Of a stretch of DNA of 42,661 nucleotides, positions 1 through 42,661 are shown in pieces. The notes below the pieces were generated by a model. It was given only the letters and a program-made list of their open reading frames with translations. It searched no databases and was not told where the DNA came from. Each line of letters begins with the position of its first letter. Position 1 is the first letter of the stretch. Source of the DNA: a virus; the IMG/VR virus record IMGVR_UViG_3300021478_000063, positions 1 through 42,661 of that record; one strand, given 5' to 3'. Both the position numbers and the translations under genes were made by a program.

Positions 1-127
1 GAACATTCCCGTTTGGTAAATCATTCTCCACTGGTATTGCCTATGCCATCACGAAATTACAGGCAGATAGTGACACTACCGCGGTTGTGGCGGGAGACGT
101 TACTGGTGCAATTGACTGGAAGTAGGG
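1..127. repeat. Terminal direct repeat (circular overlap), left copy
   Basis: These bases are identical to 42535-42661. An exact 127-bp end overlap is what a circular contig leaves when an assembler with an odd k-mer such as 127 opens it at an arbitrary point. It lies inside a coding sequence, which argues against a physical terminal repeat or cos site, although a short terminal redundancy cannot be excluded from sequence alone. Confidence 0.95.
3..125 (+). CDS. 3' end of the secreted protein that wraps from the window end
   Basis: This is an open frame without a start that ends in TAG at 123-125. It is the last 40 codons of the gene at 41934-42659, repeated here because the contig is circular. 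See that entry for the full protein. It is followed after 12 bases by the first large beta-helix gene. Confidence 0.9.
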   Translation, partial: TFPFGKSFSTGIAYAITKLQADSDTTAVVAGDVTGAIDWK

Positions 128-137
128 TTTCCAGATC

Positions 138-2864
138 ATGTCTTATGATGCCAATGGTTGGACCGTTTTAACTCCAAACGGCGCGCCACAGGACGGCTAT
201 CGGACAGGACCGCCCGCCAGCGGCAGTACGATGGTGCTGTACGCCAGCAGCTCAACCGGGAAAGACCCCAGCGATCCTGGTTTTGTCGCTGCCACGCAGG
301 GCTCCATAGCAACGCCGTATCGGACACCGACTGCTGCCTTGAGTGTAATGCGTGATCTCCAGCCGGATTGGTTGTTATTGAAAAAGGGAGATATATGGGC
401 CCCTGCTAACTATCAAATTTTCACCAGTGGCTTGTCACCAACCGAGCCAATGGTGATCAGCTGTTATGATCCGTCGCAGTCGATGGTGGCCAATCCCTAC
501 ATTACTGCGTCTACTATTTCCGGACTGACGATTACTGGATCAAGTGCGCCTTACACGGTTCAAGTCACCACGAGTTCGCCTCATCTCTTGACCAATGCCC
601 TTGTTTATTACATCTCAATTCGTGGCGCGACACCCTTTGTTGCTGTCGATCAGACCAATTTCCGCGCGACTGGTTATGACGGAGATTGGGAGTGTACTGT
701 CACTGGAGCATCAACATTCACTTATCAGATCAACGTCAATCCCGGGACTCCAGGGTTTTCCTCTGCGACTTGGCAATTAGCGCGGCCATTTCTTAAAGTT
801 CAAGCTCAGTGGCAGAATTCCGTTGGTGCCGGATTTGAAACGGTCATTACAAGTGATCCCCTGCCAGGAAATAATATAATCTTCTATGGCCTGGATTTTT
901 ATGCTTATACAAAAGATCCCCTTTCGCCAGACTATGGTGGCAGCGCCCATGACGGCGATGGCATTCCTGCATTCATTACTGAGGTTTGCCCAACCTGGAC
1001 AACATTTGAAGATTGCCGAGTAGCGTTTTTTCACAAGGGCATGATTATCGAGACACCCCAGAATTATCTAACAAGCGGCCTTGTCACTATTCATCGCTGT
1101 TCTATAACAGATTCTTTTCCCGGTCCGACCGGCGAACAGGGCATCGCGGGTGTTCTGACGGGGCGGATAAATCAAGTCTTTACTGAAAACACCTTCGATC
1201 ATAATGGCTGGAACAATATTGTAACTCCGCTCGGTCCTGCCCCAGGGTGTGGCTCCAGTATTCTGGCGGCAGGTTTTATGCCATCCGGGGCACAAAGCGG
1301 AATATTTAGCGGTTCAATGGTTAGTATTGCCAACTTCACTGGGAATCTTTTTTCCAATACCGGAGGAAACGAGGTCATTGGCTGTAGCGCCGTGCTAAAC
1401 AACAATTTGTTTTTTACTTCTCCAGCCTCCCTGGTCGTGAACAATCCGTTAGAGTCTGGATCATTTATCACCAACAATGTTTGTTTGACAAACTACGCTG
1501 GGGCTGCTGCTTATGGTCAGGGTCTAACGTCTGCCGGAACTAATTTTGACACCAACGACAATTGTGTCGCCGGGCCGAGTATGTTTTTTACCAACATTTT
1601 GGCTAATGCGAATGTTAATTCTGTTATAGGGTTTCTCGTCGGCACTGGCGCGATTGACAATGTTTTCCATAGCAATATTGTATTCAACTGGAATCAACAA
1701 GTGCCGGCCAATGTCATTGATGATACAGGCACTGGAACTATAAAGCTCAACAACTTTTTCGATTCACTCGGCGCCAACAGCGGACATTTTTCTGTAGATG
1801 GCAACGGTAATGCCACATCAATACCAAGTGGTGGCACATCCATTACGCCTTGGCCTAATCCGACTTATGCTGTTGAAAATTATGACTCGAATGTTCTTGG
1901 CGGCCCCGGAACGCAAGCGCACTTTCTGGCGCGGGTGCGGCTGCAAAATAAGAATAGCTGGAATACGGCGCTGCTCCCGGTAGCAGTTAACAACTATATT
2001 CGTAACACTGGATTTGGCCTTGCGACAACCGTACCGACCGTCACTGGCATCTCTCCCACTAGCGGCTCTATTGCTGGCGGGACCAGCGTCACGATTACCG
2101 GAACCAATCTGACTGCTGCAACGGCAGTATATTTTGGGACGACGGCAGCATCGTTTATCGTCAATTCAGGGACGCAAATTACTGCAACTTCGCCTGCTTC
2201 CATCGGCGGTCCATTTGATATCAGAGTGGTAACGCCCCAAGGCACTAGTGCCATTAGTGCTGCCGATGTATTCACATACAACGGTGCAACGCCGACTGTT
2301 ACCAGCGTTGTACCTGCTACCGGCACCTACCAAGGTTTCCAGTGGGTAAAGATTCTCGGCACCGATCTTTTCGGCGCAACTGCGGTGCAAATCGGAGCGC
2401 AACAGGCATTGGCATTTCAGAGTATTTCAGACACTCAGGTCAACTTTGTAACTCCGGCAGTAGCTTTAGGCACAGGCACTGTTGACTCCACGGTGACGAC
2501 TCCTAGCGGCACCAGTGGCACTGGTTCCGCCGACCACTTTACATATGTCGATCAGGTGATCCCGGACGTTACTGTCCTGTCCCCAACGGGTGGTCCTGTC
2601 GGCACAACGATAAACATCGGCGGTGTGGGTTTCACTAATGCGACATTGATCAATTTTACTGGGGCTGGTCCTGCTGTCACATGGACCGTTCTCTCCGACA
2701 TTTCGGCGACAGCAGTCGCTATTGCGCCGCTCCAGTTTTCCAATGGTTACTATGTGACGGTAATAACTCCCGCTGGTTCCAGTACGGCCCATCTTGGTGT
2801 AAATAATTTTACTGTGACTTCAAGCCCTGCCGAGGTGCCACTGCGATTCGGGATGCATAGGTAA
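138..2864 (+). CDS. Large beta-helix tail/surface protein with three C-terminal IPT/TIG domains
   Basis: 908 aa. Residues about 1-620 are rich in short beta-strands with N, G, S and T turns and segments such as FTENTFDHNGWNN, as in right-handed parallel beta-helix proteins. Residues about 631-890 hold three tandem IPT/TIG (Ig-like) domains: the first begins PTVTGISPTSGSIAGGTSVT, the second near 713 with PTVTSVVPATG, the third near 806 with PDVTVLSPTGGPVG. The N-terminus (DANGWTVLTP, then PDWLLLKKGDIW) and a later NNYIRNTGFG motif near 620 match the next gene, so the two are paralogues. This copy has no signal peptide, unlike the paralogue. A weak AGGG lies upstream of the ATG. Likely role: receptor-binding or carbohydrate-contacting tail appendage. 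Enzymatic activity is not evident. Confidence 0.75.
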   Translation: MSYDANGWTVLTPNGAPQDGYRTGPPASGSTMVLYASSSTGKDPSDPGFVAATQGSIATPYRTPTAALSVMRDLQPDWLLLKKGDIWAPANYQIFTSGLSPTEPMVISCYDPSQSMVANPYITASTISGLTITGSSAPYTVQVTTSSPHLLTNALVYYISIRGATPFVAVDQTNFRATGYDGDWECTVTGASTFTYQINVNPGTPGFSSATWQLARPFLKVQAQWQNSVGAGFETVITSDPLPGNNIIFYGLDFYAYTKDPLSPDYGGSAHDGDGIPAFITEVCPTWTTFEDCRVAFFHKGMIIETPQNYLTSGLVTIHRCSITDSFPGPTGEQGIAGVLTGRINQVFTENTFDHNGWNNIVTPLGPAPGCGSSILAAGFMPSGAQSGIFSGSMVSIANFTGNLFSNTGGNEVIGCSAVLNNNLFFTSPASLVVNNPLESGSFITNNVCLTNYAGAAAYGQGLTSAGTNFDTNDNCVAGPSMFFTNILANANVNSVIGFLVGTGAIDNVFHSNIVFNWNQQVPANVIDDTGTGTIKLNNFFDSLGANSGHFSVDGNGNATSIPSGGTSITPWPNPTYAVENYDSNVLGGPGTQAHFLARVRLQNKNSWNTALLPVAVNNYIRNTGFGLATTVPTVTGISPTSGSIAGGTSVTITGTNLTAATAVYFGTTAASFIVNSGTQITATSPASIGGPFDIRVVTPQGTSAISAADVFTYNGATPTVTSVVPATGTYQGFQWVKILGTDLFGATAVQIGAQQALAFQSISDTQVNFVTPAVALGTGTVDSTVTTPSGTSGTGSADHFTYVDQVIPDVTVLSPTGGPVGTTINIGGVGFTNATLINFTGAGPAVTWTVLSDISATAVAIAPLQFSNGYYVTVITPAGSSTAHLGVNNFTVTSSPAEVPLRFGMHR

Positions 2865-2866
2865 CT

Positions 2867-5800
2867 ATGAAAAAGATTCTCAGCCTTCTTACTGTTCTCG
2901 TAATGGGCCTTGTGAGTGCGGGCCCGGCGATATCATGGACACACGGCAATGCGGGCGGACCTCCACCGACCTGCGTCACACTTCCCAGTGTGTCATGCGA
3001 TTCTAATGGCTGGACTGTTCTGACGCCAGTCGCGGGTTATTGCGCGGGCCAGTCAGGTTCTAGCCCGGCATGTAATCCAGCCGCTGGTGTTACGCGCATC
3101 ATCTATGTATCGAATACTGCGTCTGGCAATACTGACAGTGCAGCGTGTGGGACTATCGCCGTACCATGTACTTCACCGTCCTATGGTGCTGCGATCTTGC
3201 GCGATGGATCTCCTGACTGGTTGCTGATGAAATGCGGTGATGTCTGGGTCCATGATGCTCCTGGTCTTATCAACAAGTCTGGACTCAATGCCAGCAATCC
3301 GATGATTTTTTCATCGTATGATCCCGGCGCCACGCAAACACCTCCGCTTCCCGATCCGTATTCTTGCAGTGCAAGGCCGCAATTCAATATGACTCCCAGC
3401 GATCCATTTGCCCTCGGTTCGTTCACTGGCAGTTATCTGGCTTATGTTGGTCTGAGTCTCTATGCATATACACGTGATCCGGCAAATGGCAGTTTCAGTG
3501 CAACTGACAGTCAGGCAGTGATCAGCGGCCTTGGTAATATCGCTGCGACAGCTAATTCGATCTTGGTCGAAGATTATCACGAATCATTCGTCACTGATGC
3601 CATGAGTTTTACTGGAGAAAATTATCCGCCGCTCGCAACTAATCTCTATGTTCGTCGCAATGAGATACTTAGTGCCTATGCTGAAAGCCAAAACGAGCCA
3701 GCGACCAGTGGAATTTTGATGGGTCCGGTAGCTGGAGATTTGAATTTCTATGAGAATGTCATTGACCATAATGGCTGGAATTTCGGCAGTCCAAATTCCC
3801 ATACAGTCATTACTTGGGCTCCGACATATGGCTTCAAGCATAATATTTATTTTTCTGGTGGAGGTAACAACGGCAATCTGGTAACTGGCACCACGCCGAC
3901 TTTTGTCGGAAATGTTCTGGGCAATGAGCCCTCGGCACCAGCGTTCCGTTATGCCATGTTCGGAACGCAGAATCTGTGCATACTCGACCCATTTTGCGCG
4001 ACGAGCAATAGTACTGTTCCGGGAGTCACCAATACGTTCAACAATAACGTTGCACTGCAAAGTCAATTCTCTAGCGGCGACTCAACAATGGGATTGCAGA
4101 TCGTCAGTCGTTACATCAATGAGAACCTTGCACAGAGCCCTACGAATATCTTCAACAACATTCTCTCTGGTGGAGTGGGTGATCCTAACGGCGATGGTTT
4201 TCAGTTTGGCACTGGCAGCAGCAACAATACTCTGCTGGGAAACATCATCTACAACTGGTCCTTCGGCACACCAGCGAATGCCATTTCTGATGCTTCGGCC
4301 TGCTTGGTGACGTCTCCATCCCCGACCGAGTGTCCGATCTATAGCTCCACAGGGTTCGCAAACATCACTAATGGCGGCACGAACTATGTCGATAGGTCAG
4401 TAACGATAACTTCTGCCGCCGCATCTACTGATGGGCAGAACTATATTGTTGCTACTGTTTCGCCAAATACCACGGGTATCGCGAACCTTAGCACCGTAAT
4501 GTATAAGGTTGGTTCTGGTCCGCTGCTCGGCCCGTACCAGGTAGATGTCACAGATAGCACTCATATTATCATTTATCAGACTACGTTCACTGGTTCATTC
4601 ACCGGAACGCTTTATTATGGCTGGTATAACGTGCCGCTATCTTGCATTTCTTGTGCGGCCGGCGGCAGTGCCACTGGCGCACAGGCCGATCTGATCTCCG
4701 CAGGCGGCGTAATCGTTGCGGCGTGGTTGCTCGGGACTGACAATCAGTGGTGTTGCGAGGTTCAGAATAGCGGCGGTACTGGCTATTCAGTTGGCGATAC
4801 GCTCAATGCACCTCCAGGGACGGCTCTTTCATCTCAAGGCAATCTCGTCACCACAGGGGGATTTAGCTGGAACGGTTCAGCCAATACTGGCAGCGGAATG
4901 GTCATCACCATCCCCTCTGGAGGGTTGGCTATCAATACAATAGCGCCGACTGGCTGCAATCTGACGCTTGATAATGCCGTTGATGCTGCTGGAGCGAATA
5001 CTTGCTCTTACACTGATCCAAATCGTTCGGCGGGGAGCTATTACGCGACAGGAGGCAGTGGTGCCTGGACGCCGACGGCCAATGCAACGTTTACTGGTGT
5101 TGTCTCCAGCGGCGTACTGACGGTCAGCGGTTGGAGCGGCAATCCATTGCATGTTGGCGATGCCGTCACCTGGACAACACCAACGCAGACTAAGCAGGAC
5201 TACATTAAATATACATCTGGCGGCACTATCGCCAGCATCGGAAACTTGACAGCCGTTGCCTGCTCGACATTCCCATCCGGCTGTAGTTCCAATGTATTCA
5301 GCGGCGTTGCACTGGTCTGTGACCCATGTACTAGCGGCGGCAATGGGGCTACTGCGAATATCACGGTCGATAACAGCAAAGTAAGTGGCATCCAGCTTAC
5401 CAATGGGGGTGCCAGCTACACGACCAGCGACATACTTACAGTTGCCTCGACGGATATCGGCGGTGCCGGCGGGGGTAACTCCAATTTCACAATCCCCGTG
5501 TCGGGAGTGGGAGGGGGCAATACTATCTCCACGTTCGGAACTCCCACGGTTGCTACGTGTTCAGCCTCCCCGGCTGGATGCACCACCAACAACACTCATA
5601 CCTACAATGGCGTGCCATTGTGCGGCGGCATAGTGTGCCTCTCTAATAATGCTACGGCGAATGTGACGGTTACTGCTGGCACAGTGTCTGCCGTTACTCT
5701 TGTCAGCGGGGGCAGCAATTATGTACTCAACGATCTATTATCTACTCCTACATATGACCGAAATGTTGGAGTAACTATCGGTGGTTTGCTTAATGCCCCT

Positions 5801-6121
5801 GTTAATGGTGGACTAACCACCGGCCTGACGAATTTTACCGTACAGGCACTGACCTTCACTGCTGGCGGTAGCGGATGCGGCGGCACTTGTACTGGCTCGG
5901 GCGGCAATGGTACCTACGGCCTAACTGGTATTAACCAAACTATATGCAGCCCCGCTACTTGCGCGATGTCTAGCTATTCAGGGCAACAGTTGATTAATCT
6001 CCAGCGCAATCAAAGCAAGGCAACGTGGGGATCAAATAACCCGTTGTCGGCCTGCAATGTCAACAACTACATCCGGCAGGGGTTTGGCGTTGCCGCAATG
6101 ACTTGTCCCGCTGGCGGCTGA
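2867..6121 (+). CDS. Giant beta-helix tail/surface protein with signal peptide (paralogue of upstream gene)
   Basis: 1084 aa, starting 2 bases after the upstream stop. It opens with a signal peptide (MKKILSLLTVLVMGLVSAG), then AISWTHGNAGG, then CDSNGWTVLTP and PDWLLMKCGDVW, which match the start of the previous gene. A beta-helix-like region spans about 150-480. Residues about 500-960 contain at least four GxGY-type repeats (NGGTNY near 500, SGGTGY near 635, NGGASY near 844, SGGSNY near 945). The same module occurs in three head/tail proteins at 27.3-32.4 kb. The C-terminal NNYIRQGFG matches the NNYIRNTGFG of the paralogue, but the TIG domains are absent. Many cysteines fit a periplasmic or extracellular location. 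Probably an extracellular or tail-associated adhesin; function not proven. Confidence 0.72.
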   Translation: MKKILSLLTVLVMGLVSAGPAISWTHGNAGGPPPTCVTLPSVSCDSNGWTVLTPVAGYCAGQSGSSPACNPAAGVTRIIYVSNTASGNTDSAACGTIAVPCTSPSYGAAILRDGSPDWLLMKCGDVWVHDAPGLINKSGLNASNPMIFSSYDPGATQTPPLPDPYSCSARPQFNMTPSDPFALGSFTGSYLAYVGLSLYAYTRDPANGSFSATDSQAVISGLGNIAATANSILVEDYHESFVTDAMSFTGENYPPLATNLYVRRNEILSAYAESQNEPATSGILMGPVAGDLNFYENVIDHNGWNFGSPNSHTVITWAPTYGFKHNIYFSGGGNNGNLVTGTTPTFVGNVLGNEPSAPAFRYAMFGTQNLCILDPFCATSNSTVPGVTNTFNNNVALQSQFSSGDSTMGLQIVSRYINENLAQSPTNIFNNILSGGVGDPNGDGFQFGTGSSNNTLLGNIIYNWSFGTPANAISDASACLVTSPSPTECPIYSSTGFANITNGGTNYVDRSVTITSAAASTDGQNYIVATVSPNTTGIANLSTVMYKVGSGPLLGPYQVDVTDSTHIIIYQTTFTGSFTGTLYYGWYNVPLSCISCAAGGSATGAQADLISAGGVIVAAWLLGTDNQWCCEVQNSGGTGYSVGDTLNAPPGTALSSQGNLVTTGGFSWNGSANTGSGMVITIPSGGLAINTIAPTGCNLTLDNAVDAAGANTCSYTDPNRSAGSYYATGGSGAWTPTANATFTGVVSSGVLTVSGWSGNPLHVGDAVTWTTPTQTKQDYIKYTSGGTIASIGNLTAVACSTFPSGCSSNVFSGVALVCDPCTSGGNGATANITVDNSKVSGIQLTNGGASYTTSDILTVASTDIGGAGGGNSNFTIPVSGVGGGNTISTFGTPTVATCSASPAGCTTNNTHTYNGVPLCGGIVCLSNNATANVTVTAGTVSAVTLVSGGSNYVLNDLLSTPTYDRNVGVTIGGLLNAPVNGGLTTGLTNFTVQALTFTAGGSGCGGTCTGSGGNGTYGLTGINQTICSPATCAMSSYSGQQLINLQRNQSKATWGSNNPLSACNVNNYIRQGFGVAAMTCPAGG

Positions 6122-6170
6122 TGGCCCAAACCCTAGTATGCCATTGCCTTAACCCCACCCCACGGGTAGA

Positions 6171-6497
6171 TTGACCGTCATGGGCACCGGCAGCACCACA
6201 TATCCAAGTCCGAACGCACTAACCACAGTTACCGTGAGTAATACCAGCGTGGCAGTGGCGACGATCAATTTGCAGCGGGCTGGGTTGTATGTGTTCAACC
6301 CCTCGGCCACCATCACGCTATGGGTATCACCTTTAGGCACGGCCGCAGCGACCAATGGAGCTGGTTCCATTGCCATTCAGCCACTACAGGGGGTGATGTT
6401 TGGGCCCCCCAACACGCCCGCTTGGACCAACGGCATGAACGCCGTAGCTTCCAGTGGGGGCAGCAACGTCATCGTAATTCTCGAATACTACCAATAG
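6171..6497 (+). CDS. Small beta-rich phage protein, probable tail/virion accessory
   Basis: 108 aa from a TTG at 6171; an ATG at 6180 would give 105 aa and neither has a convincing ribosome site. The sequence alternates hydrophobic strands and turns (VSNTSVAVATINLQRAGLYV, then FNPSATITLWVSP) and ends in a hydrophobic strand (VIVILEYYQ), suggesting a single compact beta-sandwich. The NPSATITLWV element resembles the NPNRTTLWIQN element of the secreted protein at 39506-39904 and the IRICNVG element of 37723-38124, so all three may share a fold. It sits between two spike-type genes. Function unknown. Confidence 0.65.
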   Translation: MTVMGTGSTTYPSPNALTTVTVSNTSVAVATINLQRAGLYVFNPSATITLWVSPLGTAAATNGAGSIAIQPLQGVMFGPPNTPAWTNGMNAVASSGGSNVIVILEYYQ

Positions 6498-6506
6498 AAG
6501 TTTGTA

Positions 6507-8384
6507 ATGCGCCGGAACCTAATCCACTGCCTACTATTCGGGTTTCTTGCAATTCTATGGCCCGCCGTTGCACAAGCGCAATCCGCAGTGTCGGTGATCG
6601 GACCAGTTACCGCGGGACACTGCACCTCGTTCTTTTCCCAGACCCAACTCCAGGATGCCGGCATCACCTGTAGCGGCGGTGGCGGCGGATCAGTGCCGGG
6701 AGTTTATCCGGCGGTGATTTGCGATGGGGTGACCAACAACTATGCCATAATCGCCGCCGCAGTTGTGACTGCCAATGCCAACGGTGCCGACATCGTTTTT
6801 CCTCCCGGTCCTTGCGTAATCGACATGACCGGACAACCAACGATGTCGCTCAATGGTGGACTGATTGGTGCTGGTGAGAGCACATTCCAGCCGCCGAATA
6901 CGCCGAATTATCTCGGCACTGTATTTCTGATCAAGGGCACAACAGCCTCACCGTTTACTGTCATCGGCCCGTCGCACATTCGCAATATAGCGTTTGAGTG
7001 GCCGACTCAGACTAATCCGGCATCTCTGACGGCATTTCCACCGGCTATCGTTATTTTAAATACCGCCCAGGTGGTTATTGATAATATAACGATGATTAAC
7101 GCCTACACCGGTATTCAGATTACCGGCTCATCGGGGTTTGTCTGGATCGAGAACAGCCGTTTCTCAGCTTTCAGCGCGGCAATCCTGGTCGGCACCACCG
7201 CGGCAGAGAATTATTTCATCAATAACGACTTTACTTATGGTTGGGGTTTTGATTTTTACAACAATCTGGGTCAATTGGCGGCATTCCAGGCTGCCATGCA
7301 GGCTACGGCCATAGGCATCTCATTCAATGGAGTTCACGCCGACGCTCAGACCATTACCGGCAATACTTTTGTCGGACTAGGTGTGGGTATTTCAGTTTCT
7401 CACACCGGGGTCGATTCGTTTCTGTGGGGAACTATCAACAGTAATATTTTTGATGGCGCTTTGATTGCTATTTCATTTTCCGGCACCAGCAGACCTAACC
7501 AGATTGCTATTACCGGCAATGATTTCGAGAACTTTGCCGGAGGTGGTGCTCCGGAGATCGCCTTTACGATGTCGAACACCACCGCCAACTATTCAGCGAC
7601 GATCACCGGCAATCATTTTACCTGCAATGTTCTGGGCGGTCATATTGAGATTGTGTCTCCGTCTGGTCAGTCAGGAGACGTTACTATTGCCGGTAACGAC
7701 CTGAATTGTCAGGGCGACACCGCATCATCTGGTGGCCCATATTACTCGATGTTCTTCAACGCGCCTGGACTGAATGCCACAGTCAGCGGCAATGTCATTG
7801 ACGGTTTTGGTAATTCTTTTGCGCGCGGTATAGATGCGGTTGCGGTTGGAACATTGGCGGTCAACGGCAATTCGTTTCTCGCCATGAACGCTGCAATCAG
7901 TCTCACTTCGGTCAATGCGGCAACAATCATAGGAAACACAGCAGCCTCGGTGACCTCGCCGGTTTCTGGCACAGCCAGCACGTTCGTTGAAACCCATAAC
8001 ACTTGGGACACGGCTTACACTGTAGCCCAGGTTCTGGAAGCCAGCCCAGTATCATTGACGAACAATACTCCGCTGACCATAACTTCGATTTTCCTCGGCC
8101 CTGGTGACTATGATGTGTGTGGTAGTCTGGGTATGACCTTTGGTGCCGGCGCTGCGGTGACTCAATTTCGCGGTAGTATTAGTCCCACCACAAATGCCAT
8201 GAATGTCTCAGCACTAGCGACCCTGGTCACACTTAGTCAAACCGGACCTCCCACAGTGGCTTTCCCGGTACCATGTGTCCAAGCCCTGCTGACCAGTTCG
8301 GCAACCTATTATCTTATCGCGCAGTCAGCTTTTTCTGGCGGCACGGCGGCAGGTTTTGGCACTATCTGGGCACGGCGGCACTAA
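6507..8384 (+). CDS. Tailspike-like right-handed beta-helix protein with signal peptide
   Basis: 625 aa. Residues 1-24 look like a Sec signal peptide with an AQA cleavage site (ending WPAVAQAQS). A neck (GPVTAGHCTSFFSQTQLQDA) and a pentaglycine linker follow, then CDGVTNNYAIIAAAVVTANA, a typical start of a Pectate_lyase_3-type beta-helix, where each residue of a list-like region is a rung. Rungs with repeated ITGNxF (ITGNTF, ITGNDF, ITGNHF) run from about 210 to 500. The C-terminal 110 residues form a beta-rich cap (LGPGDYDVCGSLGMTF). Typical of phage tailspikes that bind or cleave surface polysaccharide. The signal peptide is unusual for a tailspike. It lies directly before the lysis genes. 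Confidence 0.8.
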   Translation: MRRNLIHCLLFGFLAILWPAVAQAQSAVSVIGPVTAGHCTSFFSQTQLQDAGITCSGGGGGSVPGVYPAVICDGVTNNYAIIAAAVVTANANGADIVFPPGPCVIDMTGQPTMSLNGGLIGAGESTFQPPNTPNYLGTVFLIKGTTASPFTVIGPSHIRNIAFEWPTQTNPASLTAFPPAIVILNTAQVVIDNITMINAYTGIQITGSSGFVWIENSRFSAFSAAILVGTTAAENYFINNDFTYGWGFDFYNNLGQLAAFQAAMQATAIGISFNGVHADAQTITGNTFVGLGVGISVSHTGVDSFLWGTINSNIFDGALIAISFSGTSRPNQIAITGNDFENFAGGGAPEIAFTMSNTTANYSATITGNHFTCNVLGGHIEIVSPSGQSGDVTIAGNDLNCQGDTASSGGPYYSMFFNAPGLNATVSGNVIDGFGNSFARGIDAVAVGTLAVNGNSFLAMNAAISLTSVNAATIIGNTAASVTSPVSGTASTFVETHNTWDTAYTVAQVLEASPVSLTNNTPLTITSIFLGPGDYDVCGSLGMTFGAGAAVTQFRGSISPTTNAMNVSALATLVTLSQTGPPTVAFPVPCVQALLTSSATYYLIAQSAFSGGTAAGFGTIWARRH

Positions 8385-8879
8385 ATGATTCCTCCAATGA
8401 AAACCTCACCAGACGGTCGCAAATTCATCGAAATGGAAGAGGAAAGCGGGGTTGCCAAAACCCACGCCTACAATGACGGTACTGGCACATGGACAATCGG
8501 ATTTGGCCATACATCTGCTGCCGGATTGCCGCGTGTTTATCCCGGCATGGTTATAACCCCAGAACAGGCAGACGCCATACTTGGTAGCGATCTGGCTGCC
8601 GTCGAGGCTGACATCAACCATCACGTCACTGTGCCGCTGCAACCCAACCAGTTCGACATGCTGGGTAGTTTCGATTTCAACACCGGGGCGCTTGACCGTT
8701 CCGGATTGCTGCACCTTGTGAATGCCGGCGTTACCGATCCGGTGAAGATCACCAACGCGTTCTGCGCTTGGCGATATGCAAAAGTTCATGGTGTAGAAAC
8801 ACCGATCCTGCTGAGACGCAGGCAGCGCGAGGCAGCGATCTATCTGCATGGGTATCAGCAGTCAGAGCAAATAGCATAA
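8385..8879 (+). CDS. Endolysin, GH24 lysozyme (T4/P21 type muramidase)
   Basis: 164 aa, cleaving the beta-1,4 bond between MurNAc and GlcNAc in peptidoglycan. It carries the GH24 signature: a glutamate cluster at 18-20, then AYND with Asp31, Thr37 and TIGFGHT (37-43). The Asp-Thr spacing of 6 equals that of T4 lysozyme; the Glu-Asp spacing is two residues longer than in T4, so Glu19 or Glu20 is the likely acid. QPNQFDMLGSFDFNTGA and a terminal LLRRRQREAAIYL are further family hallmarks. There is no signal or anchor segment, so it should need the holin next door to reach the wall. ATG follows the spike stop directly; an in-frame ATG at 8397 is an alternative start. Confidence 0.93.
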   Translation: MIPPMKTSPDGRKFIEMEEESGVAKTHAYNDGTGTWTIGFGHTSAAGLPRVYPGMVITPEQADAILGSDLAAVEADINHHVTVPLQPNQFDMLGSFDFNTGALDRSGLLHLVNAGVTDPVKITNAFCAWRYAKVHGVETPILLRRRQREAAIYLHGYQQSEQIA

Positions 8880-8889
8880 GGAGATTGAT

Positions 8890-9255
8890 ATGCCCCATGT
8901 CGATCCGACAACGCGGTTCTGGATTGGCGTTATTGTCACCGTGGCAATCGGTGTGTCGAGCGGTTCGCTGGTTCTGACCAATGCCGTATCGCCGGCATGG
9001 ATACCCTCTGTGACCGCATGGTGCGGCATCATCTCGTTTGTTGGTTCGGCATTGTTGACAGCTCTTAACGGCATGGGAGCAACCACCCAAAGCCGGTTGG
9101 CAAGTGCGGCGGCAGATCCCTCCGTGAAGGCCATTGTGGCCAGTGCCCCGGAAGCCACAGCAGCTCCCAGCAATAAGGTGGTTTCAAGCATCCAGGCCGC
9201 CCAGGCGGTAACAACCACACCAACCCAACTCGCTGTTGGGCCGGGGACAGCCTAA
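8890..9255 (+). CDS. Probable holin, two transmembrane segments
   Basis: 121 aa, with a strong ribosome site (AAGGAG, 7 bases from ATG) 10 bases after the endolysin. Two hydrophobic segments at about 10-30 and 38-58 are separated by a short turn, followed by a long Ala/Thr/Ser-rich polar tail. Size, topology and position beside the endolysin fit a class II-type holin that permeabilises the inner membrane. No family-specific motif is visible, and the genome has other two-segment membrane proteins (37454-37720 and 19682-19900), so the holin assignment rests on context. Confidence 0.62.
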   Translation: MPHVDPTTRFWIGVIVTVAIGVSSGSLVLTNAVSPAWIPSVTAWCGIISFVGSALLTALNGMGATTQSRLASAAADPSVKAIVASAPEATAAPSNKVVSSIQAAQAVTTTPTQLAVGPGTA

Positions 9256-9331
9256 TTTGGTCAGCAAGTGTTGCCCCAAAGACACAACTAAAAGCGTATG
9301 GGTTTTTCTGTAAACTCACAGGAGGACACCA

Positions 9332-10141
9332 ATGCGGAAGATTTTCTTGCTCACTACGGCCCTCGCTGCCCTAGCCGTGCCCGCCCATGCGGCTGATATG
9401 GCTCTCAAGGCCATACCCCCCGTTCCATTCACAGCCGCAGCCAGCGGCTTCTACTGGGGTGTGGGAACCTATGCGGGGGTGGCACAGTCGAATGTCAGCG
9501 GCACTAACTTGTTCGCTACCAGCCTTGCTACCAGCAACCTGACAGCTGATGGTGGTGGCGTCGATGTTGTATTGGGCTATCAGCACGGCTCTACCGCACT
9601 GGTTGGGTTCGGCAATTGGTGGAGAGTTCAAGCTGCCGGTGAGTACCAGAACATCCAGGGCGGCATTTCAGTGGCCGGCAACAGTGCATCGGTTGCCAGT
9701 CGCTGGGGCGCTACCCAGGAATTCGACGTTGGAGCGGATGTCATTACCTATGTGATGTCGGCACTGGGCCAGAACTCCATCGTCAACTTCCCAACCTTTA
9801 CGCCACAATTACCGGCAAACATCCAAGTCGGACTGCCCAAGCAATATTTTGGTGTGGAACTGCGCGAGTTCGGCATGGACGGCAATTTCGGCCAAGCACA
9901 CGGCGTCACGGTTGGAATCGCACCCGGCATCAAGACCGGCTTCTTGTATCCGACGCTGGACGCCACAACCGGCAAGACCAACGGTGGCGGTGTAGACCTC
10001 TGGGCTGACGTAAGCTGGGCCACCAAGGGCGCCACGCTGAATAACGTGTTTGCGGCCGGTGGAGAACCGCTGACCACGGGGGCCGGCGCCATGATGGGCA
10101 CCACCTACCGCGTCGGCATCACGGTTTTGCGTGGGCTGTAG
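9332..10141 (+). CDS. Phage-encoded outer-membrane beta-barrel protein (Omp25/RopB-like)
   Basis: 269 aa. A clear Sec signal peptide (MRKIFLLTTALAALAVPAHA, cleavage before AD) is followed by SGFYWGVGTYAGVAQ, resembling the (W)xGFYxGxxxG start of alphaproteobacterial Omp25/RopB-type barrels. The rest alternates polar and hydrophobic residues as amphipathic strands (VDVVLGYQHG, WWRVQAAGEYQNI, VTVGIAPGIKTGF, VDLWADVSWATKG) and ends YRVGITVLRGL rather than in a clear C-terminal aromatic. It has one of the best ribosome sites in the genome (AGGAGG) and its own upstream and downstream gaps, as expected of an independently expressed accessory gene. Possible roles (inference): masking the receptor against superinfection or altering host surface permeability. 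A structural role is less likely. Confidence 0.72.
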   Translation: MRKIFLLTTALAALAVPAHAADMALKAIPPVPFTAAASGFYWGVGTYAGVAQSNVSGTNLFATSLATSNLTADGGGVDVVLGYQHGSTALVGFGNWWRVQAAGEYQNIQGGISVAGNSASVASRWGATQEFDVGADVITYVMSALGQNSIVNFPTFTPQLPANIQVGLPKQYFGVELREFGMDGNFGQAHGVTVGIAPGIKTGFLYPTLDATTGKTNGGGVDLWADVSWATKGATLNNVFAAGGEPLTTGAGAMMGTTYRVGITVLRGL

Positions 10142-10182
10142 GTTTGTAGTACTGTTCTAGCGTTCATGACGACATCCCAACT

Positions 10183-10210
10183 ATGGGCTCGCAAATGGGC
10201 CCATATTTTC
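10183..10210 (+). terminator. Possible weak rho-independent terminator after the OMP gene
   Basis: ATGGGC at 10183-10188 can pair with GCCCAT at 10199-10204, and ATTTTC follows. The stem is only 6 bp and the T tract is short. It lies 42 bases after the stop of the outer-membrane protein gene, a sensible place for a terminator. Confidence 0.3.
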
Positions 10211-10325
10211 GTATCGGTATGTCGGAGTGAATATGTTGGGAACACCACGGTCGGTATCATGATTGGTAATGTGCAAGATAGCTTTGTTCATTGCCGCAGC
10301 ATGGCTGGAGACATGGCTTGAACCC

Positions 10326-10748
10326 ATGAATGCCCGCGCGCCTTCCGCTCAACGTAGTGGCAGAAGCCAGCTCACTTCTTCCACCCAGATATCATTGACC
10401 GTTGTGCAGTTCGCCGTGGTGATCGGCATAGTCAGCCTGGCGGTCGGCGGTTACTGGTGGTTGGAATCGAGCGTCAGCACGGCGGCAATCAAGGTCGACA
10501 CGTTCAGTTCCAAGCTGGATCAGGCTATCAGGACCAACAGCGATCAGTTCAAGGACCAGGACAACAAGCGCGAACAGCTCGGCAAGGATTTTATTGCCAG
10601 CAACGACCGGATCGCGGCCAAGGTGCAGGAATTGAACACCGCCGTGACCGTCCAGCAGCACGACACCAAAACAATTGCCGATACGCTGGCCAAGATCAGC
10701 GAGCAGCTAAACACTGTACAGATTGCCCCGGCCGCCAGGCGGCAATGA
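10326..10748 (+). CDS. Membrane-anchored coiled-coil protein, possible inner-membrane spanin-like
   Basis: 140 aa from ATG 10326; in-frame starts exist upstream (ATG 10269, TTG 10263) but none has a good ribosome site. A polar N-terminus of about 25 residues precedes one transmembrane helix (VVQFAVVIGIVSLAVGGYWW). A long helical, heptad-like region follows (KVDTFSSKLDQAIRTNSDQF, then VQELNTAVTVQQHDTKTI). This is type II membrane topology with a periplasmic coiled coil, like an i-spanin. No lipoprotein o-spanin partner is visible, so the role is only suggested by its place in the lysis cluster. Confidence 0.6.
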   Translation: MNARAPSAQRSGRSQLTSSTQISLTVVQFAVVIGIVSLAVGGYWWLESSVSTAAIKVDTFSSKLDQAIRTNSDQFKDQDNKREQLGKDFIASNDRIAAKVQELNTAVTVQQHDTKTIADTLAKISEQLNTVQIAPAARRQ

Positions 10749-10996
10749 TGGACATCAACAACCTTATACTGTTGCTGGTGGCACTGATGAACGCGTTTAC
10801 CGCATTCATGGCCTACCGGACGCACCAGAATGTTCTCGTAGTGGAACTGGCAACCAACTCAATGAAAGACGCCCTGGTTGCCGCCACCGGCAGCGCCGCT
10901 CATGCCGCGGGCGTTACCGAGGGGCGCGCGCAAGCTAAGGCGGATCGGGCGATGTTCAATGCGGGTGTGAAATCGGAGCGTGATACCGAGAAGTGA
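10745..10996 (+). CDS. Small single-pass membrane protein
   Basis: 83 aa. The ATG overlaps the upstream TGA as ATGA, implying translational coupling. Residues about 5-23 (NLILLLVALMNAFTAFMAYR) form one transmembrane helix, followed by an Ala-rich helical cytoplasmic or periplasmic tail with many charges (EGRAQAKADRAMFNAGVKSE). It pairs with the membrane coiled-coil gene before it and precedes a zinc-ribbon microprotein by 3 bases. It could be a lysis accessory or antiholin-like protein. I recognise no family. Confidence 0.7.
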   Translation: MMDINNLILLLVALMNAFTAFMAYRTHQNVLVVELATNSMKDALVAATGSAAHAAGVTEGRAQAKADRAMFNAGVKSERDTEK

Positions 10997-10999
10997 CCG

Positions 11000-11164
11000 A
11001 TGCCCTCGATCACGCTACCCGCCAATGGCAAATGCCCCAAATGCGGAGCAGCCATCGCACTATCACGCATTGAGCCCCACCCGACCAAGGATGAGGCCCT
11101 GCATTACTACGACTGCGCCAAGTGCGGTCAGGTGCTGGTAAAGGTGTACGATACCAAACCTTAG
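11000..11164 (+). CDS. Zinc-ribbon microprotein (54 aa)
   Basis: 54 aa with two CxxC knuckles, CPKCG (Cys12, Cys15) and CAKCG (Cys39, Cys42), spaced as in a zinc ribbon. ATG lies 3 bases after the previous stop, in the same operon. Its TAG (11162-11164) overlaps the stop codon of the converging leftward gene. Small zinc ribbons often bind nucleic acid or protein partners, but no target can be read from the sequence. It is one of four zinc-ribbon-like proteins in this genome. Confidence 0.75.
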   Translation: MPSITLPANGKCPKCGAAIALSRIEPHPTKDEALHYYDCAKCGQVLVKVYDTKP

Positions 11165-11523
11165 GCCTTTGTGGCCGCCGCCACTGCCGGCGTGACCGGA
11201 GTATTGGCGGTTACTGCCGCGGCTAATCCAGTATCATTGGCGTTCAGTTGCTGCACGAGTGCATCGAGCGCGGCCTGGGTGGCCGGGTCGTTCGAGGGCG
11301 GGATAGCCGCGATCTGGGCGGCAAGGTTGCTGATCAGTGTTTCGACGCTGGTGGTTACGCTGGTGTTTGCGGCAACTTCCGCGGTCAGCTTGGTAAGGTC
11401 GATGGCCATTGTGTTCTCCTGGGAGGTTATCTTGTGAAGCAACGCGAGGATCAAATCCAGTTTGGGGATCAGCCCGCGTATGTCGTCCTTGGTGGCGACG
11501 TTATCAGGTGGAAAGAGGTTCAT
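11161..11523 (-). CDS. Small helical, coiled-coil phage protein
   Basis: 120 aa from ATG 11523. A second in-frame ATG at 11409 has a far better ribosome site (CAGGAGAACACAATG) and would give an 82-aa protein starting MAIDLTKLTAEVAANTSVTT. The upstream 38 residues also look protein-like (an amphipathic helix, LIPKLDLILALLHKIT), so both forms may be made. The body is a Thr/Ala-rich helix with coiled-coil character, followed by repeats of ANTPVT type, a style common in small phage proteins near lysis genes. Its stop overlaps the opposing zinc-ribbon gene. Function unknown. Confidence 0.65.
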   Translation of the reverse strand: MNLFPPDNVATKDDIRGLIPKLDLILALLHKITSQENTMAIDLTKLTAEVAANTSVTTSVETLISNLAAQIAAIPPSNDPATQAALDALVQQLNANDTGLAAAVTANTPVTPAVAAATKA

Positions 11524-11565
11524 GCCTTATACAAGTGGCGACGCAGCCGATTGGTTCAAGTAAGG

Positions 11566-11618
11566 CCCCACGCCGGCGGTTCACAGACTCTTGGGGAGGT
11601 TATGATACCGGCGTGGGG
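11566..11618. repeat. Long-armed inverted repeat, 11-bp perfect stem
   Basis: CCCCACGCCGG at 11566-11576 is perfectly complemented by CCGGCGTGGGG at 11608-11618, with a 31-base loop and two possible G-T pairs extending the stem. It lies in the 121-base gap between two leftward genes, just downstream of the PEP-CTERM gene. No T tract follows on either strand, so it is not a classic intrinsic terminator. It may stabilise the mRNA end, attenuate the next gene or mark a recombination boundary. Confidence 0.6.
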
Positions 11619-11644
11619 TTGCAGCGGCGGATGATGCGATGCCG

Positions 11645-12343
11645 CTACCCGAATGCAGAAAGTGTCGAGCTCTGCTTTCTGCGCTTGGCAAATCCCAGTA
11701 TACCTAGGCCGCTGGCAAATAGCCAAATGGCCCCCGGCAGCGGAGTACTGGAAAACTGGTTGGCGTTGGGAACTATGGTGTACTCGAAGGCTGCCGAGCT
11801 TGTATCTGTCAGGATGACGGAGCCTATGAGACCTCCCGTGTCGGTGAATGTCAGCAGGTCAAAAAGTGTTTGCGTGCAGGTGGTGCCGTAGCACGCCAGA
11901 TTTGCCCCAGTATAGTTTGTTATCGTTGCACCACCGATAACATCAATCAGTGATCCACTACCATTTAGGCCGCTATAGAACTGAACTTCGTTATAGAGAT
12001 CTGGCGAGCCCCACACCATCGAAAAGGTGGTGTCGTTGATATTGTAGATCGCGGTGGCTGGGGAGCTGCTGCCGCCAAGGTTCAGGACACTATACACGGC
12101 ACTGGTCGCTGCAGCACTGCCATCCGGGCCTAGGCCAGTATTGAAGGCATAGGGCGACAGTGTTACGCCGGTAATGCTCCCTGTCGTATTCTGAAAGAGC
12201 CCGGTAGTTGAGGCGGGAGTAGGGGCGCCCTCAAGTGGAGCGTTGCCAACAAAGTCCTGTGACGTGATCGAGATGCTGTCGGCATTCGCGGTGCCGGCAA
12301 GAGCCGTCAGAGCAAGTGTTCCTATTGCGATTTTACCAAGCAT
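11645..12343 (-). CDS. Secreted protein with PEP-CTERM (VPLPA-type) sorting signal
   Basis: 232 aa. Residues 1-21 are a Sec signal peptide (MLGKIAIGTLALTALAGTANA). The middle 180 residues are beta-rich, low in charge and rich in G, S, T and N, with one cysteine pair (ACYGTTC), as in other PEP-CTERM exoproteins. The C-terminus has the full tripartite sorting signal: the motif TPLPGA, a hydrophobic helix (IWLFASGLGILGF) and a basic cluster (AKRRKQ). In bacteria such proteins are recognised by exosortase (EpsH) and linked to exopolysaccharide and biofilm formation. No exosortase gene is present here, so a host enzyme would be needed. It has a strong AGGAGG site 13 bases after the preceding leftward gene. 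Very unusual cargo for a phage; probably host-derived. Confidence 0.88.
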   Translation of the reverse strand: MLGKIAIGTLALTALAGTANADSISITSQDFVGNAPLEGAPTPASTTGLFQNTTGSITGVTLSPYAFNTGLGPDGSAAATSAVYSVLNLGGSSSPATAIYNINDTTFSMVWGSPDLYNEVQFYSGLNGSGSLIDVIGGATITNYTGANLACYGTTCTQTLFDLLTFTDTGGLIGSVILTDTSSAAFEYTIVPNANQFSSTPLPGAIWLFASGLGILGFAKRRKQSSTLSAFG

Positions 12344-12356
12344 TTAGCCCTCCTAG

Positions 12357-12572
12357 TTATGATGCCGTCATGGCATCGGGTGGTTCAATGTTGTCGGTTG
12401 ACCCTTGACGGATAGCCGCCACCGCGACTTTTGCACATCGCTCTCGTTCTTCGACTATGGCAAATTCGATTAACTCAGCGATGATCTTAATGTACGGCTC
12501 AAGCGACGGCACCCCTAGGCTTCGAAAGCCGGTTTCGACAAATTCGCGAGCTATATTTTCGGAACGACTCAT
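12357..12572 (-). CDS. Small phage protein with EERERCAKVA motif
   Basis: 71 aa, all helical, with the EERERCAKVA motif that recurs in many small phage early proteins of unknown function. The ATG is at 12570-12572, and the stop of the upstream gene begins immediately before it, so the two are in one operon. It precedes the PEP-CTERM gene. No catalytic residues are visible. Confidence 0.75.
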   Translation of the reverse strand: MSRSENIAREFVETGFRSLGVPSLEPYIKIIAELIEFAIVEERERCAKVAVAAIRQGSTDNIEPPDAMTAS

Positions 12573-12875
12573 TTAATTCTGCCGCTGCTTCTGCTGTGGC
12601 TGTGGCTGCCTCTCTTGGGGCCGCGTCAGGTAATCGACCGTGGCCAATAGCCAATGGGCATCATCACCACTAAATTTCAGCGATCTGCGCATCCTGAAAT
12701 TGGCATTGACAATCGTGGTGGCTACTTCGCCCATGACCGCAGCGATGTCCCTATCTTCGGCCGCCTTGGCCGCGGCGGCGACGCTGACTTGTGCGACCTG
12801 TGACGACTCGGTTTCGAGCGTCACGACAACATCGCGAGCGCGGCCGTTTGGAATGCCTCCATCATTATCAGTCAC
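12573..12875 (-). CDS. Hypothetical early protein with basic Gln-rich tail
   Basis: 100 aa. The N-terminal 60 residues are Ala/Val-rich and probably helical (VAAAAKAAEDRDIAAVMGEV); the C-terminus is a polar tail of Gln, Arg and Pro ending in QQKQRQN. The ATG overlaps the upstream stop by 4 bases (ATGA). It is not recognised. The basic tail would suit nucleic-acid contact, but that is only a guess. Confidence 0.65.
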   Translation of the reverse strand: MTDNDGGIPNGRARDVVVTLETESSQVAQVSVAAAAKAAEDRDIAAVMGEVATTIVNANFRMRRSLKFSGDDAHWLLATVDYLTRPQERQPQPQQKQRQN

Positions 12876-13063
12876 GAGTGTTCTCCACTAAGCATCCTGG
12901 CGAAACGGCGGTTTAGTTGCCCATCACTCAGGTCTTTGACGGCCGCCATGATTGTCCTTGCATCCTCACGCCGAGCACCGTCCATAAGCCATTGGCGCAC
13001 GTTGTGGTGCTCTATATGGGAGAGCAAGTTCTTGTAGCCCGGCTCGGGATAGATCTTTGCCAT
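12872..13063 (-). CDS. Small hypothetical early protein
   Basis: 63 aa, helical and charged (MAKIYPEPGYKNLLSHIEHH, then RREDARTIMAAVKDLSDGQL). It is tightly coupled: its start overlaps the end of the SSB-like gene by 1 base and its stop overlaps the next gene by 4. The coupling to an SSB-like gene suggests a role in the same DNA-metabolism operon. No family recognised. Confidence 0.7.
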   Translation of the reverse strand: MAKIYPEPGYKNLLSHIEHHNVRQWLMDGARREDARTIMAAVKDLSDGQLNRRFARMLSGEHS

Positions 13064-13512
13064 TAGAAAGGAATATCCCTTTTATCGTTACGATCCAGCG
13101 CCGGCATGGGGTCGGGGTCAACAAAGCCTTGCTGTGATGGAAAAGGTGCTGCTTGCTGTGGTGCGGGCGATTCCTGTCGCGGCGCCTCGTAAGTCGGTGG
13201 CTTGACTCGGATAGCCGGCACTATCTTGCCGCCAAACTCAACAAACGGATCAACGAACAGTGTGATCGTTTTGCCAATCCACTGGGTGTAGTCCTTACCG
13301 TGCAGAACACCAATGCGGTTGCCGTTAACTTTGTTAACCACAAGAGTCTTGTTGGTCCGCTCGAAACCCAGAACCAGTTTTTTCTTAATCTTGCCGTCCC
13401 GGTCGGTGAAGTCCCGCGGCGTGACTGATTTGATAATGACAACCGGTTCGCGGCCCTTGATATCGTCGGTTTTAAGACTGTCGCCAGAATAGATATCGTC
13501 AATGCTAGGCAT
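13063..13512 (-). CDS. Single-stranded-DNA-binding-like protein with DIPF tail
   Basis: 149 aa. The first 105 residues form a beta-rich domain of OB-fold type (EPVVIIKSVTPRDF, KKKLVLGFERTNKTLVVNKV, then WIGKTITLFVDPFVEFGGK) that matches a family of phage proteins beginning IDDIYSGDSLKxxDIKGRE. A proline- and glutamine-rich linker follows, then an acidic tip ending DRNDKRDIPF. The terminal DIPF is the hallmark of SSB tails that recruit replication and repair proteins. Length and layout (OB core, flexible linker, acidic tip) are those of SSB. Likely coats single-stranded DNA during phage replication. The start overlaps the upstream gene by 8 bases. Confidence 0.75.
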   Translation of the reverse strand: MPSIDDIYSGDSLKTDDIKGREPVVIIKSVTPRDFTDRDGKIKKKLVLGFERTNKTLVVNKVNGNRIGVLHGKDYTQWIGKTITLFVDPFVEFGGKIVPAIRVKPPTYEAPRQESPAPQQAAPFPSQQGFVDPDPMPALDRNDKRDIPF

Positions 13513-13774
13513 GTTCGGGTTTCCTTTCGGGTTTGGGCAGTATCAGTGTGCAGTGCATGTCCTCCATTGCGTCGGCCAATTCACGCAGTTCCTTGATATC
13601 GTTTGCGAGTTGCAGCATCGGCAGTGCGTCGGACGACCAGCCGCATTCGTTTAGTTTACCCATGTCGTACAGCCAGTGCTTGATATCGACAGTGTAATTA
13701 TTGGTGCGGCTGCGGATGGCATTGCACAACAGGCGCACGCGGTCGGCTTTTTCTATCGCTGACATGTCACTCAT
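13505..13774 (-). CDS. Hypothetical early protein
   Basis: 89 aa from ATG 13774. That start gives an ATGA overlap with the upstream gene, which is preferred over the longer in-frame start at 13819. The protein is helical and mixed in charge (AIEKADRVRLLCNAIRSR, then LANDIKELRELADAMEDM) with a proline- and lysine-rich end. It lies upstream of the SSB-like gene in the leftward operon. No family recognised. Confidence 0.65.
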   Translation of the reverse strand: MSDMSAIEKADRVRLLCNAIRSRTNNYTVDIKHWLYDMGKLNECGWSSDALPMLQLANDIKELRELADAMEDMHCTLILPKPERKPEHA

Positions 13775-14118
13775 TTGGACGGCCACCATATGTTGGCCTC
13801 GGGACTGTGGGCATCCCATTGCCGGATTGCCGCGTCCTCATCATCGGCGGTGGGGTGGAGTTTCAATTGTATACGCCGCTCCCATACCCGCTCGCGGGCC
13901 TCGGCCACGCGCATGTCGTAGGTCTTGCCGCCGCTCCATGCCCAATCGGATGCGGCAAGACTACGCGCGGCTTGCAGGTCCATGCCGATGCCGATGTAGC
14001 GGGCGACCTCTATGGCCATGTATTCGTCGTATGTCATGGCGGCATTTATGCACAAGGCATCGCCCTCGTCAATATGCACCTTGCATTTATTTTCTGCCTG
14101 TGCATTATTACCGGACAT
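13771..14118 (-). CDS. Hypothetical early protein, first gene of leftward operon
   Basis: 115 aa from ATG 14118, which shares two bases with the start of the divergent HTH regulator. Longer in-frame starts (up to 14199) would run into that gene. MTYDEYMAIEVARYIGIG inside could be a later true start. The body has tryptophan-rich and basic helices (SDWAWSGG, then VAEARERVWERRIQLKL). No family recognised. It heads the operon that runs to the PEP-CTERM gene and is probably controlled by the divergent regulator. Confidence 0.6.
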   Translation of the reverse strand: MSGNNAQAENKCKVHIDEGDALCINAAMTYDEYMAIEVARYIGIGMDLQAARSLAASDWAWSGGKTYDMRVAEARERVWERRIQLKLHPTADDEDAAIRQWDAHSPEANIWWPSK

Positions 14119-14314
14119 GATTACCGGCAAGGACATCAAGCGACATCGGGATCGGTTGGGCGAGAGCCAGACCGAGTTTGCCCGCCGCTTGTCCGTCAAT
14201 CAAGCCACTATATCGCGCTGGGAAAAGGGCGATCCCATTGAGGGCATTGCCCTGCTCGCGGTCGAATATGTGCTGGCCGAGTTGAGTCGGCAGGCAGTAC
14301 GAGGGATCACATGA
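14117..14314 (+). CDS. XRE/Cro-type helix-turn-helix regulator
   Basis: 65 aa. A five-helix Cro/CI-type domain fills it: GKDIKRHRDRLGESQTEFA, then the recognition pair ARRLSVNQATISRWEKG (about 24-40), typical of XRE proteins (Q-x-x-F-A...S-x-x-T-I-S-x-W-E-x-G). Start at ATG 14117 because translation upstream is incompatible with the family. Its start codon overlaps the divergent leftward gene's start by two bases, so each gene's promoter must lie within the other's coding sequence. It probably acts as a Cro-like repressor on one or both operons. The stop overlaps the next gene as ATGA. Confidence 0.85.
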   Translation: MITGKDIKRHRDRLGESQTEFARRLSVNQATISRWEKGDPIEGIALLAVEYVLAELSRQAVRGIT

Positions 14315-14460
14315 CCGAACGCGCCCGGCTTCTGATCAAACTAGTGGAGGCTATCGGCAATACTCCGCTGCAAAGGGAGATGCCGCCCGAGATAATTAGT
14401 TGTTTGAAAAATGTTTTGAGGTGGGCCACTGACAATCTTAATAAGGAACTAGGCACATGA
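14311..14460 (+). CDS. Microprotein (49 aa) of the early operon
   Basis: 49 aa, helical (ERARLLIKLVEAIGN, then IISCLKNVLRWATDNLNKEL). The ATG overlaps the regulator's stop and its TGA overlaps the nuclease's ATG, both as ATGA, so it is translated in a coupled chain. Not recognised, but the coupling supports it being real. Confidence 0.65.
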   Translation: MTERARLLIKLVEAIGNTPLQREMPPEIISCLKNVLRWATDNLNKELGT

Positions 14461-14909
14461 TCCCCACCCTGGAACGCAAGCGCAACCAGCAGCTAGAAGC
14501 ACAAATGCAGGACGCCGTTGTCCAGCACCTCGAGCTGCGCGCCGTTCCCGGTCTGGTCTTTTTCCATGTGCCAAACGGCTCCAAACTCGGCGGCGCCCGC
14601 ACCAGGTCGGGCATTCCACTGGCCGCCATCCGCATGAAACGGCACGGGCTGCGCAAGGGTGTGAGCGACTTGGTGTTCCTGCGGCCGGATGGGGTGTTTT
14701 TTGCCCTGGAACTCAAGGCCAAGGGCAAGCGCCCCACGGAAGAACAGCACCAGTTCATGGGCGATGTTATCGAGGCCCACGGCTATGCGGCATGGACCGA
14801 CAGCTTGGACCGGGCGTTGGAGATATTGGAGGCGTGGCAGCTCATTCGCCCCAATATCCACTCCATGTCGCTTGCGGAGCAGGAAAAATGGGCGTCCCCC
14901 GGAGATTGA
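14457..14909 (+). CDS. VRR-NUC domain nuclease (Holliday-junction-resolvase-like)
   Basis: 150 aa, the usual size of a stand-alone phage VRR-NUC protein. Motifs in order: glutamine-rich helix (QMQDAVVQHLELRAVPG), FFHVPNGSKLGG, then GVSDLVFLRPDGVFFALELKAKGKRPTEEQ with the PD-(D/E)xK residues Asp (in SDLVF), Glu and Lys (in ELKA). A final helix pair with GYAAWTDSLDRALEILEAW is typical. VRR-NUC enzymes cleave branched DNA, so it probably resolves replication or recombination intermediates before packaging. It is coupled by ATGA overlap to the microprotein upstream. Confidence 0.88.
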   Translation: MIPTLERKRNQQLEAQMQDAVVQHLELRAVPGLVFFHVPNGSKLGGARTRSGIPLAAIRMKRHGLRKGVSDLVFLRPDGVFFALELKAKGKRPTEEQHQFMGDVIEAHGYAAWTDSLDRALEILEAWQLIRPNIHSMSLAEQEKWASPGD

Positions 14910-14911
14910 AA

Positions 14912-15100
14912 ATGTGGAAGGCAATTGAGTCTGCGCCTAAAAACGGAGACTTGTTTTTAGGAAAAGATAAGTCGGGTGCCGTCAACATCTACTATTGGCA
15001 AAAACTCAACCAACACGGCTATTCCGGCTTCGCCCACGGTGAGTGGTTCCAATATTGGTTCCACGATGGGCTTGTCGCTTGGGCACCCCTGCCGCGCTGA
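14912..15100 (+). CDS. DUF551-like small protein
   Basis: 62 aa. It begins WKAIESAPKNGDLFLG and ends in a tryptophan-rich GLVAWAPLPR, the layout of DUF551 phage proteins (W-x-I-x-x-A-P-x-D/N-G...W-x-P-L-P). ATG 14912 is chosen because a GGAG lies 7 bases upstream and the family starts here; a longer frame opens earlier. Function unknown. A second member of the same type is at 16857-17069 on the other strand, so the genome carries two. Confidence 0.75.
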   Translation: MWKAIESAPKNGDLFLGKDKSGAVNIYYWQKLNQHGYSGFAHGEWFQYWFHDGLVAWAPLPR

Positions 15101-15112
15101 TGACAGATTAGC

Positions 15113-15502
15113 ATGATCGGACACCCTCTCCCCGCCGACTGGCAGCCGACTGCTGACGACCTGCAATATGGCCGGCTGCTGGGATTGTCCCCAAGCCAGA
15201 TCGAGGATGCAGCCGAGTCGCTACGGCTGTGGGCCGGCGCCAACGAACACAGGGCGGTGGCACGAAAATCGAATTGGAGTATGGCGTTCAAATCGTGGCT
15301 GCGACGGAAAGCAGCAGAACAGATAGGAAAGTTATCCCATGCCCCAAGAAATAGCCTCGGTGACGCCTTCGATGCGATCCGAGATCATTACCAGGGCAAA
15401 GCAGGCGGCGGCGGCACTGGCGAGCCCACGCCCGACAGAGCAACAAGCGGCGATGGAGGGCAAGCGTCTTTTGGGTTCCTATCCCCACGCCAAGCCGGCT
15501 GA
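15113..15502 (+). CDS. DnaT-like replication-initiation protein
   Basis: 129 aa. Residues about 8-75 (LPADWQPTADDLQYGRLLGL, then DAAESLRLWAGANEHRAVAR and WSMAFKSWLRRKAAEQ) match the DnaT-type C-terminal domain of phage replication proteins: a helical DNA-binding module with a conserved W-x-x-x-F-x-x-W-x-R. It could help load the host helicase. The last 50 residues are Gly/Ser-rich and coincide with the start of the next gene in another frame (15339-15502). The tail may simply tolerate that overlap. No N-terminal helicase-binding region is present, so this is the short form. Confidence 0.72.
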   Translation: MIGHPLPADWQPTADDLQYGRLLGLSPSQIEDAAESLRLWAGANEHRAVARKSNWSMAFKSWLRRKAAEQIGKLSHAPRNSLGDAFDAIRDHYQGKAGGGGTGEPTPDRATSGDGGQASFGFLSPRQAG

Positions 15503-15791
15503 TCCGCAGGGCTATGCGCTGGCCATATCGGTGGTTTTGCAAGCCTACCCCCTAGATGTAGTACGTCAGTGCTGTGATCCCCGTACCGGACTGGCCCGCA
15601 CGCGCGAATTCACTCCCACGGTGGCCAGCATTGTCGAGTGGTGCGACCGTCGGGTGAGACAGCACGAGGGCGCGGTGATCCACGGGAAATTAGAGCAGGC
15701 AAAGATTTCCGAGGAAAGATTCACCCCCGAGCACCGGCTGTCCATGCTGGAGCGGCTCAAGGGGCTGTGGACATCACTCAAGGCTGCCTGA
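15339..15791 (+). CDS. Phage replication-associated protein, possible helicase loader
   Basis: 150 aa. Its first 164 bases overlap the DnaT-like gene out of frame. The core (LLGSYPHAKPADPQGYALAI, then CDPRTGLARTREFTPTVASI and EWCDRR) has the features of a phage protein often found with replication genes: a YP...DP start, and CDPRxGL...F.PT...I..WC. ATG 15339 has AGGAAAG 9 bases upstream; later in-frame starts exist. Basic and helical at the end. Loader function is inference from neighbours only. Confidence 0.62.
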   Translation: MPQEIASVTPSMRSEIITRAKQAAAALASPRPTEQQAAMEGKRLLGSYPHAKPADPQGYALAISVVLQAYPLDVVRQCCDPRTGLARTREFTPTVASIVEWCDRRVRQHEGAVIHGKLEQAKISEERFTPEHRLSMLERLKGLWTSLKAA

Positions 15792-15936
15792 ACGGCTTGG
15801 CGTGCTCGCTGGCGCGCGCTAGAGCCTCGCCCATTGCTTCGGCCCGGTCGGCTAAAATGCACGCTTCTATGATCACCCAAATGGAAATAAGGACTATCGT
15901 GCCAAGGAATAGTGCAAAGATGGTCAGCCAGGACAT
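15778..15936 (-). CDS. Single-pass membrane microprotein (52 aa)
   Basis: 52 aa. The first 25 residues are a transmembrane helix (MSWLTIFALFLGTIVLISIW), followed by a charged helix (ADRAEAMGEALARASEHA). ATG 15936 has a GGGGGT ribosome site about 5 bases upstream and lies 9 bases after the previous leftward stop. Its stop overlaps the converging rightward gene by 14 bases. Too short for routine calling, but topology and spacing support it. Possible phage-encoded membrane toxin, exclusion or lysis-timing protein; unknown. Confidence 0.7.
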   Translation of the reverse strand: MSWLTIFALFLGTIVLISIWVIIEACILADRAEAMGEALARASEHAKPFRQP

Positions 15937-15945
15937 GGGCACCCC

Positions 15946-16176
15946 CTAGAACGGTTCAACATCGATTGCGGTGGCATCCTTGACGATAAAATCGTAAATC
16001 TCGTCAGCCACCACAGCTACACTAACATTTTCTGACATTCGACCCGAAACAACCACTGCAACCGCCTGTTCTACCGCCCATTTTCGTAATTGAAGCGAGT
16101 TAGCGTACTTGTTCATGCGTTCAGCAACCTTTAGATTTACCTGCTGCAACTGCGCCGAATTCAGCTGCTCGTTCAT
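15946..16176 (-). CDS. Hypothetical leftward protein
   Basis: 76 aa. The N-terminal helix is Gln/Asn-rich (NEQLNSAQLQQVNLKVAERM) and a valine-rich segment follows (WAVEQAVAVVVSG), then DEIYDFIVKDA. It starts within the stop of the upstream gene (4-base overlap) in the leftward operon that ends with the membrane microprotein. No family recognised. Confidence 0.7.
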   Translation of the reverse strand: MNEQLNSAQLQQVNLKVAERMNKYANSLQLRKWAVEQAVAVVVSGRMSENVSVAVVADEIYDFIVKDATAIDVEPF

Positions 16177-16376
16177 TGGGTTGTATCCTTTTTCTCATCC
16201 TGTTGCCAAGCCATGCACCAAAGATCGGTGGAGGTCGGTGGCCAGCCGCCGCTATAGCCCTGAGCGGATGGGAGTATGATTGGCGGCCCGAGCCGGCACG
16301 ATCCGGCTTTAGGGTGCATTGCCGAAGGGTTAGGCGCGAATGCTGCACAGGTTCCACAAGTTTTCAAACTAGTCAC
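16173..16376 (-). CDS. Cysteine-containing small phage protein, zinc-ribbon-like
   Basis: 67 aa with Cys7, Cys10, Cys27 and Cys54 and a C-terminal WPPTSTDLWCMAW. This C-x-x-C...C...P-P...W-P-x-t-x-x-D-x-W-C-x-x-W layout is a recurrent small phage protein with probable metal binding. It overlaps its neighbours by 4 bases on both sides. Function unknown. Confidence 0.7.
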   Translation of the reverse strand: MTSLKTCGTCAAFAPNPSAMHPKAGSCRLGPPIILPSAQGYSGGWPPTSTDLWCMAWQQDEKKDTTQ

Positions 16377-16591
16377 TTTAGTGACTCAATAGAGAACCGC
16401 AGCCCACATATCAGTCCTTCTTTGATTTGGAGAGGCTCGGGGTGCCGGCTCATCGGACTCCATTCACGCCCCAGCTCAAATGAAATACGCTCGACCGTTA
16501 CCTTATCGGTTTGTATAACTATCTTGAAGTCCCGCGGCTCTATGCCGTGTTCCATAAGCCAAGCGTGCAGATGCTGAAATGTTTTGATCAT
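16373..16591 (-). CDS. Hypothetical leftward protein
   Basis: 72 aa, mixed helix and strand (HAWLMEHGIEPRDFKIVIQT, then KVTVERISFELGREW). It is coupled by 4-base overlaps to the HTH regulator upstream and the cysteine protein downstream. Not recognised. Confidence 0.65.
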   Translation of the reverse strand: MIKTFQHLHAWLMEHGIEPRDFKIVIQTDKVTVERISFELGREWSPMSRHPEPLQIKEGLICGLRFSIESLK

Positions 16592-16845
16592 GGTCTTTTG
16601 TCCGTCTCGCTCAGGATCATGCTTTGAATGAGCAGCGAAGTCGGGTTCATTTGTAACGCGCGCGTGATGCGAATCAGGGTGGACAGCGGGGGATCGGACA
16701 GACCGTGCTCATAGGCTGACAACTGCTGCGCGGTGATCTTGGACTTACTGGCCACATCCTGTTGGCTGAGTTCCAAATCCTCTCGTTTTGATGCCAGCCG
16801 GCGGCCGATTTCGGCCAGGAATCGGTAGTCGTGATGCTTGGGCAT
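16588..16845 (-). CDS. XRE-type helix-turn-helix repressor-like regulator
   Basis: 85 aa from ATG 16845. The longer reading frame (to 16902) would overlap the upstream gene, and the HTH family begins at this methionine. A full XRE domain is present: IGRRLASKREDLELSQQDVA, KSKITAQQLSAYEHGLSDPP and LSTLIRITRALQMNPTSLL, the standard order of five helices with recognition helix TAQQLSAYEHG. Probably a CI/Cro-type repressor. It is the second HTH protein in the control region and is transcribed from the leftward promoter at 17077-17106, together with the DUF551-type gene. Confidence 0.85.
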   Translation of the reverse strand: MPKHHDYRFLAEIGRRLASKREDLELSQQDVASKSKITAQQLSAYEHGLSDPPLSTLIRITRALQMNPTSLLIQSMILSETDKRP

Positions 16846-16856
16846 GTGACCGTACA

Positions 16857-17069
16857 CTAGAGGGGCGGTTCCGGTAATGGCATCCAGTGGGTCAGGGTGC
16901 ATGGTTCTGGGCTGTATTCGGTAGTCTCAGTGGGCTCGCACCGCCACTCACCGGGCCATCCATAGCTAACCGTTCCGATGCCCGGTTTGCTTTCAAGACC
17001 GATAACGCCATAGGCCAGAATACGAGTGCCATCGAGCGGAGCGGTAGTGATTGGTTGCCAGTTAGTCAT
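16857..17069 (-). CDS. DUF551-like protein, first gene of leftward operon
   Basis: 70 aa, a canonical DUF551 layout: NWQPITTAPLDGTRILAYG at the start and LTHWMPLPEPP at the end. Function unknown; such proteins are common in phage early regions. The predicted promoter's -10 box ends only 7 bases upstream of its ATG, so the mRNA may be leaderless. Second DUF551-type gene in the genome (the other is 14912-15100). Confidence 0.85.
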   Translation of the reverse strand: MTNWQPITTAPLDGTRILAYGVIGLESKPGIGTVSYGWPGEWRCEPTETTEYSPEPCTLTHWMPLPEPPL

Positions 17070-17076
17070 GGGGATA

Positions 17077-17106
17077 AATCTAAACTCCTACTTGAGAGAT
17101 TGTCAA
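17077..17106 (-). promoter_or_regulatory. Leftward sigma70-type promoter with consensus -35
   Basis: Read on the minus strand: TTGACA (17106-17101, exact consensus), 18-base spacer, TAGATT (17082-17077, four of six matches). Transcription would begin at about 17070, at or next to the ATG of the DUF551-type gene (17069), giving a leaderless or near-leaderless transcript for the 17069-to-15778 operon. The only AGGAG is too far upstream of that ATG to serve as its ribosome site. Confidence 0.6.
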
Positions 17107-17144
17107 TGGAGCGGCAAATATGATACGCACCAACTGATTCGCTA

Positions 17145-17158
17145 GGGAATATATTCCC
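17145..17158. promoter_or_regulatory. Perfect 14-bp palindrome, probable operator
   Basis: GGGAATATATTCCC is perfectly self-complementary, ends at the base before ATG 17159 and lies between two divergent genes. A dimeric repressor bound here would block translation-start-proximal transcription of the rightward gene and, given the 40-base distance, could also control the leftward promoter at 17077-17106. I saw no second copy of the same palindrome. Confidence 0.6.
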
Positions 17159-17347
17159 ATGAGGATAACATTCGACCTGCCCGACCCTGCGGCGCAACTG
17201 CTGCTAAGGTTAGCAGCTCACATACGGCACCACGCCGGCACCGAGCCGAGCTGCGACGCCATCTGCCAGTCAATGGTGGTGGACCTGCTAGTGGATGATG
17301 CCGTTCTGCACGGCACCATCCCCGCGAGCGAGTTCAGTCTGAACTAA
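17159..17347 (+). CDS. Small protein, possible ribbon-helix-helix regulator
   Basis: 62 aa. It begins with a short strand (RITFDLPD) followed by two helices (AAQLLLRLAAHIRHHAG and SCDAICQSMVVDLLVDD), the order expected of a ribbon-helix-helix DNA-binding domain. The perfect palindrome directly before its ATG would suit autoregulation. The family assignment is weak. Its stop overlaps the converging leftward gene by 4 bases. Confidence 0.55.
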   Translation: MRITFDLPDPAAQLLLRLAAHIRHHAGTEPSCDAICQSMVVDLLVDDAVLHGTIPASEFSLN

Positions 17348-17751
17348 GTCAGGAATCGTTCGTGGGCCTTGGCCTCGCTCTCGTTCCTAGGCGCGGCAGG
17401 CAATTGCAACACCTTGGCCTCCTGCCCGCACACGAGGGCCGTTAGTAGGACTTGACTACCGTCTACAAACTCCAATGCGTCGTGATGGGTCCGCTGTTCT
17501 GCCGTGTTGATCTGGCGGAACCGGGCGAGCTTGTAGGGCACGGTCTTGCTGCCCTGACTAAACATACCCCAGCTCGATTGCTCGATGTTGCTGTCGAATG
17601 CGAGCTCAGTGCCGGGCAATAGGCACACGGCGGTCTTGGGATCGCCGGCAGCTGCGAAGCCGCGCGTACCAGTACCAAAGTCGGTTGTGACAAGGGTTTC
17701 GCCCACGACCGCAGGGCGGGTTTTGACTGAGTGAAGGCTGTAATCGCACAT
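17344..17751 (-). CDS. Conserved MCDYSLH-type protein, probably host-derived
   Basis: 135 aa from ATG 17751, where AAAGG lies about 8 bases upstream. The start MCDYSLHSVKTRPAVVGETL, then TRGFAAAGDPKTAVCLLPGTE, ARFRQINTAEQ and HHDALEFVDG match a protein that I recall from chromosomes of Bradyrhizobium and relatives, where it is conserved but uncharacterised. In phages it is unusual. It sits alone on its strand between a terminator and a converging regulator gene, as an accessory (moron) gene would. Function unknown; it could be a metabolic or stress protein captured from the host. Confidence 0.75.
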   Translation of the reverse strand: MCDYSLHSVKTRPAVVGETLVTTDFGTGTRGFAAAGDPKTAVCLLPGTELAFDSNIEQSSWGMFSQGSKTVPYKLARFRQINTAEQRTHHDALEFVDGSQVLLTALVCGQEAKVLQLPAAPRNESEAKAHERFLT

Positions 17752-17821
17752 AACCGGAACCTTTCTGGCCCTGGCCACGGCCTAGGGCCGCTTGTGACTA
17801 TCGAGGATGGTACTCTCATTC

Positions 17822-17863
17822 GAATAAAAAGAAACGGGGGTAACGTGTGGCGACGTTACCCCC
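17822..17863 (-). terminator. Strong rho-independent terminator, leftward
   Basis: Stem GGGGGTAACGT (17836-17846) pairs with ACGTTACCCCC (17853-17863) over a 6-base loop: 11 perfect pairs. Read on the minus strand, GTTTCTTTTTATT follows the stem. It closes the leftward microprotein operon at 18194-17913 and insulates the MCDYSLH-type gene. Confidence 0.88.
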
Positions 17864-17912
17864 TATCGCCGTGGCCGGCTCCATGCCCGGCGAAGGAGAG
17901 CGGAGCGCGCTG

Positions 17913-18014
17913 CTACGGCGAGTTACGGTGCTCGGTTATCATTAGCCACAGCACGATCACGACCGACAGCCACGCGATGACGTCCCAATAGATTGGATCG
18001 GGGGGCATGGTCAT
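17913..18014 (-). CDS. Membrane microprotein (33 aa)
   Basis: 33 aa. MTMPPDPIYWDVIAWLSVVI starts it and the helix continues into VLWLM, making one transmembrane segment with a short polar end (ITEHRNSP). The ATG overlaps the previous microprotein's TGA as ATGA. It is last in an operon closed by a strong terminator, which supports it despite its size. Confidence 0.6.
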   Translation of the reverse strand: MTMPPDPIYWDVIAWLSVVIVLWLMITEHRNSP

Positions 18015-18082
18015 TGGCGTAAATGTTTCACAATCAAATCGCGCATTAAGCGGCCATCCATGCAGCGCGTTGTGTGGTTCAT
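18011..18082 (-). CDS. Microprotein (23 aa), middle of the operon
   Basis: 23 aa, basic (NHTTRCMDGRLMRDLIVKHL). ATG 18082 is one base after the previous stop and its GGGTGA lies just upstream; the stop overlaps the next gene. It may be a real peptide or a translational-coupling leader for the next membrane microprotein. Confidence 0.4.
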   Translation of the reverse strand: MNHTTRCMDGRLMRDLIVKHLRQ

Positions 18083-18083
18083 C

Positions 18084-18194
18084 TCACCCTCCATGTCCGA
18101 GTATTGCAGCCCACAGCAGCACGGTGCCCACGAATAGCGACAGTGCGGTGAGTTCGGCGAGGTCGCGTAGTGCATCCAATCGGGTTTTCAGCAT
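18084..18194 (-). CDS. Membrane microprotein (36 aa)
   Basis: 36 aa. An N-terminal charged helix (MLKTRLDALRDLAEL) leads into a hydrophobic segment (TALSLFVGTVLLWAAIL). It has a GGTGAG upstream; a GTG at 18203 is in frame and is an alternative start. It is the first gene of the operon driven by the strong promoter at 18238-18265. Function unknown; similar microproteins can be toxins, antiholins or exclusion factors. Confidence 0.6.
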   Translation of the reverse strand: MLKTRLDALRDLAELTALSLFVGTVLLWAAILGHGG

Positions 18195-18237
18195 GTCACT
18201 CACCGGTACCGGCCTGGGCCATCCAAACCGTGACTGC

Positions 18238-18265
18238 ATTATGCATGGCGCATCGGATTGGTCAA
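18238..18265 (-). promoter_or_regulatory. Strong leftward sigma70-type promoter
   Basis: On the minus strand: TTGACC (18265-18260, five of six), 16-base spacer, CATAAT (18243-18238, five of six). Transcription would begin near 18231, about 37 bases before the first membrane microprotein. It is the best match to consensus that I found in the window. Confidence 0.7.
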
Positions 18266-18340
18266 GTGCTGATTGAGGGGGAGACAAAGATTTATGGATA
18301 AAACGGGAACGGATTATGTGGCATTGTGGGATACTGCCCA

Positions 18341-18514
18341 CTAATAGGAGGATGTTTTGACCGTCACATCCAATGCCTGCCAATTATCAGTCTTGGTCGA
18401 TTTTGGTTTAGGTGAGCGACCAAGCCAATCCGGTGTGGGCATTCGGCCACAGTGTCGGCAGGCAACAGCTCCGTTAATCTGCGCACCGCATTTAGGGCAG
18501 TTGTGAAAGGCCAT
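18341..18514 (-). CDS. Zinc-ribbon microprotein (57 aa)
   Basis: 57 aa with two CxxC knuckles, CPKCG (Cys6, Cys9) and CRHCG (Cys19, Cys22), forming a compact zinc ribbon; the remaining 35 residues are basic and polar (RSPKPKSTKTD). Such a protein could bind nucleic acid or RNA polymerase. It is transcribed from the consensus promoter at 18650-18678 with a 130-base leader. The leader contains an imperfect hairpin (GCCACA at 18617 with TGTGGC at 18633). Confidence 0.72.
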   Translation of the reverse strand: MAFHNCPKCGAQINGAVACRHCGRMPTPDWLGRSPKPKSTKTDNWQALDVTVKTSSY

Positions 18515-18649
18515 GCCGGTTACCTATCTCTCCAATACCATGAACCGCTGGCAAGCGCCGAGCGTGCTTACGTCTTGCCTTTGGCTTGCGGATGAGAGGG
18601 TGTGCATAGGTAAGATGCCACACGCTTCGCGATGTGGCGATGATAAGTG

Positions 18650-18678
18650 ATTGAATGATGGAAAATATATCATGTCAA
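18650..18678 (-). promoter_or_regulatory. Leftward sigma70-type promoter for the zinc-ribbon gene
   Basis: On the minus strand: TTGACA (18678-18673, exact consensus), 17-base spacer, TTCAAT (18655-18650, four of six). It points at the zinc-ribbon gene at 18514. It lies in the 232-base gap between divergent genes; no equally good rightward promoter is visible there. Confidence 0.55.
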
Positions 18679-18740
18679 GTGGTTCCTTGTAACCGATTGA
18701 TATTGCTAAGGCGGTGAAGAAGTGAATATAGATTCAAGGA

Positions 18741-18756
18741 GTGAATATGAGTTCAC
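18741..18756. promoter_or_regulatory. Imperfect inverted repeat over the regulator start, possible operator
   Basis: GTGAATATGAGTTCAC has matching 5-base arms (GTGAA and TTCAC) around a 6-base centre and includes the regulator's start codon at 18747. A related half, GTGAATATAG, occurs at 18722. It could be the autoregulatory site of the adjacent HTH protein. Weak evidence. Confidence 0.35.
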
Positions 18757-19013
18757 TCGGTCATGTGGAGTGTGGAGTCGTCATGTCTCCCGACAAAGTT
18801 GTGCAAGAGCTGCGGTTGCTGCGATATGATCGGCGCCCGAGCATTCGTAGTGTGGCTATTGAGGCTGGTATCAGCCGACGAACGATCTATAATGTTCTAG
18901 CGACAGGGCACCTCTCACAGCCTATGGCAGAGGCTCTAGGGAGGGTTTTACAGGGTGCGAAAAAGCCTGCGTATCAGAACCCCCGTTCAGCGGCCTCTAG
19001 AACGCGATTATGA
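18747..19013 (+). CDS. Helix-turn-helix DNA-binding regulator
   Basis: 88 aa from ATG 18747, with AGGAG 6 bases upstream (an in-frame GTG lies at 18741). The HTH is SIRSVAIEAGISRRTIYNVL at about 35-54, the classic layout (A-x-x-x-G-[IV]-S-x-x-T-[IV]-x-x-[VI]). It is followed by TGHLSQPMAEALGRVLQG, reminiscent of the fourth helix of XRE proteins. It is the third or fourth small regulator in the 14-19 kb control region. Divergent from the zinc-ribbon gene, probably regulating both. It precedes a 333-base non-coding stretch. Confidence 0.75.
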   Translation: MSSLGHVECGVVMSPDKVVQELRLLRYDRRPSIRSVAIEAGISRRTIYNVLATGHLSQPMAEALGRVLQGAKKPAYQNPRSAASRTRL

Positions 19014-19346
19014 CCCATTCTACGGGCATTTCTGGCATCAGTCGCTGACTCGTCTGGATTGTTACTGACGAATCACTGACGAGCTACAGTCCGACAATCG
19101 GATACCCTATTACACATCAATGACATAGGCGTACTAGGTAAACGGATTGACAAACCGTTCCTGCCAGGGCCGCGCGCAGCGGCTGGCGCGCCCCGAATGG
19201 GGCCGAGCGCGAGAAATCGGGTGCTCCACACCTTGTCCACCCCAGGAAAAATTTGGGGTTATGGTCTTGCCAGCCCTGACATTTGGAACTTTGTTGTAAT
19301 GGTGGCGGTTGGTGGTATGGTGACTGCCCTTACAGGAGCTTTCCCA
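19014..19346. other. Non-coding control region before the late operon
   Basis: 333 bases with no convincing gene. It holds ACTGACGA twice, at 19064-19071 and 19075-19082, 11 bases apart (one helical turn). AACGG (19141-19145) and CCGTT (19155-19159) flank a consensus-like TTGACA at 19147-19152, with no clear -10 box after it. A GC-rich block near 19170-19220 follows. Direct repeats of this kind are seen in operators and origins. It is a candidate late-promoter region or replication origin, not proven. Confidence 0.4.
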
Positions 19347-19685
19347 ATGACCCCATCCACAGGCGACGTGCCCGATGACGGCGATGTGATTGAATTTAGT
19401 GAGGTGCCAGCTGGCAGCTTGTTGAAGGCAGGAGTGCGCTATCGGGTTGAGCACAAGGCTGGGGACCGGGAGTATCTACTGGTTGATGTTGCGAGTGGGC
19501 ATGCTGGGCGGGTGATGGCGCACATGTTGAAGGAGGCGACGTGGCGGGCGTCGACCGAAGGGAGACCCGCGTCAGCGGACCCTTCTTCCGATGCCAAGCC
19601 TCTTTCTTCTGAGCCGCCACCTCCGAAGGGCGAGGGTCTTTTGAACCTTGAGCCGTTGCCGGCAACACCACCGGTCAGCCAATGA
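19347..19685 (+). CDS. Hypothetical protein upstream of terminase module
   Basis: 112 aa from ATG 19347, selected because AGGAG sits about 8 bases upstream; the frame is open further upstream. The N-terminal half has an acidic start (TGDVPDDGDVIEFSEVPAG) and a beta-rich core (VRYRVEHKAGDREYLLVDVA), the rest is proline-rich. First gene of the late rightward operon. A small-terminase role cannot be shown. Confidence 0.6.
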   Translation: MTPSTGDVPDDGDVIEFSEVPAGSLLKAGVRYRVEHKAGDREYLLVDVASGHAGRVMAHMLKEATWRASTEGRPASADPSSDAKPLSSEPPPPKGEGLLNLEPLPATPPVSQ

Positions 19686-19900
19686 TAGCCCTTGCCATAC
19701 AAGTTCTGTGGCTGCTGATCGGGATTATTTGTCTGGCCGGTGTGATTTGGCTGGTGCTGTATGGCATCAAGACATTTGTGACGCCGATCCCGGCTCGGTT
19801 GGAGCAGGGCATTTGGTTTATTGTGCTGTTGCTGATTATCATTGCCGCGCTGGGGATCTTGGCGGGTGGTGGGTTTCACGGTCCCAATCTTCTCCGGTGA
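19682..19900 (+). CDS. Two-transmembrane-segment protein, holin-like
   Basis: 72 aa with hydrophobic segments at about 2-28 and 42-64 (IALAIQVLWLLIGIICLAGV and GIWFIVLLLIIIAALGILAG) joined by KTFVTPIPARLEQ. The start overlaps the upstream stop as ATGA. Size and topology suit a small holin, but so do several other proteins here; position before the terminase rather than the lysin makes it a second candidate only. Confidence 0.6.
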   Translation: MIALAIQVLWLLIGIICLAGVIWLVLYGIKTFVTPIPARLEQGIWFIVLLLIIIAALGILAGGGFHGPNLLR

Positions 19901-20058
19901 TTAGAAATTTCAATGAACTCCCCATCACTGTTCCGGTCATTGGGTTTTTAATCCTGACTGTGGTTTGCATTGCGATTGGGCTGACTGAATTGACGGCGTG
20001 GATTTGGGGCGCATCTTGCGCGTGCGGAGCACAACTCTTTACGAGCTGTTGCTACTGA
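19897..20058 (+). CDS. Small membrane protein with cysteine-rich end
   Basis: 53 aa, one transmembrane helix (VPVIGFLILTVVCIAIGL) and a cysteine-rich tail (CACGAQLFTSCCY). It starts at GTG 19897, overlapping the previous stop as GTGA. The coupled start and coherent topology support it. Unknown function. Confidence 0.5.
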   Translation: MIRNFNELPITVPVIGFLILTVVCIAIGLTELTAWIWGASCACGAQLFTSCCY

Positions 20059-20090
20059 CGTAACGTTGCCTCGTTTTATGGAGGCGCATC

Positions 20091-20270
20091 TTGAGTATGG
20101 CTGATCTTTCCAGAAGATGGGTTTTGGGCGGTTTGGCTGCGGGGATTATTACAGCGCCGGCAATTGTGCGTGCGGCTTCACTGATGCGGATCAAGGCATT
20201 GGAGGAAGAGATTGGCTTTGATGCCTTGCTAAACCGGGGGCCTTACTTGCGCGACGGGGTTTGGGGCTAA
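20091..20270 (+). CDS. Small protein with twin-arginine-like signal
   Basis: 59 aa from TTG 20091, chosen because GGAGG lies 6 bases upstream; ATG 20097 is in frame but too far from that site. The N-terminus carries SRRWVLGG followed by LAAGIITAPAIVRAASLMRI, a twin-arginine (S-R-R-x-x-L) motif and a hydrophobic stretch ending near APAIVRA. Small proteins of this TAT-signal type are found next to terminase genes in phages of alphaproteobacteria. It may be exported folded, or the signal may anchor it to the membrane. Confidence 0.7.
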   Translation: MSMADLSRRWVLGGLAAGIITAPAIVRAASLMRIKALEEEIGFDALLNRGPYLRDGVWG

Positions 20271-22142
20271 ATGCCCGACACCGCCCACATCCCGCTCAAG
20301 GCCGAAGCCCCTCCGGACGAGATCGAGAAGTTTGAGCTTAAGTCGTCGAGGGTCGCGCCGTTCCCGCGGGCCAAGTTCATTGCGTTTCTCAAACAGTTGA
20401 AGGTGCAGTCCAAGGATTACGGACTGGTGCCGTTCCGGCTGCTGGGCAGTCAGAAGTATTTGCTGGACGAGATCTGTGCGGCGCTGGATAAAGGGATAAC
20501 GGTGATTTATGTCCTCAAGAATAGACAGGCCGGCATCAGTACATTCCTGCTTGCCCTCGACCTTTTCTGGGCGTTCGAGCACAAGGGTCTATTGGGGGTA
20601 TTTATCACCCACGAGGAAGCTAGTCGTGATGATTTTCGCTCCGCAATCGAAGTCTTTTTCGCAGAGACGCCGAAAACGCACAAGGTCAACTACGTCCGGC
20701 ACAACAGAAACCTTCTCATTCTTAAGAATGCGTCCAAATTCCGTTACCTCATAGCGGGGACGACGAGTGGCAGGAAGGGCGGTCTGGGCCGCTCCGGTTC
20801 GGCCAACTACGTCCATGCGACGGAAGTGGCCTTTTATGGTAACGCGGACGATCTTGCGGAGTTTCGTGCCCAGACCTCGTCGCTCTACCCGCACCGGTTG
20901 GAGATCAACGAAAGCACGGCCAATGGCTTCAATCATTTCGAGGAAAGTTGGGACAATGCCAAGAAAGACCCGACCAAGGCCGCGATATTTATCGGCTGGT
21001 GGCGCGATGAGAGGAATGCGTTTCCTCTCGATCATCCATTCTTCCCCAAGTATATGCCGGATGGCATTTCATCGTCGCTTACGCCTCTTGAGCGCAAGCG
21101 TGTCCGGGAGGTTCGTGAGCAATATGCTTTTGAAATATCACTCCAACAAGTTGCCTGGTACCGTTGGCACCTTGAAAGCGAGAAGGTTGGCGACCAGTCG
21201 TTGATGGATCAGGAGTATCCATGGACCGATCAGGACGCCTTCCAAGCTACGGGTAGTCAGTTCTTTACTGCCGAGGCGCTGACCAATTGCATACGCGAGG
21301 CCAAGAAGCATCCCTTTCATACCTACCGCTACAAACTCACTCACAAGTTCGAGGAAACCAAGCTGCAGCAGACCAGGGACCCGCGGTCGCCGTTGCGGGT
21401 GTGGGAGGAAGCATCGAGGTTTGGTTACTACGCGCTGGGTTGCGATCCGGCGTTCGGATCGTCCGACGAGGCCGACAGGTCGGTGGTGTCGGTATGGCGC
21501 TGTTACGCCGATTGCATGGTGCAGGTTGCCGAGTTCTGCTCGCCCGAGCCGTCCACCTACCAGACCGCGTGGGTACTGTGCCATCTGGCCGGCTATTTCG
21601 GGCTGACCTGGATCATGCCGATCATCGAGTTGACCGGTGGCGCCGGCAAGGCGGTGATGGACGAGGTCGAGAAGGTGAGACGCTTGTCTGCCGAAATGCG
21701 CCCCCAGGACGACGAGCACGGTATCCGAAATATCCTTGGTAATATGAGATCGTTCTTCTATAGGCGCATCGATACGCTTGGTGGGTCGCTGCTCAAGGAA
21801 TGGCAGTCCACCGAGGATCTCAAGCGTATGGCCATGAACCAGCTTAAGAACGGGATCGAGTTGGGGCGTGTAGTGCCGCGCTCGATCCCCCTGATCGATG
21901 AAATGAGAAGAATCGTCAACGATGAGGGTCACATAGGGGGTGAGGGACGGGCCAAGGATGATCGCGTGATCGGCGCGGCGCTGGCCTATCAGGCCTGGAA
22001 TGTGTGGACCCAGCCGCGGGTGCGGGCACTCGGGCTGACCTATGCCCGCTCTCTGGAGATCGACGAACGGGGTGGAACCGAGCCGGTGGATAGGCTAATA
22101 GTCAATTATCTCAAGCGTTCGAACATCAAGGTGCCTGCCTAG
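20271..22142 (+). CDS. terL: Large terminase subunit (DNA-packaging ATPase/nuclease)
   Basis: 623 aa. It has the ATPase motor: an adenine-contact region, Walker A-type VLKNRQAGIST at 81-91 (with Lys83, Arg85 and Gln86 in place of a GxxxxGK), and Walker B with catalytic ATE at 183-185 (YVHATEVAFYG). The C-terminal RNase H-like nuclease has its first metal-binding Asp at GCDPAFGSSDEADRS (Asp392) and the last acidic pair at KDDRVIG (Asp563-564). It translocates DNA into the prohead through the portal and cuts concatemers. Immediately follows the TAT-type microprotein. No recognisable small terminase subunit is adjacent. Confidence 0.93.
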   Translation: MPDTAHIPLKAEAPPDEIEKFELKSSRVAPFPRAKFIAFLKQLKVQSKDYGLVPFRLLGSQKYLLDEICAALDKGITVIYVLKNRQAGISTFLLALDLFWAFEHKGLLGVFITHEEASRDDFRSAIEVFFAETPKTHKVNYVRHNRNLLILKNASKFRYLIAGTTSGRKGGLGRSGSANYVHATEVAFYGNADDLAEFRAQTSSLYPHRLEINESTANGFNHFEESWDNAKKDPTKAAIFIGWWRDERNAFPLDHPFFPKYMPDGISSSLTPLERKRVREVREQYAFEISLQQVAWYRWHLESEKVGDQSLMDQEYPWTDQDAFQATGSQFFTAEALTNCIREAKKHPFHTYRYKLTHKFEETKLQQTRDPRSPLRVWEEASRFGYYALGCDPAFGSSDEADRSVVSVWRCYADCMVQVAEFCSPEPSTYQTAWVLCHLAGYFGLTWIMPIIELTGGAGKAVMDEVEKVRRLSAEMRPQDDEHGIRNILGNMRSFFYRRIDTLGGSLLKEWQSTEDLKRMAMNQLKNGIELGRVVPRSIPLIDEMRRIVNDEGHIGGEGRAKDDRVIGAALAYQAWNVWTQPRVRALGLTYARSLEIDERGGTEPVDRLIVNYLKRSNIKVPA

Positions 22143-22168
22143 GATGCCGCTCAAGAAAGGCTCATCGA

Positions 22169-22318
22169 ATGAGAGACGATGAAATCATGGATGATCTTAT
22201 TCGCAAGCGAATTGCTGATGCAGAGCGTGCGGCCAAAGCATGGGGTGAACAGCTTCAACATGCTGTTCTGAATGCTGTTAATCCCGAACCGATAAGTTTC
22301 TTCAAGGTGCCGGAATGA
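22169..22318 (+). CDS. Microprotein (49 aa) between terminase and portal genes
   Basis: 49 aa, all helical and charged (MRDDEIMDDLIRKRIADAER, then AKAWGEQLQHAVLNAVN). Its stop overlaps the next gene as ATGA. A short 12-codon frame beginning MPLKKGSSNERR lies between the terminase stop and this gene. Function unknown. Confidence 0.6.
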   Translation: MRDDEIMDDLIRKRIADAERAAKAWGEQLQHAVLNAVNPEPISFFKVPE

Positions 22319-22794
22319 GCGGTGTGATTCGGTCATGGCAGTGTCTGAACTCCCGCTGTGGGAATGAATTCTCATCCTGGGACAGAAATCCTAGTTGCCC
22401 GTCCTGCCAGTGCATTCGTACCCAGTGGATACCGGGAGGTGGTCATGTTGCCGGCACGGCTAAAGCGGCCGATGCCGAGCTGCGCAATCTCGTTGACGTT
22501 TTCAAGATGACCGATGTGAACTCCGCTACGCGCGGCGAGCGCGCCATGCCCAAACTGCCGGCCGCTCCGCCCAATCCGGGGCGTAACGCGCCGAATATGC
22601 AGTTTGGGCCGGGCTTCACGTCGCCGATTGTGACGGATCGGAACGGTCGCCCAATGGCAACATGTCTGCCGTCCACTACCAATGTGAACTTCAAGGCCAA
22701 GGTGGCGACCAATTCGGCCTTACCGCACTCCAGATCAGTGCCGGGGGTGCATTCCAATACGGTGATTGAGTCCAGCCATAGGCCGCCAAGATGA
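22315..22794 (+). CDS. Zinc-ribbon-bearing phage protein upstream of portal
   Basis: 159 aa. A four-cysteine zinc ribbon occupies the first 40 residues (CLNSRCG, then CPSCQC), followed by WIPGGGHVAGTAKAADAELR and a disordered, polar C-terminus. A zinc ribbon with W(V/I)PGGGH next to the portal gene is a familiar arrangement in podovirus-like phages. It could be a packaging or assembly accessory; exact role unknown. Confidence 0.7.
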   Translation: MSGVIRSWQCLNSRCGNEFSSWDRNPSCPSCQCIRTQWIPGGGHVAGTAKAADAELRNLVDVFKMTDVNSATRGERAMPKLPAAPPNPGRNAPNMQFGPGFTSPIVTDRNGRPMATCLPSTTNVNFKAKVATNSALPHSRSVPGVHSNTVIESSHRPPR

Positions 22795-22808
22795 TGTGTT
22801 TTTAAACG

Positions 22809-22991
22809 ATGACCATTCAGCCAAATAACGAAAGAAAATTTAGGCTTGAGTGCTTGCAGTTAGCTGTGAGTACAATGCACCCGGATGAGCAGGCTGACCT
22901 TGGTGATGTAGTGAAGCGAGCTGAAACGCTGTACCGCTATGTTGTGGAAGGAGCATCTGAGGTGGCATCGGTAGTTAGAATTGCCAAATGA
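22809..22991 (+). CDS. Small helical protein upstream of portal
   Basis: 60 aa (RKFRLECLQLAVSTMHPDEQ, then LGDVVKRAETLYRYVVEG), a two-helix protein of the type often encoded just before phage portals. The stop overlaps the portal start as ATGA. Unknown function. Confidence 0.65.
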   Translation: MTIQPNNERKFRLECLQLAVSTMHPDEQADLGDVVKRAETLYRYVVEGASEVASVVRIAK

Positions 22992-24751
22992 TTATTCCCG
23001 AAACTGAATCGCTCAAGGTTGAATATCTCACATGGATTCTCGACACTTGTCTGGCCTCCAAGGAAGAGCGCAAGGCGTTGTACGACCGCCGCCGGCAGTT
23101 CTTCTTGTACGGCACCAGCGGCGACAGCGATATCATCTACAATCGGATCGAGAGCCATCTTGATCTGGTAGGCTCGTTTCTCTACTCGCCTGATCACGCC
23201 GAGTTCTCGCTGTCGGCGCCGGCTAATGCCAGTGATGCTGAGGTGAAGCAATTCATGGCGGCGCAGGACACCTTCAACGGCGATTTTCGTGATGCCGGTT
23301 TGTTCGACTTCTTTGGCAATGCGCTCGGCTGGTCGCTGGTGATGGACACCATCATCGGCAAGATGGGCTGGTCGGATGTGAAAGAGGAAGAAACTTTCAC
23401 CATGATCATGCCTTGGCAGTTCGGGGTGTTTGCCGAGGAAGTGACCGACCTGGAAAGCCAGCCGGCGTTCGTCCATACCTACTATATCGATTACGACAAT
23501 GCCTGCCAGCGGCTGGTCCGGGCCGGGCTGTCGAGCAAGATCGATCAGCTCAATGTGGTCAACACTCCATTCGAGTCGCCATTCCCGGAAATGGTGACGA
23601 GGATGATTATCGCCTCGACATCTGGGGAGAATTTAAGTGGCAATGTTACCGGTTCAGTTAATCCCTCCTACGTTGCCCGACCATCCTATGTGGCCAAAAT
23701 CAATAGACCTCTGGTCGCTTTCCATGAGCTCACCGTTTGGGACGACGAGCAAGAGGATTACCGTGTATTCTTCATGGTCGACCCTGGCATCGTCCTCTCC
23801 GACAGTATGCGAACCATCGAAGTCCTGAAAAAGGCTGGCGCCCGTAAGGGGGCCACTAAGGAGCAGGAGAAGTTCTACAATACGAGTTGCAATCCGTTCT
23901 TTCCCAAAGATCACCCCTACGTCCAGATCTGCCCCTATGGCATTTATGAATACTTCTGGGGGAAGGCGCACATCGAGTCTTTGATTCCGCTGCAGCAGTG
24001 GTCCAACGAACGGCTCGACCAGATTCACGACATCCTCGAGAAACAAGCCTATCCGCCCCGTGTTGGCTCGGGTTTCATGGGCATGACCGAGGAAAAGATG
24101 GACGCCTTTGGCGGAGCCGACACATGGGTCATGGACCAGTTGCCGCAGGCGGCGATCAAGGAGCTAACCCCTCAAATGCCGCCGGACATCTTTGCCGACT
24201 ACAACTCCATCGGCGCGCTGTTCGTCGAAGCCAGCGGATTGACCGAGACGTTGCAGGGCAAGGGCACCAAGGATGTGCGCTCGACCGGTCACGCCAAGCA
24301 GATGCTGACCGCGGGCTCGGGCCGCATCAAGAAAACTGCCACCAAGTTGGAGGCGCCGCTGGTGCGTATGGGAGATCTGGCGCTCAAGTTGAACATGCGC
24401 AATAACGACGAGTCGATCCGGCCGGACCCGAAAGACGATGGTAAGCCCGGCGATCCGTTCCTGTATGCCAACTTGTCATCCGATTATTCGCTGTCTGTTG
24501 CCGGCCATTCGCACTCGCCGCTGTTCTCCGACGACAGTCGCGAAATGGCCACGCTACTCAAGAAGGCCAATGCCATCGATGAGGAAGCGTTCCTGCGCAT
24601 GATGAACCCGCCGAACAAGAACAACCTGATTCATTCGCTGCGCGCACGACAGAAGAAAATGGCCCAAGTTGCGGCGCAGCGGGCCCAGCAAGGCTTGCCG
24701 CCGCCCGGTGAGAAGCCAGCGAAGAAGAATGGTGCTGCTGCTCACGGTTGA
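22988..24751 (+). CDS. Portal protein (head-tail connector)
   Basis: 587 aa. Long helices, a tryptophan- and aspartate-rich core (FFGNALGWSLVMDTIIGKMG), then SLIPLQQWSNERLDQIHDIL and a C-terminal Ala/Gln-rich barrel helix, in the order and size of podovirus portal proteins. The portal forms the dodecameric ring through which DNA enters. Its position directly after the terminase and before scaffold and capsid genes is the usual order. The match is by architecture and context. Confidence 0.85.
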   Translation: MIIPETESLKVEYLTWILDTCLASKEERKALYDRRRQFFLYGTSGDSDIIYNRIESHLDLVGSFLYSPDHAEFSLSAPANASDAEVKQFMAAQDTFNGDFRDAGLFDFFGNALGWSLVMDTIIGKMGWSDVKEEETFTMIMPWQFGVFAEEVTDLESQPAFVHTYYIDYDNACQRLVRAGLSSKIDQLNVVNTPFESPFPEMVTRMIIASTSGENLSGNVTGSVNPSYVARPSYVAKINRPLVAFHELTVWDDEQEDYRVFFMVDPGIVLSDSMRTIEVLKKAGARKGATKEQEKFYNTSCNPFFPKDHPYVQICPYGIYEYFWGKAHIESLIPLQQWSNERLDQIHDILEKQAYPPRVGSGFMGMTEEKMDAFGGADTWVMDQLPQAAIKELTPQMPPDIFADYNSIGALFVEASGLTETLQGKGTKDVRSTGHAKQMLTAGSGRIKKTATKLEAPLVRMGDLALKLNMRNNDESIRPDPKDDGKPGDPFLYANLSSDYSLSVAGHSHSPLFSDDSREMATLLKKANAIDEEAFLRMMNPPNKNNLIHSLRARQKKMAQVAAQRAQQGLPPPGEKPAKKNGAAAHG

Positions 24752-24847
24752 CACCGCTCGCAAACGCGCTCACACTTTCAAATGCGGAAGGGCGGGGTGC
24801 AACAATGATGTTGTACTGACGCCCGTCTCTAACAGGAAGGACCCACT

Positions 24848-24895
24848 ATGGCCCGACGCAAGCACAAGAGAGGCCGACGCGGTAAGCGCCGGTAA
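24848..24895 (+). CDS. Tiny arginine/lysine-rich protein (15 aa)
   Basis: 15 codons reading MARRKHKRGRRGKRR, with a ribosome site (AGGAAGG) about 7 bases upstream. Ten of 15 residues are Arg or Lys. Tiny basic proteins of this kind sit between portal and scaffold genes in some related phages and could condense DNA or bind RNA. Too small to be sure. Confidence 0.5.
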   Translation: MARRKHKRGRRGKRR

Positions 24896-24930
24896 CTTTC
24901 GCACCTACACACCTACGGACTGGAATCCTT

Positions 24931-24985
24931 TGACCCCGCCGCGGTCGTACTCGGCGGGGTCATTGCTATTCGGCTACAGCCGAAT
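24931..24985. repeat. Tandem perfect hairpins between portal and scaffold-type genes
   Basis: First hairpin: TGACCCCGCCG (24931-24941) pairs with CGGCGGGGTCA (24952-24962), 11 bp with a 10-base loop. Second: ATTCGGCT (24968-24975) pairs with AGCCGAAT (24978-24985), 8 bp with a 2-base loop. Only 5 bases separate them. No T tract follows, so they are more likely an mRNA processing/stability element or partial terminator that sets the expression step before the capsid genes. Confidence 0.75.
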
Positions 24986-25030
24986 GCTCACTTGACCCTC
25001 ATCGGCATTTAGTCCTATGAATATCGTCCT

Positions 25031-25489
25031 ATGCCGATGGGAATGGATCAACCGCCGCCAGTAGGTGGCCCCGCCGCACCGCCCGGTGCAGGTCCGGGCG
25101 CTGCTCCATCTCCTGTTTTGCCAAAATCTCCAGTAGGCGGCCCCGGTGGTCCGGGTGCGTCACCGATGATGTCGCCGGGCGGCGGCGCCGGCAATCAGGC
25201 TGCTGCGGTGCAGCGGGTCAAAGGCATTCTTCCCATGCTGCTTGAAACCGCGCTGGCTTGGCCGGTTGGCAGCAAAGAACAGCGATCTCTTGTCGATGCC
25301 TTTCGCTCATTGTCATCGGCTTTTGGCAAAGGCGATCAGTCCAATGTCCCTGCCGGTATCGCCGCCATGGCGATGAACGCGCAAAAGGGTGGAGGTATGA
25401 CAGCTGCTCCCCCACCCGGCATCAAACCCACCAACACCCCGCCGCCCGGAATGGATATTCCCAGCGGTGCAATGGAGGAAGCTGCATGA
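25031..25489 (+). CDS. Proline/glycine-rich head-assembly protein
   Basis: 152 aa. Low-complexity Pro/Gly/Met segments flank a helical centre (AVQRVKGILPMLLETALAWP, then SLVDAFRSLSSAFGKGDQS). It lies between the tandem hairpins and the scaffold gene, so an accessory head-assembly role is plausible. No specific family recognised. The stop overlaps the next start as ATGA. Confidence 0.6.
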   Translation: MPMGMDQPPPVGGPAAPPGAGPGAAPSPVLPKSPVGGPGGPGASPMMSPGGGAGNQAAAVQRVKGILPMLLETALAWPVGSKEQRSLVDAFRSLSSAFGKGDQSNVPAGIAAMAMNAQKGGGMTAAPPPGIKPTNTPPPGMDIPSGAMEEAA

Positions 25490-25695
25490 CCGACTACCTT
25501 CGCCCCAAGGCATCCGCTCCTTCCCGTATGAGAAAAATGGAAAACGGGATTTTCAGGAATCCGCCGACCTATTCCGAACTCGGCGGTTTCAGGTCTGAAC
25601 GCAATCTCACTGAGCCGACCGGTAAGCGCAACAAGATCTCAGGAATGGGCCTTGAGCGTGGCGGGCCGAGTGCGCAGAAGGGTAAGCCCATCTAA
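25486..25695 (+). CDS. Small basic protein of the head operon
   Basis: 69 aa, basic and polar (DYLRPKASAPSRMRKMENG, then YSELGGFRSERNLTEPTGKR). The ATG overlaps the upstream TGA and its stop abuts the scaffold ATG. Function unknown. Confidence 0.6.
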   Translation: MTDYLRPKASAPSRMRKMENGIFRNPPTYSELGGFRSERNLTEPTGKRNKISGMGLERGGPSAQKGKPI

Positions 25696-26238
25696 ATGGC
25701 TGACGAACTCAAGCCAATCGATCCGAACATTGCGCAGGATCTGGCGCGTCTTGCGCTCGATCTGTCGCACGACAAGAAAACCCGCAAGGCGTTTGCCAAG
25801 ATTGTGCGCGAGGCCAAGCCCGATTCGCCGCACGCGGCGGCGTTTGCGGATGTCGAGGTTGAGGACAAGTTCGAGGCGTTCAAGTCCGAGATCGAGCAGG
25901 AGCGCATCAAGGCCCAGCAGGACGCTATTGTCGAAAAGCTCAATCGCGACCGGCAACGGTTGCTGGCCGGCACTGACGATGGTCCGAAATACGACGAGGA
26001 TACCGTCAAGAAGATCGAGGATCTGATGCAGAAGAAGGGCATCAGCGACTACGAGGATGGTCGCATTCTGTATGCTGCCCTTAATCCGCCGCCGAGTAAT
26101 ACCAAGCCGAGCAATGAAACCCCGCCGGGTGCGACGTGGGAACTGCCGGCGTTTGCCGAGTATTCAAAGGACCCGAACAAGGCCGCGCGCAATAATGCGT
26201 ATGCGGTCATAGACGAGTTTCGCAGAAGGCGGGCATAA
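25696..26238 (+). CDS. Scaffolding protein (putative)
   Basis: 180 aa, highly charged and helical, with a coiled-coil core (VEVEDKFEAFKSEIEQERIK, then QDAIVEKLNRDRQRLLAGTD) and a basic C-terminus (VIDEFRRRRA). Acidic helical proteins immediately before the capsid gene are scaffolds that guide prohead assembly, and a basic C-terminus is their usual capsid-binding part. No catalytic motif. Assignment rests on composition and position. Confidence 0.75.
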   Translation: MADELKPIDPNIAQDLARLALDLSHDKKTRKAFAKIVREAKPDSPHAAAFADVEVEDKFEAFKSEIEQERIKAQQDAIVEKLNRDRQRLLAGTDDGPKYDEDTVKKIEDLMQKKGISDYEDGRILYAALNPPPSNTKPSNETPPGATWELPAFAEYSKDPNKAARNNAYAVIDEFRRRRA

Positions 26239-26269
26239 ACCCCGCTAAGTTGTTGAAAGGATTGAACAA

Positions 26270-27280
26270 ATGCCGGTCTTCGGCCAGGGCATAATCCCCG
26301 CAAGTGGCGCTATCGCTAGTGAGCTATCTGCGGTTGTACGCCGCGCCTTCATGAACAAGGTGTATGTGCAAATCTGGAAATCGGCGCCGCTGATTTCGGC
26401 CCTCCTAGCCTCGGCCCAGGTCGCCACTGGCGGTCTATCGCCGATCACGGCGCCGGTACAGGGCACACCGATGGTGTCCGGGCAGTGGGTGGACTACTCG
26501 GGCAGCTTCGAGCAGCCCGGTGTGCAGCCCGGCATTCAGGATGCCGAGTTTGATTTGAAGGCGTTCGTCTCGACCATCCCGTTCCTGGGCATGGAAGGCT
26601 TGGTGCAGTTGGACTACTCCGTAGTTCCCCTGATCGAAGCCCGAATGAACGATTCGACCAACGTCACCATCGATACCTTTGCCACTTCGCTCTACAATAA
26701 CGTGGCCAACACACAACAGTTGATCGGGTTGCCGGCCGCTATCGATGACGGCACGTTCTCGGCGACCTACGGCGGCATCAACCGCACCACCAACACCTTC
26801 TGGAAATCGACCTACGTTCACGGCAACGGCAACGTCACGCCGACCCGCAATCTGATGCTCCAATACATTTCGCAGGTGTCCAAGACGACCGGCGAAATGC
26901 CGTCCATCGGCATCATGGGTTTTGGCACTTGGACGTTGCTGGCTCAGGATTTCACTTCTGCGGAACGCTACAACATCACTCCAGGCTCGGCTTTCGGGGC
27001 AGACGAGAAGGCATCCAGCCTGTTCCGCGCCCTGGATGTGGCCGGGGTGCCGTTCTATGCCGATCCGTACTGCCCGGAGGGCGTGCTCTACCTCATCAAC
27101 ACCAATTACCTGTCGCTGTATCTGCATGAGCGGGCCGCGTTTTCCTTCACCGGGTTCGAATCAACCCTCCCGAACAACCAGCTCGGTTATATCGGCGCCA
27201 TCCTTTCGCTGCTCGAACTTGTGAATGTAAAATGTAAGTCCCACGGCAAGTTTGACGGGCTCGCGTTCTTGAACATCTGA
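26270..27280 (+). CDS. Major capsid protein
   Basis: 336 aa, with an AAAGGA site 9 bases upstream. A mix of helix and strand (ASELSAVVRRAFMNKVYVQI, then IDTFATSLYNNVANTQQLIG) and an adjacent scaffold gene fit a podovirus capsid protein of the HK97-fold superfamily, whose chains form the icosahedral shell. The sequence segment YISQVSKTTGEMPSIGIMGF resembles a typical capsid P- or A-domain. I assign it from size, place and composition, not from a signature motif. Confidence 0.8.
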   Translation: MPVFGQGIIPASGAIASELSAVVRRAFMNKVYVQIWKSAPLISALLASAQVATGGLSPITAPVQGTPMVSGQWVDYSGSFEQPGVQPGIQDAEFDLKAFVSTIPFLGMEGLVQLDYSVVPLIEARMNDSTNVTIDTFATSLYNNVANTQQLIGLPAAIDDGTFSATYGGINRTTNTFWKSTYVHGNGNVTPTRNLMLQYISQVSKTTGEMPSIGIMGFGTWTLLAQDFTSAERYNITPGSAFGADEKASSLFRALDVAGVPFYADPYCPEGVLYLINTNYLSLYLHERAAFSFTGFESTLPNNQLGYIGAILSLLELVNVKCKSHGKFDGLAFLNI

Positions 27281-27290
27281 GGCAACAAAC

Positions 27291-28199
27291 ATGGCTCGCA
27301 TAGGCGGCGCATTTCCCCTTCCTCTTGGACAGGTTTCCGAGAGCACCAACAAGGTTTGCCTTGGTTCGGGCGGGGTCTGGTACTTCCCGGCCGGTCAATA
27401 TGTGGTTCTCACCGACGCCAGTTGTCAGATCGAGCGTTGGGACCCGATTGAACAGACCTGGGCATCCTTCATCGCGGCATCGACCGGCGGTTTTATCAAC
27501 TGCGACGGGTTCAATTTCCGCGTCCACAATATTACCGGTGTGGTGAGCGGCAATACGCTCACCGCCGGTTCGGGCATGACCAACGGTATTGGTTCCGTTG
27601 CGACCGGTGTATCGGTTGCCTATGCGGTGTCCAACACAACGGGTTATCCAACGGCTACCGGCTACGTCATTATCGGCGGCAGCGTTGCCGCGCCGACCGT
27701 GACCCAGGCCGGCTCGGGCTTCCTCGTTCCGCCTGCCATAGTGATCGACCCGCCACCGCCTGGAGGTATTCAGGCTACAGCTATTGCGGTGATGACTGCG
27801 GCCGGTTCGTCAGGTATCGCCTCCATCACCATGGTCAATGCCGGTGCGGGTTATGCCAGCACCCCGAATTTCTGGATCGTGCCGCAGCCAAATCTCTACC
27901 AGGGCGGGCCGTCCGGTGGTGTTGCCGCTGGTGCCGTTCCGGCTCCGGGCCTTGTCTATCCGAGCAATGCTTTGCCGGGCAATCAGAACACGTCTGCCAC
28001 CGGTGCGCAGTTGACACCCATTGCCTTGACCGGCTCGGGTACGTTGCTGGGCATTCACTTCACTAATTCAGGCGGCGGTTATACTGGCGCGCCAGCCGTG
28101 ACGTTTACCGGCGGGGCGGGCGGTGTGGCCTCGACGGCTTTGGTGGCCGTTACTTCGCTCGCCAATTCGACCTGTCTTATCCAGCCGCGGGTTCAGTAA
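27291..28199 (+). CDS. Head-associated decoration or fibre protein with GxGY repeats
   Basis: 302 aa immediately after the capsid gene. An aromatic N-terminal domain (VWYFPAGQYVVLTDASCQIE) is followed by three GxGY repeats near residues 140 (AGSGFLVPPAIVI), 183 (AGAGYASTPNFWI) and 258 (SGGGYTGAPAVTF). The same repeats appear in the adaptor, nozzle and giant tail proteins. Probably a capsid-decoration or head-fibre protein. The repeat is predicted to be a short beta-hairpin module. Confidence 0.65.
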   Translation: MARIGGAFPLPLGQVSESTNKVCLGSGGVWYFPAGQYVVLTDASCQIERWDPIEQTWASFIAASTGGFINCDGFNFRVHNITGVVSGNTLTAGSGMTNGIGSVATGVSVAYAVSNTTGYPTATGYVIIGGSVAAPTVTQAGSGFLVPPAIVIDPPPPGGIQATAIAVMTAAGSSGIASITMVNAGAGYASTPNFWIVPQPNLYQGGPSGGVAAGAVPAPGLVYPSNALPGNQNTSATGAQLTPIALTGSGTLLGIHFTNSGGGYTGAPAVTFTGGAGGVASTALVAVTSLANSTCLIQPRVQ

Positions 28200-28663
28200 T
28201 GAATCCGTCCGATCTTGCACAGCAGCGTGTGAGGTACGTCAAGGTCACGAATGGCCTGGATGTGCCGTTCACCGACCGTTGCGATGGCGTGCCGTTTACG
28301 CTGATGCCCGGCAAGTCCGACAATCTGCCGTTGGACATGGCCGCGCATATTCTTGGCTACCATCCCGATGTGGAGCCAGAAACCATGTTCCGGTACATTT
28401 GCCGCCGGCAGGGCTGGAATACGCCCGCTCATGTGCAGCAGAACCCGGACAGCCAAAAGACCATCGCGCGAGAGTATTTCGACAAACTCAAGATCGAGCC
28501 GGTCGAGTACAAACTGGTGCCGGCCGATAAGCCCGATCCGAGAACACCGGTCCCGGCCGAGCAGGATGTGCCGACCGAAGGTCTTATGCGGGATGTGCCC
28601 CGGGCAAATCGTCGCACCCCTGTGGCACAGGAATCGGAGGGCGGGTCCGCCCCGACTCGATGA
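28199..28663 (+). CDS. Hypothetical head/neck protein
   Basis: 154 aa. A folded N-terminus (VRYVKVTNGLDVPFTDRCDG, then PLDMAAHILGYHPDVEPETM) precedes a proline-rich, disordered tail. The ATG overlaps the upstream stop by one base. Located between the decoration-type and adaptor genes, so likely virion-associated. Not recognised. Confidence 0.6.
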   Translation: MNPSDLAQQRVRYVKVTNGLDVPFTDRCDGVPFTLMPGKSDNLPLDMAAHILGYHPDVEPETMFRYICRRQGWNTPAHVQQNPDSQKTIAREYFDKLKIEPVEYKLVPADKPDPRTPVPAEQDVPTEGLMRDVPRANRRTPVAQESEGGSAPTR

Positions 28664-28666
28664 TGA

Positions 28667-29641
28667 ATGCAACTCTCCGATTACATCACGCAGCTCCAAT
28701 TTCTGCTGCATGACCAGACCAATGCGGATTTCAGTCAAGCCGAGCTGATCAACGCGATCAACAACGCGCGTGAAGTCACCGCGCTTGATTTTCAGTGCTG
28801 CCGTACCGGCTACCTGACACCACCGAGTGCTGTATCCAATCCCGGTTTTTATAATCCGGTTAGCATCGTTGCCCAGCAGGAAGTCTATTCCCTGACCGGT
28901 GCGCCGGGCAGTGTGCTTAACGGGCAAATTGTTGGTGCCTCCGTCACGGCTGGGGGTGCCAATTATACTGCCGCAACGACAGTAACTTTCCCAGCGCCTC
29001 CGTCAGGCGGCACGCAGGCACTTGCCGTTCCGGTTATCGCCGGCGGTGTCATTACATCCATCAACGTCACCCAGTGGGGTATCGGCTACACGCCGGTTAT
29101 TCCTCTGATTTCCGGCGGTAGCCTGCCGGCAATCACCATTACCGATTCAGGCGGCGGCAGTGGTGCTACGGCCAGAACCGTGATGTTCAATAATGTGTTC
29201 AATGTCATTTCGATTTCTAATATTTGGGGCAACCAACGTTACATGCTGCGCTTTCGCGCCTTTACTTTGTTCCAGGCCTACATGCGTTCGCAGCTTTCGT
29301 TCTATCAGCGGCCGACGATCTGGACGATTCACCCGTCCAATAGCACTGTCATTATCCAGCCGCCGCCGGATCAGGCATACCAGACCGAGTGGGACGTGTT
29401 GCAGACGCCGATCCCGTTGGTGAATCTGACCGATTACGAGGTTCAGATCCTGCCCCCGTTCACCGACGCGGTGAAATATTATGCGGCGCATTATTGCCTG
29501 AACAAATTGCAGAATTTCAACCAAGCTGAATACTACCTGAAACTCTACTCGGCGCGCGTTCCCAAGATCATTTATGGCCAGGGACCGGTGCGTATCCCCA
29601 ACCCCTATAATAAAACTTTCCAACGCCGCGTATCGAGGTAG
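28667..29641 (+). CDS. Head-to-tail adaptor/connector protein with GxGY insertion
   Basis: 324 aa. The N-terminus (LSDYITQLQFLLHDQTNADF, then SQAELINAINNAREVTALDF) is that of podovirus adaptor proteins that bind the portal, with SQxELxxxINxAR as the usual motif. Residues about 92-150 hold two GxGY repeats (GGANYTAATTVTF, GIGYTPVIPLI), seemingly inserted into the otherwise helical adaptor; the rest (VKYYAAHYCLNKLQ) is typical again. It joins portal to nozzle. Confidence 0.75.
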   Translation: MQLSDYITQLQFLLHDQTNADFSQAELINAINNAREVTALDFQCCRTGYLTPPSAVSNPGFYNPVSIVAQQEVYSLTGAPGSVLNGQIVGASVTAGGANYTAATTVTFPAPPSGGTQALAVPVIAGGVITSINVTQWGIGYTPVIPLISGGSLPAITITDSGGGSGATARTVMFNNVFNVISISNIWGNQRYMLRFRAFTLFQAYMRSQLSFYQRPTIWTIHPSNSTVIIQPPPDQAYQTEWDVLQTPIPLVNLTDYEVQILPPFTDAVKYYAAHYCLNKLQNFNQAEYYLKLYSARVPKIIYGQGPVRIPNPYNKTFQRRVSR

Positions 29642-29643
29642 CT

Positions 29644-32382
29644 ATGCCCGGCAACCAACTGCCGATGCCCGGCGGCGAGCAGCGGGACCAGACCAAGTTC
29701 ATTGTTTTCGAAAACTTTGAAAAAATGAATACGCAGTCCATCCGGCAATCGCTGTCGGAGAAGGAACTGGCGTGGCTGGAAAACTTGCAGCCTATTGCGT
29801 CTAATAATCTGACCACGGTTCCGGCACCGGCTGCAACTGCAATAGCGAATATCGGTGAAACTATTTCCGTGATGTACTACGCAGCATTGCTGGGTGTAGA
29901 TTATTTTGTCGTATTCACTACTGCCGGCGCGGGCTATCTCATAAATATCGCGACCGGCGGTATAAATCAATTTGGCACGGATGGTACTTACAGTCCGCAG
30001 CCGGATGTAACCACATGGCAGGCGTCGCGGTTGCTGATTGCTGATCCAATTGCTGGTTATAGTACATATGACGGCACGATATTGGTTGGTCAGGGTGGAG
30101 TATCACCAAATATCACTGTGACTAATGGCGGCACCGGCTATGGCGTTGCGCCGACAGTCACGATCAGTGGCGGCTCCGGTAGTGGCGCAACTGCTCATGC
30201 GGTGGTGCAGAACGGATCGGTGATCCAGGTCATATTGGATAATCCAGGTCATGGCTACCAGGTTGGTGATGTTCTGACTGTTACGTTTGGTACGGGCACC
30301 GGCTCGGGTGCTACTGCTCATGTGACAATGACCGGCTTTCCGGCAACTTCAATACTAATTCAGTCTCGTGGGGATTTTACTTCGCCGTCAGGAGTTGGTG
30401 CCCATCAACTGAGTTTTTCCGGCGGTGGCGGCACAGGCGCGCGTGGATTTTGCATCGTTGCTTCGGAGGGGGGTACGGGCAGAACTGTTACCAGCGTCGT
30501 TTTGACATCTCCCGGATCGGGGTACACGTCGCCACCCACTGCAACACTCTCTACAAGCGGTGGCCCCGGTCCCGTGTTTGTAGTTACACTTGGTACCCAA
30601 AGTGTCGCAACGATTGTCTTGGACACTGCGGGCAGCGGTTATACTGGTCCTCCCTCTGCTACTATTGTTTCTAGCGATGGCATTGGTTCGGGTGCGGCTG
30701 CCGTAACAACCGAGTCTGGTGGTGCTGTTACCAGCATTTCTCTGGTGGCGTCCGCAGTGGCTGCCATGGCCATCGCTTATCAGGGTGTTTCATCCACTCC
30801 TGGCTCGTTTGCGCTCAGTTTTTCTGGGGGTGGCGGCACTGGTGCGACCGGCACTGCCACTATCGGAAATTATACCGACGATACTGACTCAACATCTGTT
30901 GGTGTTACTTCTGTTGCTCTGACTAGTGGTGGTAGCGGGTATACTACCGCGCCTACAGTGGCGGTGGTTGGCGCTACATTTTCGGCAGGTCCGACAATAC
31001 TGGCAACTATCGCTTCGCAAGGTGCTGGTTATGATGTAGCCGGTGGGACACCAGCGGTTTTTATCGGTTCCGGTGGCGGTGCAACCGCAACGGCTCACGT
31101 TTGGCCGTTTATCAATTCGACCATTACGGGCGATGCTTTTACTACGCTGGCTGTGTTCCAAGGTCGGGTATGGCTCGGCGGCGGCAATCTGCTGACTTGG
31201 AGCGGGACGGGTGCGAGCTACGGCGGTGTTGCCTACGATGACTTCCTGGCGGCCGACGCCTCTGGTTCTCTCATTATTTCAGATGCCGACTTGATTCATG
31301 CCATTACCGCGCTGCGCGCCTACAACAATTATCTGTTCATAATGGGCGACCAGAGTGTGAAACAGATTGGTAATATTACACTGGGCGGTCTCAGTTTGGA
31401 CCAGACATTGTTTACGATCCTCACGCTGTCGTCCGATCAGGGCACCATCTATAAGAAATCCTGCATTTCCTATAATCGCGTATTCATGTTTGCCAACTCT
31501 AATGGCATTTATGGTGTGTTTGGATCGAGTGTGCAAAAATTGTCGGGTGATATGGACGGTATCTGGAATCTGGTGGATTTTACTCAGCAACCGCAGGGAG
31601 CATTGGCTGATATCAATGGTATCCATAACGCGGTGTTTCTGATCCGCTACAAAGATCCGTTGTCGACCACTCGCTCGATTATGTTGATGTTTGACGGTAA
31701 GCGTTGGTGGGTACTGCAACAGGGTAATTCTCTGACTGCTGTTGCTACATCGGCATCGCTACCGACCGGCCAACTCTCGCTTTATGGCAGTTCCGGGCCG
31801 GATGTTACCCACTTACTGGCTGTCCCAACTTTGCAAGTATCGTTCAAGATACAAACATCGCTGAGCCATCATGGTAATGCGGTGCAGCGCAAGCGGCTCA
31901 TTGCTGCTGGGATTTCTTATAATCTGTCCGCGTTTACGGTTGCTGGTGCAACCATAGCGGCGGGCGGGTCTGGCGGCACGCCTGACGGGTTTGTGGTGCT
32001 GACGGTAGTGGGTGGTACTGGAACGGCGGCAACTCTGTCGGGAACGATTACCGGCGGTGTACTGACCGGCGCTCTGGGTGCGTTGTCTGGGGGTGTCTAT
32101 TCGATATTACCGACCAATCCGGCGGCAGTTACGGGGGGCGGATTGGTTGGTGCCACGGTGAATTTGATACAGGGGGCCAGCAGTTTGACTGAGACTGTGG
32201 AAGCGACAAACGACGCGATAAACATTACCGTGCCGCTCAGTATTGGCTTTCATTCGCCGGGCGGTGTTGCCAATGTTGGCGGTGCCGGGAAATATCTAGG
32301 TATGACTCTCACGGGAACATTGTCCGGATTTACAATTGTCAATTTGGAAATGGAATATCAGGAATCGGAGCTGTGGAGATAA
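29644..32382 (+). CDS. Tail nozzle/tail tubular B-like protein with large GxGY insertion
   Basis: 912 aa. The first 150 residues (NFEKMNTQSIRQSLSEKELA, WLENLQP) and residues about 500-740 (TLAVFQGRVWLGGGNLLTWS, then YNNYLFIMGDQSVKQIGN) resemble the beta-propeller nozzle proteins of podoviruses (T7 gp12, P22 gp10), which form the distal tail tube. Between about 155 and 490 lie at least six GxGY repeats (near 159, 199, 288, 327, 427 and 456). They appear to be an insertion. A final beta-rich region may bind spikes. Confidence 0.75.
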   Translation: MPGNQLPMPGGEQRDQTKFIVFENFEKMNTQSIRQSLSEKELAWLENLQPIASNNLTTVPAPAATAIANIGETISVMYYAALLGVDYFVVFTTAGAGYLINIATGGINQFGTDGTYSPQPDVTTWQASRLLIADPIAGYSTYDGTILVGQGGVSPNITVTNGGTGYGVAPTVTISGGSGSGATAHAVVQNGSVIQVILDNPGHGYQVGDVLTVTFGTGTGSGATAHVTMTGFPATSILIQSRGDFTSPSGVGAHQLSFSGGGGTGARGFCIVASEGGTGRTVTSVVLTSPGSGYTSPPTATLSTSGGPGPVFVVTLGTQSVATIVLDTAGSGYTGPPSATIVSSDGIGSGAAAVTTESGGAVTSISLVASAVAAMAIAYQGVSSTPGSFALSFSGGGGTGATGTATIGNYTDDTDSTSVGVTSVALTSGGSGYTTAPTVAVVGATFSAGPTILATIASQGAGYDVAGGTPAVFIGSGGGATATAHVWPFINSTITGDAFTTLAVFQGRVWLGGGNLLTWSGTGASYGGVAYDDFLAADASGSLIISDADLIHAITALRAYNNYLFIMGDQSVKQIGNITLGGLSLDQTLFTILTLSSDQGTIYKKSCISYNRVFMFANSNGIYGVFGSSVQKLSGDMDGIWNLVDFTQQPQGALADINGIHNAVFLIRYKDPLSTTRSIMLMFDGKRWWVLQQGNSLTAVATSASLPTGQLSLYGSSGPDVTHLLAVPTLQVSFKIQTSLSHHGNAVQRKRLIAAGISYNLSAFTVAGATIAAGGSGGTPDGFVVLTVVGGTGTAATLSGTITGGVLTGALGALSGGVYSILPTNPAAVTGGGLVGATVNLIQGASSLTETVEATNDAINITVPLSIGFHSPGGVANVGGAGKYLGMTLTGTLSGFTIVNLEMEYQESELWR

Positions 32383-32383
32383 C

Positions 32384-32734
32384 ATGCCGCAGTTCAGCCC
32401 GGATCAAGTGACATTTGATGACGGTCCCGGCCTCGGCATGTGGGATGACAACCACGGACGAGAGCACATGCAATTCGCGCAAGTGCTTGCCGGTCAGACT
32501 CCCGCCGTGCTGATCCCGTCATACGACTTCTTGCAATTTCTCACTGCGGGCAGTGCGCGACGGTCTATTCAGGAATCCCACCAGAAGTCTCACGACCAGC
32601 TTGGTCAGATCCTGGGTATCACAGCTACGGACTTCAGTGCATACGACTTGAGCAAGCCCGATGACTTTTACAATTTCCTCGGGTATCATGCGACAACCCA
32701 CGCGCAAATACGGCAGGCACTAGGGATTACCTGA
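32384..32734 (+). CDS. Hypothetical tail-associated protein
   Basis: 116 aa from ATG 32384, selected because GGAG lies 6 bases upstream; the frame opens earlier, within the nozzle gene. Mixed helix with a His-rich centre (AGSARRSIQESHQKSHDQLG). The stop overlaps the next start by one base. Not recognised. Confidence 0.6.
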   Translation: MPQFSPDQVTFDDGPGLGMWDDNHGREHMQFAQVLAGQTPAVLIPSYDFLQFLTAGSARRSIQESHQKSHDQLGQILGITATDFSAYDLSKPDDFYNFLGYHATTHAQIRQALGIT

Positions 32735-33147
32735 TGTTTGGAAACTTTCTTCAGAACTTTGGCCTCGATTTTCCGTTGCAATCTGCGGACGCTCAGGGTG
32801 GTTTGTTTGGCCCTAATGCGCCGACGCCCGATGCAACACTTGGTGGTCCGGCAGCTCCTGGTGGTGCTGGTATGGGATTGGATGTCAGTCCGCCCGCGTC
32901 ATCTGCCGTCAAGGCGCCGCCCGGAATAACCGGTGGCGCGGGCGCTATGACACCCCCGCCCGGTGGCAACCAACCACAACCGACCAGTCCGGCATCGTTC
33001 GGTGCGCCGGGGCAGGCACCACCGAGTCCATTGGCAAGTCCGCTCGCTCCCGGCGCGGGTAGCGGTTTGAATCAGCCTGTCGTTGATCCGGCTCCGGCAG
33101 CCGGGATTGGTAGTCAGTTTAGCGGCGGACAGCAGGGTAGGTTCTGA
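32734..33147 (+). CDS. Proline/glycine-rich hypothetical protein
   Basis: 137 aa, almost wholly low complexity (Pro, Gly, Ala, Ser) with a short hydrophobic N-terminus. Such linkers occur beside internal virion proteins and may be disordered tethers. The start overlaps the previous stop and its stop overlaps the next start by one base each. Confidence 0.55.
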   Translation: MFGNFLQNFGLDFPLQSADAQGGLFGPNAPTPDATLGGPAAPGGAGMGLDVSPPASSAVKAPPGITGGAGAMTPPPGGNQPQPTSPASFGAPGQAPPSPLASPLAPGAGSGLNQPVVDPAPAAGIGSQFSGGQQGRF

Positions 33148-33785
33148 TGGCGGACGATTCTGGCATTTCCGGTCAATCGCTTGGCAGTCTGAGCAGCGGC
33201 CAAATTGGCGGTGCGGCCATGCTCGGTGTGGGTGCGCTGGGTCTTGGTGCGATATTGGGCGAGGGTGAAAGCCCGTTGCCGGGCGAGTTTAATCAACTGA
33301 CCTCCACCGTGCCGACGCTGCAAAACCAGGGCTCGCAATTGTTTGCTCAGGGGCAGCAGTTTGCCGGTCAGGGCGCGCAGGCTTTAGGGATGGCGCAACA
33401 GGGTATCTTGACCCCGGAGCAGCAGGCACAGTTGTCGCTCTATAGTGGCGGGTTGAAAAACCAGACGGCACAGACTTTTGCCAGCATGGGGCGTAATGCC
33501 AATCAGGACACTACTGCCATCAGCGCGCAGGCGGACAATGATGCCAAGGTGAACGCCATGGCACAGCAGCAGATACAAACCACTATCGCGCTCGGCTTGG
33601 GTGAGACGCAGGCCGGCGCCAGCTTTAGCGGGCAGGCTATCGGGTTCGAGAACGCGGCCAATCAGGCGCTAGTTGCTGCGGGCAATGCTCAACTGCAACA
33701 GGACAAGGACTATAGCAATGCGTTGACCGGTGCGTTCGCTGCAATTGGCCAGCTTGCCGGGCCGGCCCTAAAGATGATGCTGTGA
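33147..33785 (+). CDS. Internal virion protein, ejection-type (putative)
   Basis: 212 aa. A Gly/Ala-rich hydrophobic segment near 15-38 (QIGGAAMLGVGALGLGAILG) and long Gln/Ala-rich helices (AQALGMAQQGILTPEQQAQL) resemble the small ejection proteins of podoviruses that enter the host envelope (T7 gp14, P22 gp7 type). It heads the internal-protein block. Confidence 0.65.
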   Translation: MADDSGISGQSLGSLSSGQIGGAAMLGVGALGLGAILGEGESPLPGEFNQLTSTVPTLQNQGSQLFAQGQQFAGQGAQALGMAQQGILTPEQQAQLSLYSGGLKNQTAQTFASMGRNANQDTTAISAQADNDAKVNAMAQQQIQTTIALGLGETQAGASFSGQAIGFENAANQALVAAGNAQLQQDKDYSNALTGAFAAIGQLAGPALKMML

Positions 33786-33786
33786 T

Positions 33787-33963
33787 ATGAAAATCCGTGT
33801 GGGTTGCGACGAAAGATTTCCAGACTTTTATATTTCTACGTCCTCTACAGACCGGGAAATAGAGGTCACTGAGGATGAATACAAATTTATCGTTAGTGCA
33901 ATAGAGATGTACGAAAAAGCGCAAACCATTCTTGGTCACGTTATTGTAAAGAAAGTTGCATGA
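33787..33963 (+). CDS. Small hypothetical protein (58 aa)
   Basis: 58 aa (KIRVGCDERFPDFYISTSST, then VTEDEYKFIVSAIEMYEKAQ), an acidic helix-strand protein between two internal virion genes. The spacing (1 and 3 bases) and coherent codons support it. Not recognised; possibly a chaperone for the internal proteins. Confidence 0.65.
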   Translation: MKIRVGCDERFPDFYISTSSTDREIEVTEDEYKFIVSAIEMYEKAQTILGHVIVKKVA

Positions 33964-33966
33964 CCG

Positions 33967-35478
33967 ATGGCCGAACAATCCACATATTACGACCCGCCAG
34001 CCGCAGACAAGGCTGACTCTCTGGCTGCGCCCAACGCCAATACGCGCGTTGCTGGTGGTTTTGATGCTGTTGCTACGAGTCCGCTTAAGCCGCAGTCGGC
34101 ACTTGCCCAGCCGGACCAAGCCGACATTGGCCGCATGGAGTCGGGTATAGCGACTGCCCAGAAGCCTTATCTGGACAAGTTGAAATCAGTGCTGGACAGC
34201 CCGCAGGCCGCGCATGCGCAACTGGAGAAGATCAAGAAGGAACCCAACCCGGAAGATTATCACAAATACTCCATGGAGTTCGCCAGTGCGGCGGCAGTGC
34301 TGGGTGCCATAGCCGGTAAGTTCACGCGGGCGGGCGGTACGGCAGCTCTGAATGCCTTTACCGGGGCGATGAAAGGCTGGCAGTCGGGTAACTTGCAGGC
34401 CTACGAGGAAGCCTCGAAGCAATGGGAGCAGGAAAGCAAAAGAACAATCCAGAACAACAACGTCGAACTGGAAAAATATCACGAAATCCTCAACGACAAG
34501 AAGGCCAACATCGAGCAGATGATGGCGGGGCTCAGTATTGCCTCAACCGAATATCAGAACAAAGTGGTGTTTGATCTTGCCAAGTCCGGCAATTTCAATG
34601 GTGTGGCGCAAGCTGTTGATAAGATGGGTATGGCCAATCAGCGGCTACAGGGTGCCGTCGGGCAGCTCACTGGGTTGCGCGAAGATCAGATAGAGGATGC
34701 CAAATCGAAAGTTGATTATTTTATAAAGAACCCCGATCAGTTGGGGCAATTGCCGATGAAGGATTATTTGGCGGTTCGTTCTATTGCGGATCGTCATCCC
34801 GAGTGGGGACAACTGCCAGATCGGCCGGCGGCTGGTACTAATATTCAAAGCGCGGTTGACGCAGTTGGGCAATACAAGGCCAATCCGGCAACCGCTCTTA
34901 GCAGGATGCCCCCTGGTGATAGGGAGGCGTTTTGGAAGCAGCTGGACGCTCAGTATCCCGATTGGAGTCAGCAGAATTACAATGCACAGAGTGCCGGTGC
35001 CACTACTGAATCTCGCATAGCCAAGGCGCGAATAGCTAAAGTTGACTATGCAGTCAATCTTCTTGACGAGAATATAGATGCTGCCGCCGATGCTGCTAGG
35101 GCGTTTCCAATGGGTAAGTTTGTCCCATTTGATGCTGCAAAGTTGTGGGCGGCTCACCAAGGGTCGGATGTTAGATTGAGTCAGTGGGATGTTGTTAATC
35201 TGCAAATATTGGAAAATTACGCAACGCTGCTTAATCCCAACGCTCAAACAATTCGCAAGGACATGTTTGACAAGGCAGCCGGGCCGCTCAGTCAGGCCAA
35301 GAGCACTGAGGCTTATTTAGCAACATTGGATGCAATTCGTGCGGCTGGTCAGCGCGAGAAAGAAGCCGGAAGGCAGACAATAGTTGAGCAACGAGGCGGG
35401 GCACCTAAAGTTCGCACTCCGGTTTCGGGTGGTAGCGGCGCCGGGGACATTCCACCACCTCCACCTGGATTTAACTGA
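33967..35478 (+). CDS. Internal virion protein, long helical (putative)
   Basis: 503 aa, largely helical and charged with repeated basic and acidic stretches (AQKPYLDKLKSVLDSPQAAH, then YEEASKQWEQESKRTIQNN) and an aromatic-rich later part. Size, composition and position are those of the middle ejection protein of podoviruses. No peptidoglycan-hydrolase domain is visible. Confidence 0.65.
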   Translation: MAEQSTYYDPPAADKADSLAAPNANTRVAGGFDAVATSPLKPQSALAQPDQADIGRMESGIATAQKPYLDKLKSVLDSPQAAHAQLEKIKKEPNPEDYHKYSMEFASAAAVLGAIAGKFTRAGGTAALNAFTGAMKGWQSGNLQAYEEASKQWEQESKRTIQNNNVELEKYHEILNDKKANIEQMMAGLSIASTEYQNKVVFDLAKSGNFNGVAQAVDKMGMANQRLQGAVGQLTGLREDQIEDAKSKVDYFIKNPDQLGQLPMKDYLAVRSIADRHPEWGQLPDRPAAGTNIQSAVDAVGQYKANPATALSRMPPGDREAFWKQLDAQYPDWSQQNYNAQSAGATTESRIAKARIAKVDYAVNLLDENIDAAADAARAFPMGKFVPFDAAKLWAAHQGSDVRLSQWDVVNLQILENYATLLNPNAQTIRKDMFDKAAGPLSQAKSTEAYLATLDAIRAAGQREKEAGRQTIVEQRGGAPKVRTPVSGGSGAGDIPPPPPGFN

Positions 35479-37106
35479 TGCCGTTAGTCAGTAATGATAA
35501 GGGCGATGTTCTTTATCTGACCGACGATAAGCAATGGAAGCCGGCTCAGACAAGAAAGAACGATCAAGGGCAAATTGCTGCCTTTGATGGCAAGCAGTGG
35601 AACATTCAAGACGGCAAACAATGGAATCCCGCTCCACCCAAGTTGCGCTCTTGGTCCCAAGTTCCTGGTGAGGCAATCAGTAATATCCCGAGCAGTGCCG
35701 GGCAATTGGCGTCCGATATTGCACAGCCTTTTATTCATCCAGTCGATACCTATGAAAACGTCAAGAACATCGGCAAAGGGGCGCTGCAAAAACTTGGTAT
35801 TGTAAGTGGCTCTGATGCCGAGCCTTATGCTGATGCGGTCGGCAAATTTCTGATGGATCGTTACGGTAGTGCTGAGGCCATCAAGAATACATTGGCAACC
35901 GATCCTGTTGGTGTTGCTGCTGACCTATCCATGATTTTGTCCGGTGGCGAAACCGCAGCGGCACGGTTGCCTGCTGCTGTTGGCAAGGCTGGTGAGGTTG
36001 CCGGTACGGTAGGTCGCGCTATTGATCCGTTGAGTGCCGCGGGCAAGGCTGTTGAATATACTGGGCGAGGGGCAGCCAAGTTGTCCGGCGATCTTGGTAG
36101 TCATGTTGGTTCAACGGCACTGCGTAGTGGTGCCGCCGCCGGATACGAGGGAGGTCAGGCAGCTAAGACATTTCAGGAGAACATGCGCGGTAATGTGCCG
36201 GTTGAAAATGTCGTGGCTGATGCGCGTAGTGCTGTTGGCAACATGCGTAAAGAGCGTGGCCAAGAGTATGTTGCCGCGATGAAAAAAATCGGTTCGGATA
36301 AAACCGTGCTCAACTTCGATAAGGTTGACAAGGCACTGGCTGATATTTCCCAGGTCAAGACTTATAAGGGACAGGTAATAGAAGCCGAGACACAGGGCAT
36401 TCGCGGGCAGATAGGGCAGGCTGTTCAAGAATGGAAACAATTGGACCCGGTTGAATATCATACGGCGGAAGGACTGGACGCTCTCAAACAAAAGATAGGT
36501 TCAATTCGGGATGCCACCGAATATGGTACTCCCGCTCGCCGAGTTGCCGATCAGGCTTACCACGCCATTCGTCAAACCATCGTGGATCAGGCGCCGGAGT
36601 ACGGGCGTATTATGAAGGGTTACGAGGAAGCGTCCACGCAGATCAAGGAAATCGAGCGCACGTTATCTCTTAATCCAAATGCCAGCATTGATACAGCACT
36701 GCGAAAGCTGCAATCCGTACTGCGTAATAATGTCAACACGAACTACGGGCAGCGTGCCAAGTTGGCTGAGTATCTTGTCAATTCTGGCGCTCCGCATTTG
36801 ATGGAGGCGTTGGCCGGCCAAGCACTTAGTTCTTGGATACCGCGCGGATTGGCAAAATTGGCTGCAACACAGTTAGCAACGGCTGGCGCCGGGCTTGCAG
36901 CAGGAGGTGTTACCGGGGCTGGTCTGACGGTGATCCCGACTTTGGCTGCCATGTCACCACGTTTTACGGGTGAGGCTGCTTATTATGCTGGGAAAGCGTC
37001 TAAGAATGTTCCGGCTAGGGCTTTGGCGCGTGGTGCATATCAGGAAGGTCGTGAAAACCCACTAGACAACGATAGTCCGCTTGCTCAATCGGGAGGTTAT
37101 CAATGA
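35478..37106 (+). CDS. Internal virion/ejection protein (putative)
   Basis: 542 aa. A short N-terminal strand region rich in W/K/G (DKQWKPAQTRKNDQGQIAAF, then GKQWNIQDGKQWNP) is followed by long amphipathic helices and Gly/Ala-rich stretches (ATQLATAGAGLAAGGVTGAG) able to enter membranes. The start overlaps the previous stop by one base. Likely ejected with the DNA. No lysozyme or transglycosylase motif is present. Confidence 0.65.
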   Translation: MPLVSNDKGDVLYLTDDKQWKPAQTRKNDQGQIAAFDGKQWNIQDGKQWNPAPPKLRSWSQVPGEAISNIPSSAGQLASDIAQPFIHPVDTYENVKNIGKGALQKLGIVSGSDAEPYADAVGKFLMDRYGSAEAIKNTLATDPVGVAADLSMILSGGETAAARLPAAVGKAGEVAGTVGRAIDPLSAAGKAVEYTGRGAAKLSGDLGSHVGSTALRSGAAAGYEGGQAAKTFQENMRGNVPVENVVADARSAVGNMRKERGQEYVAAMKKIGSDKTVLNFDKVDKALADISQVKTYKGQVIEAETQGIRGQIGQAVQEWKQLDPVEYHTAEGLDALKQKIGSIRDATEYGTPARRVADQAYHAIRQTIVDQAPEYGRIMKGYEEASTQIKEIERTLSLNPNASIDTALRKLQSVLRNNVNTNYGQRAKLAEYLVNSGAPHLMEALAGQALSSWIPRGLAKLAATQLATAGAGLAAGGVTGAGLTVIPTLAAMSPRFTGEAAYYAGKASKNVPARALARGAYQEGRENPLDNDSPLAQSGGYQ

Positions 37107-37228
37107 GCATTCAAATTAAAAATCATGAAGGAAATCCATGGCCCGGCAAATGGGTATTATTTGGGGGCAGACTGGTTCATGTCCGGCTGAATTGGGCTGG
37201 TACGTTATGGATGTTGATGGCGTTATGA
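37103..37228 (+). CDS. Microprotein (41 aa) at the end of the head operon
   Basis: 41 aa (SIQIKNHEGNPWPGKWVLFG, then GRLVHVRLNWAGTLWM), tryptophan-rich. The ATG overlaps the internal protein's stop (ATGA). The coupled start is the main support. Unknown. Confidence 0.45.
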   Translation: MSIQIKNHEGNPWPGKWVLFGGRLVHVRLNWAGTLWMLMAL

Positions 37229-37256
37229 GCCTTGCCCAGCCAAACCAATAGGAATA

Positions 37257-37457
37257 TTGTCCGTGGCAGCAAAGGCTAAACCGTCCGATGAATCGGAAAA
37301 GTTCTTGGGCATTCTTGAGGGTGGCGTGAAAGCTGTTTTGAAGGACGCGACTGCGACGGCCGGCGAGCGGGTAGCTGCTATTACGGCTGGCGCCAAGCTC
37401 TTGGCAATACGGCACAAAATCAGCGACGGCGACCAAAAGGGATTTTTTGATTCATGA
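37257..37457 (+). CDS. Small helical protein
   Basis: 66 aa from TTG 37257; a GTG at 37263 is the alternative. Helical (FLGILEGGVKAVLKDATATA, GERVAAITAGAKLLAIRHKI). The stop overlaps the next start (ATGA). Function unknown, in the tail-end operon. Confidence 0.6.
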   Translation: MSVAAKAKPSDESEKFLGILEGGVKAVLKDATATAGERVAAITAGAKLLAIRHKISDGDQKGFFDS

Positions 37458-37720
37458 CCGAAGCACCTGTCCGCCAATTGTTTGCCGACAAGCAGCCCGG
37501 CCCGACCGAATCCGACATCAATTCTAATTTCATCGAAACCGCGCGCACGGTGGCCAAGATCTGTGCCACTCGCTCACTGCTGATGATCGCCGTTCTGACC
37601 GGGGCAGTCATCTGGGGCTACACGATCTTCGATCCTACCCAGCCGCGGCTCTACGCTGCCGTGGCGTTCTCCATCGTTTTCGTTGGGCCCTTGGCGGCCC
37701 TTTATCATCGAAAGGGCTGA
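37454..37720 (+). CDS. Two-segment membrane protein, possible holin
   Basis: 88 aa, with a polar N-terminus of about 40 residues and two transmembrane segments (LLMIAVLTGAVIWGYTIF and LYAAVAFSIVFVGPLAALY). The short YHRKG tail is basic. Topology fits a holin or an accessory membrane protein. The ATG overlaps the previous TGA. It precedes the envelope cluster. Confidence 0.6.
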   Translation: MTEAPVRQLFADKQPGPTESDINSNFIETARTVAKICATRSLLMIAVLTGAVIWGYTIFDPTQPRLYAAVAFSIVFVGPLAALYHRKG

Positions 37721-37722
37721 CA

Positions 37723-38124
37723 ATGACGCAATACCTGAAATTCGGTTTTGGCATCATCGCGGGTGTACTGCTTGCTGCAGGAATGGCGGCGGGCATCTTT
37801 AGTGCCACCGCGCAGACCACCCAGCTCGGTCCCGTTGCGACTGTGACATCGGTCACTAGTGCGACGGCTGTCCAGATCATCGGTCAAAACCCTGGCCGCA
37901 AGGACATCCGAATTTGTAATGTAGGGACTGGCGTGCAGTGGATTTGGCCCGGCCCGTTGTCGCCCGCGCTGAGTGCTTATGAACTCCCGGCACTGTCCTC
38001 GGGCACAACTGTCTGCTTCACCCCGCCGGATGGTTCGACTGGGGCAGGCAATACCGGACAGGGCAACTCATGGAATGCACAGGCGGTTTCCACTACTGGC
38101 CCGATTTCAGTTTTTGAATGGTAG
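37723..38124 (+). CDS. Secreted small beta protein (signal peptide)
   Basis: 133 aa with a signal peptide or signal anchor (GFGIIAGVLLAAGMAAGIFS) ending near ATAQTT. The body alternates strands and turns (VTSVTSATAVQIIGQNPG, then RKDIRICNVGTGVQWIWPG). The NPxRxxIxIxN pattern also occurs in 39506-39904. Probably a periplasmic or surface protein. Two bases after the upstream stop. Confidence 0.65.
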   Translation: MTQYLKFGFGIIAGVLLAAGMAAGIFSATAQTTQLGPVATVTSVTSATAVQIIGQNPGRKDIRICNVGTGVQWIWPGPLSPALSAYELPALSSGTTVCFTPPDGSTGAGNTGQGNSWNAQAVSTTGPISVFEW

Positions 38125-38135
38125 TAGGGTGACTA

Positions 38136-39191
38136 ATGTTCGTCTTGGGGTTTTTGGTTCCGGCGGCCTATTGGCCTTGGCTATGGTCGCCGGCCATGTC
38201 CCCGAAGTGGATAGCCCTTTCCTGCCTCGCACCGGCCCTGCTGCTGTACCAGGACGGGCCATTCCGATTAACGAGAGCGCACTTGTTCGGCGCCGCCCTT
38301 ATCCTATGGGCCACTCTGTCAGTGGCTTGGTCGCCAGTACCGTTGTATAGCCTCAATGGGCTCTGGCAGGCGGTGGCCCTCCCCGCGGTCTGCTTTTGCC
38401 TGGGGTCGCAGGCATCCACCTTGCGGCCTCTCTTTATTGGCGCCGGGCTTGGTATGGTAGCCTCGTCCACTGTGGCAATTGGGCAACTAGCCGGCTGGAT
38501 CGACTGGCCAACCATCAATATCCCGTCAGGACTGTTTCTGAATAAGAACTTCATGGCCGAAGCCGCGGCTTTGGTGCTGATCTGGCTGATTGCCGAGCGG
38601 GTGTGGTGGCTGGCGGTGCCGGTCATGCCCGCCATTGCTCTTGCCGATGCCAAGGGCGCGTTGCTGGCCCTGGCGGTAGGGTTGGTGCCGCTATTCTGGA
38701 AAACCCGCTCCTGGGTCATTGGTGGGCTTCTAGTGGCTGTTATGGCACTGTTCGATCATGCCTATGTGATGAACGGAACGGCAACCATGACCGAGCGGCT
38801 GGATATATGGACCGGTGCCTCGCATGGCATCGGGATGTTCGGTAGTGGGATAGGATCGTATGGTTTCGTATCCAACCAAGTGTTGCCGGACGGCCACGCC
38901 ATGCACGCCCATAACGATTACCTCGAATTGGTGTATGAGTTGGGGATGATCGGGGCGCTGCTAGGTGCCCTGTTCGTGTGGGAACTGCGGGGGCTGCTCA
39001 CTACGGCCCGTCTCGTTTTGATCGTATTCGCTGTGGAGGCCTGCTTTGCGTTTCCGGCCCATCTTCCCGTCACTGTTGCCCTTGCGGCGCTGGTTGCCGG
39101 CCATGCTGTTCGGGATCGGGTTATGGTACGGCGCGTCGCTACTCACCGCCGAAATTTTGGCAATCCAGGGATCGCGGGAGTTCCACTATGA
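38136..39191 (+). CDS. O-antigen ligase/polymerase-like membrane protein (Wzy_C superfamily)
   Basis: 351 aa, strongly hydrophobic, with about ten transmembrane segments. The family hallmark AMHAHNDYLELVYELGMIG is at about 255-273 (HAHNDYLE motif of the Wzy_C/RfaL O-antigen ligase and polymerase superfamily), followed by a further membrane segment. The predicted substrate is lipid-linked O-antigen or another surface glycan. Presence in a phage suggests modification of the host's lipopolysaccharide, as in serotype-converting phages. Catalysis not verifiable here; ligase and polymerase cannot be told apart. Short C-terminal part; the overlapping ORF 39103-39309 looks like a missing TPR-type end. 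Confidence 0.85.
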   Translation: MFVLGFLVPAAYWPWLWSPAMSPKWIALSCLAPALLLYQDGPFRLTRAHLFGAALILWATLSVAWSPVPLYSLNGLWQAVALPAVCFCLGSQASTLRPLFIGAGLGMVASSTVAIGQLAGWIDWPTINIPSGLFLNKNFMAEAAALVLIWLIAERVWWLAVPVMPAIALADAKGALLALAVGLVPLFWKTRSWVIGGLLVAVMALFDHAYVMNGTATMTERLDIWTGASHGIGMFGSGIGSYGFVSNQVLPDGHAMHAHNDYLELVYELGMIGALLGALFVWELRGLLTTARLVLIVFAVEACFAFPAHLPVTVALAALVAGHAVRDRVMVRRVATHRRNFGNPGIAGVPL

Positions 39192-39309
39192 CAAGGCCAT
39201 GGCCAAGCTCACCGCGGCTATCCGCTTCATGCCGCTGGATTATCGGTTTCAACAATACGCTTTTGTGCGCTCGATAGGAGGCCAGGATGGCACGCTACAA
39301 TCTAAATGA
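39103..39309 (+). CDS. Membrane/TPR-like protein overlapping the O-antigen ligase gene out of frame
   Basis: 68 aa from ATG 39103 (an upstream TTG at 39046 would give 87 aa). A hydrophobic segment (MLFGIGLWYGASLLTAEILA) leads into a helix-turn-helix piece (REFHYDKAMAKLTAAIRFMP, LDYRFQQY) like a tetratricopeptide repeat. It lies in the +1 frame relative to the ligase and overlaps it by 89 bases. O-antigen ligases often end in TPRs, so this may be a separated or frameshift-fused C-terminal part. No good ribosome site is visible. Confidence 0.55.
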   Translation: MLFGIGLWYGASLLTAEILAIQGSREFHYDKAMAKLTAAIRFMPLDYRFQQYAFVRSIGGQDGTLQSK

Positions 39310-39502
39310 CCGGCCAGTACCGAGCGGCTCGATGGAGCCACGGCTGAATGCGCCGAGAACCCACAAGGAACTCAATGCCAAGCTCGGCGGTATTCCGAGC
39401 CGGATCGTTCGGGAAACCAGTCAGTCCGGTTGTTTGCCTGAGCCCAACGCCTCAGGCCGCCGCCGGGTCATTGGGCTGCCCTCCCGCTTTGACAAGAGTT
39501 AA
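39287..39502 (+). CDS. Small basic hypothetical protein
   Basis: 71 aa, polar and basic (ARYNLNDRPVPSGSMEPRLN, then PSRIVRETSQSGCLPEPNAS). A TAGGAGG ribosome site precedes ATG 39287 by about 7 bases, inside the upstream ORF. No family recognised. Confidence 0.55.
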   Translation: MARYNLNDRPVPSGSMEPRLNAPRTHKELNAKLGGIPSRIVRETSQSGCLPEPNASGRRRVIGLPSRFDKS

Positions 39503-39505
39503 TCC

Positions 39506-39904
39506 ATGAAACGGATCTGGACGGCAGTGTTTATCTTGCTCGGCATGGGCTTGCCGGTATTGGCCCAGCATGTCGGCCCGATCTTCCCGGCTTCGGTGCT
39601 GTCGATCACAACAGGGGGTACATGGCAGGTGTTGTTTGCCGCCAATCCCAACCGGACCACGTTGTGGATACAGAACTATTGTACTGCAACGAGTCAGAAT
39701 ATCACCACGGCCGAATCCCTGTTCGTTTACTTCCTACCGCCCAATACTACGGCGCCGACAACGGCATCCGGCCCTAGCCTTGGGGCGTTTGAACTCGCCG
39801 CCTGCGGCTCTCAGGTCTTTGCCGACCAGTACATGACCAAGCAGCCGGTTTATGTGGTGGGTGCCACGACTGCACATCAGTTTGTCGGGTGGCAATCGCA
39901 ATGA
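39506..39904 (+). CDS. Secreted small beta protein (signal peptide)
   Basis: 132 aa with a signal peptide (MKRIWTAVFILLGMGLPVLA, cleavage before QH). The body holds ITTGGTWQVLFAANPNRTTL and WIQNYCTATSQNITT, then an apparent strand-rich end (HQFVGWQSQ). Similar in layout to the protein at 37723-38124, so these may be paralogous beta-sandwich proteins. Its stop overlaps the next start (ATGA). Confidence 0.65.
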   Translation: MKRIWTAVFILLGMGLPVLAQHVGPIFPASVLSITTGGTWQVLFAANPNRTTLWIQNYCTATSQNITTAESLFVYFLPPNTTAPTTASGPSLGAFELAACGSQVFADQYMTKQPVYVVGATTAHQFVGWQSQ

Positions 39905-40092
39905 GGTTATGGATCATAATTCTCATTCTGGTTGCTGTGACGGGAACTGCCGTGGCCCAGAACATGATCAATGGGCTCGATAACCCAACGGGTAAGATTC
40001 TGGCTGGCGGGGGCGGTGGTGGCGGTGGTGGGAGCTGTACCGGAACGATTGATCTATCACTAGGCTGTCCGCAGCCGATGTTAGGACTATAG
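39901..40092 (+). CDS. Secreted microprotein with polyglycine stretch
   Basis: 63 aa from ATG 39901 (ATGA overlap). Signal peptide MRLWIIILILVAVTGTAVAQ, then NMINGLDNPTGKILA, nine glycines and SCTGTIDLSLGCPQ with two cysteines. The nine-glycine run followed by SC recurs in shorter form in the protein at 40819-41772 (six glycines, SC). Function unknown. Confidence 0.6.
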   Translation: MRLWIIILILVAVTGTAVAQNMINGLDNPTGKILAGGGGGGGGGSCTGTIDLSLGCPQPMLGL

Positions 40093-40093
40093 C

Positions 40094-40819
40094 ATGAGCA
40101 TCGTTCGAGATATCGGCCGCGGCCTGTACAATCTCTTTATCGGCATCGCCATCGTAGCCTTTCTTGGTGGCACACTGGCCATAGCCAACTATGCGGTGAC
40201 GCTAGGAACGGGAACCAACTTCGGATCGATTGTTGTTGGTGGCGTTCATTATGCCCAGCAACTGCTCTGCGATCCCACTACCCCGAGTCAATGCCAAGCA
40301 GTTTCGGCCGGTGGCGCCGCTAGGGTTGACGGCTCGGCGGTGACGCAGCCGATCAGCGGCACGGTGACGGCCAATGCCGGAACCAACCTGAATACATCGG
40401 CGCTATCGACATCCGCCAATCAGTCCACCGAGATTGCATCGCTCGCAACAATTGTCACCAATACCGGAGCATCAGTTCCGGCCGGTACTAACGTCATCGG
40501 CGGGGTTACGATACCGGGAGGCATCTACAACACCATCGCTGTGTCGCAGACGGCCCAGGTGCTCACAGGCGGCAGTGGAGGTGCTACGGGCGATTATCTT
40601 TCGCACTGCGTCATCTATCCGACATCGACGACCATTGGCGTTGTCACGGTGTTCGACAATACATCGAGTGCTGCGAATAATGCCATAGCATTTGCCGGCG
40701 GCACACTGTCGAATATATCTCCGATCCTGATTCCGGTTGGCGCATTCAGTGTTAACGGCGCTTGGAAAGTAACGACCGGGGCCGCTGCGGTAACGACTTG
40801 CTACGGGAAGTTCCACTGA
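40094..40819 (+). CDS. Membrane-anchored phage tail-fibre-like protein
   Basis: 241 aa. An N-terminal hydrophobic segment (YNLFIGIAIVAFLGGTLAIA) anchors or exports a repetitive Thr/Ser/Ala domain (VTQPISGTVTANAG), then a jelly-roll-like strand region (ILIPVGAFSVNGAWKV) at the end. The opening of the extracellular part (VGGVHYAQQLLCDPTTPSQC) is like fibre-base segments. Its stop overlaps the next start by one base. Probably tail- or surface-associated. Confidence 0.65.
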   Translation: MSIVRDIGRGLYNLFIGIAIVAFLGGTLAIANYAVTLGTGTNFGSIVVGGVHYAQQLLCDPTTPSQCQAVSAGGAARVDGSAVTQPISGTVTANAGTNLNTSALSTSANQSTEIASLATIVTNTGASVPAGTNVIGGVTIPGGIYNTIAVSQTAQVLTGGSGGATGDYLSHCVIYPTSTTIGVVTVFDNTSSAANNAIAFAGGTLSNISPILIPVGAFSVNGAWKVTTGAAAVTTCYGKFH

Positions 40820-41772
40820 TGCGCCGGTTGGCTTTTGCCTTTTCGTGTGTATTCCTGATCTGTTCGGTTGCCCATGCGCAATTCGTTTCGTCGGGGCTAT
40901 ATAATAGCGGTCAGGCAACTAACAGCGGCGGGGGCGGTGGTGGCTCATGCACAACTACGAGCGGCTCGCGCACGACATCGGGTCCCAATACGATCATCAC
41001 GATGAATGTCAGTGATACGCTCGTCTGCACGAATAGCTTTTCTGCGCAGGTTCTTGTTGTCGGCGGCGGCGGTGGTGGCAATGGTGGCGGTGGTGGCGCG
41101 GGCGGCTATTGCACGACTGTGGGCACGCCGACCTGTGGCTTAAGTTCCAGCTTCATCGTCCCGTCAGGATCGACATCCGTTACTGTAGGAGGCGGCGGCG
41201 CAGGTACTGCGAACCTAATTGGCAGCAGCACTGTCGGAGCACCCGGTGGCAATTCAGTATTTTCTACTATTACTGCGACCGGTGGCGGTGGAGGCGCTAC
41301 TACCAACTCGACAGTTGGTACTCCTGGCGGCGGTTCGGGCGGCGGCGCTGGGCCGGATGGCAACGGTCCAGTAACGGGCGGTACTGGAAGTCAGGGCGGA
41401 AACGGCGGCAATAATTCCACTCAGGTTTCGCCATTTCCTGGCGCCGGAGGCGGCGGTGCTGGTGCTAACGGAGGGAACTCCTCATCTGGCACTGGAGGCA
41501 ATGGTGGCAACGGGGTTAGCAATTCCATTACTGGTTCTGCGGTTGTTTATGCCGGTGGTGGTGGTGCGTCGTGTTTTTCAAGCACTGGATGTACTGCGGG
41601 GTCTGGTGGGACAGGTGGAGGAGGAGCCGGTGACGCGAGTACCTTGGCTAACGGAGGAAATGGAACGGCAAATCTGGGTGGTGGCGGTGGTGGTGTCCTC
41701 CCTGGCGCTTTTGTAGGCGGTACTGGCGGCTCTGGCGTGGTGATAATTTCTTGCACGACGGGGAATTGTTAA
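40819..41772 (+). CDS. Glycine-rich adhesin-like protein with signal peptide
   Basis: 317 aa from ATG 40819 (a longer frame opens upstream). A signal peptide (MRRLAFAFSCVFLICSVAHA, before QF) precedes a hexaglycine linker and a large glycine-rich domain with many GGGGG runs and interspersed Thr, Ser and Asn (VLVVGGGGGGNGGGG, SGGTGGGGAGD), ending GTGGSGVVIISCTT. The composition and final GSGVVII pattern fit the glycine-rich domain of phage fibre-tip adhesins, which can form polyglycine type II sandwiches. Likely contacts host receptors. Confidence 0.72.
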   Translation: MRRLAFAFSCVFLICSVAHAQFVSSGLYNSGQATNSGGGGGGSCTTTSGSRTTSGPNTIITMNVSDTLVCTNSFSAQVLVVGGGGGGNGGGGGAGGYCTTVGTPTCGLSSSFIVPSGSTSVTVGGGGAGTANLIGSSTVGAPGGNSVFSTITATGGGGGATTNSTVGTPGGGSGGGAGPDGNGPVTGGTGSQGGNGGNNSTQVSPFPGAGGGGAGANGGNSSSGTGGNGGNGVSNSITGSAVVYAGGGGASCFSSTGCTAGSGGTGGGGAGDASTLANGGNGTANLGGGGGGVLPGAFVGGTGGSGVVIISCTTGNC

Positions 41773-41934
41773 GTGTTCACCAAGAGACTTCTCGGCATAA
41801 TCTTTGCTCTGGCCATTGCAGCCGCATTTGCAAGTCTAGCGATATCATGGACACACGGTAACGCAGGCAGTGGGTGCACGAACAGCTTGAATTTCTCACA
41901 AGCATGCAACAGCCAGTATTTTGGGATCATGTAA
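41773..41934 (+). CDS. Secreted microprotein (53 aa), truncated relative of the giant beta-helix protein
   Basis: 53 aa from GTG 41773, immediately after the previous stop. Signal peptide (FTKRLLGIIFALAIAAAFAS) then AISWTHGNAGSGCTNSLNF. AISWTHGNAG is shared with the giant protein at 2867, and the underlying DNA is nearly identical over about 30 bases. It appears to be a truncated duplication of that gene's start. The stop TAA shares its last A with the ATG of the next gene. Confidence 0.6.
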   Translation: MFTKRLLGIIFALAIAAAFASLAISWTHGNAGSGCTNSLNFSQACNSQYFGIM

Positions 41935-42659
41935 TGAACAAGATCTTTGCACTGCTGTTAGTTCTGTCAGTCCAGCCTGCACTGGCTGGATCAGGCACCA
42001 TAGGAATGACACCCGGCTCAGGTGCCGCTGCGGCCACGACAACGGACGGCAGCAATAACATTTATTGGCGCAATACGCTGTGGGATTATGCTGCCGGAGC
42101 GAACGGTGTTGCCGTTAACAGTAGTCATAGTTTGCAGACTTCTCTCGCCTCGTCCTACTTCGACACCAGTGCAGGCTCGTCTACTGTAAATACCATGCGT
42201 GTCACCATGGACCAAAGTCAGCTTGCCGCGCAGCTCACAACGGCGACAACAATGAGTTCCGGTTATCAACTGGTCGGATTTCCGACCGATCAGCCTGTTT
42301 CCAATATGGTCCAGGCGCAGAGCAATGGCACTACATCTTCGCGTGTCGTGGCCGCGTCGAGCACTAACGCAACCAGCTTAAAAGCATCTGCGGGAAATGC
42401 TTTTAATATCGATCTCTTTAATACCGCAGCCTATACGGTCTTTGTGAAGTTCTACAACAAGGCCTCTGCGCCGACCGTTGGCACCGATACGCCCGTGTGG
42501 ACTCTGCCGATTGTGCAGGGCACCAGCTACTCCAGAACATTCCCGTTTGGTAAATCATTCTCCACTGGTATTGCCTATGCCATCACGAAATTACAGGCAG
42601 ATAGTGACACTACCGCGGTTGTGGCGGGAGACGTTACTGGTGCAATTGACTGGAAGTAG
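41934..42659 (+). CDS. Secreted beta-rich protein (signal peptide), last gene of circle
   Basis: 241 aa from ATG 41934, coupled by one-base overlap to the microprotein upstream. The open frame begins earlier but this start gives a proper signal peptide (MNKIFALLLVLSVQPALAGS). The mature part has low charge, many Ser/Thr/Ala and repeats of strand type (TSFKVTM-like stretches such as NTMRVTMDQSQLAAQLTTAT), then an Ig- or jelly-roll-like end (YTVFVKFYNKASAPTVGTDT). Probably a tail fibre or extracellular protein. The stop at 42657-42659 reappears at 123-125. Confidence 0.65.
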   Translation: MNKIFALLLVLSVQPALAGSGTIGMTPGSGAAAATTTDGSNNIYWRNTLWDYAAGANGVAVNSSHSLQTSLASSYFDTSAGSSTVNTMRVTMDQSQLAAQLTTATTMSSGYQLVGFPTDQPVSNMVQAQSNGTTSSRVVAASSTNATSLKASAGNAFNIDLFNTAAYTVFVKFYNKASAPTVGTDTPVWTLPIVQGTSYSRTFPFGKSFSTGIAYAITKLQADSDTTAVVAGDVTGAIDWK

Positions 42660-42661
42660 GG
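42535..42661. repeat. Terminal direct repeat (circular overlap), right copy
   Basis: Identical to bases 1-127. Marks the artificial break of a circular molecule; the two ends join to restore one continuous gene (41934 to 42659, then the next gene at 138). Confidence 0.95.

Follow-up and report, generated by a model that had tools for sequence, protein, structure and literature searches.

Why would a soil bacteriophage carry a gene for what looks like a bacterial cell-surface protein, complete with a tag for a sorting enzyme that the phage does not encode? The question is raised by a gene at positions 11645–12343 (minus strand) of a viral genome from IMG/VR, the whole of which (42,661 nt) is referred to here as the window. 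In bacteria, proteins of the PEP-CTERM class are exported through the Sec pathway, have their C-terminal tag recognized by an exosortase, and are tied to exopolysaccharide loci (PMC1569441). Such proteins have also been shown to be needed for floc formation (PMC9850573; cited in PMC12642866), and yet their roles are still poorly known. As set out below, the 232-aa product of the gene is probably a phage-encoded substrate of the host's exosortase, and similar genes recur in many other viral contigs.

An exported protein with a PEP-CTERM-type tag

The coordinates given for the gene in a first-pass annotation, made from sequence alone, are correct. The ORF begins with ATG and, judged against the codon usage of the phage, scores as coding (+0.28 bits per codon, the other five frames being negative), and a ribosome-binding site, AGGAGG (12349–12354, minus strand), lies 5 nt ahead of the start codon; the gene is presumably expressed during infection.

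The product, a PEP-CTERM-type (TPLPGA) exported protein, has three parts, all encoded on the minus strand. By sequence and hydropathy, residues 1–21 (MLGKIAIGTLALTALAGTANA; 12281–12343) form a Sec signal peptide, which is followed by D and would be cut after ANA. Residues 71–187 (11783–12133) match the Npun_F0296 exosortase-dependent surface protein domain (NCBIfam NF050191), at 32 bits against a cut-off of 29 for the protein itself and at 33.3 bits (E = 1.4e-9) when the model was searched against the phage genome. Finally, residues 199–223 (11675–11749) hold a C-terminal sorting signal, in which TPLPGA is joined to a hydrophobic helix (residues 203–218, within a hydropathy peak at 200–220) and a basic KRRK run (AKRRK); the C-terminus reads SSTPLPGAIWLFASGLGILGFAKRRKQSSTLSAFG, its ending also being given as STPLPGAIWLFASGLGILGFAKRRKQSSTLSAFG.

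The models for the sorting signal itself place their matches correctly yet score below cut-off, including PF07589 (18.0 bits against 20.7), TIGR03370 (14.8 against 25.35) and TIGR02595 (8.9 against 16), and the protein is thus no certified member of any of these motif families. The first-pass annotation had described a Sec signal together with a complete PEP-CTERM signal, and had proposed HMM thresholds as the check. The Sec signal and the overall architecture are indeed present, but the motif models taken alone do not reach threshold, and it is the whole-protein family NF050191 that does. Because of these motif scores, the identification depends on the signal peptide, domain and tag together, plus the closest named relative, a VPLPA-CTERM protein encoded on a Jannaschia plasmid (36% identity over residues 88–227, E = 3e-5) and surrounded there by glycosyltransferase genes.

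Searches of INPHARED, IMG/VR and 50 relatives of the phage revealed no close homologues of the protein, and 398 Pseudomonadota genomes yielded tag-level matches only. The comparison of phage and host homologues that had been suggested earlier therefore found nothing by which to date a host-to-phage transfer. A sequence search of solved structures likewise gave no match, single-sequence structure prediction produced no usable fold (pLDDT 30.6), and PADLOC defence models matched neither the gene product nor nine neighboring proteins.

A complete phage genome and its possible hosts

The window begins and ends with direct repeats of 127 bp (1–127 and 42535–42661) that are 100% identical, indicating a complete, circularly closed assembly of about 42.5 kb. 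Hallmark genes on its plus strand encode a phage lysozyme, or endolysin (8385–8879; PF00959, 96.5 bits), the terminase large subunit (20271–22142; E = 2e-111 by tblastn to annotated terminases), a portal protein (22988–24751; phrog_1216, E = 5e-6) and the major capsid protein (26270–27280; phrog_9953, E = 4.6e-29). At least 80 relatives of the capsid protein occur in IMG/VR, and the nearest entries in INPHARED are two phages from spring water, both uncultured, with a capsid identity of 56–57%. With a complete phage contig and an NF050191 score above cut-off, the earlier assertion that a phage gene encodes a protein of the exosortase-substrate type is borne out. So is the accompanying statement that no exosortase is encoded, as a PF09721 search was negative in this phage and in the 37 other phage records tested (38 in all); any processing must therefore use a host enzyme. 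The phage encodes no tyrosine integrase, for which reason lysogenic conversion is not assumed here. Two repressor-type helix-turn-helix regulators are encoded at 14012–14314 and 16588–16902.

As a clue to the host, the best phage matches of the lysozyme are from Rhizobium and Bradyrhizobium phages, a direction that is suggestive only, and a second exported protein (9332–10141, described below), considered as a host clue, had no match in phages or plasmids. Capsid relatives within genomes were also tried as a route to the host, but these occurred only in metagenome-assembled bins of mixed phyla, with no single phylum indicated, and were judged to be phage contigs binned by chance. Among the genomes sampled, an exosortase (PF09721) was detected in 31 of 200 from Pseudomonadota and in 32 of 99 from Acidobacteriota, weak partial matches included in the latter, making a suitable host plausible but not certain.

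Genomic surroundings and probable accessory cargo

Upstream of the gene, six small co-directional genes abut or overlap one another on the minus strand (12357–14199), at 12357–12572, 12573–12875, 12872–13063, 13063–13512 (which matches phrog_21613), 13505–13819 and 13771–14199. The spacing suggests a leftward operon with the PEP-CTERM-type gene near its end. A strong hairpin (11566–11618, minus strand) sits between the gene and the ORF at 11161–11523; it contains a perfect 11-nt inverted repeat (11566–11576 and 11608–11618) with 31 nt between the arms, and the 96-nt stretch would be very stable as RNA (–48.2 kcal/mol, z = –5.1). The hairpin has no T run, and it is possible that it marks the 3′ end of the transcript and acts as a terminator.

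In the two nearest relatives (G019 and G021, capsid identity 97–98%) and in G002 (92%), the flanking genes are kept while the region between them differs and is occupied by other small genes, one of which, in G021, encodes a DNA methyltransferase. None of the three has a homologue of the 232-aa protein. A variable region between kept flanks has the pattern of accessory cargo. The cargo region of G002 also encodes a protein with a long GYGYGDGDG repeat run (22671–23306), and a weak PEP-CTERM match in G021 (15510–15557, 11.4 bits) was dismissed.

The second predicted exported protein of the phage (9332–10141, plus strand) has a Sec signal, resembles an outer-membrane protein by eye and has no Pfam match of its own; genes 80% and 57% identical to it are found in the two nearest relatives. 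At a comparable place, G002 encodes a PF13505 beta-barrel protein (L120:17416–18063). Members of this clade may habitually encode outer-membrane proteins of their own.

A Pfam search of the 50 relatives uncovered one strong PEP-CTERM protein, VPEPSTWAMMILGFVGLAFAFRTRRR of G036 (35.7 bits, over cut-off). This search undercounts, as PF07589 misses PLPGA-type tags, finding them in 0 of 4 records known to carry them, and an architecture scan (signal, PxP, helix and basic tail) was therefore run as a correction on 9197 frames of the clade. The frames with a signal were those of the gene in the window, G036 and G031, along with one spurious frame (L015), which was dismissed. The G031 protein, TPLPGALGLFAAGLLGLGGLVRSLRK, was found in two overlapping stretches (L058 and L109); it carries TPLPGALGLF and matches the XDP1 and flocculation-PepA models, both below cut-off. 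The ectodomains of the three proteins are mutually unrelated, and their tags are of two types. The G031 gene (23378–24073, minus strand; L109:3378–4073) adjoins a DNA methyltransferase gene.

Recurrence in viral contigs

DNA patterns were used to search IMG/VR for PLPGAxWLF, which occurred in 6 contigs, and for PEP[S/T]TWAM[LI], which occurred in 118 stretches as against 0 matches for a permuted control pattern in which the order of those codons was reversed. The motif lay within 48 residues of the ORF end in 114 loci, representing 110 distinct proteins. A Sec-like start was present in 105 of these 110, a somewhat generous figure given that starts were chosen by a scoring rule favoring signal-like sequences. 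The proteins comprise three large ectodomain families (27, 19 and 14 members) and many singletons, and INPHARED contains no relative of two of the large families. For close pairs within families, dN/dS was mostly 0.01–0.35, which points to purifying selection on phage PEP-CTERM families, these being families other than that of the 232-aa protein, which has no close homologue.

Several of these genes lie among unmistakable phage genes. For example, the gene at L271:8659–9393 has a DNA polymerase (phrog_405, E = 6e-198) and a helicase on one side and tail fibers on the other, and in contig L123 two PEP-CTERM-type genes have a P22-type portal gene (326 bits) and a terminase gene as neighbors. In three prophages, an integrase lies at one end, and a PEP-CTERM gene on the opposite strand stands beside a GH108 endolysin and scores 52 bits with the PEPxxWA-CTERM model (cut-off 35). 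The loci L222:3112–3651, L173:11100–11639 and L204:443–982 represent nearly the same prophage, with the PEPxxWA-CTERM gene on the strand opposite to the adjoining tail-fiber and endolysin genes. That the three prophages come from cultured isolates was deduced from how their IMG records are numbered and not from a named source. One isolate-derived viral record, G495 (L172, L193 and L216), has five PEP-CTERM genes and probably retains host flank. Some other IMG/VR contigs may likewise carry host flanks, G495 being the most obvious case among the part of the contigs that was checked.

More than 100 other viral contigs thus carry PEP-CTERM-type genes, and several of these contigs are certainly phages. 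The first-pass annotation had regarded such proteins as normally chromosomal, a view that needs revising in light of the 110 distinct proteins from viral contigs, where such proteins are common and not confined to chromosomes. This recurrence suggests that phages probably exploit exosortase sorting by the host to change the surface of infected cells.

Tags, ectodomains and fold

One alignment (A3) joins proteins from four contigs (L136:1309–1941, L170:1382–2032, L123:1589–2212 and L126:6188–6799), one of which is G036, the relative of this phage. Their ectodomains are about 50% identical, and two of the proteins carry PEPSTWAMM while the other two carry PLPGAVWLF. Such a pattern points to passage from phage to phage accompanied by a switch of tag, although inheritance by way of bacteria could produce the same distribution. 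A tag change on homologous ectodomains is expected if the tag must suit the exosortase of the host.

The largest phage PEP-CTERM family (A2), which shares no homology with the 232-aa protein beyond the tag, has a predicted fold consisting of a beta-sandwich and a C-terminal helix (pLDDT 83). With Z about 8, the model bears a weak likeness to adhesins and to jelly-roll modules that bind glycans, a resemblance within the noise for common folds and suggestive at best.

Relation to known systems

The 232-aa protein shares with the PEP-CTERM/exosortase system (EpsH, Xrt) and its VPLPA-type signals (TIGR03370, TIGR02595, PF07589) a Sec signal, a short proline motif, a helix, a basic C-terminal tail and a low-complexity extracellular part; it differs in being encoded by a phage that lacks an exosortase and in having a tag below the motif cut-offs. 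Its likeness to the Npun_F0296 family lies in a domain above the curated cut-off, and the difference is that the domain occurs in a phage genome. The flocculation-associated PepA (NF033554) belongs to the same signal class, and the G031 protein matches it weakly (20.3 bits, cut-off 80), whereas PepA is bacterial, needed for floc formation and without significant likeness to the 232-aa protein.

Phage envelope proteins that exclude other phages are known and include the T5 Llp lipoprotein, Cor, and phage porins such as Lc of PA-2. Like these, the 232-aa protein is a small exported phage cargo predicted to reach the host envelope, but they take a lipoprotein or barrel-assembly route instead of the exosortase sorting proposed here. 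A search of literature that excluded most subscription journals gave no report of phage-borne exosortase substrates. Phage envelope cargo and PEP-CTERM proteins are each already known.

The wider recurrence of such genes is more interesting than the single gene in the window. It is about as likely as not that many soil phages, whether lytic or temperate, display proteins of their own on the surface of the infected cell via the host exosortase, exchanging tags to suit that enzyme. If so, phage exosortase substrates would make up a class of envelope effectors not yet described, and exosortases would be tied to the conflict between phages and their hosts in soil and biofilms. Moreover, if phages repeatedly acquire such proteins, then the proteins would have a decisive role at the cell surface for which phage infection offers a direct assay.

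Proposed function and alternative explanations

We propose that the gene is accessory cargo whose product would enter the Sec pathway and lodge for a short time in the inner membrane through its C-terminal helix. The host exosortase would then cut at TPLPGA and move the protein to the outer surface or into extracellular polysaccharide; cleavage by that enzyme is likely. Phages commonly remodel the surface of an occupied cell to exclude competitors, and a second exported protein is encoded nearby (9332–10141). Together, these considerations place superinfection exclusion first among the possible benefits and matrix remodeling second, with little separating the two. The displayed protein would most likely change the envelope of the infected cell so that further phages fail to adsorb, through masking of a receptor or glycan, and we put exclusion forward tentatively.

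In the second-ranked reading, which is possible but somewhat doubtful, the displayed protein would alter host exopolysaccharide, aggregation or dispersal, thereby aiding phage spread or shielding the infected cell or lysogen. The links of PEP-CTERM proteins with exopolysaccharide loci and floc formation cited above are in keeping with such a role, as are the glycosyltransferase genes around the Jannaschia relative and the indecisive likeness of the A2 beta-sandwich to glycan-binding modules. Set against this, the A2 match is no better than a common arrangement would give, and it was obtained for a family other than that of the 232-aa protein.

It is conceivable, though unlikely, that the C-terminal helix is a membrane anchor and nothing else, leaving an inner-membrane, periplasm-facing protein that blocks phage DNA or a receptor from the inside with no exosortase step. 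Such immunity proteins occur in other phages, and this reading would accommodate both the subthreshold motif scores and the presence of exosortase in just about a sixth of the Pseudomonadota genomes sampled. The whole-protein match to an exosortase-dependent family argues against it, as do the VPLPA-CTERM annotation of the closest named relative and the PEPxxWA and PEP-CTERM signals of other phages, which are strong and above cut-off.

Exosortase-dependent display also accounts better for the data than two further readings. The gene could be a captured host gene riding as a neutral passenger of no benefit to the phage, as its absence from the nearest relatives and its position in a variable cargo region might suggest; this is improbable, given that one clade alone offers at least three independent cases and viral contigs more than 100, that the families are under purifying selection, and that the ORF is intact and preceded by a good ribosome-binding site. 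Still less probable is a decoy that floods the host exosortase and halts normal sorting of host surface proteins. Such a decoy would explain why the tag is kept on unrelated ectodomains within one clade and why one ectodomain family bears different tags, but purifying selection on the ectodomains of phage families would be needless for it. Finally, an assembly chimera or host contamination, as host flanks in contigs such as G495 might prompt one to suspect, is scarcely credible for the window, where the terminal repeats are perfect, the gene lies within a run of abutting phage genes and has phage-like codon usage, and the genes flanking it are borne out by relatives.
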